The translations under genes were made by a program, and so were the position numbers. 58,292 bases of DNA from Candidatus Butyricimonas faecavium (lineage in GTDB: Bacteria; Bacteroidota; Bacteroidia; Bacteroidales; Marinifilaceae): contig CALUKD010000024.1 of the NCBI GenBank assembly GCA_944321125.1, forward strand, positions 1 through 58,292. Direction: 5' to 3'. The notes beneath the pieces were generated by a model that was not told where the DNA came from, searched no databases, and worked only from the letters and a program-made list of their open reading frames with translations. This document shows positions 1 through 58,292 of the stretch, piece by piece. Each line of letters begins with the position of its first letter. The first letter of the stretch is position 1.

Positions 1-138
1 TTAAACGTTCGTTTTTTCACATCCTCACTTGTCGGTATTAAATTAGAAGAGATCTATCACAGAATAAGTAGTAATACAAGAGAGAACATACCCATTATTC
101 GTAGAATATTCGAAGTTCATACAGAGCTTATACAATAG
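1..138 (+). CDS. possible 3' end of a gene that begins outside the window
   Basis: Frame 1 is open from the first base to a TAG at 136-138, giving 45 residues with no stop in A+T-rich DNA. The composition is protein-like (charged and hydrophobic residues mixed; it ends IRRIFEVHTELIQ). No start codon lies inside the window and I do not recognise the family. The last third of the frame runs through the left arm of the inverted repeat at 82-104. A chance open frame of this length is quite possible, so this is a weak call. Confidence 0.25.
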   Translation, partial: LNVRFFTSSLVGIKLEEIYHRISSNTRENIPIIRRIFEVHTELIQ

Positions 139-195
139 GGAACGAATGAGCAAAAGATGATCTCTGAAGAAGCAACGAATAGGGGGTATGTTCTC
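82..195. repeat. imperfect 23-bp inverted repeat around a 68-base centre
   Basis: Bases 82-104 and the reverse complement of 173-195 agree at 20 of 23 positions, including the 12-base core GAGAACATACCC. The whole unit is 114 bases. This is the size and form of a very small MITE-like element or of an extended hairpin. No target duplication was recognised. The rest of the gap up to the phosphoesterase gene (196-319) holds nothing I can identify. Confidence 0.45.
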
Positions 196-319
196 CTTAG
201 GAACTCGGATATATTACGTCTAATTCTGGGTTTGTGAGTATTTAAATTCCATATTTTAGATGAGAAAAGCAGTTTTTTCCTATTTTTGCGGGAATTCATA
301 CAGAAAAGATAATACAAAA

Positions 320-1339
320 ATGTACGAAGCAATCATAGAAAGAATAAAGGAGAGACTTACAGGTCGGGAATTGAGTGCGGTTATCATACCTCATATATCG
401 CCGGACGGGGATGCTGCCGGATCATGTTCCGCCTTGTGGCAAGTGTTGGATAAGGTTGGTATTCAGGCACAGTTGATGACGTGCGACTATATTCCGGATT
501 ATTTAAAATGGTTGAAGCGTATTCCGGATGCAATATCTTTTCAGAATCGTCCCAAAGAGTGTAAACAGTGGTTACATAAAGCAGACATATTATTTATGCT
601 GGATCACAATACCGTGGCTCGCGAGGGAGATTTGGAACCTTTCGTGAAGGAATTTGAAGGAGAGGTGATTATGATCGATCACCATCCGGACCCAGATGAT
701 GTAACGTACCGGATTTCGGACACGAGTGTTTCTTCCACGTGCGAGTTGCTTTATAATGTGGTCACTGAGATATGGGGTAAAGAGGTGATCGACACGGATA
801 TAGCGAATGCTATCTATGCCGGAATTTCAACTGATACGGGGGGACTAAGCCATAATTCTTCCCATCCGGAGACTTATAGAGTGATCGCTGATTTGTTGGC
901 CTTGGGGTTGAATAAGGATTATGTACACGAACAGCTTTACCAGCGAAATACGCTTTCCCGCTTGCGCCTGACGGGAAATTGCCTGTTGAATAAGCTGTCG
1001 ATTGACGAGCATTTTCCGGTAGCCACGATTCCGATCACGTTTCAGGAATTGGAATTATACAATTATAAAGATGGGGATCTAGAAGGATTAGTAAACATTC
1101 CCTTGTCTATCGAGGAAGTACTGGTTTCTGTTCAAATTACCGAGCGTAAAGATAAAGTGAAGTTATCCTTCCGGTCAAAGGGGAATATACCAGTGAACCT
1201 ATGGGCAAAAGAGTTCTTCAATGGTGGGGGACATTTAAATGCTGCCGGGGGACAAATGCCATTGCCGTTGGATGATGTGGTGAAGAAGGTGAGGGATACG
1301 GCGGAATGGTTCTTTAAGCAATTGAAAGTTGAAAATTGA
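320..1339 (+). CDS. nrnA: DHH/DHHA1 phosphoesterase, NrnA-like (nanoRNase / pAp phosphatase)
   Basis: This 339-residue protein belongs to the DHH family that degrades short oligoribonucleotides and dephosphorylates pAp in the cytoplasm, using divalent metals. Visible motifs are HISPDGDAAGS (DGD at 29-31), LDHN (95-97), the DHH triad MIDHH (120-122), a later STDTGG, and the C-terminal DHHA1 signature GGGH near 302-305. Length fits the family (about 320-340). The open frame starts at 260, but homologues begin near MYEAI and an A-rich leader precedes the ATG at 320, so I chose 320. It stands first in a run of plus-strand genes. Specificity for nanoRNA, pAp or c-di-AMP products cannot be read from the sequence. 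Confidence 0.88.
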   Translation: MYEAIIERIKERLTGRELSAVIIPHISPDGDAAGSCSALWQVLDKVGIQAQLMTCDYIPDYLKWLKRIPDAISFQNRPKECKQWLHKADILFMLDHNTVAREGDLEPFVKEFEGEVIMIDHHPDPDDVTYRISDTSVSSTCELLYNVVTEIWGKEVIDTDIANAIYAGISTDTGGLSHNSSHPETYRVIADLLALGLNKDYVHEQLYQRNTLSRLRLTGNCLLNKLSIDEHFPVATIPITFQELELYNYKDGDLEGLVNIPLSIEEVLVSVQITERKDKVKLSFRSKGNIPVNLWAKEFFNGGGHLNAAGGQMPLPLDDVVKKVRDTAEWFFKQLKVEN

Positions 1340-1396
1340 GAAAGGACAATTATTGCTTTACGAGAACTAGGAAAAGATATATTTAATTGATTTGTT

Positions 1397-1726
1397 ATGC
1401 CATTTTTAAGATTTCATGCAGTAGAAAAAAGTAGATTGGACTTGGTAGGTGAACGATTGATCTCGGAGATTGTTCGCACCTTGGGATGTCCGAGAGAAAC
1501 AGTCGTGCTGGAAGTGATGAATTCCTCTTTTATTTCGGGAGAAAATCCGTCACCCGCTTATCCTTTCGTGAAAGTGGAGTATTTTAAGCGTCCGCTGGAA
1601 CAGCAGAATGTGGTGGCCAAGATTATCTTCGAGTGTCTGAAAGAGATCGGATACCCAGAAAGTGATGTCTATTTTTCTTTCTTGGAAAAGGATTGTTACT
1701 ACGAGAATGGGGAAGTGATAAAGTAA
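1397..1726 (+). CDS. DUF1904 family protein
   Basis: This 109-residue protein matches the DUF1904 family by overall pattern: it begins MPFLRFHAVE with a Pro immediately after the initiator Met, and it has a small alpha/beta body of about 110 residues ending in a SFLEKDCYYENGE-like tail. DUF1904 proteins resemble the tautomerase fold, in which an N-terminal proline would be catalytic. That link is inference from fold-level similarity, and no substrate is known to me. The gene lies 57 bases after the DHH phosphoesterase and is followed by a clear terminator, so the two may share a transcript. Confidence 0.72.
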   Translation: MPFLRFHAVEKSRLDLVGERLISEIVRTLGCPRETVVLEVMNSSFISGENPSPAYPFVKVEYFKRPLEQQNVVAKIIFECLKEIGYPESDVYFSFLEKDCYYENGEVIK

Positions 1727-1750
1727 AGATTACAAGATAAAAATAGAAAA

Positions 1751-1785
1751 AGCGGTAATATTTTAGCAGATATTACCGCTTTTTT
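1751..1785 (+). terminator. intrinsic terminator after the DUF1904 gene
   Basis: A perfect 10-bp stem (AGCGGTAATA at 1751-1760 with its complement at 1771-1780) encloses a 10-base loop and is followed by five or more T residues. It separates the nrnA-DUF1904 pair from the marR gene. Confidence 0.85.
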
Positions 1786-1830
1786 CAATAATAATAATTA
1801 AGTTTGTGCATAGTATAAAATGCAACGACT

Positions 1831-2247
1831 ATGACGGAAGTAAGTGAATTAGTAGCTCTCTTGAGCAAGGCGGAAAGAGGGTACACCAAAGTTTTAAATC
1901 GCAGTTTCCAGAATGCCGGGTATGATCTTAGCCGGGAGCAATATGAACTTTTGGAAGTGTTGTGGGAACGGGATCACGTGAACCAGCAAAACATTTCCAA
2001 ACGTCTTCAGAAGGATAAATACAATGTCACGAAGCTGTTGAATACCTTGCAAAAGAGAGGTTACGTGCAACGGAAGATTGACAAGGAGGACAAACGGAGT
2101 AATTTCGTGGTGTTAACTGAAAAAGGGGTGGATTCCCGTCATGTGTTGCGTCAGATCGTGGAACAGGTTCACACGGATATAAGTTTTACTTTATCACCGC
2201 AGGAATTGAAGTCTGCGATATGGGTGTTGAATAAGTTGAATTTGTAA
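1831..2247 (+). CDS. MarR-family transcriptional regulator
   Basis: This 138-residue winged-helix protein has the MarR layout: an N-terminal helix for dimerisation (to about 25), a helix-turn-helix around 50-75 (NQQNISKRLQKDKYNVTKLL), then the wing with the characteristic DKEDKRSNFVVLTEKG at about 90-106. MarR proteins are dimeric repressors or activators that respond to small ligands. The gene has its own upstream terminator and is followed by pepD about 70 bases later. No palindromic operator was recognised in front of it. Target genes are unknown. Confidence 0.88.
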   Translation: MTEVSELVALLSKAERGYTKVLNRSFQNAGYDLSREQYELLEVLWERDHVNQQNISKRLQKDKYNVTKLLNTLQKRGYVQRKIDKEDKRSNFVVLTEKGVDSRHVLRQIVEQVHTDISFTLSPQELKSAIWVLNKLNL

Positions 2248-2318
2248 CAAATCTCCGTAGGAGATTTGCAGGTTGAAATTTGAAATCATAAATCTAAAAT
2301 TGTAAATCATAAATTGTT
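2248..2318. repeat. short hairpin plus A+T-rich AAATCTAAAA-type repeat
   Basis: Bases 2248-2268 form a perfect 9-bp stem with a three-base loop (CAAATCTCC / GGAGATTTG). The hairpin has no T tract, so it is a weak terminator candidate for marR. It is followed up to the pepD start by a low-complexity run in which ATCATAAAT occurs twice and AAATCTAAAA once. Similar runs lie at 3773-3840, 25980-26025 and 46921-46960. Confidence 0.5.
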
Positions 2319-3770
2319 ATGGGAGTTTTTGAAGGATTAAAACCAGAGGCAGTTTGGGGATATTTTGAAGAAATATGTCAGGTTCCCAGACCGTCAAAGA
2401 AAGAAGGTAAAATTATCGCTTATTTATTGGATTGGGCAAAGAAACACAATCTGGAGGCAAAACGGGATGATGCAGGTAACGTGTTGATAAAGAAACCTGC
2501 AACCAAAGGAAAAGAAAATGCACCGACTGTGATTTTGCAGGCTCATATGGATATGGTTTGCGAGAAAAATTCTGACACGGTACATGATTTTGATAAAGAT
2601 CCGATACAGCCCTACGTGGATGGAGAATGGGTACGTGCTAAAGGAACTACTCTTGGTGCTGATGATGGGATTGGTATGGCCGCTCAAATGGCCGTGTTAA
2701 CTTCTACCGATATTGCACACGGACCGATCGAATGTTTGTTTACCGTGGATGAAGAAACCGGGTTAACGGGGGCTTTTGCTCTACAACCGGGATTCCTGAG
2801 TGGGAATATACTTTTGAATTTGGATTCAGAGGATGAAGGTGAGATGTTTATCGGTTGTGCTGGAGGTATTGATACCGTGATTAACATGGGGTACAAGACT
2901 GAGAAGACCCCGGCCGGGGCTTTTGCCGTGAAAATTCAGGTGAAAGGGCTCCAAGGTGGACACTCTGGTGATGATATTAATAAAGGCAGGGGAAATGCCA
3001 TCAAGATTCTGAACCGCTTTTTGTGGGATTTGAATGCAAAATACGGGATCCGTGTTTCCGTGCTTGAAGGTGGTAACTTACGGAACGCTATTGCCCGCGA
3101 ATCATTTGCCGTGATCACGTTCCCCGAACAACACAAGGAAAGTGTAAGGGTTGATTTTAATATATATAGTGCCGAGATGGAAAACGTGTGGAAAATCACG
3201 GAGCCTGGTCTACAGTTAGCTTTGGAATCAACGGACGTACCGGGAGAAGTGTTGACCCAAGAGTCAACAGATGCTCTTGTGAATGCATTGTACGCTTGTC
3301 CTCACGGGGTTTTCTCCATGAGTTACCGTATGCCGGGATTGGTTGAAACATCAACAAATTTGGCCGCTGTTAGATTCAACGAGCCGAATAATATCTTGAT
3401 CACGACTTCACAACGGAGTGACGTGAATTCAGAGAAATTTAATGTTGCCAACATGGTAGAATCCGTGTTCACGCTGGCAGGTGCCAAGGTTGAACATGGT
3501 GAAGGATACCCAGGTTGGGCTCCAAATCCGGATTCTCCCGTGGTAAAAGTTGCCGTGGATTCTTACAAACGTCTATTCGGTAAAGAGCCGATCGTGCGGT
3601 CTATCCATGCCGGATTGGAGTGCGGTTTGTTCCTGGAGAAATACCCGAATATGGATATGGTTTCCTTCGGACCGACCTTGAGAGGTGTTCACTCCCCAGA
3701 TGAAAAGATCAATATCAAGACGGTAGAGATGTGGTGGAGCCATTTGGTGGATATATTACAAAACCTATAA
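2319..3770 (+). CDS. pepD: aminoacyl-histidine dipeptidase (beta-Ala-His / Xaa-His dipeptidase)
   Basis: This 483-residue cytosolic M20-family metallopeptidase is of PepD type and hydrolyses Xaa-His and related dipeptides with a dinuclear zinc centre. Metal-site motifs are visible in order: AHMDM (H76, D78), GADDGIG (D115, D116), the DEETG general-base motif (144-148), NLDSEDEGE with a further ligand, and a C-terminal segment GLECGLF followed by GPTLRGVHSPDE carrying the last histidine. Length matches E. coli PepD (485). The central stretch (about 200-400) is the lid/dimerisation domain. An A+T-rich repeat lies directly upstream, and the fRMsr gene follows after 72 bases. Confidence 0.93.
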   Translation: MGVFEGLKPEAVWGYFEEICQVPRPSKKEGKIIAYLLDWAKKHNLEAKRDDAGNVLIKKPATKGKENAPTVILQAHMDMVCEKNSDTVHDFDKDPIQPYVDGEWVRAKGTTLGADDGIGMAAQMAVLTSTDIAHGPIECLFTVDEETGLTGAFALQPGFLSGNILLNLDSEDEGEMFIGCAGGIDTVINMGYKTEKTPAGAFAVKIQVKGLQGGHSGDDINKGRGNAIKILNRFLWDLNAKYGIRVSVLEGGNLRNAIARESFAVITFPEQHKESVRVDFNIYSAEMENVWKITEPGLQLALESTDVPGEVLTQESTDALVNALYACPHGVFSMSYRMPGLVETSTNLAAVRFNEPNNILITTSQRSDVNSEKFNVANMVESVFTLAGAKVEHGEGYPGWAPNPDSPVVKVAVDSYKRLFGKEPIVRSIHAGLECGLFLEKYPNMDMVSFGPTLRGVHSPDEKINIKTVEMWWSHLVDILQNL

Positions 3771-3772
3771 AA

Positions 3773-3840
3773 TTTTTGATTTATGATTTACGATTGATGA
3801 AGTTATGAGTCGTAGATCATAAATCTTAAATCAAAATAAC
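3773..3840. repeat. imperfect palindrome of A+T-rich repeat units between pepD and msrC
   Basis: The left half (about 3773-3795) and the right half (about 3810-3838) are imperfect reverse complements built from TTTTGATTTA and TGATTTACGA-like blocks. The right half carries a six-base insertion. The right half resembles the repeat in front of pepD (ATCATAAATCT shared). It could form a hairpin in the intercistronic RNA. Confidence 0.45.
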
Positions 3841-3842
3841 TT

Positions 3843-4316
3843 ATGGAGACTTCAAGAAAATTGGCAAAATATGATCGGTTGTATGATCAAATCAAGCAGT
3901 ATATCCAAACGACAGAAGATATATGGGCCCGGTTGGCAACAATGGAGGCTGTGTTGCATCATAAGATGCAGTCTTTTTTCTGGACGGGGGTGTACGTGCT
4001 GATTGATGGGAATTTAATTGTACGCTCCTACCAGGGGCCGGTGGCTTGTCAAAAACTCCGAAATGGGGGAGTATGCTGGGCTGCTATCAACTCCGGAGAT
4101 ACGGTTATCGTGGATAATGTAGAGGAATTTCCGGGGCATATTGCTTGTAATGCCGCCTCGAAAAGTGAAATTGTCATCCCTTTGCGGGATCCCGAAGGAC
4201 GTATTTTTGGTTGTCTAGACGTGGATAGTGATCAATTAGGGGCTTTTGACAGGGAAGATGAAGCAGGTTTGAAGAAAATTTTGTCTCTTCTTTATCAATC
4301 AGATAGCGTGAAATGA
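3843..4316 (+). CDS. msrC: free methionine-(R)-sulfoxide reductase (GAF-domain, fRMsr)
   Basis: This 157-residue single GAF-domain protein reduces free L-methionine-(R)-sulfoxide, with thioredoxin as electron donor in characterised homologues. The three family cysteines are present at C69 (GPVACQKL), C78 (GGVCWAA) and C102 (PGHIACNAAS), together with the FPGHIAC and SEIVIPL signatures and the GCLDVDSDQ segment at the end of the domain. Length matches the family (about 160). This makes it an enzyme rather than a GAF sensor. It lies just downstream of pepD, which could suggest joint amino-acid salvage, but the two functions are not obviously linked. Confidence 0.87.
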   Translation: METSRKLAKYDRLYDQIKQYIQTTEDIWARLATMEAVLHHKMQSFFWTGVYVLIDGNLIVRSYQGPVACQKLRNGGVCWAAINSGDTVIVDNVEEFPGHIACNAASKSEIVIPLRDPEGRIFGCLDVDSDQLGAFDREDEAGLKKILSLLYQSDSVK

Positions 4317-4348
4317 TTCGAGAAATGTGAAAAATAAGTTAAGAGACT

Positions 4349-4379
4349 TTTGATTTTTCTTAATAGAGTGTTATCTTAG
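4349..4379 (+). promoter_or_regulatory. Bacteroidota-type promoter for the TPR gene
   Basis: TTTG at 4349-4352, a 19-base spacer, and TATCTTAG at 4372-4379 match the -33/-7 consensus of the Bacteroidota housekeeping sigma factor (TTTG, TAnnTTTG) with one mismatch. The start codon follows about 50 bases downstream. Confidence 0.5.
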
Positions 4380-4428
4380 TCGGCATAAACAACGAATTTA
4401 TTCATGTTAAACAAAACACACGGAAAAT

Positions 4429-5190
4429 ATGAAGAAACTACTTTTATTTGTTCTAACGAGCTTGTTTGTAGGAGGAGCTCTATTTGCACAAACCGAGGAA
4501 TCCGGCAAAGTTAAGAATGAAGGTAATGCAGCTTGGAGAGCCAAGAATTATAAAGAGGCTTTTGCTAAGTGGGAGCAATACTTGAAATTAATTGAGTTCA
4601 AGGATGACGCAACGGTTTATAACGTGGCTGTTTGTGCAAATAAATTGAAAGATTATGCCAATGCCGAGAAATATTTTGGTATGTCTATCAAGAATAATTA
4701 CAAAGTTGCCTCTTCTTACCTAGGAATGGCTGATGCTCAAGAGAACCTGAAAAAGATTCCTGAGATGTTGAAAACGTTACAGGACGGGATTAAAGCAACT
4801 CCGGGACAAAATACAAAATTAGAAAAAGCATATTCTGATTATTTCGCTAAAGAAGGTCAGAAATTCCAAAAAGCAAATGATGTTGCTAAGGCTGCAGAGA
4901 ATTACACCAAAAGTACTCAGGTTTCTAATAAACAATTGAAAGCACGGGGATTATTAAGTTTAGGAACTCTTTATTTCAATAATGGAGCATCTATTCTTCA
5001 GAAAGCAACTCCTTATGCTAATTCTGAAAAAGAGAAATATGAGGCAGAGAAAGCAAAAGCTTTGGCTGATTTCAGGAAAGCTCAGGATTATTTGAAACAA
5101 GCCGCAACTATTGAGCCAACAAACGAGGCTGTAAAAGAAACACAAAAACAAGTGGCTGATGCCATCGCTCCACTAGTGGAAAAGAAATAA
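4429..5190 (+). CDS. exported tetratricopeptide-repeat protein
   Basis: This 253-residue protein begins with a clear signal peptide (MKKLLLFVLTSLFVGGALFAQ, cleavage after about residue 20), so it acts in the periplasm. The mature part has TPR-like helices: NEGNAAWRAKNYKEAFAKWEQYL (about 30-52), NAEKYFGMSIKNN, and others to about 240, including a longer charged helix near 200. TPR arrays bind partner proteins, and the partner is not evident. It has its own promoter and terminator and looks monocistronic. A similar secreted TPR protein lies next to gyrA at 51799-53022, but their sequences are not closely alike. Confidence 0.8.
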   Translation: MKKLLLFVLTSLFVGGALFAQTEESGKVKNEGNAAWRAKNYKEAFAKWEQYLKLIEFKDDATVYNVAVCANKLKDYANAEKYFGMSIKNNYKVASSYLGMADAQENLKKIPEMLKTLQDGIKATPGQNTKLEKAYSDYFAKEGQKFQKANDVAKAAENYTKSTQVSNKQLKARGLLSLGTLYFNNGASILQKATPYANSEKEKYEAEKAKALADFRKAQDYLKQAATIEPTNEAVKETQKQVADAIAPLVEKK

Positions 5191-5214
5191 GGCTTAGGCC
5201 AAATAATATTTTGA

Positions 5215-5248
5215 AAAGATGTATCAAAAAAATGATACATCTTTTTTT
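5215..5248 (+). terminator. intrinsic terminator after the TPR gene
   Basis: A perfect 12-bp stem (AAAGATGTATCA at 5215-5226 with 5233-5244) has a six-A loop and runs into a T tract ending at 5248. Confidence 0.85.
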
Positions 5249-5332
5249 GTTTATAAAACCCTTACTTATTTTAGAGTTAATAATTTTAGATTCTCAGTCT
5301 ATTTAAAAGTTGAATGGCTATTTAATCACTAT

Positions 5333-5366
5333 TTTGCAAAAATCTCGTTTGTTTTTTGTAAATTTG
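5333..5366 (+). promoter_or_regulatory. probable promoter for the orphan gene at 5399
   Basis: TTTG at 5333-5336 and a perfect TAAATTTG at 5359-5366 form a Bacteroidota-type promoter. The spacer is 22 bases, slightly long. The predicted transcript would start about 25 bases before the ATG at 5399. Confidence 0.4.
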
Positions 5367-5398
5367 AATAATCAAAGGTGTAACTTAAAATCGTGGGC

Positions 5399-6535
5399 AT
5401 GGAGAAAGATTCTTTGGATAAAAAATTACCTTGGGAAAATCGACTATCTATATTTCGGTTTGTACAGAATCCCCTAAAATATATCACGGATGAAGATGAA
5501 TTTGATTGCTTGCCGGATCGGATTCCTTTACGACATGATATTGGTATATATTTTCCGGCGTACGACGATTACATGGATTATTATCAGTTTGATAAAGAGA
5601 TTAATCCTGAATTTATCAAACGACTTGCAGATATGTTCGAGGCTTGTGTAAATCAAGGAAATATAAATGCTAAAATCGAATTTTACAATCTGTTAAAAAA
5701 ATTTCCCATTATTAATTATCACCGCAATTTTATAGATGAAATATCCAAGAGAAGAATCGTGGTCACTCCTCAAATAAAGGAATTAGGACGTTGGATGGTT
5801 ATGGAGGCCCCAGATAGAGAAGTAGTCAAAATGGGGATTATTATATTGGGAATATCTCATGACGTTGACAGCATTCCTTTATTAAAGAGTATTGCCAAAC
5901 ATGGTGAGTTTACTTATTATGTAGGGTCGGCACTATATGAACTGACACCACAATGGGATCTTATGTTGATCGATATTATAGAGCCTTTATATTACTGGGG
6001 ACGGGTTATGGCCGTGACCTTGTTACTTGATTATTCTCTTCGGGAAGAAGTGCGAAAATGGTGTGTTAGGTATGGATTCCGGCATAATTATTCACCTGAT
6101 TATAATATCGAAGATTGCATGAAACAAGGGGACATCTTAAAGGATATGCGGAAAGAAAAGTGGGATGAGCCATTATTGCGTGCCGTACAAGTCTACGTGG
6201 TGTTTTTACTTGAAAATGCTCGCAATTCTTATAAAAATGGAGGAGAAGTCATTCGGTTGTATCTGAAATACACGATCGGAAAACGAAGAGGATACGTACA
6301 GTTTCATATCATACGGCAATTATGCGAGTTTCTTAAAATAACTGAGAAGGACAAAACGTTTGTAGAAAATCTTAATATGTCGGAAGAAGATTATAGTGAT
6401 ATATGGATAGATGTATATAAGGAGATCAAAAAGCCATGGTTTCAGAAATTGTTAGGTGAAAACCGGACATACAGAACTTATCCTTATACCACGCAAGAGC
6501 GGTTAGATAATATTGTACGAAATCTTGGCTTCTGA
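5399..6535 (+). CDS. uncharacterised cytoplasmic protein, alpha-helical (HEAT-like middle)
   Basis: I do not recognise this 378-residue protein. It has no signal peptide or membrane segment. The N-terminal 80 residues are acidic and rich in Tyr/Asp (PAYDDYMDYYQF). The middle (about 130-210) has helix pairs of HEAT-like spacing, for example DREVVKMGIIILGIS and VDSIPLLKSIAKHG. The C-terminal half is helical and basic. I place the start at the ATG at 5399 rather than the GTG two codons earlier because the ATG suits the promoter spacing. It stands alone between a terminator and a convergent TPR lipoprotein gene, and the two coding regions nearly touch. Function unknown. Confidence 0.7.
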   Translation: MEKDSLDKKLPWENRLSIFRFVQNPLKYITDEDEFDCLPDRIPLRHDIGIYFPAYDDYMDYYQFDKEINPEFIKRLADMFEACVNQGNINAKIEFYNLLKKFPIINYHRNFIDEISKRRIVVTPQIKELGRWMVMEAPDREVVKMGIIILGISHDVDSIPLLKSIAKHGEFTYYVGSALYELTPQWDLMLIDIIEPLYYWGRVMAVTLLLDYSLREEVRKWCVRYGFRHNYSPDYNIEDCMKQGDILKDMRKEKWDEPLLRAVQVYVVFLLENARNSYKNGGEVIRLYLKYTIGKRRGYVQFHIIRQLCEFLKITEKDKTFVENLNMSEEDYSDIWIDVYKEIKKPWFQKLLGENRTYRTYPYTTQERLDNIVRNLGF

Positions 6536-6537
6536 AA

Positions 6538-7263
6538 TTAATAGTATTGTGCAATGACTTCTGCCGCTTTAGAGTATCCCAAGCGTTTTGAGATTTCTAA
6601 ATCTTGAAGAGCTTCTTTATAGTTGTCGACAATCAGTTTGGAAATTGCCCGGTTATAATAAGCTCTTGCGTTGGAAGGGTCGATTTCGATGGAACGGGAG
6701 TAGCTTTCTATGGCGTCACTGAGTTGGCCTTTCTGGTGAAAGATAACTCCCCGGTTGAAATATATGGCACTTGATTTTAAGCCGAGGGAAATTGCCTTAT
6801 TGTAATCAGCAAGGGCTCCGTCCAAGTCTTTCATTCCATAACGAACGATGCCGCGGTAATGGTATGCCTCCAATAAATTCGGCTGTAAGTTGATAGCATG
6901 ACTGTAATCTTGAATGGCTAGGGTCGGCTGACCGAGATTCTCGTATATGATTCCCCGGTTATAGTAAGCTAAGGCATGATCGGGAACGTTGGCAATCACG
7001 TAATTCATGTCTTTAAGGGCCTCTTCATTTTGCTTGAGGTTCGCCCGGATAATAGCCCGATTATAATAGGCGGAAAAGAAATCCGGGTCCAACGAGATCG
7101 CGTGGTTGAACTCTTCTAGGGCTTTTCGAGGCTGTTCTCGGGTAATGTAGTCCATACCTCGCTGATTACTCTCCACGGCTTGGTGGTGTGCACATGAGGT
7201 AAATAGAAAGAGTAACATTATCCAAGTATAATAGCGCATATTCCTTTTAATTACGTGATTCAA
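6538..7263 (-). CDS. TPR-repeat lipoprotein
   Basis: This 241-residue protein has an N-terminal lipoprotein signal ending in the lipobox FTSC (lipidated Cys24; a second Met at residue 9 is an alternative start). Six consecutive 34-residue TPR units follow. Each has the canonical pattern, with recurring AYYNRGI / AYHYRGI / IYFNRGV segments and DYNKAISL or SYSRSIEIDP helices. Such proteins are envelope-anchored scaffolds, and the partner is unknown. It begins 31 bases after the ygiQ stop codon on the same strand, so the two are probably co-transcribed. Confidence 0.85.
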   Translation of the reverse strand: MNHVIKRNMRYYTWIMLLFLFTSCAHHQAVESNQRGMDYITREQPRKALEEFNHAISLDPDFFSAYYNRAIIRANLKQNEEALKDMNYVIANVPDHALAYYNRGIIYENLGQPTLAIQDYSHAINLQPNLLEAYHYRGIVRYGMKDLDGALADYNKAISLGLKSSAIYFNRGVIFHQKGQLSDAIESYSRSIEIDPSNARAYYNRAISKLIVDNYKEALQDLEISKRLGYSKAAEVIAQYY

Positions 7264-7294
7264 AGTTAATGATTTATCATGAGAAATTAAATAT

Positions 7295-9130
7295 TTATTT
7301 ATTTTTATTTGAATACAACCGTTTTACGAGATCCGTTCTTTTCAGTTTCGAGAGGATTCCGATAATTTCATTTTTAAATTCCCGTTTGTACCAGAAGAAA
7401 AATATGTTCTGGCGTTTTTTCTCGGTTTCTGTTTTGGCTGATTGAATTTTACGCAAGGAGTAGGGGTGGAAACCGGAATAATACATATCCGTGGCTAACG
7501 TCATAGGAGTAGGGGTAAAATCTTGTACTTGTTCCAGCTTGAAATCCAGTTCTTTGGTATTGATGGCTAAGTCGGCCATATCCTCAAGGCTACATCCCGG
7601 ATGGGACGAGATGAAGTAGGGTATAATTTGTTGTTTCAAATGCTCTTTGTTGTTTATGGCATTAAAACGGACTGTCAATTCCCGAAAAAGTTTGAACGAT
7701 GGTTTACGCATCAGGTGTAACACCTTGTCAGAACTGTGTTCCGGTGCGACTTTAAAGCGACCGGATACGTGGTGTCTGATGACGGTTTCCAAGTATTCCC
7801 GGTTTATCGCATCGACCTCTTTATTTCCCGTGCGATACATGGAGAGATCGTACCGGATACCAGAACCCACGAAACAGTGTTTCACCCGAGTATCTCTACG
7901 CACTTGATCGTACAGGTGTAAAAGGTGCGAATGATCGGTGTTCAAGTTTTTACACACGATAGGGTGTAGGCAAGACGGACGTTTGCATCGTTCACAGATG
8001 TGATGATCTTTTCCTTTGATCATGTACATATTAGCAGATGGTCCTCCTAAATCAGTAATCGTTCCCCTAAAATCGGGCATATCACAAATATGCTGAACCT
8101 CTCGCAAAATGGATGCTTCGGAACGGGAAGAGATAAATTTTCCCTGATGGGCGGAAATCGTGCAAAAAGCACAGCCCCCGAAACAACCGCGATGCATGGT
8201 AATGGAATGGCGAATCATGTTGTAAGCCGGAATTTCTTTACCCCGATATTTAGGATGGGGTAAACGGGTAAACGGTAGATCGTAAATGGCATCTATTTCT
8301 GCCGTGGTCATGGGCGGGTAGGGCGGATTCACGATTATTAATTCATCTCCGATGGGTTGTACCAATTTTGCAGCATGAATACTATTGGATTCTTCCTCGA
8401 TATACCGGAAGTTTATAGCATATTTTCGCTTGTCTGATAAACACTCTTCATGAGAGGCAAGCGTGATGGTTTGCCATTTCTTGTTGGTAGCGTATTTTTC
8501 GTTTTTACGCCTGATCACGGAGGTTTGCGGGATATTGGTAAGATTGTGAAAAGGAATACCTCTTTGCAGCATCCGGCAAATTTCAGAGAGTGGTTTTTCT
8601 CCCATTCCATATACTAGCATATCCGCTTGGCTTTCAATGAGAATAGACGGTCTAAGTGAATCTTTCCAGTAATCGTAGTGGGTGAAGCGTCTTAAAGAAG
8701 CTTCTATCCCCCCGATAATGACGGGAGTGTCCGGAAAAAGTTCTTTTAATATTTTAGTGTAAACAATGGTCGGCATATCGGGACGTGCGCCACTTCGGTT
8801 GCCGGGAGTGTAGGCATCATCAGAACGGCGTCTCTTAGCTGCCGTGTAGTGGTTTACCATAGAATCCATGCAACCGGGACTGATACCGAAAAACAGGTTC
8901 GGTTTGCCCAATTTCTTGAAATCCCGTAGGTCATCCTGCCAGTTGGGTTGAGGAACGATAGCCACATTTAGTCCCAGTGATTCGAGAAGTCGCCCGATAA
9001 CGGCCCCACCAAAAGAAGGATGATCCACGTAGGCATCTCCCGTGAAAAGAATGACATCAATACTTTTCCATCCCCGCTGTTCGACTTCTTTTTTGGTGGT
9101 CGGTAACCATTGTTGTATATTATAATCCAT
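7295..9130 (-). CDS. ygiQ: YgiQ family radical SAM protein (UPF0313)
   Basis: This 611-residue protein belongs to the YgiQ/UPF0313 group of large radical SAM proteins. The [4Fe-4S] motif is HRGCFGGCAFC (CxxxCxxC), preceded by a cobalamin-binding-like N-terminal domain (VILFTGDAYVDHPSFGG) and followed by family motifs such as APEHSSDKVL, PYFISSHPGCSLEDM and QDFTPTPMTLATDMYY. The reaction catalysed is not known to me. The open frame extends to 9457, but the 109 extra residues are non-conserved and overlap the divergent rimO gene. MDYNIQQWLP at 9130 is the natural start. It shares a short divergent intergenic region with rimO and probably leads an operon with the TPR lipoprotein. Confidence 0.92.
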   Translation of the reverse strand: MDYNIQQWLPTTKKEVEQRGWKSIDVILFTGDAYVDHPSFGGAVIGRLLESLGLNVAIVPQPNWQDDLRDFKKLGKPNLFFGISPGCMDSMVNHYTAAKRRRSDDAYTPGNRSGARPDMPTIVYTKILKELFPDTPVIIGGIEASLRRFTHYDYWKDSLRPSILIESQADMLVYGMGEKPLSEICRMLQRGIPFHNLTNIPQTSVIRRKNEKYATNKKWQTITLASHEECLSDKRKYAINFRYIEEESNSIHAAKLVQPIGDELIIVNPPYPPMTTAEIDAIYDLPFTRLPHPKYRGKEIPAYNMIRHSITMHRGCFGGCAFCTISAHQGKFISSRSEASILREVQHICDMPDFRGTITDLGGPSANMYMIKGKDHHICERCKRPSCLHPIVCKNLNTDHSHLLHLYDQVRRDTRVKHCFVGSGIRYDLSMYRTGNKEVDAINREYLETVIRHHVSGRFKVAPEHSSDKVLHLMRKPSFKLFRELTVRFNAINNKEHLKQQIIPYFISSHPGCSLEDMADLAINTKELDFKLEQVQDFTPTPMTLATDMYYSGFHPYSLRKIQSAKTETEKKRQNIFFFWYKREFKNEIIGILSKLKRTDLVKRLYSNKNK

Positions 9131-9156
9131 ATAAGGTATTTGCTTGAATTCCGCAG

Positions 9157-9195
9157 CAAAGATACGGAAAGTCGCTGAAGATTTTATTACCTTTG
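9157..9195. promoter_or_regulatory. divergent -7 boxes for ygiQ and rimO
   Basis: In the 85-base gap between ygiQ (minus) and rimO (plus) there is a TATCTTTG on the minus strand (9157-9164) and a TACCTTTG on the plus strand (9188-9195). Both are full matches to the Bacteroidota -7 element TAnnTTTG. A good -33 TTTG was not seen for either. Confidence 0.4.
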
Positions 9196-9215
9196 CGGGC
9201 AAATTAGAATATAGC

Positions 9216-10505
9216 ATGAAGAAAGTAAATATTATCAGCCTAGGATGCTCCAAGAATTTAGTGGATACGGAATTATTGATGAAACAACTGGAGAAAGCGG
9301 GATATGGTGTTGAAGTGGATGTTGAAAATTCGAAAGCGAAAATTGTTGTCATCAATACTTGCGGGTTTATCGGGGATGCAAAGGAAGAATCAATAAATAC
9401 GATTTTGGAGCAAGTGGAACGGAAACAGGAGGGAAAAGTTGAAAAAATATATGTCATGGGATGTTTGTCCCAACGTTATGATCAGGACTTAAAGAAAGAG
9501 ATTCCGGAAGTGGACGCTTATTTTGGAAAATTCGATTGGAAGGGAATTCTTGCGGAATTGGGTAAAAGTTATGACGAAAAACTTCGAAACGAGCGTCATT
9601 TGACTACTCCGAAGCATTACGCTTATCTGAAAATATCCGAAGGATGTAACCGGGGGTGTTCTTATTGTGCCATTCCAATTATGACGGGGGAATATAAATC
9701 ACGTCCGTTCGAGGAGATTGTTGATGAAGCTGAACGGTTGGCCAAACAGGGAGTGAAGGAATTGTTGGTGTTAGCACAGGATATTACCTATTACGGGATC
9801 GATAAGTACGGGAAAAACAGGTTAGCCGAATTAGTTGACCGGATTGCGGATATACCGGGAATCGAGTGGATCAAGTTGCATTATGCTTACCCGGCCGGAT
9901 TTCCCATGGAACTTCTTACCGTGATGCGGGAACGGAAAAACGTGTGTAAATATTTGGATATTGCTTTGCAACATTGTAGTGATCATATGCTTAAAATGAT
10001 GCGAAGGGGAGTAACGAAACAACAGACGATAGACCTCATTAACAAAATTCGGGAGAAAGTTCCCGGAATTGCATTACGTACAACTCTAATGGTCGGTCAT
10101 CCCGGAGAGACAGAAGAGGATTACCGGGAATTGGAGGATTTCGTTAAAACAATGAAGTTTGAACGTTTGGGAGTGTTCCCGTATTCTCATGAAGAGGATA
10201 CTTATTGTGATAAGTATTATCGAGATGATGTGCCCGAAGATACGAAAAATAAACGGGCTGAAAAGTTGATGGCATTACAGGAAGGAGTTGTTGCTGCTCT
10301 CAATGAATCATGCGTGGGTAAACGTTTTTTGGTTTTGATAGATCGGTTAGAAGGGGATTATTTTGTTGGACGTACGCAATATGATTCTCCGGAAGTGGAT
10401 CAAGAAGTATTCGTGGCAAGTGAAAAAGCGTTGCAAATAGGGGAATTTTACGAGGTCCTTATCACGGAAGCGGGCCAATTCGAGCTTTATGCAAAGTATG
10501 AATAG
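9216..10505 (+). CDS. rimO: ribosomal protein S12 methylthiotransferase RimO
   Basis: This 429-residue MTTase-family radical SAM enzyme adds a methylthio group to an aspartate of ribosomal protein uS12. The N-terminal UPF0004 domain has its three cluster cysteines (C11 in LGCSKN, C49 in NTCGF, C83 in MGCLSQ). The radical SAM motif is C144, C148 and C151 (GCNRGCSYCAIP), and a C-terminal TRAM domain occupies about 365-429. The LGCSKNLVDTE start is diagnostic of RimO rather than MiaB. The upstream part of the open frame (from 9144) has no family similarity and overlaps the promoter region, so the ATG at 9216 is used. It is followed by a terminator. Confidence 0.95.
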   Translation: MKKVNIISLGCSKNLVDTELLMKQLEKAGYGVEVDVENSKAKIVVINTCGFIGDAKEESINTILEQVERKQEGKVEKIYVMGCLSQRYDQDLKKEIPEVDAYFGKFDWKGILAELGKSYDEKLRNERHLTTPKHYAYLKISEGCNRGCSYCAIPIMTGEYKSRPFEEIVDEAERLAKQGVKELLVLAQDITYYGIDKYGKNRLAELVDRIADIPGIEWIKLHYAYPAGFPMELLTVMRERKNVCKYLDIALQHCSDHMLKMMRRGVTKQQTIDLINKIREKVPGIALRTTLMVGHPGETEEDYRELEDFVKTMKFERLGVFPYSHEEDTYCDKYYRDDVPEDTKNKRAEKLMALQEGVVAALNESCVGKRFLVLIDRLEGDYFVGRTQYDSPEVDQEVFVASEKALQIGEFYEVLITEAGQFELYAKYE

Positions 10506-10589
10506 TGATTTTTCAACACGGGAAATCTATTTTTAGTTGTAAAAAATAGGAGAGATTGGGAATATTTCTTCATTTTTATTTGTACTTTT

Positions 10590-10628
10590 ACTCATCAGGG
10601 TTCGTTTAAATCTTGATGAGTATTTTTT
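10590..10628 (+). terminator. intrinsic terminator between rimO and the pyrophosphatase
   Basis: A 13-bp stem with two G-U pairs (10590-10602 with 10609-10621; core ACTCATCA / TGATGAGT) has a six-base loop and is followed by ATTTTTT (T run 10623-10628). Confidence 0.75.
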
Positions 10629-10662
10629 GTATGACTTTTACTAACTACAAATATATAATACC

Positions 10663-12846
10663 ATGTTAAACGATCTATTTTGGATAGTACCTGTATGTGC
10701 TATTATCGCTCTCCTTTTCGCAAGGATCTTTTTTAAAGGGATGATGAAAGAGTCGGAAGGAACCGACACGATGAAACGTATTGCCGGACATGTACGCAAA
10801 GGAGCTATGGCTTACCTGCGTCAGCAGTACCGGGTGGTAGCTCTTGTTTTTCTTGTTTTATGTGTGCTTTTTGCTTGGATGGCTTATGGACCCGGTTTAC
10901 AAAATCCGTGGGTTTGGTTTGCATTTCTAACGGGTGGTTTCTTTTCCGGATTAGCTGGGTATATTGGAATGAAAACGGCCACTTACGCATCGGCAAGAAC
11001 GGCCAACGCCGCACGTAGAAGTTTGAATGACGGGTTGAAAGTTGCTTTTCGTTCGGGAGCTGTCATGGGCTTAGTTGTTGTCGGTTTAGCTCTATTGGAT
11101 ATTTCTTTATGGTGGTTATTATTGGACTATTTCGTGGAGGAAGCGACGACAGCGGAAAAGGCAATCGTGATTACAACCACGATGCTGACGTTCGGAATGG
11201 GAGCATCCACGCAGGCACTCTTTGCTAGAGTCGGTGGAGGTATTTTCACGAAAGCTGCGGATGTAGGAGCGGATTTGGTCGGTAAGGTAGAAGCTGGAAT
11301 TCCAGAGGATGATCCTCGCAATCCGGCAACTATTGCGGATAACGTGGGAGATAACGTGGGAGACGTGGCCGGAATGGGAGCTGATCTTTACGAGTCTTAT
11401 TGCGGTTCTATATTAGCAACGGCAGCGTTGGGTGCGGCGGCATTTCGTATGGAGCCGGATGTACAATTTAATGCGATATTGGCTCCAATGTTGATTGCTG
11501 CATTCGGGGTAATCTTATCATTGCTCGGTATATTTCTGGTAAAGACGAAAGAAGGGGCCTCTCAGCAACAATTATTACGGGCCCTTGACCGGGGAATTAA
11601 CGTGAGTTCTTTGTTAATCGTGGGAGCCAGCTTCTTTGTTATTTATTTGCTTGGTTTGAGTTATTGGATATGCGGATCGGTGATCGTGGGGTTGGTAACG
11701 GGTATTATTATCGGAAAAGCGACAGAATATTACACTTCTCATGCTTATAAGCCGACGCAAGATATTGCCAAGAGTTCGGAAACGGGACCTGCAACCGTGA
11801 TAATCAAGGGGATTGGAACCGGAATGATTTCAACGGCTGTTCCGGTACTTACGATTGTTGCGGGTATTATACTCTCATTCCTGTTTGCGGCAGAATTTAG
11901 TTTTGCCAATATGTCCATGGGATTGTATGGTGTGGGTATCGCTGCAGTAGGAATGCTTTCCACGTTAGGTATAACCTTGGCCACGGATGCTTACGGACCG
12001 ATTGCCGATAATGCTGGTGGTAACGCTGAAATGAGTCAGTTGGGAGAGGAAGTTCGTCACCGTACGGACGCCTTGGATGCACTGGGTAACACGACTGCTG
12101 CCACGGGTAAAGGATTCGCTATTGGTTCGGCGGCATTGACAGGATTGGCTTTAATTGCCTCGTATATAGAGGAAATTAAAATTGGTTTGTTGCGGATGGG
12201 CGAGGAAGTGCTGAAAATTGGAGATAATATGGTGAGAACGACAGATGCCACGTTGACTGATTTCATGAACTACTATGATGTTACCTTGATGAATCCGAAG
12301 GTGTTATCCGGAATTTTCGTGGGTTCGATGATGGCATTTGTATTCTGTGGTTTAACAATGAATGCGGTAGGGCGTGCTGCCCAGAAAATGGTGAATGAAG
12401 TTCGTCGACAATTCAGGGAGATCAAGGGGATTATGACAGGAGAAGGAGAACCGGATTACGCTAAATGCGTAGAGATTTCCACGAAAGGGGCTCAACATGA
12501 AATGGTTTTCCCGTCTTTACTGGCGATTATTATTCCAATTGTCATGGGATTGATTTTTGGAGTTTCGGGAGTGATTGGATTATTGGCCGGAGGATTGGGT
12601 ACCGGGTTCGTGTTGGCTATTTTCATGGCAAATTCCGGAGGTGCTTGGGATAATGCTAAGAAGTATATCGAGGAAGGTAATCTTGGCGGTAAAGGTTCTG
12701 ATAATCATAAAGCAACGGTTATCGGCGACACCGTGGGCGACCCGTTTAAGGATACTTCCGGACCGAGTTTGAATATTCTGATTAAATTGATGAGTATGGT
12801 GGCTATCGTGATGGCAGGGGTGACTTGTGCTTTTAGTATTTTATAA
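10663..12846 (+). CDS. hppA: membrane-bound cation-translocating pyrophosphatase (K+-dependent type)
   Basis: This 727-residue integral membrane protein couples pyrophosphate hydrolysis to Na+ and/or H+ export. It has about 16 hydrophobic segments. The substrate-site motifs are [11 protein letters not shown] (about 200-210), [19 protein letters not shown] (about 216-234), and the C-terminal DNAKKYIE and [15 protein letters not shown]. In the subclass-defining segment [10 protein letters not shown] (475-484), A479 and G482 are the residues of K+-dependent enzymes; K+-independent pumps have Lys and Thr there. A K+-dependent pump of Bacteroides vulgatus is known to move both Na+ and H+. Which ion this one moves cannot be read by eye. 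It is monocistronic, between two terminators. Confidence 0.95.
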
Positions 12847-12850
12847 TTAT

Positions 12851-12894
12851 ACACCCCCTCCACTCCCGCTTACGCAGGGAAGTGGAGGGGGTGT
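12851..12894 (+). terminator. strong GC-rich hairpin after the pyrophosphatase gene
   Basis: A 14-bp perfect stem (ACACCCCCTCCACT at 12851-12864 with 12881-12894) can extend inward by three more G-C pairs past a one-base bulge. The T tract is poor (CATTTC). It is by far the most GC-rich stretch in its surroundings. Confidence 0.7.
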
Positions 12895-12972
12895 CATTTC
12901 TATATTAAAAAATCATTCTCATTATTCAATTTGCATAATTGAAAACAAATAATTAATTTTACCTGAAATAAA

Positions 12973-14133
12973 ATGTATATGGCAAAAGAGATTAACCCTT
13001 TCATTGTTACAGGTAAGATTGCCCCGGAGTATTTTTGCGATCGGGTAGAGGAATCAGCTCGGCTTATCAAATCACTGGTGAATGGTAATAACATGGTAAT
13101 CATTTCACCTCGTCGTATGGGTAAGACTGGGTTAATTCGATTCTGTTATGAAAAACCAGAAATTAAAGGACACTATTACACTTTCTTTATTGATATTCTC
13201 CATACATCGAGTTTAAGAGAATTTACTTATATTCTTGGGAAGGAAATATTTGAAACTTTAGCACCGAATAGCAAGAAAATGGTTAGACTTTTCATGCAGA
13301 CGCTAAAGTCTATCAGTGGAAAGTTCGGTTTTGATCCTCTAACTAATTTACCTACATTTAACCTTGAATTAGGTGACATTGAACGCCCGGAATATACGTT
13401 GGAAGAGATATTCAAGTATCTAATGTCTGCGGATAAACCCTGTATTGTTGCCATAGACGAATTTCAACAAATTGCCAAATATCCCGAAAAGAACATTGAA
13501 ACTTTGTTAAGGACTCACATCCAAAAGATTGAAAATAGTCATTTTATTTTTGCCGGAAGTGAACGTAGCATGATGCAGGCCATGTTTCTTTCTTCGGCTC
13601 GTCCATTTTATCGTAGCTCGGATGTTATGGAGTTGGGTGCCATTGATAAAGATATTTACGTGACATTTATCTCGGAACATTTTGAACGTCGGGATCGCCG
13701 AATCAGTACAGAAAATGCCGGGAAAGTCTATGACTTATTTAAAGGGCATACATTTTATATTCAAAAGACATTTAACGAGTCATTTGCGGATACTCCCATG
13801 GAGAGCGAGTGTACACTGGATACTATTCGCAATGCTATCAATTCGATGATCGAATATAATGACACGATATTTCGCGAGATTTTGTCTAATATCCCGGAGA
13901 AACAAAAAGAATTGTTGTATGCGATAGCCAAAGAAGGTGAGGCCGCAAAAATTCTTTCAGCCGGTTTTATTAAGCGACATAGTTTAGCTTCGGCAAGTTC
14001 TATTCAAGCCGCCACCAAAAAGCTATTGGAAAAAGACATTATTACGGAAGTAAACAAAGTCTATTCTGTTACAGATAAACTTTTCGCCATGTGGATAAAT
14101 AGGTTGTATGGAGAGAATAAAGCATTATTGTAA
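12973..14133 (+). CDS. AAA-family ATPase with C-terminal winged helix
   Basis: This 386-residue protein is of the ATPase_2-like type common in Bacteroidota and archaea. Walker A is SPRRMGKTGL (about residues 46-55). Walker B is CIVAIDEFQQ (about 156-165), with a following sensor segment FIFAGSERSMM. A C-terminal winged-helix domain (about 310-380; EGEAAKILSAGF, SIQAATKKLLEKDII) resembles Orc1/Cdc6-like architecture. The family has no settled function; DNA or protein partner handling is inferred. An alternative start is the ATG two codons on (12979). It stands alone and no toxin or nuclease partner is adjacent. Confidence 0.8.
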   Translation: MYMAKEINPFIVTGKIAPEYFCDRVEESARLIKSLVNGNNMVIISPRRMGKTGLIRFCYEKPEIKGHYYTFFIDILHTSSLREFTYILGKEIFETLAPNSKKMVRLFMQTLKSISGKFGFDPLTNLPTFNLELGDIERPEYTLEEIFKYLMSADKPCIVAIDEFQQIAKYPEKNIETLLRTHIQKIENSHFIFAGSERSMMQAMFLSSARPFYRSSDVMELGAIDKDIYVTFISEHFERRDRRISTENAGKVYDLFKGHTFYIQKTFNESFADTPMESECTLDTIRNAINSMIEYNDTIFREILSNIPEKQKELLYAIAKEGEAAKILSAGFIKRHSLASASSIQAATKKLLEKDIITEVNKVYSVTDKLFAMWINRLYGENKALL

Positions 14134-14214
14134 TGTTTTTTAATTTGATTTATTCTAAATAATTTAACTTTTTCAGAAAAAATGCGTATATTGTAGAAAA
14201 TAAATTATTTAGAT

Positions 14215-14817
14215 ATGGAAAGAAAATTTAAAGAAGCTTTGTCACATAGGAGAAGTTACTATGCTCTCTCGAATAAATCACTTGTTTCTGACGAGGAAAT
14301 AGAGAATATTGTAAAATTTGCTGTTAAGAATATACCCTCTGCATTTAATTCTCAATCAACGAGAATGGTTCTTTTATTAGGAGAACAACACGTGAAACTG
14401 TGGAATATTGTGAAAGATACATTGCGGAAAATAGTTCCCACAGAAGCTTTTAAAACAACGGAAAATAAGATTGATAAATCTTTTGCATCCGGTTATGGCA
14501 CGGTGCTTTTCTTTGAAGAGCGGACGATCGTAGAGAGGTTACAGAAATCATTCCCAACCTATCACGAGAAGTTCCCGTTATGGTCACAACAGACATCGGC
14601 CATGCATCAGTTGGCCGTGTGGACTATGCTGGAGGATGCTGGTTTCGGTGCCTCACTACAGCATTATAACCCATTAATTGATGAAGCAGTGCTTAAAGAA
14701 TGGCAGTTACCTGAAACTTGGGAATTAGTAGCCCAGATGCCTTTTGGTGTACCTTTACAAGAACCCGGGGCTAAAGAGTTTAATCCAATAGAAGAAAGGG
14801 TGCGTATTTTTAAATAA
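14215..14817 (+). CDS. nitroreductase-family protein, Frm2/Hbn1-like
   Basis: This 200-residue FMN-dependent oxidoreductase-fold protein has the FMN-binding HRRSYYAL motif at 11-18, NIPSAFNSQSTRMV around 39-53, and a GYGTVLFFEE segment. These are diagnostic of the small Frm2-like subgroup (about 200 residues), which includes yeast fatty-acid repression mutant protein. These enzymes reduce nitroaromatic compounds in vitro, and the physiological substrate is unclear. It is monocistronic with a strong terminator. Upstream, TTTG at 14144 and TAACTTTT at 14165 form only a poor promoter (17-base spacer). Confidence 0.85.
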   Translation: MERKFKEALSHRRSYYALSNKSLVSDEEIENIVKFAVKNIPSAFNSQSTRMVLLLGEQHVKLWNIVKDTLRKIVPTEAFKTTENKIDKSFASGYGTVLFFEERTIVERLQKSFPTYHEKFPLWSQQTSAMHQLAVWTMLEDAGFGASLQHYNPLIDEAVLKEWQLPETWELVAQMPFGVPLQEPGAKEFNPIEERVRIFK

Positions 14818-14867
14818 TCACTCTTTTACCTAGAAATTAATTCACATAGGTGTTACTGGGGCATAAG

Positions 14868-14905
14868 ATCCCTTGAATGTAGACGTCGCATTCAAGGGAT
14901 TTTTT
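14868..14905 (+). terminator. intrinsic terminator after the nitroreductase gene
   Basis: A perfect 12-bp stem (ATCCCTTGAATG at 14868-14879 with 14889-14900) has a nine-base loop followed by a T-rich tail. Confidence 0.88.
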
Positions 14906-15056
14906 ATTTTGAAAAATGAAGGAAATGGAGTAAGGGTATTTATTTTTTTCGACTCTTAATAGTAACAAACAGTAGGAACTTTTGAAGAACAATTTGTATA
15001 GTATTCAAAAGAGAATATGTACTATAAGTGCTTAAGTAATTTAAAATCAAAAATGT

Positions 15057-15212
15057 ATGAAAAAAGTATTATTTTACTATGTATGATTACTATTTTATCT
15101 ACGTGATCAAACAGAAATTGTACCTCTAATTCAAGAGAGAAATGCTAAAATTAGTTCAAGAGCCATAGAAGAAGAAAATTGGCTACCGGATACTAGTAAA
15201 TTATATTATTAA
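15057..15212 (+). pseudogene. small open frame interrupted by an in-frame TGA
   Basis: ATG at 15057 begins MKKVLFYYV, then an in-frame TGA occurs at 15084-15086. The same frame continues for 41 codons to TAA at 15210: LLFYLRDQTEIVPLIQERNA and onward, ending LPDTSKLYY. Start, hydrophobic leader and mature-like part suggest a short exported peptide of about 51 residues that has acquired a stop. A sequencing error or a chance frame cannot be excluded. An overlapping ATG at 15053 gives only MYEKSIILLCMITILST before its own stop. The lipoprotein gene at 15221 begins eight bases after the TAA. Confidence 0.3.
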
Positions 15213-15220
15213 CAATACTT

Positions 15221-15682
15221 ATGAATAGATATTTATTTATTATTAGCTTTATATTTATTATTTCCTGTGACAAAAAAGAGGAACCGGTAATCTATGAATT
15301 ATTTGGTCAACAAATAGATACGTTAATTATAGGAGAGCCTTTTATACCTACATTTTTCATCACTTTACCTCCTGCTAACGTGTCTTTTTATTTGGAAGGG
15401 CCGTTAAAAGATTTCAAGGGAATAGCTGGACAATTTTATTTTGATAATACCTCTGATAGTCTTTATATTCGTGAAGATATGTTGTTTATCCATGAAATTT
15501 CGACTTTTGAGAAGAATGAATATAATAAAAAATATTGGAAGATTCCTTCTTTTACATGGATACCCTCTGTACCACAAGTGGAAGGTGATCAAATGTATTG
15601 TTTTATTGTTCAAGGTATTTGGGAGAAAGAAGGAATTCCTCGTATGACAATTCGAAACTACGTTTACATGAAAGAAAATTAA
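15221..15682 (+). CDS. small lipoprotein of unknown function
   Basis: This 153-residue protein has a short lipoprotein signal (MNRYLFIISFIFIISC; lipidated Cys16) followed by DKKEEP, typical of surface or periplasmic lipoproteins of Bacteroidota. The mature part is predicted mostly beta, rich in aromatic residues, and has no motif I recognise. The gene is lower in G+C than its neighbours. It directly follows the broken mini-gene at 15057 and lies before a strong hairpin and the ECF operon, so it is not part of that operon. Confidence 0.65.
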   Translation: MNRYLFIISFIFIISCDKKEEPVIYELFGQQIDTLIIGEPFIPTFFITLPPANVSFYLEGPLKDFKGIAGQFYFDNTSDSLYIREDMLFIHEISTFEKNEYNKKYWKIPSFTWIPSVPQVEGDQMYCFIVQGIWEKEGIPRMTIRNYVYMKEN

Positions 15683-15704
15683 AGTGATTGTATAGAATAT
15701 TATA

Positions 15705-15737
15705 AAGTAGGAATATTTTATCAAAATATTCCTACTT
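15705..15737. terminator. long hairpin after the small lipoprotein gene
   Basis: A perfect 15-bp stem (15705-15719 with 15723-15737, AAGTAGGAATATTTT) has a three-base loop. The T tract is weak (CGCATTTATTT). It isolates the lipoprotein gene from the downstream sigma-factor operon. Confidence 0.65.
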
Positions 15738-15751
15738 CGCATTTATTTAGT

Positions 15752-15759
15752 TATTTTTG
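15752..15759 (+). promoter_or_regulatory. -7 element in front of the ECF sigma gene
   Basis: TATTTTTG matches TAnnTTTG and lies 31 bases upstream of the ATG at 15791. No TTTG -33 box was seen at the right distance, because the preceding hairpin occupies that place. Confidence 0.3.
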
Positions 15760-15790
15760 ATGTCAATTTGCACATGTAAAATAAGAAACC

Positions 15791-16297
15791 ATGTTCGTCA
15801 ATTCTCACACGTTAGAAAAATATTTTCAGAGGATGTACAGACCGTTATGCCTGTATGCACTAAATATAACCGAATCATACGAGGATTCGGAGGATATTGT
15901 GCAACAGATTTTCGTGGAATTGTTGGAAAAGGCAGTTGCAGGAAGTTTGGAAGTGGGAGACATGAAGGGATATTTATACACGGTGGTACGGAATCGGGCG
16001 GTGAAATATGCGAAAAAGAATCAGGAAAAAGTCTCCGTGGAAAGTGCAATGTATTTGACAAACGAGACGACTTTATCCATATCGGTAGAGGAGGAGGCTT
16101 TAGTTTGGAACTGGATAGACGCTTTACCTACTGAACGACGGAATATATTTTTGATGGCAAAACAGCAAGGCATGAAATACAAGGAGATTGCCAAACAACT
16201 GGATATTTCAGTTAAAACTGTTGAAGGGCAAATGGGAAAGGCATTGAAAACTTTAAGAGATAAAGCAATAAAAATCTATTTATTTTTCTTCGGGTAA
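15791..16297 (+). CDS. ECF RNA polymerase sigma factor of a FecI-type signalling locus
   Basis: This 168-residue sigma-70 family protein has only regions 2 and 4. Region 2 is about 15-75 (YEDSEDIVQQIFVELLEK, then YLYTVVRNRAVKYAKK). Region 4 is about 110-160 (LPTERRNIFLMAKQQGMKYKEIAKQLDISVKTVEGQMGKA), which contains the helix-turn-helix. It directs RNA polymerase to promoters of the adjacent uptake genes when released by the FecR-type anti-sigma factor. That gene begins 15 bases downstream, and the signalling receptor follows it, so this is a complete cell-surface signalling cassette. Confidence 0.93.
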   Translation: MFVNSHTLEKYFQRMYRPLCLYALNITESYEDSEDIVQQIFVELLEKAVAGSLEVGDMKGYLYTVVRNRAVKYAKKNQEKVSVESAMYLTNETTLSISVEEEALVWNWIDALPTERRNIFLMAKQQGMKYKEIAKQLDISVKTVEGQMGKALKTLRDKAIKIYLFFFG

Positions 16298-16312
16298 AAT
16301 AATCTCATAAAC

Positions 16313-17209
16313 ATGGGGAATATGAAAAATGAATTACTAGCAAAATATATTCTTGGTGAGGTAAACATGAAAGAAGGGCAAAGAGTGGAACAATGGTTGG
16401 AAGAAAGTGAAGATCACCAACGTGAATTTCGACAACTCAAGCGCCGTATAGAATTAGGTTCTAAGCGTTACAAATATGGAGTTTTTAACCCTCGGCAGGC
16501 AATACAAAAAGTGAAATTTCCTGCGAAGGCGTACCACTTGCGAATTTTACAAGTGGCTGTCTCTATCATTGTTTTAATATTCGGTGTATTATGGTTTTGG
16601 AATAAAACGTCACTTCAGGAAACGGTTTTACTCTCCCGAACTGGGGAAATGAAAGCATTTTATTTACCGGATAGTTCCCATGTGACGTTAACCGGAGATA
16701 GTCGTTTGACTTATCATTCTCAATTCGGAAAGACGAATAGAGAACTTTCCTTACGAGGAGAGGCATTTTTTCGTGTAAAACCGGACACTAGCAAACCTTT
16801 TATCGTGGAAACATCCTTAATTCAAGTAGAGGTATTGGGTACTTCCTTTCAAGTGATTGCAGAAAAACTTCAAGCTGAAGTTTTTGTAGAAAAAGGACGG
16901 GTGAAAATTACCACTCAAGACAAAAAACAAGAAAGTGTCCTTGAAACTGGAATGTTCGTTAAGTATGGGAAAAAAGATGGGGAATTAATGATCTCCACGA
17001 AAGAAGATAAAGGGGAAATACAAATCCTTAAATTTGATAATGCCCCCTTATCTGAAGTCATCGAAACACTGAACGAATATTACGGTTGTCACGTAACACT
17101 ACCCGCAAACTATGCAACTCTCCGGATAACCGTTGTTTTCAAAGAAGTTTCACTAGAAGAGGCGATCAAGATCATTAACAGGACTTTAGATATTCAATTA
17201 ACAATTTAA
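16313..17209 (+). CDS. FecR-family anti-sigma factor with C-terminal DUF4974 domain
   Basis: This 298-residue single-pass inner-membrane protein has a cytoplasmic sigma-binding segment at 1-76 and a transmembrane helix at about 77-96 (LRILQVAVSIIVLIFGVLWF). The periplasmic FecR domain is about 105-215 (GEMKAFYLPDSSHVTL, LSLRGEAFFRVKPD, VEVLGTSFQV). The C-terminal DUF4974 region starts near 238 (LKFDNAPLSEVIETLNEYYG). DUF4974 resembles the STN fold, and in this family it contacts the receptor's signalling domain. The ATG three codons in is an alternative start. It sits between the sigma factor and the TonB receptor, two bases before the latter. Confidence 0.92.
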   Translation: MGNMKNELLAKYILGEVNMKEGQRVEQWLEESEDHQREFRQLKRRIELGSKRYKYGVFNPRQAIQKVKFPAKAYHLRILQVAVSIIVLIFGVLWFWNKTSLQETVLLSRTGEMKAFYLPDSSHVTLTGDSRLTYHSQFGKTNRELSLRGEAFFRVKPDTSKPFIVETSLIQVEVLGTSFQVIAEKLQAEVFVEKGRVKITTQDKKQESVLETGMFVKYGKKDGELMISTKEDKGEIQILKFDNAPLSEVIETLNEYYGCHVTLPANYATLRITVVFKEVSLEEAIKIINRTLDIQLTI

Positions 17210-17211
17210 GT

Positions 17212-19833
17212 ATGCGTGCCGGACTTATACTTATCTTGTTGATTTTTTGTACCATGAAAGGAAATGCTCAAGAAGTTTTTTCATTTACATTTCGTGAAAC
17301 TCCCGTGGAGGAAGTGTTGGAAAAAATCGAGCAACAAACAGGATATATATTTTCATATTCACCGTCTATTTTACATCAATGTCCCCTAAAGACAATATCT
17401 ATAGAACAAGCTAATTTAGAACAGATATTAAACCTTTTGTTTAAATCATCAAACATCTCTTGGGAGAAATTAGGAAGATATATTATTTTAAAACAGGGAA
17501 AACGTTTTTTTATTGTTTATGGAAGAATATATGACAAAGCATCTCGGGAAAGACTGATTGGAGCCTCCGTTTATGATTCTCGGTTGCACGTGGGCGCAGC
17601 GACCAATAATTACGGATTCTACACGTTGACCGTACCGGAAGGAGAAGTTTGTTTAAACTATTCCTACGTGGGGTATCAAAGTGTCTCATACCAATTCTAT
17701 TTGAAATCGGATACCATGATTCATGTCGAATTGCAACCTATGTTGAATTTAGACGAAATTGTTGTGGTTCAACCTAATATTCCCAGATGGGTAAAGAATT
17801 CGCAACCGGGACAAGTGGAATTCCCGATCTATACTGCAACGGTGCTCCCCAAATTTTTAGGAGAAAGTGATCTACTGAAAACGGTTCAATTATTTCCCGG
17901 AGTGCAGGTAGGTATGGAAGGAATAGCTGGAATATTGGTTCGAGGGGGAAATCGGGATGAAAATCAATTTCTAATAGATGACATTCCTTTGTATAATGCG
18001 AATCATTTATTGGGATTTTTTTCGGTATTCAATTCTGATGCCGTGAAAAACGTAAACTTTTACAAATCAAGTTTTCCCGCCCGTTATGGAGGACATCTTT
18101 CTTCCATCATGGACATACGTTTGAAGGAAGGTAATCTACAAGAATATCATGGTAGTTTTTCTATTGGTCTTTTGTCCAGTAAATTTAATATTGAAGGCCC
18201 CATTGAAAGAAATCGTAGTTCGTTTAATATCACAGCTAGAAGGACTTATCTGGATTTAATAGGAGCTCCTATTTATGCTGCGATAAATAACACGAATGAT
18301 AGTAAAGAAAAGATTGGGTATAATTTCACGGATATAAACATCAAACTTACTCGTATTTTTTCACAACAGAATGCTTTATCTCTTATTCTATTCTACGGGA
18401 ATGATTATTTGAAGTACAAAAAGGATGAGAAAGACTCCTATTATATAGAACCTGACCGTACACGAGACTACATGCGTGTGGTTTGGGGAAATTGGGGTGT
18501 TGGATTGCGGTGGGACAAAATGATTTCCACGGGATTGTATGCGAATACAATGCTTTCTTATAACCAATATCGGGCCTTTATGAATAAAAGATACCGCCAT
18601 GAAAATGCATCGGGTGATACCATCCGGTTAAAAAAGATCCGTTTCAAGTCTGGCCAAGAGGAGTGGAGGTTGAAAAGTGATCTTACTTGGACCATGAATC
18701 ATTGGAACCGTTTGTATCTGGGAGGGCATTACATTCATCACGTTTTTACTCCGGAAAAACGAACAACTCTCAATAAAATAGAAAAAGAAATGCCTTCCCG
18801 AAAATGGGTAAATTACAAAGAATATGCTCATGAATTAGCCCTTTACCTAGAAGATAAGATTACTATTCAAGAGAAATGGATCGTACATCCCGGAATTCGG
18901 GGTATATTATTTCATGTCGGGAGTACAAATTATTTTTCATTGGAACCTCGATTTTCCATACAGTATAATTGGACGGATCGTTGGGAAACAAAAGCTTCCT
19001 ACACACTGATGTCCCAATATATTCATCAGTTGGGAAGTAGTACAATGAATATGCCTACTGACCTGTGGATTCCGGTTAGTGATAATGTAAAACCCATGAA
19101 ATCACATCAATGTGTATTAGGTATTTATTATCATCCCTGCACGCAATGGCATTTTTCTCTTGAAGGATTTCATAAAACCTATAATCATCTGCTAGACGAT
19201 TATAACGGGGTAGACATAACCCCGGAGTATTCAGATTGGAAAGAAAATGTTCATTCAGGAAAAGGACATTCCTATGGGTTGGAGTGGATGGGGCAAAAAA
19301 CAGGGGGAAGAACAAATGGATGGATAAATTATACTCTTTCTCGTGCTTATCGCTGGTTTCCGGATGGTTCAATCAATCAAGGCCGACGCTTTCCGACAAA
19401 ATATGATAGCCGTGACATGCTGAATCTGGTTTTACTGCATAAATTCAGCAACTTTTTTGATGTAAGTGCTACATGGACATTCAATAACGGTTTCTATACA
19501 ACGCAACCATTGGAAAGATATAATACGCCGACCCACCTACCGGGGGAGAAAGGAGAGGAAAAGAAGGATATCATATTTCATATTGAAAAACGTAACAACA
19601 TGAAAACACCCGATTATCATCGTCTGGATTTAGGATTCAATTTTCATCGTTGTCGAAAACATGGAATTTCCACTTGGAGTATTAACCTGTATAATGCTTA
19701 TTGCAGGTTGAACACGATAGAATTAAGTCCCGATTACGATTCTAAATATGGCAATCGGGAAGAACGACAATATTTTAGTAATGATTGGCTTTTCCCAATC
19801 ATACCCTCTTTTTCTTACACGTTTACTTTTTAA
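17212..19833 (+). CDS. TonB-dependent receptor with N-terminal STN signalling domain
   Basis: This 873-residue outer-membrane protein has a signal peptide at about 1-19 (ending GNAQ). An STN domain spans about 22-85 (FTFRETPVEEVLEKIEQQTGY, then TISIEQANLEQILNLLF). A carboxypeptidase-regulatory-like beta-sandwich follows at about 101-185 (GRIYDKASRERLIGASVYD). The plug is about 200-310 (FLGESDLLKTVQLFPGVQ, ILVRGGNRDENQFLIDDIPLYN, PARYGG), and a 22-strand-type barrel ends in aromatic FTF. The STN domain marks it as the transducer that signals to FecR. The substrate is unknown. Two DUF4249 lipoproteins and a second receptor follow in the same operon. Confidence 0.93.
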   Translation: MRAGLILILLIFCTMKGNAQEVFSFTFRETPVEEVLEKIEQQTGYIFSYSPSILHQCPLKTISIEQANLEQILNLLFKSSNISWEKLGRYIILKQGKRFFIVYGRIYDKASRERLIGASVYDSRLHVGAATNNYGFYTLTVPEGEVCLNYSYVGYQSVSYQFYLKSDTMIHVELQPMLNLDEIVVVQPNIPRWVKNSQPGQVEFPIYTATVLPKFLGESDLLKTVQLFPGVQVGMEGIAGILVRGGNRDENQFLIDDIPLYNANHLLGFFSVFNSDAVKNVNFYKSSFPARYGGHLSSIMDIRLKEGNLQEYHGSFSIGLLSSKFNIEGPIERNRSSFNITARRTYLDLIGAPIYAAINNTNDSKEKIGYNFTDINIKLTRIFSQQNALSLILFYGNDYLKYKKDEKDSYYIEPDRTRDYMRVVWGNWGVGLRWDKMISTGLYANTMLSYNQYRAFMNKRYRHENASGDTIRLKKIRFKSGQEEWRLKSDLTWTMNHWNRLYLGGHYIHHVFTPEKRTTLNKIEKEMPSRKWVNYKEYAHELALYLEDKITIQEKWIVHPGIRGILFHVGSTNYFSLEPRFSIQYNWTDRWETKASYTLMSQYIHQLGSSTMNMPTDLWIPVSDNVKPMKSHQCVLGIYYHPCTQWHFSLEGFHKTYNHLLDDYNGVDITPEYSDWKENVHSGKGHSYGLEWMGQKTGGRTNGWINYTLSRAYRWFPDGSINQGRRFPTKYDSRDMLNLVLLHKFSNFFDVSATWTFNNGFYTTQPLERYNTPTHLPGEKGEEKKDIIFHIEKRNNMKTPDYHRLDLGFNFHRCRKHGISTWSINLYNAYCRLNTIELSPDYDSKYGNREERQYFSNDWLFPIIPSFSYTFTF

Positions 19834-19837
19834 GATA

Positions 19838-20809
19838 ATGAGAATAGTAATTTTTATATGGATTGGCTTGTTTTATTGCGGGTGTAATAATTCAGAAGAA
19901 TATGATTTTCAGGGAAAGGTACCCGAAAGTCGCTTGGTTCTTTATGCTTATGCGGAAGCGGATTCTTTACTATATGCCGAAATTTCGAAATCAAGAACAT
20001 ACACGGACAACACGGAAATGGATTCAATATGGAATGTGAGAGGCCAGGTGTACATGAACGATCAGTATGCGGGAGAATTAAAACCCGTTGGTCATAACCG
20101 TTATTCGTTAGAAGTTCGCCCTAAAGCAGGAGATAAAATCACGATAAAAGTTGCTTGCTCGGGCTTGGAGGAAGCAATTGGTTCTACCACTGTATGCAGT
20201 TCGTTTCCGGAAATCAAATTAGATACTTTTAGTAAAATGAATACGCTGCAATTACGTATTCATTTAAAAGATAGGGGAGAAACGGAAAATTATTACAGGC
20301 TAGTGATTGAAAATGAAAAGTTTCATCATAGAATTCGTTGGGAAGATGGACATGGAAAAATAGATTCTTCCACGACTTATTCTTATGACGTGGATCTTTC
20401 CGGGGATAAATTATTATCTCACGATATGATTACGACTATTTTTGGAAAAGAGATAAATGTCAACCCGTATCAGGTATTCACAAATGAAAGTTTCCGGGGA
20501 AAGGAACGAATTATTTATGCAAGCGTAAGTCATCCCCATGCATACGAGAGGGAAACATGGGTGATCACGGGTGATGGAGACACGATCCGGTACGTGGAAA
20601 AGGAATCACATCGTTTACGGGTGAAAGTACTCCGAATAGACAAACCTTTATTTGATTATCTGTATACCTTGGGGATTTTTGAAAACCAATCATCCATGTA
20701 CAAGGAACCCATTCAAGTGTATTCTAACGTAGAAGATGGGCTCGGCATAGTGGGAAGTTGTTTCACTCGTGAAGTAATCATGGATTTTCCTGCAAAATCT
20801 GAAAAATAA
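19838..20809 (+). CDS. DUF4249 family lipoprotein (first copy)
   Basis: This 323-residue protein has a lipoprotein signal (MRIVIFIWIGLFYCGC; Cys16 likely lipidated), placing it in the outer membrane. The mature part has the DUF4249 pattern: a beta-sandwich start (SRLVLYAYAEADSLLYAEISKS), a module with VRGQVYMNDQYAGELKP, and a C-terminal segment where GLGIVGSCF precedes the end. DUF4249 proteins are encoded beside TonB receptors in Bacteroidota and may serve as SusD-like surface partners, which is inference. The open frame extends to 19748, but that part overlaps the receptor gene and the Met at 19838 starts the signal peptide, four bases after the receptor stop. Confidence 0.85.
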   Translation: MRIVIFIWIGLFYCGCNNSEEYDFQGKVPESRLVLYAYAEADSLLYAEISKSRTYTDNTEMDSIWNVRGQVYMNDQYAGELKPVGHNRYSLEVRPKAGDKITIKVACSGLEEAIGSTTVCSSFPEIKLDTFSKMNTLQLRIHLKDRGETENYYRLVIENEKFHHRIRWEDGHGKIDSSTTYSYDVDLSGDKLLSHDMITTIFGKEINVNPYQVFTNESFRGKERIIYASVSHPHAYERETWVITGDGDTIRYVEKESHRLRVKVLRIDKPLFDYLYTLGIFENQSSMYKEPIQVYSNVEDGLGIVGSCFTREVIMDFPAKSEK

Positions 20810-20840
20810 AAAATCTGAATAGGGGTTTTCCTGTTTATTG

Positions 20841-20852
20841 ACTCTTAAGAGT
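20841..20852. promoter_or_regulatory. perfect palindrome between the two DUF4249 genes
   Basis: ACTCTTAAGAGT is a perfect 12-base palindrome in the 66-base gap, 23 bases before the second DUF4249 start. An 11/12 match (ACTCTTAATAGT) lies at 14952-14963, upstream of the broken mini-gene. It may be an operator or a weak hairpin. It is the only sizeable gap inside the operon. Confidence 0.3.
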
Positions 20853-20875
20853 AGAAAACTCAAAAGACTCAATAC

Positions 20876-21814
20876 ATGAAAAAAGAAGTTGTCGGAATAT
20901 TTCTCGTGTTATTAACATGGGAATTATTATTAAATGGATGTGAGCAAAAATTACACCTTGATTTAAATGCACAATCTCCTGTTCTGGTTGTAAATAGTAT
21001 TTTAATGGCTGATAACGATTCTGTTCGTGTGCGAGTCACTTGGACAAAAAACGTCTACGAACAGGGTGATTTTCCCGTAGAGGCAAATGCTTCGGTAAAA
21101 TTATACAAAAATGATCGTTTCGTGGGGGCATGTCAGTATCAGAAAGAGGGATGGTATATCATAGTCCATCATGTAGAGGCAACCGAAGTTTACCGGATAG
21201 AAGTAGATGTTCCCGGCAGACCTCTTGTTTGGGGGGAAACTAGAGTACCTGCTCCCTTGTTAAATGCGAGCATAGAATGTGACAGCCTGCAGGAACGGAT
21301 TATCAATCGGTGGACTGATCGGGAAGAAGAAAAAAACTATTATTGGCTGTCTTCCACCCATTCTTCTCTGAATGGGGTTCCGGACACTTTGCATATGGAA
21401 CTTCTGTCTTATCTTCAAACGAATAGCACGTTACCCGATGCCTTTAACCGCAGTTTTGACTTTGACGAAGAAATTCCAGCTGAATACGATTATTATTTAA
21501 GAGTAGAGGATAGCGGTTTGTCGGGGAAAGAGATCGAGTTAAGCTATAAGGGACGGCGTTCGGGATATTATTACTGGGAACCGGACACGGGATGCTATAA
21601 AAGTATCCGTTTCATATTAAGCCTTGATGAAAATTACGATCGTTATTTGAAATCGTCGATTGTGAATGACGATTATTTGGCGGCAATGGATTCTGAACCC
21701 CTGTTTTATGCTCCTTTGTGGACTTATTCTAACATACACGGGGGAACCGGGCTGGTAGCCTCTTATTCAAAATATGAAGATTTATTCATTCAAGTATTCA
21801 CGAAACGGGAGTAA
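20876..21814 (+). CDS. DUF4249 family lipoprotein (second copy)
   Basis: This 312-residue protein has a lipoprotein signal ending LLLNGC (Cys22). The mature protein starts EQKLHLDLNAQSPVLVVNS and continues with VRVTWTKNVYEQGDFPVEANASVKLYKND, the typical DUF4249 opening, and ends with a THGT-like motif, here YSNIHGGTGLVASYSKYED. It is only distantly similar to the first copy, so the pair looks like two different components rather than a recent duplication. The second receptor starts seven bases after its stop codon, implying tight translational linkage of this lipoprotein with that receptor. Confidence 0.85.
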   Translation: MKKEVVGIFLVLLTWELLLNGCEQKLHLDLNAQSPVLVVNSILMADNDSVRVRVTWTKNVYEQGDFPVEANASVKLYKNDRFVGACQYQKEGWYIIVHHVEATEVYRIEVDVPGRPLVWGETRVPAPLLNASIECDSLQERIINRWTDREEEKNYYWLSSTHSSLNGVPDTLHMELLSYLQTNSTLPDAFNRSFDFDEEIPAEYDYYLRVEDSGLSGKEIELSYKGRRSGYYYWEPDTGCYKSIRFILSLDENYDRYLKSSIVNDDYLAAMDSEPLFYAPLWTYSNIHGGTGLVASYSKYEDLFIQVFTKRE

Positions 21815-21821
21815 TGGTAAG

Positions 21822-24149
21822 ATGAAACGTATTTTATTTATATGCAGCATTCTGATTGGAATTGTATTTGCTTCTTTCGCACAAAACGTAACGTTGAGCG
21901 GGTATATCGAGAACAAGGCAACAGGAGAACGACTGATAAATGCCACGATCGTTGAAACGAAAAGCGGGCGGGGAACAAGTTGTAACCGATATGGTTTCTT
22001 TTCACTCTCCTTACCTCGTGGAGAAAATCGTTTATCTGTAAGTCACGTGGGATTTACCCGTGTAGAATCTACTATTAACTTGCAAACGGATACATTAATT
22101 GTTATGTCGTTAATGCCCGGAAATTATCTGGAAGAAGTGTTGGTTATGGAGAAAAAAAACATCTTTTCATCTGCCTTGGGAAAACATTCCTTGTCTTTGG
22201 ATTGGGTAAAACGAATGCCTGTGGTCCTAGGGGAAGCTGACGTATTGAAATCCCTTCATTTCCTCCCCGGTGTGAACCCCGGTCAGGAAGGGTTAACCGG
22301 TTTTAGCGTGAGGGGTGGTAGTCCCGATAACACTCAATTCTTACTAGATGGTCTTCCCGTGTATAATGTGAATCACGCTTACGGGTATTTTTCCGCTTTT
22401 AACGGAGATGCCTTGCAAGATGTTACACTTTACACGGGTGACCTTCCCGCTCGTTATGGAGGTAACTTGTCCTCCGTGTTGGAAGTGACTATGCGGGAAG
22501 GGAATCGTAAAAAATATTCGGGAGACATTCATGTTAGCCCGGTGGCCGGTTCCGTGGTCGTGGAAGGGCCATTGAAAAAAGATAAGGCCTCGTTCCTCAT
22601 ATCGGGAAGAAGAACTTGGTTGGACGGTTTACTATGGATGGGACAAAAGATTTCCGGAAGTGATTTTTCGACAGGTTATAATTTTTATGATTTAAATATT
22701 AAAGTAAATTGGGAAATAAACTCGCATAATCGGTTGTATATAAGTATGTATAACAGCCGGGATTCTCGTTTCGCAACATGGAAAGCAAAGGATTCCAAAC
22801 GTTCCGACCGTTTCCGGTTTTACTGGGGAAATTTAAGTGTTTCGGGACGTTGGAACCATCTCTTCAGTCCTACTTTTTTCTCCAATATCACCTTGTATTA
22901 TAGTCAATTCAATAATAGTCAAATCATGACGGTATATAACGAGAGCATCTCTCAACGAGAACAATCGAAGACAAATTCACGGTTACGGGATTGGACCTTG
23001 AAAACCGATTCGGAAATTTCTATCGGGGAGAAACACCGCACCCGATTCGGAACGGTTTGCTCTATTAAATATTATGTCCCGGAAATGTCATATATCGGTA
23101 GTGTAAACTTGAATGAGCACGTGAGAGACACGACAACCGGTAATGTGTATTCGCTGGAAACTTATCTGGAAGATCATTGGCAACTGAATGATCGTTGGAG
23201 CGTGGATGCCGGAGTTCGTTTTAGTTTACTGACGGTGCCTCACGCCCGTTATTATTCCTTGCAACCACGTCTTTCTATTTCGTATCGGATAGGAGAGAGC
23301 GTGTTATTCAAGACATCATGGGCAAGGATGCAGCAAGCTCAGCACCTGTTGATGAGTAATTCGATGGGCATGAATACCGATTTGTGGGTTCCTGTTACCC
23401 AGCGGGTAGCTCCCGCATCTTCGGATTTGTTTTCAATAGATTGTTTCTATGCTTTTGCAAATACATGGAATTTCTCGATAGAGGGATATTTCCACCGGAT
23501 GGATCACGTGGTGCGTTACAAAGATGGTATTCTTTTTCTTAAAACAAAGGACAGGAGCTGGCAGGATTATGTTGATATGGGCAAAGGGCGAGCTTATGGA
23601 CTGGAGGTTATGGCAAAGAAAACGACCGGAGCCTTAACGGGGTGGGTTTCGTATTCGTGGTCAAAATCGGAACGTCGTTTTGATCATGTAAATAACGGGG
23701 AATGGTTCCCCTTTGAATACGACCGTCGGCATAAGTTGAACGTGACGACCAATTACACGTTCCCGATCAAGGAAAGATGTAAGTTTAACAAATCATTTTC
23801 AATTAATTTTACGCTTGCGACCGGAAATTATATCTCGATAGGGAAACAATTTTATCATGCGGCCCCGATGCCTGAAAGTTTTCAAACTGATGCAGACAAC
23901 ATACAATACCGGGAATATATTGAGTGTCCGAATAATTTTCGAATGCCTGCTTATCATCATTTAGATATATCATACACTTTGGATAATCGAAAAGGTAAGG
24001 GAAGTTCATGGGTATTCGGCATTTATAATTTGTATGCCCGCAAGAATCCTTCCATCATATACCACAAACAAACGAAAGAAGGAGTGACTACCCGGAGTTG
24101 GAGTTTACTTCCATTTGTGCCATCCATAACGTGGAGTTACCATTTTTAG
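21822..24149 (+). CDS. TonB-dependent receptor without STN domain
   Basis: This 775-residue outer-membrane receptor has a signal peptide at about 1-21 (ending SFAQ). A carboxypeptidase-regulatory-like domain spans about 22-105 (VTLSGYIENKATGERLINATIVE). The plug is about 115-225 (VLGEADVLKSLHFLPGVNPG, FSVRGGSPDNTQFLLDGLPVYN, PARYGG), and a beta barrel ends WSYHF. Unlike the receptor at 17212 it lacks the STN domain, so it should transport but not signal directly to FecR. The plug motifs are clearly related to those of the first receptor. The reading frame opens earlier (21774), but that stretch lies in the lipoprotein gene; the Met at 21822 starts the signal peptide. Confidence 0.93.
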   Translation: MKRILFICSILIGIVFASFAQNVTLSGYIENKATGERLINATIVETKSGRGTSCNRYGFFSLSLPRGENRLSVSHVGFTRVESTINLQTDTLIVMSLMPGNYLEEVLVMEKKNIFSSALGKHSLSLDWVKRMPVVLGEADVLKSLHFLPGVNPGQEGLTGFSVRGGSPDNTQFLLDGLPVYNVNHAYGYFSAFNGDALQDVTLYTGDLPARYGGNLSSVLEVTMREGNRKKYSGDIHVSPVAGSVVVEGPLKKDKASFLISGRRTWLDGLLWMGQKISGSDFSTGYNFYDLNIKVNWEINSHNRLYISMYNSRDSRFATWKAKDSKRSDRFRFYWGNLSVSGRWNHLFSPTFFSNITLYYSQFNNSQIMTVYNESISQREQSKTNSRLRDWTLKTDSEISIGEKHRTRFGTVCSIKYYVPEMSYIGSVNLNEHVRDTTTGNVYSLETYLEDHWQLNDRWSVDAGVRFSLLTVPHARYYSLQPRLSISYRIGESVLFKTSWARMQQAQHLLMSNSMGMNTDLWVPVTQRVAPASSDLFSIDCFYAFANTWNFSIEGYFHRMDHVVRYKDGILFLKTKDRSWQDYVDMGKGRAYGLEVMAKKTTGALTGWVSYSWSKSERRFDHVNNGEWFPFEYDRRHKLNVTTNYTFPIKERCKFNKSFSINFTLATGNYISIGKQFYHAAPMPESFQTDADNIQYREYIECPNNFRMPAYHHLDISYTLDNRKGKGSSWVFGIYNLYARKNPSIIYHKQTKEGVTTRSWSLLPFVPSITWSYHF

Positions 24150-24165
24150 AAGATGAGTAAAAATA

Positions 24166-24202
24166 AAGCTGGAAACTTGATAAATAGTAAAGTTTCCAGC
24201 TT
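24166..24202. terminator. bidirectional terminator between the receptor operon and ftcD
   Basis: A perfect 13-bp stem (24166-24178 with 24190-24202; AAGCTGGAAACTT) has an 11-base loop. On the minus strand it is followed by a U-rich tail (TTTATTTTT), on the plus strand by TATATTT. It serves the two convergent operons. Confidence 0.8.
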
Positions 24203-24236
24203 ATATTTACAAAATTCAATAAAATCTGACTAGATA

Positions 24237-25937
24237 TTAGATTTTTGAATTCACGATATTCAAAATATCCGTTTCCATTTGTTTGGCCATTTCAACCACT
24301 TTTTCACCTCTGGAAATAATATCGTTAGCATATTCTTTATCATCCAATCCGGCAGCATTGATCTTCACGTTCAAGAAGGCTCCGATTACTCCGGAACGAG
24401 CGGCCAAAGCACCAACTCCGGCATCCGTTACAGAATTCGGGTTACCGATCTCGGCCATAGCTTTCACCACTTCCATACATTCGTAGCAAAGCATCATCGT
24501 TTTGAACGGAACTTCAGTAGCGAACTTGGTTGCATCTTGAATTGCTTGGTGACGTGCAGCTTTTTCTTCTTCTGTTTTCTTCGGTAATCCGAAGGCATCC
24601 ATAATACGATTGAAAGCGTTAGTATCCTCGTCAACCATTTTGATTAATTCAACTTGGTAAGCTTTTCCTCTTTCAGCCCAGTTACTGAATTCTTCCCAAC
24701 GATCATCCCAACCGCGTTTGTGAGAAGACAAGTTAGCAACCATCGTGGCTAATGAAGAAGCAAGAGCTCCCATGTATGCAGAAATAGAACCACCACCAGG
24801 AGCCGGAGATTCTGATGCAGTTTCATCGGCAAACTCACGAAGATTCATGTCAATCAAGAATTTCTTACCTTGATTCATCTCATCTTCTAGAATATACTCG
24901 ATAATTTTCTTTCTGGGTTCGAATGGATACAATTCATCCAAACCTAAAGATTTCACGGCAATCTTGATCAATTCCTGATCTGATACCCCGGTAGAGCGTT
25001 GTTGTTTGCGCAAGAAATAGCGTCCGGCATCCAACATGGCTTTTAATGGAATTACACCCACTAACTCGGAACCAGTTACCCGGATTCCGCGATCTTGTGC
25101 TTTACGACATACTTCATCAAAAGCCTCATGTACGGAAGTCACAGAAATATCTGTTAAGTTCATGGAAATTTGGGCAATTCCATATTCTTCAATAAACCAA
25201 CCGATGGCTTTTACAGATTTCAAAGTACCCGGAATCATTACGTTTTTACCGTTTTCATCTTTCACGATTTTTCCGGTAATAGGATTTCCTTCTCTTTTAG
25301 CTCTTCCTCTTTCGCGTACGTCAAAAGCGATCGCATTAGCACGACGGGTAGAGGTGGTATTTAAGTTTACGTTGTAAGCTACCAAGAAATTACGGGCTCC
25401 TACGGCAGTAGCTCCGGTTTTAGCCGTCCACTCGTTCAACTCACGAGGACCGAAATCGGGGTGCCATTGTTCACTGCTCAAACGTTCTCCAAGAGCTTCA
25501 TATTCTCCGGCACGGCAAGTAGCCAAATTCTTTCTTTCCGGGGCAAAGGCTGCATTCTCGTAGCAATATACCGGAATATTCAATTCTTCCCCGATACGTT
25601 TTGCCAAAGCACGAGCGTATTCCACGGTTTCTTCCATTGTGATGTTTGATACCGGAACCAAAGGACAAACATCAGTAGCTCCGAAACGGGGATGCGCTCC
25701 CTTGTGTTTTTTCATGTCGATCAACTCGGATGCTTTCTTAACGGCACGGAAAGCGGCTTCGCATACTTCTTCCGGAGTGCCAACCATGGTAACAACTGTA
25801 CGGTTCGTTGCTTTTCCCGGATCCACGTCAATAAGACTAACTCCCTCAACAGCCTTAATTTCTGCTGTAATCTGATCTATTATGTGCATATCGTTCCCTT
25901 CACTGAAATTTGGAACGCATTCGATTAATTTTTTCAT
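24237..25937 (-). CDS. ftcD: glutamate formimidoyltransferase / formimidoyltetrahydrofolate cyclodeaminase
   Basis: This 566-residue bifunctional enzyme performs the last steps of histidine degradation in the folate-dependent route. It transfers the formimino group from formiminoglutamate to tetrahydrofolate and then deaminates it to methenyl-THF. The N-terminal transferase part (about 1-330) opens ECVPNFSEGND and contains KGAHPRFGATDVCPLVP, whose His is the catalytic base in the family. The cyclodeaminase part (about 355-566) begins near FADETASESPAPGGGSISA, with PAPGGGS diagnostic. Length fits full-length FtcD (about 540-570). It is the last gene of the minus-strand run after hutI. hutH and hutU are not in the window. 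Confidence 0.94.
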   Translation of the reverse strand: MKKLIECVPNFSEGNDMHIIDQITAEIKAVEGVSLIDVDPGKATNRTVVTMVGTPEEVCEAAFRAVKKASELIDMKKHKGAHPRFGATDVCPLVPVSNITMEETVEYARALAKRIGEELNIPVYCYENAAFAPERKNLATCRAGEYEALGERLSSEQWHPDFGPRELNEWTAKTGATAVGARNFLVAYNVNLNTTSTRRANAIAFDVRERGRAKREGNPITGKIVKDENGKNVMIPGTLKSVKAIGWFIEEYGIAQISMNLTDISVTSVHEAFDEVCRKAQDRGIRVTGSELVGVIPLKAMLDAGRYFLRKQQRSTGVSDQELIKIAVKSLGLDELYPFEPRKKIIEYILEDEMNQGKKFLIDMNLREFADETASESPAPGGGSISAYMGALASSLATMVANLSSHKRGWDDRWEEFSNWAERGKAYQVELIKMVDEDTNAFNRIMDAFGLPKKTEEEKAARHQAIQDATKFATEVPFKTMMLCYECMEVVKAMAEIGNPNSVTDAGVGALAARSGVIGAFLNVKINAAGLDDKEYANDIISRGEKVVEMAKQMETDILNIVNSKI

Positions 25938-25979
25938 ATATATTAATTTTATAATTTGACAAAATAAAAATCAACGTAC

Positions 25980-26025
25980 GATTTTAAATTTCAATCTAAA
26001 ATTTAAAATCTAAAATCAATAAATT
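25980..26025. repeat. A+T-rich AAATCTAAAA repeat between hutI and ftcD
   Basis: Tandem variants of AATCTAAAAT (CAATCTAAAATT, AAATCTAAAATC) lie in the 160-base gap. Related runs occur at 2274-2318 and 46921-46960. Possible role as an RNA spacer or degenerate mobile repeat is unknown. Confidence 0.5.
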
Positions 26026-26097
26026 CTCTAAGGATACCTTATCCGGTACGCTTTCCGAATCCATACCTTTTTGTAATGTGAATAGGGCATCGTTTCC

Positions 26098-27351
26098 TTA
26101 AATTTGTTCTCCGTTTAAGAATACTGCTTCAACTAAATCAGTCCCATAGGCATAGGGAAGATACTCTATTCCAGTAATCGGAGTCGTGATATAGAAATTC
26201 GCTTTTTTACCCACGGCGATACTACCCAACTCTTCTTCTACACCCATGGCGTATGCCGAGTTTATAGTGGTTGCGTTGATCACTTCTTCCGGCAACATTT
26301 TATAATTCACACATCCAAGAGACATCACGAATTTCATGTTTCCGGAAGGAGAGGAGCCAGGATTAAAATCCGAAGCCAAAGCAACAGGAAGTCCGGCGTT
26401 AATCATTTTGCGAACCGGAGAATAAGGCATATTCAAAAAGAAAGCCGCTCCCGGTAATACGGTCGGCATGGTCTCGCTGCCTTTCAGAGCGGCGATTTCT
26501 TCATCCCCGACATATTCAAGATGATCCACGGAAAGAGCATTATATTTTACCCCGACTTGAATACCACCCGAGTAATCCAGTTCGTTAGCGTGTATCTTCG
26601 CACGCAATCCGTATTTCATTCCGGCATTCAACATCCTATCCGTGTCTTCCACCGTGAAGAATCCTTTATCACAGAACACATCGATATAATCAGCCAAATC
26701 TTCGGCGGCAACTGCCGGAATCATTTCATTGATGATTAAATCCACGTATTCCGTCTGCCGTCCCTTGTATTCTACCGGAACAGCATGCGCCCCTAAAAAG
26801 GTGGACTTTATGGTTAAAGGAGTTTCTTGACTTAGTCTTTTAATTACACGTAACATTTTGAGTTCGCTCTCTGTATCTAACCCGTAACCACTCTTAATCT
26901 CCACGGCTCCAGTTCCGAGAGAGGCGATTTCTTGTAAACGAGCATAAGCGGAATCGTATAACTCTTCTTCTGATGCTTTCCGAATACGTTCGGCAGAATT
27001 CAAAATACCACCACCTCTTTTGGCAATTTCCTCATATGATAAACCTTTAATCTTGTCAATATATTCTATTTCCCGACTTCCGGCATATACCAAGTGTGTG
27101 TGTGAATCACAATAAGCGGGAAGAACCAAACGCCCTTTAGCATCTATTTCTTTCACCGTATCTGCACCCTCGTAAATTGCATCTTGATGCAGTTCACTCA
27201 TTTTACCGAAAGCTTCTATTTTTCCCTCATTAATCAGAAGATAGGCGTTGTCAATAATACCCAATTTTGCCATATCGGCACCCGCAACCCATTTACGTGG
27301 TTCTTCCTCAACTTGAACAAGTTGCTTTATGTTTATAATTAATGTTTTCAT
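26098..27351 (-). CDS. hutI: imidazolonepropionase
   Basis: This 417-residue metal-dependent amidohydrolase converts 4-imidazolone-5-propanoate to N-formimino-L-glutamate, the substrate of FtcD encoded downstream. Family motifs: the metal ligands of DSHTHLVYAGSRE (about 81-93), substrate-binding GYGLDTESELKML, the third ligand in KIHANELDYSGG (about 250-260), SVDHLEYV, and the last ligand Asp in LASDFNPGSSPSG. Length is normal (about 410). It follows rodA by 83 bases on the same strand, so transcription from the cell-shape operon may continue into it. The same frame stays open for 33 codons after the TAA (see findings). Confidence 0.95.
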   Translation of the reverse strand: MKTLIINIKQLVQVEEEPRKWVAGADMAKLGIIDNAYLLINEGKIEAFGKMSELHQDAIYEGADTVKEIDAKGRLVLPAYCDSHTHLVYAGSREIEYIDKIKGLSYEEIAKRGGGILNSAERIRKASEEELYDSAYARLQEIASLGTGAVEIKSGYGLDTESELKMLRVIKRLSQETPLTIKSTFLGAHAVPVEYKGRQTEYVDLIINEMIPAVAAEDLADYIDVFCDKGFFTVEDTDRMLNAGMKYGLRAKIHANELDYSGGIQVGVKYNALSVDHLEYVGDEEIAALKGSETMPTVLPGAAFFLNMPYSPVRKMINAGLPVALASDFNPGSSPSGNMKFVMSLGCVNYKMLPEEVINATTINSAYAMGVEEELGSIAVGKKANFYITTPITGIEYLPYAYGTDLVEAVFLNGEQI

Positions 27352-27434
27352 CCTTGTCGTGTTTAATTCATTTGGGAACGAATGTATTAAAATCCTTGAA
27401 AATCCACAAGGAAAGCGTTCAGAAAGTTTATTTA

Positions 27435-28859
27435 TTATCTAAAGACCTGTAGACGATTGGCATCCAATCTCAAAAATATAAATATAAGAATGGTAAAAGA
27501 CCATAGTGATGATCCCCCATAACTAAAGAAAGGGAGAGGAATACCAATAACGGGAGCCATCCCAATTGTCATTCCAATATTGACTGCTACATGGAAGAAT
27601 AGGATAGAGGCTACTCCGTAACCATATATTCGGGAAAAACTGGAGCGTTGACGTTCTGCTAACTTGATGATTCGTAAAATAAACACTGCCAACAAAGCTA
27701 TGACAAGCGTGCTCCCGACAAATCCCCACTCTTCGCCAACAGTGCAGAAGATAAAGTCTGTACTTTGCTCCGGAACAAAATTTAATTTCGTCTGCGTTCC
27801 TTGTAGAAATCCCTTGCCTAGTAATCCTCCGGAGCCTATTGCAATTTTGGATTGCGTGACATTATACCCGGTCCCTTTGGGATCAACCTTTATCCCTAGT
27901 AACTCATTGATACGATCCTGTTGGTGGGGTTGCAGATGGTCAAAAGCATAATTTACGGAAGGAGCAGCCCCTACGCACAACCACGAAATAAACAATAGGG
28001 GTATCATGTTTTTCATCTTCCGTTTATATATGGGAAATATAGCGGTTATACTTGTAATCACGTAAACGATTAAAAGCATATAATAATCAGAAATCGATAG
28101 ATTAAAAACCCATTTAATCAAAGTGAAAAGTCCAAAGCCACACCCGATGAACAAAATGATTTGAAATAATTCCTGAATATCATGTCGGTAATAGTAAAAG
28201 GCAATCAAAGTGCCTCCGATGATAACGAGCAATACAGTGAAAGGAGAATACAACAATGCCATGATAAATATAGCCGCCGCCACGAAACAAAGCAATAGGA
28301 TAGAGCCATGCAACCCTTCCCGGAAAAGTACGAGGATAAAACTGCTATACACGAGAGCGGATCCTGTGTCATTCTGCAAAATAATCAATCCCGCAGGAAG
28401 AGCTAAAATCAACCCGATTGTCAGAAGGCTGGAAAATCGCATCACCTTAAAATTATGACGACTCATAACATAAGCTATAGCCAAGTTAGTTGCAAACTTA
28501 GCAAACTCAGCCGGTTGAATGCGGAAATCCCCAACCTCAAACCATGAACGTGCCCCCTTTGTTTCCGTACCAAAAAACAGGACGGCAATCAACAAGAATA
28601 TCATGATGCCATAAATGACCATCGAAAAGGTGGTAAAGAATTTACTATCCGTGAGTAGAACGAGAAAAGCAAGCACAAAAGCCGCCCCGATCCAAATCAA
28701 CTGTTTTCCGTATTTTTGAGAAATATCGAAAATACTACTGTGATTTTCATCATATACTGCCGCATAAATATTTAACCACCCGATTAATACAAGCAACAGG
28801 TATAATAGAATGGATACCCAATCTATATTAGCAAGGAGGTTATTAGATCTGCTATTCAT
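27435..28859 (-). CDS. rodA: SEDS peptidoglycan polymerase RodA
   Basis: This 474-residue polytopic membrane glycosyltransferase polymerises lipid II during lateral wall growth with PBP2. Hydrophobic segments occur throughout (about 10-12). Conserved parts include TKGARSWFEVGDFRIQPAEFAK (about 100-121, the SEDS signature), LILQNDTGSALVYS with the catalytic-region Asp, and the C-terminal IGIPLPFFSYGGSS. It is longer than E. coli RodA (370) because of extra membrane segments in the middle, as is usual in Bacteroidota. The start overlaps the end of mrdA by eight bases, implying translational coupling with its partner. Confidence 0.94.
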   Translation of the reverse strand: MNSRSNNLLANIDWVSILLYLLLVLIGWLNIYAAVYDENHSSIFDISQKYGKQLIWIGAAFVLAFLVLLTDSKFFTTFSMVIYGIMIFLLIAVLFFGTETKGARSWFEVGDFRIQPAEFAKFATNLAIAYVMSRHNFKVMRFSSLLTIGLILALPAGLIILQNDTGSALVYSSFILVLFREGLHGSILLLCFVAAAIFIMALLYSPFTVLLVIIGGTLIAFYYYRHDIQELFQIILFIGCGFGLFTLIKWVFNLSISDYYMLLIVYVITSITAIFPIYKRKMKNMIPLLFISWLCVGAAPSVNYAFDHLQPHQQDRINELLGIKVDPKGTGYNVTQSKIAIGSGGLLGKGFLQGTQTKLNFVPEQSTDFIFCTVGEEWGFVGSTLVIALLAVFILRIIKLAERQRSSFSRIYGYGVASILFFHVAVNIGMTIGMAPVIGIPLPFFSYGGSSLWSFTILIFIFLRLDANRLQVFR

Positions 28860-30693
28860 TACTCGTTTCTTTTACTTTACTGTTTGTATCATGGATCAGA
28901 CTACTTTGGAACATCTCTTTTTCAAGAGGCTTCTTTTTGTCTGATATTTCTCCTTTCAAATATTTCTCTATTAACAAGCCGGCAATCGGGGCTGCATAAC
29001 GTGATCCCCAAACTCCATTCTCAACATATACGATTAATGCAATTTTAGGATTTTCTACCGGAGCAAAAGCAATAAACACAGAGTGATCGTCTCCATGTGG
29101 ATTTTGCACGGTTCCTGTTTTTCCGGCTATAGCAATTGAGTCAACCTGAGCCCGGCGTCCTGTTCCTCCCTCGATAACCATTTGCATTCCTTCTACTATA
29201 GGACCAAAATGTTTCCGGTCAATCGGGACAACATGCTTTTTTATCTGGCTAGAAGTTGAATCATTTATTGATCTGACAATATGGGGTGTAATATAATATC
29301 CCCGGTTAGCCAAAATTGTGGCTAAATTTGCCATTTGAATCGGTGTGATCATCAATTCGCCTTGGCCGATGGAAAGGGAAATCATATAAGAAGGATACCA
29401 TTTTTGTGTTTTAAATATGTTATCGTAATATTCTTGGGTTGGAATAGAACCGGATACTTCATTGGAGAAATCCGGGCATATTTTATTGCCAAATCCGAAG
29501 GACATCACGTATTTCCGCCATTCCCCATAAGCATTACGCACTGTTTTATATTCAGGTAATTCCAAAATTCTTTTGAAAACATTAGCGTAATAAGGATTAC
29601 AGGAGTTTTCAATAGACTGGAGTAAATTCACGGGAGAACTATGATGGTGACACTTCATGAATTTTCCTCCAACAATATAAGCGCCTCCATGACAAGTACA
29701 CTGTGTTTGCAAGGAAATTGCTTTTGTTTCTAAGCCAATTAAAGCCTGAACAGTTTTAAAGATAGAACCCGGAGGATACTGTGCCATCGTCGTTCTGTCG
29801 AATAGAGGTTTTAGCGGATCATTTAGCAACTTGGAATAATTTTTACCCCGGTCTAAACCGACCATTAGTTGTGGATCATAACCGGGACTGGACATCTTGA
29901 CTAAGATTTCTCCCGTGGAAGGTTCAATAGCTACGATCCCGCCTTTTTTATTCTGCATGAGTTTGTAAGCGTATTCTTGTAAATCAATATCCAATGTAGT
30001 GTATAGATTTTCACCGACAATGGCGTCTTCATCATATTCTCCGTCAGCAAAAGAACCCTTCACCCGATTTTTATTATCAACAAGAACGATACGTTTTCCC
30101 TTGGTACCGCGAAGATGTTTTTCGTATGTTTTTTCCAGACCACTAATTCCAATATAATCCCCTTGAGTATAATAGGGATCTTTCATCTGTTCTGAATTGA
30201 CCTCACCGATATAACCAAAAACATCTGCAGAATGATTTACATTATATTTTCGTAATGTTCTGGTTTGTATATAAAAACCTGAATAACGATAAAGTTTTTC
30301 TTGAAGAATAGCATATTTGTTCCCAGGGATTTGAGAAACTAGAACAGAAGGTTTGAACTTTGCATAATCTCGACAGGTTTGAATCCTTTTTTCTAAAGAT
30401 TCTTTAGTTATATCCAAAATCGAAATCAATTCTAAAGTATCGAATGTTTTTACCTGATTGGGGATAATCATTAAATCGTATGCAGCTTGATTATCAACTA
30501 AAAGTTTGTTATTCCGATCATATATTAATCCTCTTGCCGGATATTCGGTTTCCGTTCGCTGTGAATTATTCTCAGCCATAATTTTATATTTGTCGGACAC
30601 CACCTGGTAGGTAAATAAACGCAGGAGGTACAGAACACATACTGTGATAATAATTCCTGATATAATCCCTTGTCTATATCCGAATTTATTCAT
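28852..30693 (-). CDS. mrdA: penicillin-binding protein 2 (peptidoglycan D,D-transpeptidase)
   Basis: This 613-residue class B PBP crosslinks peptidoglycan in the elongasome with RodA. An N-terminal anchor helix spans about 9-30. The pedestal/dimer domain begins with TEYPARGLIYDRNNKLL. The transpeptidase domain carries the SxxK motif in PPGSIFKT, SxN in IENSCNPY, and KTG in IAGKTGTVQNPHGDDHS. Length is typical. It sits between mreD (41-base gap) and rodA (8-base overlap), the standard rod-shape gene order. Confidence 0.95.
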   Translation of the reverse strand: MNKFGYRQGIISGIIITVCVLYLLRLFTYQVVSDKYKIMAENNSQRTETEYPARGLIYDRNNKLLVDNQAAYDLMIIPNQVKTFDTLELISILDITKESLEKRIQTCRDYAKFKPSVLVSQIPGNKYAILQEKLYRYSGFYIQTRTLRKYNVNHSADVFGYIGEVNSEQMKDPYYTQGDYIGISGLEKTYEKHLRGTKGKRIVLVDNKNRVKGSFADGEYDEDAIVGENLYTTLDIDLQEYAYKLMQNKKGGIVAIEPSTGEILVKMSSPGYDPQLMVGLDRGKNYSKLLNDPLKPLFDRTTMAQYPPGSIFKTVQALIGLETKAISLQTQCTCHGGAYIVGGKFMKCHHHSSPVNLLQSIENSCNPYYANVFKRILELPEYKTVRNAYGEWRKYVMSFGFGNKICPDFSNEVSGSIPTQEYYDNIFKTQKWYPSYMISLSIGQGELMITPIQMANLATILANRGYYITPHIVRSINDSTSSQIKKHVVPIDRKHFGPIVEGMQMVIEGGTGRRAQVDSIAIAGKTGTVQNPHGDDHSVFIAFAPVENPKIALIVYVENGVWGSRYAAPIAGLLIEKYLKGEISDKKKPLEKEMFQSSLIHDTNSKVKETSNE

Positions 30694-30733
30694 TTCAAGA
30701 ATTCTTTAATAAATTAAAACCACGCTTTTATTA

Positions 30734-31234
30734 CTATACTTTCTTAATTCCAATAAAATAGTAGAGTAACATAAATAACATTGAGATAAAAGTACTTAAA
30801 ATAATCCGGATAATCGAAATTAGAATATCATTAAAGGTAAAGGCTTCTGTTAAAATCAGTACCACATTGAATAACAGTGTGGAAACAAACGTGTATTTCA
30901 GAAACCACCTGACATCCGTCAGACCTTGTCCTCCATGTGTGTCGTCTATTTCTTCTCGGGTAGAGGTCAGTTGCAATAAACGAGGACGAATATAAACGAT
31001 GAATGTGGATGCTGCAGCATGAATACCAACCGTGTTATCAGCCAAATCCATAACTAAACCTAAAAAGAATCCAGATAACAGCAATGGTATACCTTTCATC
31101 TTATAAGGTAAAATATAGAGAGCTAGAATATAAATATTCAAATAGAAATAGGAGCCAAGGTGGATATTATCCACGATTACAATCTGTAATAAAGAAAGTA
31201 TCAACAAATGAATGAAATAACTTATATTATTCAT
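30734..31234 (-). CDS. mreD: rod shape-determining protein MreD
   Basis: This 166-residue inner-membrane protein has about five hydrophobic segments (for example LLILSLLQIVIVDNI and LLLSGFFLGLVMDLADN). The GFFLGLVMDL segment is the conserved part of MreD. It links MreC to the elongation complex. The start overlaps the mreC end by eight bases. Identification rests on topology, length and position between mreC and mrdA; sequence conservation in MreD is low. Confidence 0.88.
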   Translation of the reverse strand: MNNISYFIHLLILSLLQIVIVDNIHLGSYFYLNIYILALYILPYKMKGIPLLLSGFFLGLVMDLADNTVGIHAAASTFIVYIRPRLLQLTSTREEIDDTHGGQGLTDVRWFLKYTFVSTLLFNVVLILTEAFTFNDILISIIRIILSTFISMLFMLLYYFIGIKKV

Positions 31235-32054
31235 AATAGTTTATGGCTTCTAAACTTGTTTGCTCGTTTTTATTGTTATTCAATATAACATAAACATGGT
31301 TTATGCGTTTGAAATCAACAGCTAGTTTGACTTTTATTTTCAAAAAGTTTGCGGTTTCCTTGTCAACAGATTCTACATACCCCACGACAATTCCTTCCGG
31401 GAAAATTTTTGAAAGACCGGATGTGACAATCGTGTCTCCGGCATTTACTTCCACGTGATAGGGAATATCATTTAGATAGGAGTAGGAATAATCATTACCG
31501 TCCCATTGCAAGGAACCGTAATAATTATTCTTTTTTATTTTGGCAGAAATTCGGGCATCCACGTTAATCAAGGGAATGACTACGGCAAAATGGTCACTTA
31601 AATCCTGAATGAGCCCCACGATCCCTTCCGGTGTACAAACAGCCATTTCTTTCTGAAGACCGCTTTTTCGTCCTCGATTTAAAGTGATGTAATTTTTCGT
31701 CCGGTTATATGTTGCGTTGACCTGTTTTGCTCCGATATACTCGTAAACAGGTATACTATCTTGTATGATCGTACCATGGATGATCGTATCTCGTGAAAGC
31801 TCATACTTTTCCAGACGATTTTTAAGCAAAATATTTTCCTTAGCTAGAGATTCATTCATCTCTTTTAAACGAAAATAATCTTTTATGCTCGTGATCGTTG
31901 ACGAGATATTCCCGAATAAAGTAGCAGCACTTTCAGAGAAAATTGCTCTCTGATATTCGTTATGACGAATAATCAGAGAGAAACTTACGATTTCCAGTAA
32001 TATAAAAATAATAGTAAAATGATATTTTAATATCAGTTTTATAATTTCTTTCAC
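31227..32054 (-). CDS. mreC: rod shape-determining protein MreC
   Basis: This 275-residue bitopic protein has one transmembrane helix at about 13-30 (FTIIFILLEIVSFSLII). A coiled coil follows at about 60-85 (RLKEMNESLAKENILLKNRLEKYE). The periplasmic double beta-barrel domain starts near 108 (AKQVNATYNRTKNYITLNRG) and includes GLSKIFPEGIVVGYV. MreC scaffolds PBP2/RodA and connects them to MreB. It starts four bases after the mreB stop. Confidence 0.94.
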   Translation of the reverse strand: MKEIIKLILKYHFTIIFILLEIVSFSLIIRHNEYQRAIFSESAATLFGNISSTITSIKDYFRLKEMNESLAKENILLKNRLEKYELSRDTIIHGTIIQDSIPVYEYIGAKQVNATYNRTKNYITLNRGRKSGLQKEMAVCTPEGIVGLIQDLSDHFAVVIPLINVDARISAKIKKNNYYGSLQWDGNDYSYSYLNDIPYHVEVNAGDTIVTSGLSKIFPEGIVVGYVESVDKETANFLKIKVKLAVDFKRINHVYVILNNNKNEQTSLEAINYYE

Positions 32055-32058
32055 ATCA

Positions 32059-33081
32059 CTATCTTATAAGGAATGAGAACCTATCTACGTTCTTTAATGC
32101 AATTCCCGTGCCTCTGGCCACGGCTCGCAATGGATCTTCAGCAATATGGAATGGGATATTCAGCTTGTCGGTCAGACGTTTATCCAACCCGCGTAATAAT
32201 GCACCACCACCAGCCAAGTATATTCCCTTGTTCACAATATCCGCATACAACTCAGGAGGAGTCTGCTCCAAAGCAGCCAAAATTGCAATTTCAATTTTAG
32301 AAATGGATTTCTCAATACAATGGGCAATTTCTTGATAAGAAACAGGAACTTCAACCGGAAGAGAGGTCATCTGATTCGGCCCCTGTACCACGAAGTCGGC
32401 AGGAGGTTCATCCAATTCGGACAAAGCAGATCCCACGTGAATTTTAATTTCTTCAGCCGTACGCTCCCCAATCTTGATATTGTGTTGATGTCTCATGTAT
32501 TCTTGAATATCATCCGTCAGATCATCTCCAGCGATACGGATGGATTTATTCGTAACAATACCTCCCAAAGAAATCACGGCAATTTCCGTGGTACCACCAC
32601 CTATATCCACGATCATGTTACCTTCCGGAGCTTCCACGTCTAAGCCTATACCTAGAGCGGCAGCCATCGGTTCATATATCATATAGACATCACGTCCTCC
32701 GGCATGTTCGGCAGAGTCGCGTACGGCACGTAATTCAACCTCTGTACTTCCGGAAGGTATACAAACCACAATGCGCAAAGAAGGAGAGAAAAACTTGCTT
32801 TTTCCGTTTGCCATTTTGATCATACCTCGGATCATCTGCTCGGCAGCATTAAAGTCTGCGATCACACCATCTCTCAACGGGCGAATCGTCTTTATATACT
32901 CGTGTGTTTTACCCTGCATCTGGCGAGCTCTCTCACCAATAGCAATTACTTTTTCTGTTTTTTTATCAACGGCAACGATGGATGGCTCGTTTACAACCAT
33001 CTTGTCATTCATGATAATGATCGTATTTGCCGTTCCCAGATCGATCGCTATATCTTGTGTTAAAAAAGAAAACAAACCCAT
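32059..33081 (-). CDS. mreB: actin-like cell-shape protein MreB
   Basis: This 340-residue actin homologue forms membrane-associated filaments that guide lateral wall synthesis. The nucleotide-binding motifs are DLGTANT near the N-terminus, DIGGGTTEIAVISLGG (about 160-175) and a late LAGGGALLRGLD. The N-terminal MGLFSFLTQ is a short hydrophobic membrane-contact segment. A TTG two codons upstream would also be in frame, but the ATG at 33081 fits homologues. The gene begins six bases after the purH stop, so purH and the mre genes are one transcript. Confidence 0.96.
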   Translation of the reverse strand: MGLFSFLTQDIAIDLGTANTIIIMNDKMVVNEPSIVAVDKKTEKVIAIGERARQMQGKTHEYIKTIRPLRDGVIADFNAAEQMIRGMIKMANGKSKFFSPSLRIVVCIPSGSTEVELRAVRDSAEHAGGRDVYMIYEPMAAALGIGLDVEAPEGNMIVDIGGGTTEIAVISLGGIVTNKSIRIAGDDLTDDIQEYMRHQHNIKIGERTAEEIKIHVGSALSELDEPPADFVVQGPNQMTSLPVEVPVSYQEIAHCIEKSISKIEIAILAALEQTPPELYADIVNKGIYLAGGGALLRGLDKRLTDKLNIPFHIAEDPLRAVARGTGIALKNVDRFSFLIR

Positions 33082-33087
33082 AATCAA

Positions 33088-34626
33088 TTAATGTTTGAAG
33101 TGTCTCATTCCTGTAAAAATCATCGCAATATTATACTTGTTGGCCGCATCAATCGAATCCTGATCATGGATAGATCCACCCGGTTGAATGATTGCGGTGA
33201 TACCTGCTTTATGAGCAGCTTCAACACAATCAGCGAAGGGGAAGAAGGCATCCGATGCCATCACACTTCCTGCAATCCGATCTCCGCCTTGACGAATGGC
33301 ATTTTCCAATGCCCAGATTCGACTTACTTGTCCGGGACCGACCCCAGTGGTACATTTATCTTTTGCAATGGCAATGGCATTGGATTTTGTATGCTTTACA
33401 ACTTTCCAAGCAAACAACAGGTCTTCCAGTTCTTTTTCTGAAGGACGACGGTTGGTAACGTATTTCAACTCACCATCAAGCAACTGTTGGTCCATATCTT
33501 GAATCAACAAACCACCCAATACGGTTTTCGCCTTAGGAAAAGTATAATCCCTTTTACTAATATTGGATACCTGTAATAATCTCAGATTCTTCTTTTTGGT
33601 AAGAATTGCTAAAGCTTCTTCCGAGAAAGAAGGAGCCACGATTACCTCCAAGAAAATAGGGGACATAACTTCTGCTGTAGCCTTGTCTACTTCTCGGTTC
33701 ACAGCAATAATTCCACCGAAAATAGAAACAGGATCCGCTTCGTAAGCTTTTTTGAAAGCCTCCACAAGGGTAGTAGCACTACCAACTCCACAGGGATTTG
33801 CGTGTTTTGCAGCTACAACTGTTGGTTCTTCGAACTCTTTCAAGGTTTCTAAAGCCCCGTCAGTATCACCTATATTGTTATAAGACAGTTCTTTTCCATG
33901 TAACTGAATCGCCCCGGTCAGCGTGCCTTCCGTCTCTTGAATCTGGGTATAGAAAGTCGCTGACTGGTGAGGATTTTCTCCATAACGAAGATCTTGTTTC
34001 TTTTCAAACGTTAAAGTCAAGGTCTTCGGAGATTGAATCTTTAATCGTTTAGAAAAGTAGTTGGCTATTAGAGTATCGTAGTGCGAAGTATGAATAAATA
34101 CTTTAGCTGCTAATAGCTCTTTTGTTTCAAGTGAAGTATCTCCATGAGCTTGAATTTCCTCGATCACTTTCGTGTAATCGTCCGGATCTGTAATCACGGT
34201 CACAAAAGGATAGTTCTTGGCAGCAGCCCGGATCATCGTCGGTCCACCGATATCAATATTTTCGATAATTTCTTCGTGTGAAACTCCTGCTTTAAGAATG
34301 GTTTCTTTGAAAGGATATAGATTACAAACGACCATATCAATAGGTTCTATCCCGAGTTCGGTCATCTGTTGTTTATGTTTCTCGTTGTCTCTTATCGCCA
34401 AGATTCCTCCCTCAACATTCGGGTGAAGAGTTTTCACTCTACCATCAAAACACTCGGGGAATTGAGTTAAATCTGAAATATCTTTCACCTGAAGTCCTTC
34501 TTCTTTCAATTTTTTAGAGGTTCCCCCGGTAGAAATAATCTCCCAACCCATAGAATTTAGCGATTTAACAAAATCAACAATCCCACTTTTGTCAAATACA
34601 CTGATTAATGCTCTTTTCGTTCTCAT
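33088..34626 (-). CDS. purH: bifunctional AICAR formyltransferase / IMP cyclohydrolase
   Basis: This 512-residue enzyme catalyses the last two steps of purine synthesis. The N-terminal MGS-fold cyclohydrolase (about 1-195) opens [16 protein letters not shown] and has STGGTSKKL and GRVKTLHP. The C-terminal transformylase contains [13 protein letters not shown] (about 215-227), KHANPCGV (catalytic Lys-His), and ends [30 protein letters not shown]. Length is typical. Possible -7 boxes on the minus strand lie at 34674-34681 (TACCTTTG) and 34652-34659 (TACGTTTG). It is the first gene of the purH-mre-mrdA-rodA operon. Confidence 0.96.
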
Positions 34627-34651
34627 CCGGATATTTAAATTTTTATTGTTC

Positions 34652-34681
34652 CAAACGTAATATTACTTGCAGACAAAGGTA
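34652..34681 (-). promoter_or_regulatory. candidate -7 elements for the purH-mreB operon
   Basis: Two minus-strand matches to TAnnTTTG, TACCTTTG (34674-34681) and TACGTTTG (34652-34659), lie 26-48 bases upstream of the purH start. No -33 TTTG at the usual 19-base distance was seen for either. Confidence 0.3.
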
Positions 34682-34825
34682 AAAAAAAGAATATTATTTT
34701 TTTATATAAAAAAGCGTTTCGTGTAATATTTTTCTTGCGATTGTTCCTACGTGTTCAAAAAAGCTGTATATTTGATAAATAATTGGATGAAATTAGAAGT
34801 TTAGAAATTATTATTGGTTGATAAT

Positions 34826-35296
34826 ATGAGTGATAAAGGTGTTGATTTAATTGTTTACTTGCTACTAACATTAGGAGCAAGTGCAATCGGATGGTTTAAG
34901 GCTGCCAAGGAGAAAAAAGCAAAGAATGCACGTCCCGATTTTAACCTTCCGGAAGAAGAACGTGATAATTTGGATGATGAGATTATAGTGATTTCGCAAG
35001 AACCGGAAGCTACACCTCCGGAACCTGTTTTTACTTCCGCATCAACTAATGATGAACTTGTGGAAAGGGGAAAGAGAGAAATAAACGTGAATAATTTTGG
35101 CAAAACAGATGAAGAACGTTATGCCATGCTTGAAAAACTGCAACAAGCAAGAAGAGGACGGAGTAAGAAAGAAGCCATTCTCTTTAAGGAAGAAGAAGAG
35201 TCTAACGAGCAACCAAGTAACACAACTACCGAATACTTTGATTTTGATATCCGACAGGCAGTAATTTCCAACGAAATATTAAATCGAAAATATTAA
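34826..35296 (+). CDS. conserved Bacteroidota protein with one N-terminal membrane helix
   Basis: This 156-residue protein has a single hydrophobic segment at about 6-23 (VDLIVYLLLTLGASAIGWF), followed by a highly charged, probably disordered region (AKEKKAKNARPDFNLPEEERDNLDDE). It ends in DFDIRQAVISNEILNRKY. An RQAVI.SEILNRKY-like C-terminus is, to my memory, common to short Bacteroidales proteins of this kind. Function is unknown to me. I use the ATG at 34826; a TTG four codons earlier is less likely. TATATTTG at 34767-34774 is a full -7 match. Its stop codon abuts the convergent anti-sigma gene without a gap. Confidence 0.7.
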   Translation: MSDKGVDLIVYLLLTLGASAIGWFKAAKEKKAKNARPDFNLPEEERDNLDDEIIVISQEPEATPPEPVFTSASTNDELVERGKREINVNNFGKTDEERYAMLEKLQQARRGRSKKEAILFKEEEESNEQPSNTTTEYFDFDIRQAVISNEILNRKY

Positions 35297-36571
35297 TTAA
35301 AAATTAATTCCAATACCCGTGGAGAACGTGAAAGAGTAAGGTTTAAAATCTATTTCCGCACTCTTACTCAAAGATTGTAAATAATATTTGAATCCCGGTT
35401 CAACTTTTATGTGAATTGATTTCGAAAGGGGATATTCGATTCCGAAACCGATATTCGTACTGATATTAAACGTTCTGATATCTTCGGCTTCTCCCATAAG
35501 TTCTTTCTTCCCATTGTAATTCACGTAAGTATGGTTACGTATCATAAAATTGGCACCAAATCCACCTAACACGCTAAATTTTACTTTATTATCATTTAAA
35601 TGGTAACGAAAGATCAAAGGTATCTCGATGGCATCGAATTGTTGCTCAATACTTCCTTCTTCGTCTTGTTCTGTTTTTAAAGAGACAAAATTCTCGGGAG
35701 AAGAAACAGTTGCGTTAGCTTTGTTTTTCACACTACCAAGCGGAGTATATGCATGAGTATTAGCATTATACGATACCATGTTCGAACGAGGCACATAAAC
35801 TTGTGCATCATCCGTTTTTTGTCCTATGCGGGAATACCCCAAACCGGTTTCAATGGAGATTCTCTTTGTTGGTTTAACTGCAAAAGTCAACCCTCCACCT
35901 ACATTGAAAATACCACTCATTTGACTGCTTTCATATTGAGCGGAACGAGCATTGGAGCTGCTTGCTTTATAACTACCGGATGAATATCCGGGGGAGACAT
36001 ATCCTCCCACGGTAAACATTTTAATGTCTTCGGATTTCACTTTATTCGTTGTCTTTACCGTGGGTGTACTTTTTCCATCCAAGAGTTCTGCGTATTTACG
36101 TTGATTTTCTATCGCATTTTGATTTACCAAAGGGATAAATTCCGTACGAACGGAGGACTTTTTCAATTCTCCCTCTGGCTGATCGTTTTCCAAACTGATT
36201 AAAGTGGAAGCGAAAACTGGGACCGGGGCAAGATGTTCAATATATTCTTCTCTTTTTTTCTTTATCTCTGGTATTGAATGAGGAGTAGAGATAAATGCTA
36301 ATATCTTGTTATTATCCTGATCATTAACGCTTGTATTTAGAGTTGCGATAGATGTTGGAGTATAAATATTAGTATGTTTGCTTTGCATGAAAAATCCCAC
36401 ACCAAATAGCAATATTACTGCAGCAGCAATACCACTATACGTGTAAATTCGCCTTAGACGTTTTTGCTTCATCACGAAATGGGAGTTTATACCTTCCCAC
36501 ACTCGCGCTGGAGGCTCAACGGAAACTTGTTCCAAAGCGTTTTTAAATAATTTCTCAATCTTCTCACTCAT
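35297..36571 (-). CDS. anti-sigma factor with outer-membrane beta-barrel domain (Dma-like)
   Basis: This 424-residue protein has an unusual two-membrane layout. Residues 1-42 are a cytoplasmic segment like the sigma-binding part of anti-sigma factors (EKLFKNALEQVSVEPPARVW). Residues 44-62 form a transmembrane helix (TYSGIAAAVILLFGVGFFM), 63-184 a hydrophilic periplasmic linker, and about 185-424 an outer-membrane beta-barrel of PorT/OmpA-like type with alternating strands, ending in aromatic GIGINF. There is no signal peptide. Such proteins have been described in Bacteroides thetaiotaomicron as dual membrane-spanning anti-sigma factors that affect vesiculation. Its gene overlaps the sigma gene at 36564 by eight bases. 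Confidence 0.8.
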   Translation of the reverse strand: MSEKIEKLFKNALEQVSVEPPARVWEGINSHFVMKQKRLRRIYTYSGIAAAVILLFGVGFFMQSKHTNIYTPTSIATLNTSVNDQDNNKILAFISTPHSIPEIKKKREEYIEHLAPVPVFASTLISLENDQPEGELKKSSVRTEFIPLVNQNAIENQRKYAELLDGKSTPTVKTTNKVKSEDIKMFTVGGYVSPGYSSGSYKASSSNARSAQYESSQMSGIFNVGGGLTFAVKPTKRISIETGLGYSRIGQKTDDAQVYVPRSNMVSYNANTHAYTPLGSVKNKANATVSSPENFVSLKTEQDEEGSIEQQFDAIEIPLIFRYHLNDNKVKFSVLGGFGANFMIRNHTYVNYNGKKELMGEAEDIRTFNISTNIGFGIEYPLSKSIHIKVEPGFKYYLQSLSKSAEIDFKPYSFTFSTGIGINF

Positions 36572-37097
36572 CTCTCAAATATGCATTTACCTTCCTTTTC
36601 AAAATTTCTTTCGCCCGTGCCAAGTTAGATTTCGATGTACCGTCGGATATACCTAATAATGCGGCTATCTCTTTGTGTTGCATATCTTCCATGACATACA
36701 AATTGAAAACTAGCCGGTATTTCTCCGGTAATTGATTGACAAATTCGAACAACACCTCGGGAGGTATGTTCACATCGTCATCAACATCATCTTCATCCAC
36801 GACTTCCGGAACTTCTTCGACAACTTGCATGGATCGATTTTTCCTGAATTTTTCTAACGCCGTGTTGATAAAAATACGTTTCATCCAACCTTCGAAAGAA
36901 CCTTTTCCTTTGTATTGACTAATTGATTCTAATACTTTAATAAAACCATCTTGCAAATTATCTTCAGCTTCTTCGCGTGATTTGGAGTATTGGATACATA
37001 CGGCAAACATTTTAGCCGAGAACATATGATAAAGTTGTTCTCCCGCTTTTCTGTCTCCCTTTTTGCATCGGTCTACTATTTTGTCCAAATTACACAT
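36564..37097 (-). CDS. ECF RNA polymerase sigma factor paired with the dual-membrane anti-sigma factor
   Basis: This 177-residue sigma-70 family protein has region 2 at about 20-80 (YHMFSAKMFAVCIQYSKSREEAEDNLQDGFIKV, then GSFEGWMKRIFINTALEKFRK). An acidic linker follows (VDEDDVDDDVN). Region 4 is at about 113-170 (LPEKYRLVFNLYVMEDMQHKEIAALLGISDGTSKSNLARAK). The acidic linker and the position before a barrel-bearing anti-sigma factor set it apart from the FecI-type factor at 15791. It probably controls its own operon and perhaps the divergent lipoprotein gene. Confidence 0.92.
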   Translation of the reverse strand: MCNLDKIVDRCKKGDRKAGEQLYHMFSAKMFAVCIQYSKSREEAEDNLQDGFIKVLESISQYKGKGSFEGWMKRIFINTALEKFRKNRSMQVVEEVPEVVDEDDVDDDVNIPPEVLFEFVNQLPEKYRLVFNLYVMEDMQHKEIAALLGISDGTSKSNLARAKEILKRKVNAYLRDE

Positions 37098-37216
37098 TGA
37101 TAACTGTTGCTTAGATGCGCTATTTTATAAATGGTTGCGTTCACTACGCGAAAAAATGAAAAAAAAATCATTATCAACTAAAAAGCTCTCTTTTTTTTTG
37201 CATCGTATTGTTTTTT

Positions 37217-37230
37217 TGCGAATCTTCGCA
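37217..37230. promoter_or_regulatory. palindrome in the sigma/lipoprotein divergent region
   Basis: TGCGAA-TC-TTCGCA is a perfect 6+6 inverted repeat between the divergent sigma gene and the lipoprotein gene. It could be an operator or a small leader hairpin. A TTTG at 37197-37200 lies 20 bases upstream of AATCTTCG, a poor -7 match. Confidence 0.3.
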
Positions 37231-37291
37231 GCGTGAAATGAAAATATGTGGTGATAATCACGGAATATTTAAAACTATAAAACAACTAAAA

Positions 37292-38035
37292 ATGAAGACA
37301 ATTTCAAATTTAAAACAGTACGTAATTTTATTAATTGCGGCTTTCGCAATGACATCTTGTTTGGATAGTGATGATCCAGACTTCCAGTTCATCGGTGGTG
37401 GTGGATATATAATACAAGTTACCCCTACTACATTTTTTCCAATGATTGCAGCGTATACAAATGAGCCAATGACTGGATGTGAAATTTCTAATGGAAAAAC
37501 GAAAGTTTCATTGACAGATATTGAAGGTTATTCTAAAATGGGAGTTCAAACAGATCCTTCTTTACAACAAATGTATGCAACAGAATTAACAGATGTGACC
37601 GGTCAATACACATTAAAAGCTAATAATAGCGAAGGGAAAGAGGCTAGTACATGGATAAATCTTTCTGCTTCTAAGGGTATGGGGGTACTAGATGCAAAAA
37701 TTGAGTGCGGTAGCGATGGAAAAATTACCGCTTATTTTAAAATTGTTGAGGACGCAGACTACTATTACATTTTCTTACAAAAAAATAGTTATGATTTCAC
37801 CAAATATGGATTAAAATATTGGAGTGAAACAGACTTAAAGAAAGTAGAACCTGAAGCAGAAGGACAATATAAAGATTACTATAAGCTTACTCTTAATGTA
37901 GATGATTTATTATCTCCTTCTGTAGAACTTACTGCTGGAAAATATAGAGTTGTTACAGCTGCAGCAATTACAGGTACAACCTATGGTAATTTTGTTGTAT
38001 TGCAAGAAGGAACTTATGCAACCTATACAAAATAA
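37292..38035 (+). CDS. lipoprotein of unknown function
   Basis: This 247-residue protein has a lipoprotein signal (MKTISNLKQYVILLIAAFAMTSC; lipidated Cys23) followed by an acidic LDSDDPDFQF. The mature protein appears to have two beta-sandwich modules, one around 45-130 with TLKANNSEGKEA, the other 135-230 with ADYYYIFLQ and AGKYRVVTAAAITG, similar in style to fibronectin-type domains. I do not recognise a named family. The ATG at 37292 is chosen because it starts the signal peptide. The gene is divergent from the ECF sigma/anti-sigma pair and may be its target, which is inference. Confidence 0.72.
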   Translation: MKTISNLKQYVILLIAAFAMTSCLDSDDPDFQFIGGGGYIIQVTPTTFFPMIAAYTNEPMTGCEISNGKTKVSLTDIEGYSKMGVQTDPSLQQMYATELTDVTGQYTLKANNSEGKEASTWINLSASKGMGVLDAKIECGSDGKITAYFKIVEDADYYYIFLQKNSYDFTKYGLKYWSETDLKKVEPEAEGQYKDYYKLTLNVDDLLSPSVELTAGKYRVVTAAAITGTTYGNFVVLQEGTYATYTK

Positions 38036-38040
38036 GCAAG

Positions 38041-38096
38041 AATTTTGAAAATGTAAAAGCCGGAGGAAAACTTCCGGCTTTTACATTTTCAAAATT
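38041..38096. terminator. very long terminator hairpin
   Basis: Bases 38041-38066 pair with 38071-38096 over 26 positions, with one G-U pair and an AAAA loop. The GC-rich top (AAGCCGGAGG) sits on a long A/T stem. Tails of T on both sides suit either direction. It follows the lipoprotein stop codon by five bases. The rest of the gap to 38265 contains nothing I recognise. Confidence 0.8.
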
Positions 38097-38265
38097 TTGT
38101 ATGAATTAATTGAGTGTTAACGAACACATAAACCATGACAAAAAGCTTGCATACATTTAATTTATAATTCAAATTCGTTTCATCACACGTGTTTTAAACG
38201 TAGGGGAAACGGCTATAATTCGTTTATGGTGACTTATCTCGAAACAAACTCTCGCTTAATTCTTA

Positions 38266-40044
38266 TCAAATTGCTTTTGTCTTATTTCGCAACCAAGCTC
38301 TTTCCTGTTCTTCAAGATAAGGAGATACTTCTTGATAAACCCGTTCGTTGTAAGCATTTAACCAATCAATTTCTTCTTTAGTTAAAAGTTTAATTAATAG
38401 GGCAGAAGTATCGAAATAACAGAGAGTTATTGTTTCAAATTGATAAAATTCACCAAACTCATTCACTGTTTTAGGCTGACATACGATCAAGTTCTCGTGG
38501 CGAATACCATGTAATCCTTCCCGATATAATCCCGGTTCGTTAGAAGTGACCATACCTGGTAATATTTCCTGATTTTTTAAATCCGGACGAATAGATTGCG
38601 GTCCTTCATGTACATTGAGAAAATAACCGACCCCATGTCCAGTTCCGTGTCCAAAATTTCGAAGATTCATGTATAATGGCAACCTCGCAACTATATCAAT
38701 ATTACATCCTTTAGATCCTTTGGGAAAATACAACATACTAAGATCAATCATACCCTTCAAAACAAGCGTGTAATCCTCTTTTTCCAATTCAGTCAATTCG
38801 CCCAATGGCATCGTGCGGGTAATATCTGTCGTACCGTGCATGTATTGGGCCCCGGAATCCACGAGATATAATCCTTTTGGATGTATTTCCGATTGTTGTT
38901 CCGGTGTAGCAGAATAATGTGGTAGAGCCGCATTAGAGCCGTAAGCAGAAATACACCCAAAACTATCCGACACGTATTCTTTATCTTGTGAACGAAACCA
39001 AGTCAATTGCTCTGCAGCTTCCAATTCTGTTACAGGTTGTTGTAATAACCTATTTTCCAGCCAATAATAAAATTTAGACAAAGCAACTCCATCTTTTCGG
39101 CAAGCCAACCTAAATCCTTCCAATTCTGTCGCATTTTTTACAGCTTTCAGCAAAGGGATAGGAGAATCGATTTCACGCACCTCAAATTTTTTCGCCAGAT
39201 AATTAAAAACAGCATAGTTGCACGTATTAGTGTCCACGAAGTATACGTTTTCTTTCTTTTGTTCATCCAAGAAAAGGAATACATGATGATAATCATGTAG
39301 TTCAATCCCGTCTGTCGCTAATTGCCGTGCTATTTCTTGAGAAATCTTATCCAATTTAATAAACAAATGGGCTTTGTCTTTTTCTACAACAGCGTAAGAT
39401 ATGGCAACCGGGTTATAGGCGATATCATTACAACGAATGTTGTATAACCAAGCAATTTCATCCAAACAACTGAATAGCATGGCGTCACCATGATTGTCTC
39501 GTATAAATTCACGAATTTTACCAATTCGTTCTCCCGCAGATTCCCCGACATATTTTGTTTTCAAGCGAATTATTTTCTCCATGGGAAGAGCCGGACGGTC
39601 AAACCACATTTCACCCAACAAATCGATTTGCTCTTGAACCGTTATATTTTTAGGACCTAACACGTTTTTCAAGTTGCGTACATCACTAACAGACATACAA
39701 AAGCCATCAATTCCTACTTTATTTCCAGATTCAAGTACTTCTGCCAACCATTGGGGGTAATCTATAGCCCCGGGAATGCGCAATTTATGGAGTTTTATTC
39801 CGGAACCAGCCAATTCTCTCTCTGCTTGGATAAAATAGCGGGTGTCAGTCCATAATCCTGCCTCGTTTTTCGTTACTACAACAGTTCCGTATGATCCTGT
39901 AAAACCGGAGATCCATTTTCTCTGTTGCCATGGAGCGGAAAGATATTCGCTATTATGAGGATCTGTTCCGGATATGATATAAGCCGCAATATTTTCTCGA
40001 TCCATAATGCGTCTTAATTCAATTAATTTCTCTGGTATATTCAT
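38266..40044 (-). CDS. pepP: Xaa-Pro aminopeptidase (aminopeptidase P family, M24B)
   Basis: This 592-residue cytosolic metallopeptidase removes N-terminal residues preceding proline. Its layout is the three-domain eukaryotic-like one: creatinase-like domain I (1-~130), a second creatinase-like domain (~140-300), the pita-bread catalytic domain (~310-530) and a short C-terminal domain. The five metal ligands lie in LVDSGAQY (Asp), GTTDITRT (Asp), HGTGHGVGY (His), TSNEPGLY (Glu) and QFETITL (Glu). Bacterial PepP is usually about 440 residues, so this is the long form common in Bacteroidota. Its promoter and upstream region contain the TTACATTTGTAA-type sites described below. Confidence 0.93.
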   Translation of the reverse strand: MNIPEKLIELRRIMDRENIAAYIISGTDPHNSEYLSAPWQQRKWISGFTGSYGTVVVTKNEAGLWTDTRYFIQAERELAGSGIKLHKLRIPGAIDYPQWLAEVLESGNKVGIDGFCMSVSDVRNLKNVLGPKNITVQEQIDLLGEMWFDRPALPMEKIIRLKTKYVGESAGERIGKIREFIRDNHGDAMLFSCLDEIAWLYNIRCNDIAYNPVAISYAVVEKDKAHLFIKLDKISQEIARQLATDGIELHDYHHVFLFLDEQKKENVYFVDTNTCNYAVFNYLAKKFEVREIDSPIPLLKAVKNATELEGFRLACRKDGVALSKFYYWLENRLLQQPVTELEAAEQLTWFRSQDKEYVSDSFGCISAYGSNAALPHYSATPEQQSEIHPKGLYLVDSGAQYMHGTTDITRTMPLGELTELEKEDYTLVLKGMIDLSMLYFPKGSKGCNIDIVARLPLYMNLRNFGHGTGHGVGYFLNVHEGPQSIRPDLKNQEILPGMVTSNEPGLYREGLHGIRHENLIVCQPKTVNEFGEFYQFETITLCYFDTSALLIKLLTKEEIDWLNAYNERVYQEVSPYLEEQERAWLRNKTKAI

Positions 40045-40063
40045 GACTTTATTTTTTATTTTT

Positions 40064-40094
40064 CAAATGTAGAGTTTTTGTTTAATATAACAAA
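40064..40094 (-). promoter_or_regulatory. promoter of the aminopeptidase P gene
   Basis: On the minus strand, TTTG (40091-40094), a 19-base spacer and TACATTTG (40064-40071) form a perfect Bacteroidota promoter ending 19 bases before the start codon. The -7 box itself lies in a 10/12 match to the operator palindrome. Confidence 0.6.
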
Positions 40095-40105
40095 ATAGGA
40101 GAAAA

Positions 40106-40117
40106 TTACATTTGTAA
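40106..40117. promoter_or_regulatory. operator-like palindrome, site 1
   Basis: Exact TTACATTTGTAA, just upstream of the pepP -33 box. It is one of six related sites in this gap. Confidence 0.55.
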
Positions 40118-40140
40118 ATCACGAAGATGGAGTTACCGTA

Positions 40141-40152
40141 CTACATTTGTAA
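40141..40152. promoter_or_regulatory. operator-like palindrome, site 2
   Basis: CTACATTTGTAA, 11/12 match, starting 35 bases after site 1. Confidence 0.5.
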
Positions 40153-40185
40153 CATGTTTAATTGTTAATAAAAGGGGAGAGGGGT

Positions 40186-40197
40186 GTACAAATGTAA
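40186..40197. promoter_or_regulatory. operator-like palindrome, site 3
   Basis: GTACAAATGTAA, 11/12 match in the opposite orientation. A degenerate copy (TTACAAGTGTCA) follows at 40201-40212. Confidence 0.45.
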
Positions 40198-40598
40198 TTA
40201 TTACAAGTGTCAGTTAATTCAACGTATCCCTTGGATTAACAGTTGTAAACATATAAACTTATATTATTGAATATCAGTAAATAAATTTATAGTATATGAT
40301 ATTTATATTTAATAATGATTTAACCATAATGATGAATTTTGAATATATTCACTGTTAATTAGATTTAAATTGTAATACTAATTCGTTGATTTTCTGTGTT
40401 TAATACATGTATATATAAAGTTTAAGTATAGATATTATTTTTCATCTCGTATGCGTGTAAATCACTGATTAATAGTAATTAAAACATCAAACAAAGTATG
40501 CGATGCAATAAAAGGAAATCAATACGATGAATCATATTGATAACAAGTATATTACAACCATAAAATCTAAATTGACAAATATCATCATGAGTCGTTAG
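40198..40598. other. A+T-rich gap between the two operator clusters
   Basis: About 400 bases with very low G+C and no open frame of useful length, no clear hairpin and no tRNA-like fold. Only scattered half-sites (TGTAA, TTACA) of the operator motif are seen. It may be a spacer that permits looping between the two clusters, which is inference. Confidence 0.5.
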
Positions 40599-40610
40599 TT
40601 ACATTTGTAA
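40599..40610. promoter_or_regulatory. operator-like palindrome, site 4
   Basis: Exact TTACATTTGTAA, 22 bases before site 5 (start to start, about two helical turns). Confidence 0.6.
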
Positions 40611-40620
40611 TTAATACACA

Positions 40621-40632
40621 TTACAAATGTAA
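40621..40632. promoter_or_regulatory. operator-like palindrome, site 5
   Basis: TTACAAATGTAA, the exact reverse complement of sites 1, 4 and 6. It lies directly upstream of the -33 box of the regulator promoter. Confidence 0.6.
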
Positions 40633-40633
40633 T

Positions 40634-40664
40634 TTTGATTTCTCGACACGAATAATTACATTTG
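40634..40664 (+). promoter_or_regulatory. promoter of the XRE regulator gene
   Basis: TTTG (40634-40637), a 19-base spacer and TACATTTG (40657-40664) form a perfect Bacteroidota promoter. The -7 box is embedded in operator site 6, so a bound repressor would block it. Transcription would start near 40670, which argues for translation from the ATG at 40695 rather than at 40671. Confidence 0.65.
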
Positions 40665-40667
40665 TAA
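40656..40667. promoter_or_regulatory. operator-like palindrome, site 6, overlapping the -7 box
   Basis: Exact TTACATTTGTAA covering the -7 element of the regulator promoter, 28 bases before the chosen start codon. The position is ideal for autorepression. Confidence 0.6.
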
Positions 40668-40694
40668 CTCATGATTTTACAAAATAACAGACCT

Positions 40695-41129
40695 ATGCAA
40701 GAACGTTTGAATCAAATTATCGAGAAAAAAGGATTGACTGCAACAAAATTTGCCGCCATGATAGGAGTAAATGCCTCTACAATTTCCCATATTCTTGCAG
40801 GCAGGAATAAACCTGGTTTTGATATTATCAATAATATAGCTAAAACATTTCCGGATCTCAATCTGACTTGGTTAATTACGGGAAACGGATCAATGGATAA
40901 TTCTCCTGTACAAAAAGAAAAAAGTTCGGTTATATCTGAACCAACATTATTTGACATGGAACCGACGAAACAACAGACTGCATCTGTTATTCCTGATAAA
41001 AATGCAGAATTAAAAAAAACTAGAGATCCGCTTGCTTCTGTAGGATCTTTCACGCAACAAACCAAAAAAATAAAACGGATTATATTATTTTTTGAAGATG
41101 GTAGTTTTGAAGACTATGAAAAAGAATAA
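40695..41129 (+). CDS. XRE-family helix-turn-helix transcriptional regulator
   Basis: This protein has 144 residues from the chosen start. The N-terminal Cro/CI-type HTH domain (about 1-62) begins MQERLNQIIEKKGLTATKFA and contains GVNASTISHILAGRNKPG, the recognition helix region, then TWLITGNGSM. A flexible linker follows. The C-terminus has a conserved short strand motif (KRIILFFEDGSFEDYE) seen in related Bacteroidales proteins. The ATG at 40671 adds eight residues, but the promoter would make that start nearly leaderless, and homologues as I recall them begin at this second Met. Upstream lie three exact operator-like palindromes, so autoregulation is likely. Target genes may include pepP. 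Confidence 0.85.
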   Translation: MQERLNQIIEKKGLTATKFAAMIGVNASTISHILAGRNKPGFDIINNIAKTFPDLNLTWLITGNGSMDNSPVQKEKSSVISEPTLFDMEPTKQQTASVIPDKNAELKKTRDPLASVGSFTQQTKKIKRIILFFEDGSFEDYEKE

Positions 41130-41166
41130 AGCTACATTGTAGTTTTGTTCAATGTAGCTTTTGTTT
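41128..41166. terminator. bidirectional terminator between the XRE gene and pyrD
   Basis: A perfect 12-bp stem (41128-41139 with 41150-41161; AAAGCTACATTG) has a 10-base loop and T-rich tails on both sides. It overlaps the end of the regulator gene. Confidence 0.8.
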
Positions 41167-41175
41167 TTCTATTTC

Positions 41176-42081
41176 TTAGATCAAGCCAATAATTTCTTTC
41201 ACTGACTTGAAACCGTTTTGGTCTAAATAATCGTTAATACCATCAATTACTTTTATCGTTACAGTCGGATCAATAAAGTTTGCCGTTCCGATCTGAATGG
41301 CTGAGGCTCCAGCCAATAGGAATTCGAGCGCATCATTAGCACAACTTATTCCTCCCAAACCGACCACAGGAATTTTCACAACTTGAGCAACTTGCCAAAC
41401 CATACGAAGTGCCACAGGTTTCACGCAAGGACCACTCAATCCACCTGTAATTGTGCTTAATACAGGTTTTCGAGTTTTTACATTGACAGCCATTCCCATC
41501 AACGTGTTGATGAGTGATACCGAATCTGCGCCAGCCCCTTCCACAGCCAAAGCGATTTCTTGTATGCTTGTAACATTAGGTGATAATTTGACCATTAGGT
41601 GTTTTTTGTAAACTTTCCGAACTTCCTTAACTACCTCCGATGCTGAAACACAACTCGTTCCGAAAGCCATACCACCTTCTTTTACGTTAGGACAGGAAAT
41701 ATTCAGTTCGATGGCCGGGATATGATCCAAAGTGTTTATTTTTTCTGCCGTGGCAACATAATCGGCAATAGTTGAACCGGATACATTCACTAGTATATTA
41801 CTATTTATGTCTTTTATCGTTGGGTAAATATGCTCGATGAAATAGTCTACACCTTTATTCTGCAATCCCACGGCATTCAGCATTCCAGAAGGAGTTTCGG
41901 CCATACGAGGGTAAGGGTTGCCTTCACGATGTTTTAACGTTGTACCTTTCACGATAAAACCACCCAAGCGTTCTAGATCAATAAAATCTTGAAATTCAGT
42001 TCCATAACCGAAAGTTCCGGATGCTGTTAACACGGGATTTTTCAAAGATAAACCGTTGATATTTATATTTAAATCTGCCAT
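41176..42081 (-). CDS. pyrD: dihydroorotate dehydrogenase B, catalytic subunit
   Basis: This 301-residue class 1B enzyme of pyrimidine synthesis oxidises dihydroorotate to orotate with FMN and passes electrons through PyrK to NAD+. Motifs: [23 protein letters not shown] (about 124-134; this loop carries the catalytic cysteine in class 1), VKLSPNV, and the FMN-phosphate segments [21 protein letters not shown]. The open frame extends upstream, but MADLNINI at 42081 fits homologues. It overlaps the end of pyrK by 13 bases, so the two subunits are translationally coupled. Confidence 0.94.
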
Positions 42082-42830
42082 TTTAAATCTTTTATATTGA
42101 AAATAGGACCTTCCGTACACACACATTTATGACCTTCTTTCGTGTCGGTTACACAACAGAGACACGCTCCAATACCGCAAGCCATCGTGTTTTCCAAAGA
42201 TACTTCACAATTAATATTATTTTGATTCGCATACCCCGCAACTGCTTTCATCATCACTTCCGGACCACAACAAAAGATATGATCAAATTTTTCTTTCAAG
42301 ACAGAATGTTGCGTGACATATCCTTTTTCCCCGAAGGAACCGTCTTCAGTTGTGTAGTATACCGTAGCGTATTTTTCATACTCTTCTTTTCGAAGAATAT
42401 CTTTATCTGTTCGGGTACCGATCAACACGACAGGTGATAATCCCCGTGCTTTCATGAGCCGGGAGAGGTGCAACATGGGAGCAACCCCGCAACCGCCACC
42501 GATAAGTAAAGGTTTACCGGAAGTCGGGAGAGAAAAATGATTACCAAGAGGGAGCATCACGTTTACTTTATCTCCAATTTGTAGCTCGCCCAAGGTTGAC
42601 GTTCCACATCCTACAATTTTGATAAAAAGGTAGAGCAACCCGCGTGATTCATCTACGTCATGCACGGAAATCGGTCTCCTCAAAAAAGTTGATGGAGAGC
42701 GATCTACCCGTACATTCACGAATTGTCCCGGTTGAATTTCAGGTAATTCATCTGAATGTAATACCAACAAAATGGTGTCGTGATTTAATCTTTTGTTCTC
42801 GGTGACAGTGAAATCTATTAACTTCTTCAT
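42069..42830 (-). CDS. pyrK: dihydroorotate dehydrogenase B, electron-transfer subunit
   Basis: This 253-residue iron-sulfur flavoprotein has an FAD-binding barrel at 1-~100 ([19 protein letters not shown]) and an NAD-binding domain at ~105-210 ([27 protein letters not shown]). The C-terminal [2Fe-2S] cysteines lie in [14 protein letters not shown] and a later HKCVCTEG. It transfers electrons from PyrD to NAD+. The Met at 42830 is the chosen start; upstream residues overlap uvrA. It lies 28 bases after uvrA. Confidence 0.94.
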
Positions 42831-42858
42831 ATTTAAATATTCCAAATGAGCATATTCG

Positions 42859-45621
42859 TTATTTATTCTCCCGCAATTTCTCTGCAAGATATTTCCCGGT
42901 ATAAGAGGCTTCACATGTTATCAAATCCTCCGGTGTTCCCTCGAAAACGAGGTACCCGCCTTCATTTCCTCCTTCCGGTCCCAAATCTATAATATTATCG
43001 GCACATTTGATCACATCCATATTGTGCTCAATGATCAATACCGTGTGTCCTCGCTCAATCAGAGCATTCAGAGAATCCATCAACTTATGAATATCATGAA
43101 AATGTAATCCCGTGGTTGGTTCATCAAACACGAAAAGGGTAGGTTCTGCATTTTCTTGACTAAGATGGTAAGCCAGTTTTACACGCTGACTCTCTCCACC
43201 ACTCAATGTGCTAGATGCCTGACCTAATTTGATATAACCTAAACCGACATCTATCAACTTTTGCAGTTTGTTAACGATACTTCGTTCACTGTGACTTGTT
43301 CCGGAAGAGAAAAATTCTACTGCTTGGTTCACGGTCATCTCTAAAATATCGTATATATTCAGTCCTTTGTACTTTACCTCCAGAACTTCATCTTTAAAAC
43401 GTTTTCCTTTACAATGTTCACATTCTAGATAGACATCTGCCATAAACTGCATCTCAACTTTAATGATTCCTTCACCTTGACACTCTTCGCAGCGACCTCC
43501 TGGTACATTGAAAGAAAAATGTGCTGGTTTGAACCCATTTAATTTCGACAATTTTTCGTCAGCAAATATTTTACGTATATCATCCCATGCTTTCAAATAA
43601 GTAACCGGGTTAGAACGTGAAGATTTACCAATCGGATTCTGATCAATAAATTCTACTCCATGAATAAAATCAAGGTCTCCATCCAAGCGATTGAAACTTC
43701 CAGTACGATCTGAATAGTCTCCATAATATTTTTTTAGGGCAGGTACCAAGATTGTCTTAATCAATGTACTTTTGCCCGACCCACTAACTCCGGTCACAGC
43801 AGTCATTATCCCCAAAGGAATTTTGACATCAATATTCTTAAGATTGTTTTCTGTAGCACCGGAAAGGAGTATGTAATGATTTGATTTTCTTCTCTTTTCT
43901 GGAACGGGAATATTCTTCTTTCCATAGATATAATCAGCTGTAAGGGTATCCGCTTTTTTCAAATTTTGCAATGTTCCTTGATACACGATTTCTCCCCCCA
44001 ATCTGCCGGCCAAAGGACCAACATCAATAATTTCATCTGCCGCTTTAATAATATCTTCGTCATGTTCAACTACCACGACAGTATTACCTATATCGCGAAG
44101 ACGATGAAGTACTTGTATCAAGCAGTCCGTGTCTCGGGAATGCAACCCGATACTCGGTTCGTCCAAAATATACAGAGAACCGACAAGAGCAGATCCCAAA
44201 GAGGTTGCTAGATTAATTCGTTGAGACTCTCCACCGGATAATGAAGAAGATAAACGATTCAGAGTCAAGTAGCCAAGACCAACATCTAACAGAAAATTAA
44301 TCCGATTATGAATATCCGGAAGTACCCGTGCGGCAATCGTCTTATCGTGTTCTGATAACTGGAGGTTGTCAAAATAGACTTTCAAGTCCGAGATAGGCAT
44401 ATCCACGAGTTCCGTGATGGATCGGTTGTTTACTTTCACATACGTGGCTTCTTTTTTCAAGCGGGTTCCGTGGCACATCGGGCATTTAGTCTTTCCCGTA
44501 TACCGGGCAATCATTACACGATTTTGAATTTTAAACTTTTTGGATTCGAGATATTCAAAAAATGCATATATCCCGTTTTCACTATTCCAAAGAAGATCTT
44601 TCTCCTTAGCTGTCAATTCAAAATAAGGAGTATGTACCGGAAAATTTATCTTGTGAGCGTGTTGTACGAAGAAATGTTTCCACTCGCTCATTTTTTCTCC
44701 TCGCCAACACATAATCGCATCATCGTAAACACTCAATGATTTGTTGGGGACCACAAGATCCTCGTCGATCCCAAGTATTTTCCCGTATCCCTCACATTTA
44801 GGACAAGCACCGATGGGGGAGTTGAAACTGAACGTGTTAATAGTCGGTATTTGAAATTCAATACCATCTGCTTCGAATTTATTTGAGAACGAACGTGTTA
44901 TACCATCAATATCAATATAACAAGTACCATTTCCCTCGTAAAGAGCCGTCTCAACAGAATCCTTTATTCGGGAAACCGTGTCTTTCTCATCATTTATCCG
45001 AATCCTGTCTATCACAAGAAACATCTCTTTCAAAGAATCCAACGGGATATTTTTCTCGATTAAATCGGAAATTCGTATAAATTCATCCCCGTATTTTATT
45101 CGTGAGAATCCCTGACTAATTAAAAGAGGAAGATTTTCATTTGTTGTCTCGGTCAATCTTGCCATGATGACCACTGTCTGGTCGGTATGGCCTTCTAAAA
45201 TATACGAGTAAATATCATCTACGCTATGCCGCTTAACCTCTTCACCAGAAATAGGGGAGTAAGTTTTACCTATTCTGGCATACAGCAGTTTGATATAATC
45301 GTAAAGTTCCGTGGATGTACCCACGGTTGAGCGTGGATTCGAGGTATTCACTTTTTGCTCGATTGCCACGGCAGGCGGGATTCCTTTAATGTAGTCACAT
45401 TCCGGTTTGTTCAATCTTCCTAAAAATTGACGGGCATAAGAAGACAAACTTTCCACGTAACGTCTTTGTCCTTCTGCATATAACGTGTCAAAAGCCAATG
45501 AAGATTTACCGCTTCCGGAAACTCCGGTAATCACGACAAATTGGTTTAACTTGATATTCAAGTCTATATTTTTCAGGTTGTGAACCCGTACTCCTTTCAA
45601 CTCAATACTCTGCTTACTCAT
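42859..45621 (-). CDS. uvrA: excinuclease ABC subunit A
   Basis: This 920-residue DNA damage-recognition ATPase of nucleotide excision repair has duplicated ABC modules. Walker A motifs are GVSGSGKSSLAFDT (about 32-45) and GVSGSGKSTLIKT. Signature motifs are LSGGESQRINLA and LSGGESQRVKLA. Zinc fingers are CPKCEGYG, CPMCHGTR and the pair CEECQGEG/CEHCKGKR. It recruits UvrB to lesions. Slightly shorter than E. coli UvrA (940). A minus-strand TATCTTTG at 45644-45651 may be its -7 box. pyrK and pyrD follow closely, probably on one message. Confidence 0.97.
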   Translation of the reverse strand: MSKQSIELKGVRVHNLKNIDLNIKLNQFVVITGVSGSGKSSLAFDTLYAEGQRRYVESLSSYARQFLGRLNKPECDYIKGIPPAVAIEQKVNTSNPRSTVGTSTELYDYIKLLYARIGKTYSPISGEEVKRHSVDDIYSYILEGHTDQTVVIMARLTETTNENLPLLISQGFSRIKYGDEFIRISDLIEKNIPLDSLKEMFLVIDRIRINDEKDTVSRIKDSVETALYEGNGTCYIDIDGITRSFSNKFEADGIEFQIPTINTFSFNSPIGACPKCEGYGKILGIDEDLVVPNKSLSVYDDAIMCWRGEKMSEWKHFFVQHAHKINFPVHTPYFELTAKEKDLLWNSENGIYAFFEYLESKKFKIQNRVMIARYTGKTKCPMCHGTRLKKEATYVKVNNRSITELVDMPISDLKVYFDNLQLSEHDKTIAARVLPDIHNRINFLLDVGLGYLTLNRLSSSLSGGESQRINLATSLGSALVGSLYILDEPSIGLHSRDTDCLIQVLHRLRDIGNTVVVVEHDEDIIKAADEIIDVGPLAGRLGGEIVYQGTLQNLKKADTLTADYIYGKKNIPVPEKRRKSNHYILLSGATENNLKNIDVKIPLGIMTAVTGVSGSGKSTLIKTILVPALKKYYGDYSDRTGSFNRLDGDLDFIHGVEFIDQNPIGKSSRSNPVTYLKAWDDIRKIFADEKLSKLNGFKPAHFSFNVPGGRCEECQGEGIIKVEMQFMADVYLECEHCKGKRFKDEVLEVKYKGLNIYDILEMTVNQAVEFFSSGTSHSERSIVNKLQKLIDVGLGYIKLGQASSTLSGGESQRVKLAYHLSQENAEPTLFVFDEPTTGLHFHDIHKLMDSLNALIERGHTVLIIEHNMDVIKCADNIIDLGPEGGNEGGYLVFEGTPEDLITCEASYTGKYLAEKLRENK

Positions 45622-45661
45622 ATATGTCCTTCCAAAATATATACAAAGATAAGACTTTTCG

Positions 45662-45690
45662 CAAAAAAAGCACCCTTTAGGGGTGCTTTT
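45662..45690 (-). terminator. terminator of the rpsF-rpsR-rplI operon
   Basis: On the minus strand, AAAAGCACCCC-TAAA-GGGTGCTTTT forms a hairpin followed by a run of T (45663-45669 in plus-strand A). It lies 56 bases after the rplI stop and just before the uvrA -7 box. Confidence 0.85.
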
Positions 45691-45745
45691 AGCGTTTGGA
45701 ATATGTTTGGAAATACGTTTAAGTCTTGTTAATGACTTGTTTTAA

Positions 45746-46186
45746 TTATTCTGAAACTACTTCGAACTCAACATCAACTTTCACTTCTCTGTGAAGTTTG
45801 ATAAGAGCGGTATAAGTTCCAATTTCTTTTACATCTTTCAGCACAATCTTCTTCCGATCGATATCGAAACCTTTCTCCTTCAAACTTTCAGAAATCATGA
45901 TGCTGTTTACAGAACCGAAAATCTTACCGGTAGAGCTGGTTTTAGCCCCGATAGTAAGTTTAACCTCAGCCAATTGTGCTGCTATTGCTTCCGCTTCTGC
46001 TTTCAGTTTAGCTTCTTTGTGAGCTCTTTGTCTTAAATTTTCCGCAACAACTTTTCTTGCAGAAGGTGTTGCTAAAATAGCGTAACCTTGAGGGATAAGG
46101 TAGTTACGTCCGTAACCCTGTTTTACATCAACGATGTCATCCTTATGTCCTAAGTTTGCTATATCTGTCAATAATATTATCTCCAT
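45746..46186 (-). CDS. rplI: 50S ribosomal protein bL9
   Basis: This 146-residue ribosomal protein has the N-terminal globular RNA-binding domain MEIILLTDIANLGHKDDIVDVKQGYGRNYLIPQ (about 1-33; GYGRNYLIP is diagnostic). A long connecting helix (about 45-75, rich in Ala/Glu/Lys) and a C-terminal domain (SVNSIMISESLKEKGFDIDRKKI) follow. It is third in the S6-S18-L9 operon, 21 bases after rpsR. Confidence 0.97.
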   Translation of the reverse strand: MEIILLTDIANLGHKDDIVDVKQGYGRNYLIPQGYAILATPSARKVVAENLRQRAHKEAKLKAEAEAIAAQLAEVKLTIGAKTSSTGKIFGSVNSIMISESLKEKGFDIDRKKIVLKDVKEIGTYTALIKLHREVKVDVEFEVVSE

Positions 46187-46207
46187 TTGTGTCCTCCTTC
46201 CTTAAAA

Positions 46208-46477
46208 TTATTTCATCAAGTCGGTTAAGTAGGGCAACAAAGCAAGATGTCTTGCTCTCTTCACAGCGGTTGCTACTTTCTTTTGGTACTTTACAGAAGT
46301 TCCGGTAATTCTTCTAGGAAGAATCTTTCCCTGTTCATTCAAAAATTTCTTTAAAAATTCCGGATCTTTGTAGTCGATGAATTTGATTTTTGCTTTTTTG
46401 AATCGACAGTACTTTTTCTTTTTGATTTCAACCGTTGGGGGGGTTAAATATCTAATTTCGCTTTCGTTCTGTGCCAT
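46208..46477 (-). CDS. rpsR: 30S ribosomal protein bS18
   Basis: This 89-residue protein has the bS18 core [19 protein letters not shown], then [32 protein letters not shown]. It binds 16S rRNA together with bS6, encoded three bases upstream. Confidence 0.97.
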
Positions 46478-46480
46478 GGC

Positions 46481-46831
46481 TTATTTCTCCTCTTGTTTTA
46501 CTTGATTTTTAGCTCTTCTTTTCAATGCATACTCGTAAGCATACTTGTCTAATCTGAACGTCAAGAAACGAATCACTTTTTCGTCACGTCTGTAAGAAGT
46601 TTCCAGTTTGTCAACCAGAGTTCCTTCTCCTTCGAATTGGATTAAGTGATAAAAACCTGTCGTTTTCTTTTGGATTGGATAAGCCAGCTTGCGTAGACCC
46701 CAAGCCTCCTCATGCTCGATATTACCGCCATTTTCGGTAATAACAGCCTTGAATTTTTCTACCGCTTCCTTTACCTGTATTTCAGATAAAACGGGAGTTG
46801 TAATGAAAACGGTTTCGTAATGATTCAACAT
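46481..46831 (-). CDS. rpsF: 30S ribosomal protein bS6
   Basis: This 116-residue ribosomal protein opens [17 protein letters not shown] and contains [20 protein letters not shown], the bS6 signature; it pairs with bS18 on the platform of the small subunit. The C-terminus is a basic/acidic tail ([13 protein letters not shown]). First gene of its operon, with a strong promoter 52-82 bases upstream. No RNA leader structure of the S6:S18-binding type was recognised by eye. Confidence 0.97.
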
Positions 46832-46882
46832 AACTGATTGTTTATTAATACATTAATGTAATAAAAATTTATTTATCGCCCG

Positions 46883-46913
46883 CAAAGTTACTATTTTCCT
46901 TCGGATTTACAAA
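46883..46913 (-). promoter_or_regulatory. promoter of the rpsF-rpsR-rplI operon
   Basis: On the minus strand, TTTG (46910-46913), exactly 19 bases, then TAACTTTG (46883-46890) match the Bacteroidota -33/-7 consensus completely. Confidence 0.7.
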
Positions 46914-46920
46914 GAAATTT

Positions 46921-46960
46921 ACTATTTTAGATTTTAGATTTAAAATTTTAGATTTCAATT
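46921..46960. repeat. A+T-rich AAATCTAAAA repeat upstream of rpsF
   Basis: Three TTTTAGATTT units (reverse complement AAATCTAAAA) occur between mltG and the ribosomal operon, just beyond the rpsF promoter. They are related to the runs at 2274-2318 and 25980-26025. Confidence 0.5.
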
Positions 46961-46993
46961 GTACAATGCCATACTCTTATTTTCCACGTAGTT

Positions 46994-48028
46994 TTACTTC
47001 CATATCTTTCGTTTATTCAATTCCTGATGGTATTCCCGGGCATAAATGTTATGTTGTCGAAGTGTTCTAGAGAAATTATGATACCCGGAAAAATCACTTT
47101 TAGCACAGAAATACAAGTAATCATGTTTTTGATAATTCAATACGCTATCAATAACTTTGATAGAAGCTATCCGGATCGGTCCTGGGGGCAGCCCGGCATA
47201 CATATATGTATTATAAGGTGAATCAATCTTCAAATAACGATCCAAGATACGACTTATCGTGAAATCTCCCAACACAAATTTCAGTGTCGGGCAAGCATCT
47301 AATTTGATTCCCCGGTTCAGCCGATTGATGTATACACCAGCGATGACGGGGTATTCTTCAGGTTTTGCGGTTTCTTCTTCAATGATCGAGGCCAACGTAA
47401 TCACTTCCTCCGGAGAAAGCCCAATTACTGCTGCTTTTGCCATCCGGTCTTCATTCCAGAAACGATGGTATTCTTTTTTCATTCGTTCCAATAAATCAAG
47501 AGCCGAGGTATTCCAATAGATCTGATAAGTATTGGGAATAAACATGGCCATGATCGTGGTGGAATCAAATCCTAAATCGGCAAGTACATCAGAATCTTTC
47601 AACAGGGTTAGCAATTCTTCTTTGGAAGTACCTAATTCTTCATGAGCTTTTTCGGCAAACTCATCCAGTGTCCGCATATTATTAAAGGTGAAGTTAACCG
47701 GGAGTTGGTTACCGGAGCGGAACATATTAATTAACTCATTATTATTCATCCCATCCCGAATTTTATACCTTCCGGGTTTCACGGGTGAAGCAAATCGTTT
47801 TATCTTGGCGACCGCACTGAGGGTGTGCATATTTTCGATGTACCCGTATCGTTGCAGGCTATCAAGTACCTGTGATATGGTACTATTTTCTCGTAAGTAA
47901 ATAATACCATCATCTTTAACATTCGTATTAGGAGCCAGAATATAATAATATCCTAATCCCACACAAATACCGACAATAATAACCAATATACCTAATATGA
48001 TAATAAAGTTCCTGATTTTTTTACTCAT
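46994..48028 (-). CDS. mltG: endolytic transglycosylase MltG
   Basis: This 344-residue inner-membrane lytic transglycosylase cleaves nascent glycan strands and sets their length. A transmembrane helix lies at about 8-30 (FIIILGILVIIVGICVGLGYYYIL), followed by a LysM-like region and the YceG catalytic domain. The catalytic Glu lies in LASIIEEETAKPEEYPVIAGVYINRL. Typical later motifs DSPYNTYMYAGLPPGPI and YLYFCAKSDFSGYHNFS are present. Length normal (about 340). It is the last gene of the SDR-DUF3078-NA37-mltG run. Confidence 0.95.
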   Translation of the reverse strand: MSKKIRNFIIILGILVIIVGICVGLGYYYILAPNTNVKDDGIIYLRENSTISQVLDSLQRYGYIENMHTLSAVAKIKRFASPVKPGRYKIRDGMNNNELINMFRSGNQLPVNFTFNNMRTLDEFAEKAHEELGTSKEELLTLLKDSDVLADLGFDSTTIMAMFIPNTYQIYWNTSALDLLERMKKEYHRFWNEDRMAKAAVIGLSPEEVITLASIIEEETAKPEEYPVIAGVYINRLNRGIKLDACPTLKFVLGDFTISRILDRYLKIDSPYNTYMYAGLPPGPIRIASIKVIDSVLNYQKHDYLYFCAKSDFSGYHNFSRTLRQHNIYAREYHQELNKRKIWK

Positions 48029-48040
48029 AAGCAGGAAGTA

Positions 48041-49087
48041 TTAATTTTCTTCTCTAAAATACAGCTTGTAATAATTCATATCCCGGTCCGAATCATACCC
48101 TTTCTCGATATACTTCTTTTGTCCGTGAATATAAACATGAAAGTTCTTATCCAATTTCAACACGTGCTTAAAGTATCTTTTTTCGTCTTTTACTGCACTA
48201 TTGGACACATCAAACTGGTCTTTTAATGTAAGTTCGTTCTTTTCTTCATAATAGTTTTTGAAATTCTCAAAAGCATCGATAATTTGCGGATCGGAGACAA
48301 CTTCCTCTTTGAACAAGTTTTCATTGAACGTATCCGCTTTTTTAAAATAATCAATAGAACGGTTAAGCATATCAATCTGATCCGCTTTGGGAATATCATT
48401 TTCTTGGTTATAAACCTCCTGAACAAAATCTTTGCAGAGCTTCAAATAATTGGATGTTTGGAAATAATTATCCTCGCATTGTTCCAATCCTAAAAAATCA
48501 GTCATCCAGTAAACAGCCTCCGTGGAATTTGTCTTGTCCAGAATGCTTACCCGATAACCGTTTTCACTCTCAACATTAAAGACCAAGCAAGCTTTATCCA
48601 ATTTCTTGATATTAATTCCCGACTCGCTTTCCAGTTGATAACTATTATCATTCATGATGATTTTCAGGAAAGTATCTTTCGTTTCTGATTTGAAAATACC
48701 AATAGCATCACAAGGTCCTTCTTCCAACACGCAATTCTTGAAATGTACCATGTATAACTCTCCGGCTTTTATGTTTGGATGGTTCGATTGGTCGAATAAA
48801 TGTTGTGCAATATTTAACGAAGCCTCGTAAAAATTCGTGTTATCCTTAAATATAGAATTAACCGCATTATACACCAAATTGTAGTACAAGTTATCCTCAA
48901 TAGGGGAGAAACGGAAATAAGCATCCTTCTTAAAAGGTGCAAGGAAGTAACTTTTAAGTAGGTTATGAACATCCATATCATCTGGCAAAAAACAAGCTTC
49001 CGAGAGATGTAACTTTCCGTCTTCGTATTTATTACCGATGTCATGGATCACAATATTGTTGATCTCACAAGATTCAAAATTCATCAT
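48041..49087 (-). CDS. nucleoid-associated protein, NA37/YejK (NdpA) family
   Basis: This 348-residue cytosolic protein matches the NA37 family by its opening INNIVIHDIGNKYEDGKLHLSE (H..G....G layout), the central MVHFKNCVLEEGPCDAIGIFKSE, and YMVHF. E. coli YejK binds the nucleoid; biochemical role is unsettled. It starts five bases after the DUF3078 stop and is followed by mltG 12 bases later. A two-Met start (49087 or 49084) is undecided. Confidence 0.85.
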   Translation of the reverse strand: MMNFESCEINNIVIHDIGNKYEDGKLHLSEACFLPDDMDVHNLLKSYFLAPFKKDAYFRFSPIEDNLYYNLVYNAVNSIFKDNTNFYEASLNIAQHLFDQSNHPNIKAGELYMVHFKNCVLEEGPCDAIGIFKSETKDTFLKIIMNDNSYQLESESGINIKKLDKACLVFNVESENGYRVSILDKTNSTEAVYWMTDFLGLEQCEDNYFQTSNYLKLCKDFVQEVYNQENDIPKADQIDMLNRSIDYFKKADTFNENLFKEEVVSDPQIIDAFENFKNYYEEKNELTLKDQFDVSNSAVKDEKRYFKHVLKLDKNFHVYIHGQKKYIEKGYDSDRDMNYYKLYFREEN

Positions 49088-49092
49088 ATGCT

Positions 49093-50694
49093 TTAAAATC
49101 TAAAATATACTCCTAAGTTTAATGTTTGTTTTAATTGTATCTTTTTCGAATCATTCTGGTTATAAACAGCATTGGCATAGACGGAAGTCTGCATGAAATA
49201 GTTAATTTTAAAATTCAGTGTTAATCGCCAGTCTAATGTCAATTTTTCAGGTTGTTCATAGTAACTGGAAAATATAATCAGATGGTTATCAATTTTCAAA
49301 AACTTGAAAAGTTCATGCTGGTTTTTCAATTCAATTTTAGCACCGGCATCACTTTTAAATTTTTTTCCTGCTTCCAAACCATAACGACTAGGAGAAACCA
49401 AATTTGTATCACGCATATACACCCATTGTCCAGCAATAGGAGACAGGTATAAAGAAATATTATTCTTGGGTTTATAGTCCAATCCCAAAGACAATGTGAA
49501 ATTTCCTGGTGTTAAAAATGCGGCAATAACCTCTTTATCAGGATTATTCTTTGTTTTAAACAACACAGTATTCATATCAAACTGTGTAGCATAATTCCAA
49601 TGTTTAAAAGCTTTTATTCCAAGTTTCGATTGAAGTTCCAGTTTATCTTCATTTTTACTCAAATCCTCACTACCGCTTTTTAAGGCTCCCAAGCGATAAC
49701 GGATAGAGTTTTCCCACGTTGTATTATTCTTTTTATACGTTGCAAAATATTTTATATCGGAGAGAATCGATAACGAGTTCTCACCACCGCTAGCCCAGTT
49801 ACTACTGATAAAACCCTGTCCAAAAGAAAAGGTTACATCAGAATAATACATCCAGCGTCTTTGAGATATTTTCCCTACGTTCATTTTTGATAGTACAAAA
49901 TACATCGAATCAGGAGCTTCTAAAAGACATTCTTCAACCATTTCTTTGGGTTCTGAATATCTCCGATATTGATAAACATTTTCATCCAGAAAGAATTTCA
50001 ATTGATTCCCTCGTGGCATTACTTTTACCCAAGTGCCGATCGTGTCACCAATAAAATTCTCTGCCATGAAACGATAATATTGTGTTTTACCGGTATTAAG
50101 CCACAAATTCTTAGGACGATTAGAAGCTGATAGTAAAGTGATTTGTACGGAATCACGACTTTTTTCTTTCAACCATTGATAATTCACATCCTGATCCATA
50201 AAGGAGAGTAAGACCTTCAAGTTCTGGTTCAGCAATTTATCGTATTGTACAGAATCTTCCGGGTGTTCTTTATAAAAATCGATGCTGTCTTTTTTAATAC
50301 GGTCTTCTATTTGACGAATCGCCTCTTCTTTTGCTTGTACCGTTTCAAAATAGTTTCTCACGTAATTGAGCATATATTTAATATGTTCGTTTTCAGCGTA
50401 ATCACTTAACGTGTTGATGGCCTTGTATAACTCATAGTATTTCATTCTTTCTTTTTTTAAGTTATCCAACGCATAACGAACAAGCGGATCATCAATATGC
50501 TGATTCTTATGGCGTAAGTAAATATATTTGAGCTGAGGACATGTGTGATAAAGAGAATCTGTCTTGTTATGTTTTAATGGTAACACGTAAGAATGAGACA
50601 ATTTAGGTATAACACGAATATGTTCTCTTTTTTGGGCAAAAAGGGAATTCATAGATAATAGAAATATAAAAATAACAAGTACAAGATTCCTCAT
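49093..50694 (-). CDS. DUF3078 outer-membrane protein
   Basis: This 533-residue exported protein has a signal peptide at about 1-20 (LVIFIFLLSMNSLFAQ). Residues about 60-170 are a helical, charged region. The C-terminal DUF3078 domain (about 285-533) begins near SDVTFSFGQGFISSNWASGGENSLS, with alternating beta strands that end GVYFRF, typical of an outer-membrane barrel. Function unknown. It lies in one run with an SDR enzyme upstream and NA37 and mltG downstream. Confidence 0.83.
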   Translation of the reverse strand: MRNLVLVIFIFLLSMNSLFAQKREHIRVIPKLSHSYVLPLKHNKTDSLYHTCPQLKYIYLRHKNQHIDDPLVRYALDNLKKERMKYYELYKAINTLSDYAENEHIKYMLNYVRNYFETVQAKEEAIRQIEDRIKKDSIDFYKEHPEDSVQYDKLLNQNLKVLLSFMDQDVNYQWLKEKSRDSVQITLLSASNRPKNLWLNTGKTQYYRFMAENFIGDTIGTWVKVMPRGNQLKFFLDENVYQYRRYSEPKEMVEECLLEAPDSMYFVLSKMNVGKISQRRWMYYSDVTFSFGQGFISSNWASGGENSLSILSDIKYFATYKKNNTTWENSIRYRLGALKSGSEDLSKNEDKLELQSKLGIKAFKHWNYATQFDMNTVLFKTKNNPDKEVIAAFLTPGNFTLSLGLDYKPKNNISLYLSPIAGQWVYMRDTNLVSPSRYGLEAGKKFKSDAGAKIELKNQHELFKFLKIDNHLIIFSSYYEQPEKLTLDWRLTLNFKINYFMQTSVYANAVYNQNDSKKIQLKQTLNLGVYFRF

Positions 50695-50705
50695 GTGCTT
50701 TTTTG

Positions 50706-51515
50706 TTATTTAAATGGTGAATCTGGTTCTTTAGCCATGTGACTGTAAGCAAGTTTGTCCAACAGGCTAGGGAACCACTTGCTTAAAAACACGGATATTT
50801 TTCCTTCAACCAGTGTCATCACGATTTCCCGTTTACGTTTCACGATACCATTTACAATTATTTGAGCGCATCTTTCTGCACTCATCATTTTATTTTCTGC
50901 TCGTGGACTATCGCCCTGTTGATGTCCATTGGCCAATAAAGCTGTTTTTCGTATATTGGATGCCGTGAATCCTGGAGCAGCAACAAGAACATGCAATCCT
51001 TTCTTTAAATTCTCAACCCGTAATGTATTCAAGAATCCGCGCACGGCAAATTTACTCGCAGAATATCCAGTTCTTCCAGGTAGCCCCAAGAAACCGGCAA
51101 CAGAAATAATTCCGACTAAACTACCTTTAGTTCTAAGGATATAAGGTAGTGCAAATTTAGTACAATAAATTGTTCCCCAAAAATTCACATCCATTAAACG
51201 ACGGATGACATCCAGTTCCAAATCCTCAAATAACGCCCGCATAGATATTCCGGCATTGTTAACAAGAACATCAATTTTGCCAAATTGTTCAACTGTTTTC
51301 TCAATCAGATTTTTACAATCCACCTCCTGAGTAACGTCTGTTTGAACAGAAAGGGCATCAACACCCCGAGATTTTAAATCTGTCTCGATTTTCTGTAATT
51401 CATTCAAATTTCGAGCTCCCATGGCAATTTTTGCTCCACGTTTTGCAAATTCATAAACAAGTGCTTTACCTATACCAGAAGAAGCTCCTGTAATAATTAC
51501 AACTTTATTTTGCAT
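50706..51515 (-). CDS. short-chain dehydrogenase/reductase (SDR)
   Basis: This 269-residue NAD(P)-dependent oxidoreductase has the cofactor motif TGASSGIGKAL (about 8-18), NNAGIS (about 87-92), and the catalytic Ser-Tyr-Lys in SVAGFLGLPGRTGYSASK (about 137-160). The substrate cannot be told from sequence; it resembles DltE/YqjQ-like SDRs of the classical type. First gene of the SDR-DUF3078-NA37-mltG run. TATATTTG on the minus strand (51553-51560) is a possible -7 box. Confidence 0.9.
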   Translation of the reverse strand: MQNKVVIITGASSGIGKALVYEFAKRGAKIAMGARNLNELQKIETDLKSRGVDALSVQTDVTQEVDCKNLIEKTVEQFGKIDVLVNNAGISMRALFEDLELDVIRRLMDVNFWGTIYCTKFALPYILRTKGSLVGIISVAGFLGLPGRTGYSASKFAVRGFLNTLRVENLKKGLHVLVAAPGFTASNIRKTALLANGHQQGDSPRAENKMMSAERCAQIIVNGIVKRKREIVMTLVEGKISVFLSKWFPSLLDKLAYSHMAKEPDSPFK

Positions 51516-51756
51516 GAATAATTTTTCTTAGAAATATTAATATTGTAACTTACAAATATAGTAACTTTTAGAGGATCATGAAATTTGTTGTGTAAAAATA
51601 TTGATTATTCATTTATTGTGATACAGTATTATTTGTTAAAATATTATTGCCTCAATTTATATGACATTTCTAGTGTAAGTATTTGTACAATAAATATTTA
51701 TATTCTCAATATAAATTTGTTCTATAATTTACATTATGATAATGATTAAATACCAA
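51516..51756. other. A+T-rich gap upstream of the SDR gene
   Basis: About 240 bases with very low G+C. Apart from the minus-strand -7 match at 51553-51560 and the terminator that follows I see no gene, RNA or clear repeat in it. Confidence 0.5.
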
Positions 51757-51792
51757 AAATAAGAAGGAGATATATAACTCTCCTTCTTATTT
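51755..51792 (-). terminator. terminator of the gyrA-TPR operon
   Basis: A perfect 14-bp stem (51757-51770 with 51779-51792; AAATAAGAAGGAGA) has an eight-base loop and, on the minus strand, a T tail. It follows the TPR gene by seven bases. Confidence 0.85.
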
Positions 51793-51798
51793 TGATTT

Positions 51799-53022
51799 TT
51801 ACAAGTTATTCAAAGCCTCCATTGTCTTGTCATATTTCTCTTGATAAACTTTATTTTTTGTTCTCAAGCGGAAATATAATTCTTTCAATGTAGTCAACGT
51901 ATTCTTGTCATTAGGATTCAATTCCAATGCTTTTTCAAAATAAGGAATTACGGCTTCATATTTCTCCATAACCTTGTCCAAAGCAGCGTTATATTCCTTT
52001 GCATCAACGATATCCTGAACAACTTTATGATCTTCAATAACTCGGTTTAAATGAATGTTACCCAAGTTATATTGTGCGAAGAAATCATTCGGGTTCAGTT
52101 CCAGAGTCTTGATATACATAGCCTCAGCCTTTTCCGGTTGATTTAATTTTTCGTATAAAGATCCTTTAGCCCTGTAATATTCTGCTTTATTCGGCTCTTG
52201 TTTAATGGCAGCATCCAGAAACTCTTCTGCTTTGGCCGGAGTATCACCCATCAAATAATAGTTGATCAATTCAACCAGCATATAGTTATCATCCGGATAC
52301 AATTTGTGTCCTTCATGTAAAAATTTAACAGCTTCTTCTTGCTTTGCTTTTCCTGTAACAGAATCTCCGGCTTCATTAGCGGCACGACTTTGTCCTAAAA
52401 GGATATTTGCTATCATTGCATAAATCTTTCCGGCTTCATAATTTAATTCCAAAGATTTTTTGTAGAATTTAATCGCTTCATCCAGATCTCCGGCTTTGTG
52501 TGCGGCAACTCCAGCATTATAGATAACGGTCGTGTCTACTTTTTGTGTCCCAAACGGAGATTCATTAATTTCCAAAACCCGCTTAAAATTGTTTACAGCA
52601 TCTTTAAAATCTTTGGTGTCATCCGTTTTCATTCCTTGATTGTAACAAATAACACCTTGGTTAGTAAAGTCTATAACCAAATTAGCATACTGGGTCTTTA
52701 AATCTTTCTCAAATTTATTCTTTTCGTCCAGTTGGATAACTTTCTGATAAGAGTCCCAAGCCACACTTAACGGATCTTTGGAGAGTTTCTTGTAATTCTC
52801 ATCTTGAGTTTCGAAAATCGCTTGATAGATTTGTCCTCTAACCATATAAGCTTTCGCCCAGTTTACGCAATTCTCATGGCCAATAGCTTCATCTATCAGT
52901 TCTTTCGCTTTATCCAGCTTTCCCTGCGTGAAAAAGCTAACAGCTGATGTTACTTTCCCCTTTTGCGCAAAAGATATATTCACGCAAAGCAGAAGGGCAA
53001 TGATAAAAGATAGTTTTCTCAT
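51799..53022 (-). CDS. exported TPR protein downstream of gyrA
   Basis: This 407-residue protein has a signal peptide (MRKLSFIIALLLCVNISFAQ) and at least seven TPR units, for example TTVIYNAGVAAHKAGDLDEAIKFYKKSLEL, AEYYRAKGSLYEKLNQPEKAEAMYIKTLEL and EAVIPYFEKALELNPNDKNT. Periplasmic scaffold by inference. Starts 43 bases after the gyrA stop on the same strand and shares its terminator. Confidence 0.85.
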   Translation of the reverse strand: MRKLSFIIALLLCVNISFAQKGKVTSAVSFFTQGKLDKAKELIDEAIGHENCVNWAKAYMVRGQIYQAIFETQDENYKKLSKDPLSVAWDSYQKVIQLDEKNKFEKDLKTQYANLVIDFTNQGVICYNQGMKTDDTKDFKDAVNNFKRVLEINESPFGTQKVDTTVIYNAGVAAHKAGDLDEAIKFYKKSLELNYEAGKIYAMIANILLGQSRAANEAGDSVTGKAKQEEAVKFLHEGHKLYPDDNYMLVELINYYLMGDTPAKAEEFLDAAIKQEPNKAEYYRAKGSLYEKLNQPEKAEAMYIKTLELNPNDFFAQYNLGNIHLNRVIEDHKVVQDIVDAKEYNAALDKVMEKYEAVIPYFEKALELNPNDKNTLTTLKELYFRLRTKNKVYQEKYDKTMEALNNL

Positions 53023-53065
53023 ACGTTAAAAATTTGTGTTCCAATTAGATATCATGTGTAAATAA

Positions 53066-55576
53066 TTATTCTTCATTATTCGACTCTGCTACTTCTGTTC
53101 CCTCCTGCCCTTCTTCCGGAAGATTCTCTTCTTTCGAAGCGGATACTTTCGCTACTGCTGCAATAGCATCATCATTTCTCAAATTAATTAATCTCACTCC
53201 CTGTGTGTTACGTCCCATAACTCTCAAGGTACTAACATCCAGTCTTATCGTTAATCCTGACCTATTAATAATCATCAAGTTATCTTCATCCGTAACGTCA
53301 AGTAAGGCAATTAGGTTACCTGTTTTTTCAGTCATATTGATGGTCTTAATTCCCTTACCACCTCTATTCGTGATACGGTAATCCTCAATACTAGAGCGTT
53401 TTCCATATCCATTCTCAGATACAACCAAGACGTCGGATTTACCGGATTCGATGCAAATCATACCAATTACCTCGTCTCCTTCATTATCCAGCGAAATACC
53501 CTTTACCCCGGATGCAGTTCTACCCATGGGACGAACCTTTTCTTCAGGGAAACGGATTGCTTTACCGGATTTGACGGCTATCATGATGTCGCATTTACCA
53601 TTAGTCATTTTTGCATCCAACAATTGATCCCCGTCTTTAATTGTAATTGCGTTTACACCATTCGCTCTCGGACGAGAATAGGCCTCCAAGGTTGTTTTTT
53701 TCACAATTCCTTGTTTCGAGCATAATACGATATAATTATTATTGATATACTCTTCATCCTTTAAATTGAGGATGTTGATATAAGCTTTCACTTTATCATC
53801 CGGCTCAATATTTAATAAATTTTGAATAGCCCTACCCTTGGATTGTTTGGTTCCTTCTGGGATTTCCCATACTTTCAACCAGAAACATTTTCCTTTTTCA
53901 GTGAAAAATAACATGGTATTATGCATCGTGGCCATGATCATATGTTCAAGAAAATCTTCGTCTCTCGTAGCCGACCCTTTTGAACCTACCCCCCCACGAT
54001 TTTGAACCTTGTATTCGGATAACGGAGTCCGTTTGATGTATCCCATGTGAGAAATAGTGATAACCATTTCTTCATCAGCATAAAAATCTTCCGGATTGAA
54101 TTCTTCAGAGGCATAAACGATGTCTGTTTTACGCTCATCGTTATATTGAGCTTTCACCTGAAGTAACTCATCTTTGATAATTTGCATTCTTAATTCTAAA
54201 CTAGCTAGAATTTCTTTCAAATGCTCGATCAATTTCATGATGTCATCGTACTCAGCTCTTAGCTTATCTTGCTCCAGACCTGTTAGTTGGCGTAGTCTCA
54301 TTTCAACAATAGCACGAGCTTGTACCTCCGTCAAAGAAAAACGTTCAATCAAATTATTCTTCGCTTCATCCGGCGTTTTAGATCCCCGGATAATCCGAAT
54401 CACTTCGTCAATATGATCACTGGCAATAATTAAACCTTCCAAAATATGGGCTCGATCTTCCGCTTGCTTTAATTCAAATTGAGTACGCCGTGTAATGACA
54501 TCATGACGATGTTCCACGAATAATCGGATCAAATCCTTCAAATTCAACAAACGGGGTCTACCTCCAACGAGTGCAATGTTGTTGACCCCGAAAGAAGTTT
54601 GAAGAGCCGTATGTTTTAATAATGTATTCAGGACAACATTGGCAATAGCATCTTTTTTCAAGTCAATAACGATACGCATACCACTACGGTCGGATTCGTC
54701 ATTGATATTAGAGATTCCATCTATTTTTTTCTCGTTCACCAGATCTGCAATACGTGAAATCAATTCCGCCTTATTGACCATATAAGGAATTTCGTGAACG
54801 ATCAGTTTTTCCCGACCATGCGGAGTTGTCTCCACAGATGTTTTCGAACGAATAACCACGCGGCCCCTTCCCGTGTGATATGCTTCCTTCACCCCGGCAT
54901 ACCCATAAATTGTTCCTCCCGTAGGGAAATCCGGTGCCTTTATGATCCGGATCAGGTCATCTATTTCTATATCCTGGTCATCTATATAAGCACAAATAGC
55001 ATCGATCGTGTCACGCAAATTGTGGGGAGGCATATTAGTAGCCATACCAACCGCAATACCAGACGCTCCATTCACGAGTAACAAAGGAATTCTGGTGGGT
55101 AGAACGCTAGGTTCTTTTAATGATTCGTCGAAGTTCGGAATCATGTCCACGGTATCTTTATCCAAATCCACTAATGTGTCCTCGGTTACCCTCATCAAAC
55201 GAGCTTCTGTATAACGCATCGCTGCAGGGCTATCTCCATCCACGGAACCGAAGTTTCCTTGTCCGTCAACTAGCGGATAACGCAAAGACCAACTTTGTGC
55301 CATACGCACCATTGCCATGTAAACCGAGCTATCACCATGAGGATGGTACTTTCCGAGTACCTCTCCGACAATTCTCGCTGACTTTTTGAATGGTTTACCA
55401 GACGTAACTCCCAATTCGCTCATTCCATATAATACCCTTCTCTGTACCGGTTTCAAACCGTCCCTAACATCAGGTAATGCACGCGACACAATCACCGACA
55501 TTGAATAATCAATGTACGAAGATTTCATCTCCTCCTCGATGTTGATCTTGATAATTTTTTCTCCGACGTTTTCCAT
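53066..55576 (-). CDS. gyrA: DNA gyrase subunit A
   Basis: This 836-residue type II topoisomerase subunit cuts and rejoins DNA to introduce negative supercoils with GyrB. The N-terminal winged-helix/tower part contains [17 protein letters not shown] (about 31-47). The catalytic tyrosine is Tyr122 in [10 protein letters not shown]. The C-terminal beta-pinwheel (about 510-800) includes the GyrA-box-like segment [11 protein letters not shown]. Numbering is the same as E. coli around the quinolone pocket: Ser83 is kept, but position 87 is Met (GDSSVYMAM) where E. coli has Asp. Acidic low-complexity C-terminal tail. A TACATTTG -7 box lies at 55658-55665 on the minus strand. Confidence 0.97.
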
Positions 55577-55657
55577 TTATAATATTAAATTACACTATTA
55601 ACGCATTGTTTTATAGGGTATTATTCTAAATTTCATCCCTATATTACTTAAATCCCA

Positions 55658-55665
55658 CAAATGTA
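55658..55665 (-). promoter_or_regulatory. -7 element for gyrA
   Basis: TACATTTG on the minus strand, 82 bases upstream of the gyrA start codon, matches TAnnTTTG. No matching -33 element was seen. Confidence 0.35.
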
Positions 55666-55772
55666 ATAAAAACAGTGGATTAACGGAAATTTTAAATCCT
55701 TTTTTATTCACACTCACTCCTGCCCTTCAATAAATATTAAACAAAGAGAAAAGCGGAACAGACAATAAAATT

Positions 55773-56534
55773 TTAGAATTCAAATGATAACATGTCATAT
55801 GCTAGTTGAATATTTTCAGGTAACTCCCGCGATACACTTTTGTGCAACCCCATTTGATGACCGATATGCGTGATGTAAGCCTGTTTCACGTGTAAGGTTT
55901 TCACCACATCAATGGCTTGATTCAACGTAAAATGAGAAAGGTGGACTTCTTTACGCAAGGCATTAATCACCATGTATTCGACACCTTCCAGTTTTTTCAT
56001 ACTCGCATCCGATATGAAATTCGCATCCGTGATATAAGCAAAGTTACCAATACGAAATGCCGTAACGGGAAGTTTGTAATGCATCACTGTAATGGGGTCT
56101 ATTTTAATATCCCCAATCCAAAACGGGTCTTCATCTATCACGTGAATATTCATTTCGGGGACACCAGGATAACGGAATTTCGCAAAAGCGTAATCATAAT
56201 CCTTACTGATAACGTCTTTTGTCCTTTGGTTACAATAGATATCAACCTCACCATTTTTGACCCAATTAAAAGCTCGAATATCGTCTAGTCCCCCAATATG
56301 ATCTTTGTGTTCATGTGTCAGCAACAAAGCTGTTACGTCCTTTACGCCTGCCCGTAACATTTGTGTCCGGAAATCAGGTCCCGCATCTATAATTAGTTTC
56401 TTGTCCCCAATATCAATCATGGCAGCACTCCTTAAACGCTTGTCATTCTCATCCGTAGACTGACAAACAGAACATTCACAAGCAATAACGGGAACCCCTT
56501 GTGAAGTTCCGCTTCCTAAAATCGTTACTCTCAT
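55773..56534 (-). CDS. metallo-beta-lactamase-fold hydrolase (PhnP-like)
   Basis: This 253-residue cytosolic metallohydrolase has the HxHxDH motif in LLLTHEHKDHIGGLDD (about 73-88), preceded by LIIDAGPDFRTQM. The opening MRVTILGSGTSQGVPVIACECSVC, with two cysteines, is typical of PhnP/phosphodiesterase-like members of the lipoate-protein-ligase-associated group found in Bacteroidota. Likely a phosphodiesterase; substrate unknown. Divergent from the methyltransferase gene. Confidence 0.85.
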   Translation of the reverse strand: MRVTILGSGTSQGVPVIACECSVCQSTDENDKRLRSAAMIDIGDKKLIIDAGPDFRTQMLRAGVKDVTALLLTHEHKDHIGGLDDIRAFNWVKNGEVDIYCNQRTKDVISKDYDYAFAKFRYPGVPEMNIHVIDEDPFWIGDIKIDPITVMHYKLPVTAFRIGNFAYITDANFISDASMKKLEGVEYMVINALRKEVHLSHFTLNQAIDVVKTLHVKQAYITHIGHQMGLHKSVSRELPENIQLAYDMLSFEF

Positions 56535-56633
56535 CTGTTGAAACCTGAAAAATAATTATATTCTGACATCGAAAATTCCATACAGAACGTTTTATTGTAT
56601 CATGCAAAAATAATAAGATTCGGAATAATCCTG

Positions 56634-56641
56634 TATATTTG
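56634..56641 (+). promoter_or_regulatory. -7 element for the methyltransferase gene
   Basis: TATATTTG matches TAnnTTTG 16 bases before the ATG at 56658. No TTTG at the expected -33 position. Confidence 0.35.
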
Positions 56642-56657
56642 CCCCAAACATTTTATT

Positions 56658-57365
56658 ATGGGAAAATTATATTTGATCCCCAATTTACTTGGGGAGACAC
56701 CGATAGAGCGGACTATTCCTGATGACGTAGTCCATATCATTAAGAATATCAAAGTTTTTGCAACTGAAAACGTAAAAAATACGCGTCGCTATTTAAAGAA
56801 AATAGATAAAGCGATAAATATTGATGAACTCGTTTTTCTAGACTTGAATGAGCATTCGAATATAAAAGATATTGAAACCTATCTCCCCTATCTGACCAAT
56901 CAAGATATGGGCATTATCTCCGAAGCCGGATGTCCGGGTATTGCAGATCCGGGAGCTGAATTGGTAGCATTAGCCCATAAACACGATTATCAGGTAATTC
57001 CTTTAGTTGGTCCCTCTTCTATTTTACTGGCACTGATGGCCTCTGGAGCTAATGGGCAAAATTTCTCGTTTAACGGTTATTTACCCATTGCCAAGCCGGA
57101 GCGCATTAAAACATTGAAAACTTACGAGAAACAATCTGCCACGGAGAACCGGACACAATTGTTTATAGAGACCCCTTATCGGAACATGCAATTATTCGAG
57201 GATATGATAACTACCTTGTCCCCCACGACACGCCTTACAATAGCCTGTGATATTACAACAGAAAATGAATACATAAAAACCATGTTAATAAAGGATTGGA
57301 AACACGTGAAACCGGATATAAATAAACGTCCGACGATTTTCGTGTTATACGCCCGACCATTCTAA
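56658..57365 (+). CDS. RsmI-like SAM-dependent methyltransferase
   Basis: This 235-residue protein of the tetrapyrrole (corrin/porphyrin) methylase fold has the RsmI-family segments GKLYLIPNLLGE at the start, EAGCPGIADPGAELVALA (about 93-110), VPLVGPSSILLALMASG and FNGYLP. RsmI 2'-O-methylates cytidine 1402 of 16S rRNA, but this protein is shorter than E. coli RsmI (286) and represents the second, compact subtype found in Bacteroidota, so the substrate is uncertain. The Met at 56658 is chosen over the upstream frame start at 56595. It is followed 14 bases later by thiD. Confidence 0.8.
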   Translation: MGKLYLIPNLLGETPIERTIPDDVVHIIKNIKVFATENVKNTRRYLKKIDKAINIDELVFLDLNEHSNIKDIETYLPYLTNQDMGIISEAGCPGIADPGAELVALAHKHDYQVIPLVGPSSILLALMASGANGQNFSFNGYLPIAKPERIKTLKTYEKQSATENRTQLFIETPYRNMQLFEDMITTLSPTTRLTIACDITTENEYIKTMLIKDWKHVKPDINKRPTIFVLYARPF

Positions 57366-57379
57366 ACCTTTTATTTGCC

Positions 57380-58186
57380 ATGAAAACCTACAAGAGAGTA
57401 TTATCTATAGCCGGTTCCGATAGTGGTGGTGGTGCCGGAGTTCAAGCAGACTTGAAAGCGATTTCCGCCTGCGGGTGTTTTGCCATGACTGCCATTACAG
57501 CCGTGACAGCTCAAAATACATTAGGTGTAAGAGCCATTGAACCTCTTCCCGTAAATGTCATAGAAGCCCAGATTAGGGCTTGTTTAGACGATATTGGTGT
57601 GGATGCGGTTAAAATTGGTATGTTACATTCCGTGGAAGTGATTCAAACCGTCACGAGAGTATTAGCCGATTACCCGATTAAGCATATTGTCGTGGACCCG
57701 GTAATGGTGGCGACCTCCGGCGATTTGCTTGTGCAACAAGAGGCCATAGCCGTGATGCAAAAGGAATTATTTCCATTGGCAACCGTGATTACGCCAAATC
57801 TTTACGAGATAGAAATTCTTTCCGGAAAGAAAATACGCTCTCAAGAAGATTTATACCTTTCCATTCCAGTATTGAAGAATATCGGAGCCCGTAATGTCTT
57901 ATTAAAAGCCGGACACTTAGAATGTGAAGAGATAACAGATGTTTTAATTGATTGTGAGCATGATTTGGAATATCGTTATCCGGTAAAGAAAATAATTACC
58001 CCAAACACACACGGTACCGGATGCTCTTTATCATCCTCCGTGGCCTCCTATTTAGCCCATGATTTTTCCTTAAACATAGCAGTGGAAAAAGCTTTGAATT
58101 ATTTGCACGAGGCCATAGAAACTGCAGCCGGGTATCAAATAGGACATGGACATGGTGCCATTCATCATTTTTACAAGTGGTGGTGA
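57380..58186 (+). CDS. thiD: hydroxymethylpyrimidine kinase / phosphomethylpyrimidine kinase
   Basis: This 268-residue ribokinase-like enzyme phosphorylates HMP and then HMP-phosphate for thiamine synthesis. Opening SIAGSDSGGGAGVQADLK (about 10-27) is diagnostic, with AVTAQNTLGV, DPVMVATSGD and the catalytic THGTGCSLSS (about 212-221). Length fits (about 265). No thiamine riboswitch was recognised upstream; the start lies 14 bases after the methyltransferase gene. Confidence 0.95.
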   Translation: MKTYKRVLSIAGSDSGGGAGVQADLKAISACGCFAMTAITAVTAQNTLGVRAIEPLPVNVIEAQIRACLDDIGVDAVKIGMLHSVEVIQTVTRVLADYPIKHIVVDPVMVATSGDLLVQQEAIAVMQKELFPLATVITPNLYEIEILSGKKIRSQEDLYLSIPVLKNIGARNVLLKAGHLECEEITDVLIDCEHDLEYRYPVKKIITPNTHGTGCSLSSSVASYLAHDFSLNIAVEKALNYLHEAIETAAGYQIGHGHGAIHHFYKWW

Positions 58187-58292
58187 GCCTTCCAAGTATA
58201 CCCGTTTATAGGTACCTTGTAGTTTCCTGAAATAGGTTTACTTAATTTGACATTTAATAAATTAGACATTCTCTTGTTATGATAATTTCCTG
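58187..58292. other. window end, intergenic
   Basis: After thiD the last 106 bases contain no gene or clear terminator that I can see. Confidence 0.4.

Follow-up and report, generated by a model that had tools for sequence, protein, structure and literature searches.

In phage lambda, several operators lie at intervals over the promoter of the repressor gene, and distant clusters, OL and OR, cooperate. Phage repressors of the CI/Cro type (434, P22 c2, lambda CI; PDB 2or1, 2cro, 1adr) have the HTH fold in common with the XRE regulator of the stretch of 58,292 nucleotides analysed here (the window), as seen in Foldseek alignments over the HTH part with E values above 0.001. Like them, the window XRE has spaced operator-like sites over its own promoter and a distant cluster. 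In contrast to the phage proteins, it stands among housekeeping genes, and its C-terminal part consists of a linker and a beta-hairpin in which no peptidase domain was found. The C proteins of restriction-modification systems are autoregulators with paired operators, and two of these small HTH proteins, C.AhdI and C.Csp231I, are among the fold matches of XRE. However, no restriction-modification gene was among the neighbours examined in the window, and the distal cluster lies hundreds of base pairs away. Looping by LacI/GalR proteins and AraC shows helical phasing between distant operators, as do the XRE operator clusters of the Flavobacteriaceae. These belong to another protein family, and the phasing of XRE comes from natural variation rather than from constructs; furthermore, close operator pairs of XRE occur almost only at its own locus. 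For Lac loops, PMC1762422 gives two fitted in vivo helical repeats, 11.60 and 11.08 bp, which are near the periods of 10.7-11.4 bp obtained here for XRE clusters. No paper on this XRE regulator was found in the open PMC literature. Judged by title and the start of the abstract, none of the open PMC full texts found on Bacteroidetes, DNA looping and transcriptional regulators deals with it, and the exact 12-mer of its sites appeared in open PMC text only in three papers which, by title, concern a Clostridium, zebrafish and yeast.

The XRE gene (40695-41129, forward strand) belongs to the XRE/HTH_3 family, with scores above the cut-offs of the Pfam models HTH_19 and HTH_3 (PF12844, 39.0 bits, cut-off 30.2; PF01381, 37.1 bits, cut-off 23). 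In the AlphaFold model, computed for the monomer (mean pLDDT 80.6, pTM 0.50), the helices of the N-terminal HTH fall within residues 2-62, and a linker of low confidence connects the HTH to a C-terminal beta-hairpin (strands 129-132 and 138-141) that is modelled with confidence. This hairpin is conserved in the alignment; judging from the model, it could be an oligomer contact between proteins. A regulator of the LexA/CI type with an S24 peptidase was considered and rejected, because neither Pfam nor NCBIfam gave an S24 peptidase domain at E values up to 0.001. The nearest folds in Foldseek were phage repressors and small autoregulators, all aligned over the HTH part and none with an E value below 0.001.

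Upstream of the XRE gene lies a gap of 650 bp with 24% GC, which extends from pepP to the conserved XRE start. The divergent neighbour pepP (38266-40044, reverse strand) encodes a PepP-like M24 aminopeptidase with matches to Pfam Peptidase_M24, Creatinase_N_2 and Peptidase_M24_C; the genes examined around XRE, namely pepP, pyrD, pyrK and uvrA, are housekeeping genes. The first-pass annotation had reported six operator-like palindromes in this gap, and all six were located where it had placed them. In the distal cluster an exact site is nearest to pepP (40106-40117, forward strand), followed by two sites with 11 of 12 matches (40141-40152, forward; 40186-40197, reverse). Two additional weak sites on the forward strand, TTACAAGTGTCA (40201-40212) and TAACAGTTGTAA (40237-40248), are conserved in part within the genus, and at the place aligned with 40141-40152 four of the five other species of the genus have TTACATTTGTAA. 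The cluster at the XRE promoter consists of three exact sites: O (40599-40610, forward), M (40621-40632, reverse), which lies 22 bp further on, and P (40656-40667, forward; the sixth palindrome), which begins 35 bp after the start of M. The main spacings are thus 35, 45, 22 and 35 bp. In the gap the pattern TTACANNTGTAA occurs four times exactly and eight times with at most one mismatch, whereas 3,000 dinucleotide shuffles of the gap gave at most one exact match and three with at most one mismatch, neither observed count being reached in any of them. The 12-mer, with one mismatch allowed, gave six matches compared with a mean of 1.05 in 100 window-wide dinucleotide shuffles, none of which reached six. 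The repetition of the palindromes is therefore real. The A+T-rich spacer between the clusters (40249-40598) is poorly conserved in sequence. An RNA element in this spacer was considered and rejected, as none of the Rfam families attained its gathering score over 39900-41300; one sub-threshold match was seen near 41097. Short conserved islands such as AAAGTTTAAGTA are present in the spacer among six species.

The promoter read earlier for the regulator gene proved right: a -33 box TTTG (40634-40637, forward strand) is separated by N19 from the -7 box TACATTTG (40657-40664), which lies inside site P. Site M is one base from the -33 box. Orthologue alignments place the conserved start at the ATG at 40695 (MQERL...) and not at 40671; hence 27 bp separate the end of site P from the start codon. 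At 40671, where the presumed transcription start lies, the open reading frame has its first in-frame ATG, and the orthologues begin at the equivalent of 40695. The pepP promoter has the same form, TTTG-N19-TACATTTG, on the reverse strand (40064-40094; TTTG 40094-40091, TACATTTG 40071-40064). Its -7 box matches the operator only in part, and the exact site at 40106 lies 11 bp upstream of its -33 box.

A search of 59 genomes gave an XRE protein match in 53. Among the 30 best-matching loci, 17 (the window included) have a divergent neighbour and the same array, the neighbour being pepP in 16 and another gene in L046. Site P was taken as the exact site nearest the start codon; in L042 alone it was identified through TACATTTG instead. 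P spans the -7 box in all 17 loci, with TT as its central bases throughout; because of the way L042 was located, 16 of them are free evidence. All 17 have site M 35 bp upstream of P (at least eight of ten specified bases). Site O follows 22 or 23 bp beyond M, the better fit being taken, in 16 of 17 (at least nine of ten bases) and is absent in L040. In 14 of the 17 loci a -33 box TTTG was found, with N19 or N20 between it and the -7 box. The palindromes are thus kept upstream of XRE orthologues in related species, where their absence would have spoken against operators. The centres of M and O vary; sites away from the promoter keep their outer bases, with free centres. With the centre fixed at P and free elsewhere, the outer palindrome and the promoter core are separate constraints that overlap at P.

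These observations bear on the possibility that the motif is just the -7 element of the sigma factor and palindromic by chance. TAnnTTTG is the -7 consensus in PMC7366714 and PMC9723704, which makes TACATTTG a valid -7 box, as the first-pass annotation had cautioned in pointing out that the outer bases would stay unexplained. A single TTACATTTGTAA also occurs as a -7 box at the promoter of a ferritin-like gene, which we take to be Dps-like, in three relatives. At this promoter, however, the -7 core persists while the other six of the nine genes examined, each from a different genome, have different outer bases; outer bases kept at sites away from promoters point the same way. The exact 12-mer occurs only eight times in the genome of 3.85 Mb, four of them in the pepP/XRE gap, so that the genome-wide count proposed at the outset did not find it at a promoter-like frequency. 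Close exact pairs with a gap of 5-35 bp were found at 30 places in 15 of the 59 genomes, 29 of these at XRE, whereas the control pattern formed no close pair in the 59 genomes. A sigma element alone is therefore largely contradicted already, and we regard it as extremely improbable.

XRE relatives were found across the Bacteroidota. A search of the phylum gave at least 590 matches; 570 passed confirmation, and the best 80 of these were retained, three of which were dropped from the count of repeats because the upstream sequence was too short. In the remaining 77, TTACA-NN-TGTAA was the commonest inverted repeat upstream of XRE, being present at 59 loci compared with at most three in control regions and six in three simple shuffles. 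The next commonest repeats were mostly shifted readings of the same palindrome. Among the best 80 loci the neighbours of XRE vary and include pepP, an M14 peptidase (35 loci), QueA, a dicarboxylate symporter and codirectional genes. Since the neighbours differ and the sites stay, the sites go with XRE and not with pepP.

The recognition helix was compared in 50 loci of the genome set. The usual helix is present in 47, and 46 of these have a site with at most one mismatch within 300 bp; an exact site lies within this distance in 27 and is missing in 20. The three loci with another recognition helix have no exact site and one, one and no near ones, respectively. In two genomes of one genus (L059, L211), whose helix is changed to SYFCKGKR, no exact site lies within 300 bp upstream, and TTGACA/TGTCAA repeats stand upstream of XRE in place of the palindromes. 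The change of helix and operator in these two genomes is probably one event, and to judge from the sequences it is possibly a natural switch of operator specificity.

Binding of the sites by another regulator, for example a BlaI/MecI-type protein, also has to be weighed, given that operators of that type have similar TACA/TGTA halves. Against it, the other neighbours of the sites change and XRE does not, and exact sites are missing together with the changed recognition helix in L059 and L211; we consider another regulator very unlikely. The presence of the sites at XRE whatever the neighbour, the shared promoter geometry and the 29 of 30 close pairs argue for the regulator's own operators, and the palindromes are very probably, as predicted from sequence, the landing sites of the adjacent XRE protein.

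Autoregulation through the site over the -7 box had been proposed from the window, and it gains from the comparison: throughout the phylum the sites accompany the XRE gene, with geometry and outer bases conserved. That XRE regulates its own gene is, on these grounds, highly probable, and that it does so by repression is likely. XRE would bind TTACA-NN-TGTAA, presumably as a dimer; at P it would cover the -7 box and at M it would sit against the -33 box, so that abundant XRE would close its own promoter, a negative autoregulation suggested by the position of the sites. It is also conceivable that XRE both activates and represses its gene, with occupancy of M and O stimulating and P repressing. 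Lambda CI has such an activating role at PRM, and an array of constant spacing next to the -33 box would suit this arrangement. Yet M, one base from that box, would more probably block RNA polymerase than help it. The dual role is therefore rather unlikely, and autorepression is preferred.

Less clear from the window is whom the distal cluster serves. It might control the divergent gene (pepP here, the M14 peptidase gene in Flavobacteriaceae) independently, next to an autorepression without looping. The distal sites do adjoin the pepP and M14 genes, and of the best 80 loci none of the nine linked to QueA (L126, L127, L133, L139, L148, L150, L151, L161, L196) has a distal cluster, having at most single sites far upstream. 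In several flavobacterial loci, e. g. L130, L132 and L147, the outermost distal site TTACAAAGGTAA can be read on the other strand as a TAnnTTTG box for the M14 peptidase gene, by which both divergent promoters may be covered. However, in the same set a distal cluster (two sites within 60 bp) is present in 11 of 17 loci with a codirectional neighbour, compared with none in 100 shuffles, and in seven of ten with other divergent neighbours. Independent clusters would, moreover, not predict that the distance between them changes in helical steps, as described below. We therefore hold separate control of the neighbour without looping to be improbable, though less so than the dual role. Because distal clusters are found next to other neighbours too, it is probably XRE itself that they serve, and the simplest reading of the sequences is that the distal cluster strengthens XRE's own control. 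Additional control of pepP, as suggested earlier, is possible since the site at 40106 is only 11 bp from the pepP -33 box, whereas clusters where the neighbour is codirectional or not pepP weaken the case; effects on pepP would be a by-product or a second output.

To relate the two clusters, the family of one flavobacterial locus was used, a set of 397 genomes in which an exact site upstream of TTACATTTGTAA was sought. Such a site lies 213-243 bp upstream in 139 genomes and 182-212 bp upstream in 33, whereas the control pattern gave no match in either range in these 397 Flavobacteriaceae-level genomes. The 100 two-site loci fetched, from 100 of the 121 genomes listed, all have an XRE match. 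Selection by exact sites 182-243 bp apart limits the range of the distances and not their phase. The pooled distances (144 matches in the 121 genomes listed) cluster at about 190, 202, 213, 224 and 235 bp and are nearly empty between. From 135 loci, 11 without a clear proximal or distal site were dropped, and four of the remaining 124 were left out for distances of 258, 258, 269 and 291 bp. With one equivalent distal site per locus, picked by rule and probably wrongly so in L156 and a few other loci, the best period was 10.7 bp with a vector strength of 0.78 (n=120).

Common descent of the spacers was taken into account in several ways. They are mostly dissimilar (median identity 0.55 in 600 pairs, 0.52 when shuffled). 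When each of 110 spacer clusters formed at 65% was represented by a single locus, the vector strength was 0.77, a value that none of 4,000 jittered sets reached. Grouping at 58% identity put 115 of 120 loci into one of only six groups, and 8,923 of 20,000 null sets were as high; it was thus uninformative, and stricter groupings were used afterwards. As jittering also breaks up the large class of 66 loci near 213 bp, the test was repeated without this commonest class. The other 54 loci gave a period of 10.8 bp and a strength of 0.73, with none of 5,000 smooth-envelope sets as high. Only two of the 120 distances fall in the troughs compared with 50 expected from a smooth envelope, although these troughs were picked with the data already in view. 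A quick tree requires at least 30 changes of step class. Among 48 independent differing pairs, the difference is 1-3 bp in 27, 7-14 bp in 16 and 21-25 bp in five; no pair falls at 4-6 or 15-20 bp, and these empty bins were noticed post hoc. In this weaker test, 15 of the 21 pairs that differ by at least 4 bp deviate by no more than 2.5 bp from a multiple of 10.7 (binomial p 0.024). The distance from promoter to ATG is nearly fixed at about 40 bp and thus cannot serve as a phase control. Within clusters, adjacent spacings in the best 80 of the 570 confirmed loci peak near 12, 24, 34-35 and 45 bp, and those of the window fit. Such a pattern would be expected of sites that are constrained to one face of the helix.

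The helical steps in the cluster distance point to DNA looping, by which a second cluster some 200 to 550 bp upstream would raise occupancy of the promoter. A divergent M14 gene is present in 122 of the 124 loci of the phased set, and coupling of two divergent promoters is therefore an alternative cause of the phasing. In the family that shows it, we put looping at slightly better than an even chance. The looping suggested for the window fares less well there: the helical phasing speaks for it in Flavobacteriaceae, whereas within the window's own family, where the distance to the outermost site is 420-551 bp, the genera show no common phase (vector strength at 10.7 bp, 0.12 to 0.24). For the window's genome, the grounds for looping are thus the analogy and a gap that stays constant in one genus, and looping is less likely here than in the phased family. 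This gap is 649-652 bp in six species of the genus; three shorter gaps in these species are about as constant, and the others differ by up to about 180 bp.

Taken as a whole, the explanation that the palindromes are dedicated operators of the adjacent XRE, that XRE represses itself through them and that the distal cluster contributes by bridging through a loop has, by our estimate from sequence comparisons, a probability of about 0.78. A wider formulation would be a regulator found throughout the Bacteroidota, with operator clusters almost only at its own gene, in which two clusters on the same face close the promoter through a helically phased loop, i. e. a self-limiting switch whose looped architecture is kept while its neighbours are exchanged. 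We offer it tentatively, at a little under even odds. If it is true, looping by a Bacteroidota regulator could be tested directly, as the spacing of the clusters varies stepwise among flavobacterial species, by helical turns. The operator motif also provides an annotation handle for a gene otherwise labelled just as XRE family.

A regulon in trans was considered and rejected for the window's genome: TTACANNTGTAA occurs at 14 places, four of them here, and the ten outside the locus compare with eight for the reversed control pattern. For a regulator widespread in the phylum, with no clear target beyond its own locus here, this raises the question of what it senses. In six relatives TTACANNTGTAA was found at five to nine places outside the locus compared with two to nine for controls, and exceeded the control in four. 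In two relatives the outside single sites exceeded the control at nine versus two and six versus four, and further targets are thus possible there. The outside places of these seven genomes make up 48 loci. For 17 of these, another genome, usually that of a close species, has a corresponding place next to a gene of at least 68% identity. Genes at these shared loci include matches to the EamA, FecR, phage integrase and ferritin-like Pfam models. The one close pair away from XRE in the 59 genomes (G037:C6:76264-76296, L201) stands beside an alpha-L-fucosidase gene. Upstream of an EamA-like transporter gene a single TTACATATGTAA is conserved in three species of the genus (L061, L088, L096), which by its sequence is possibly a weak target in trans.
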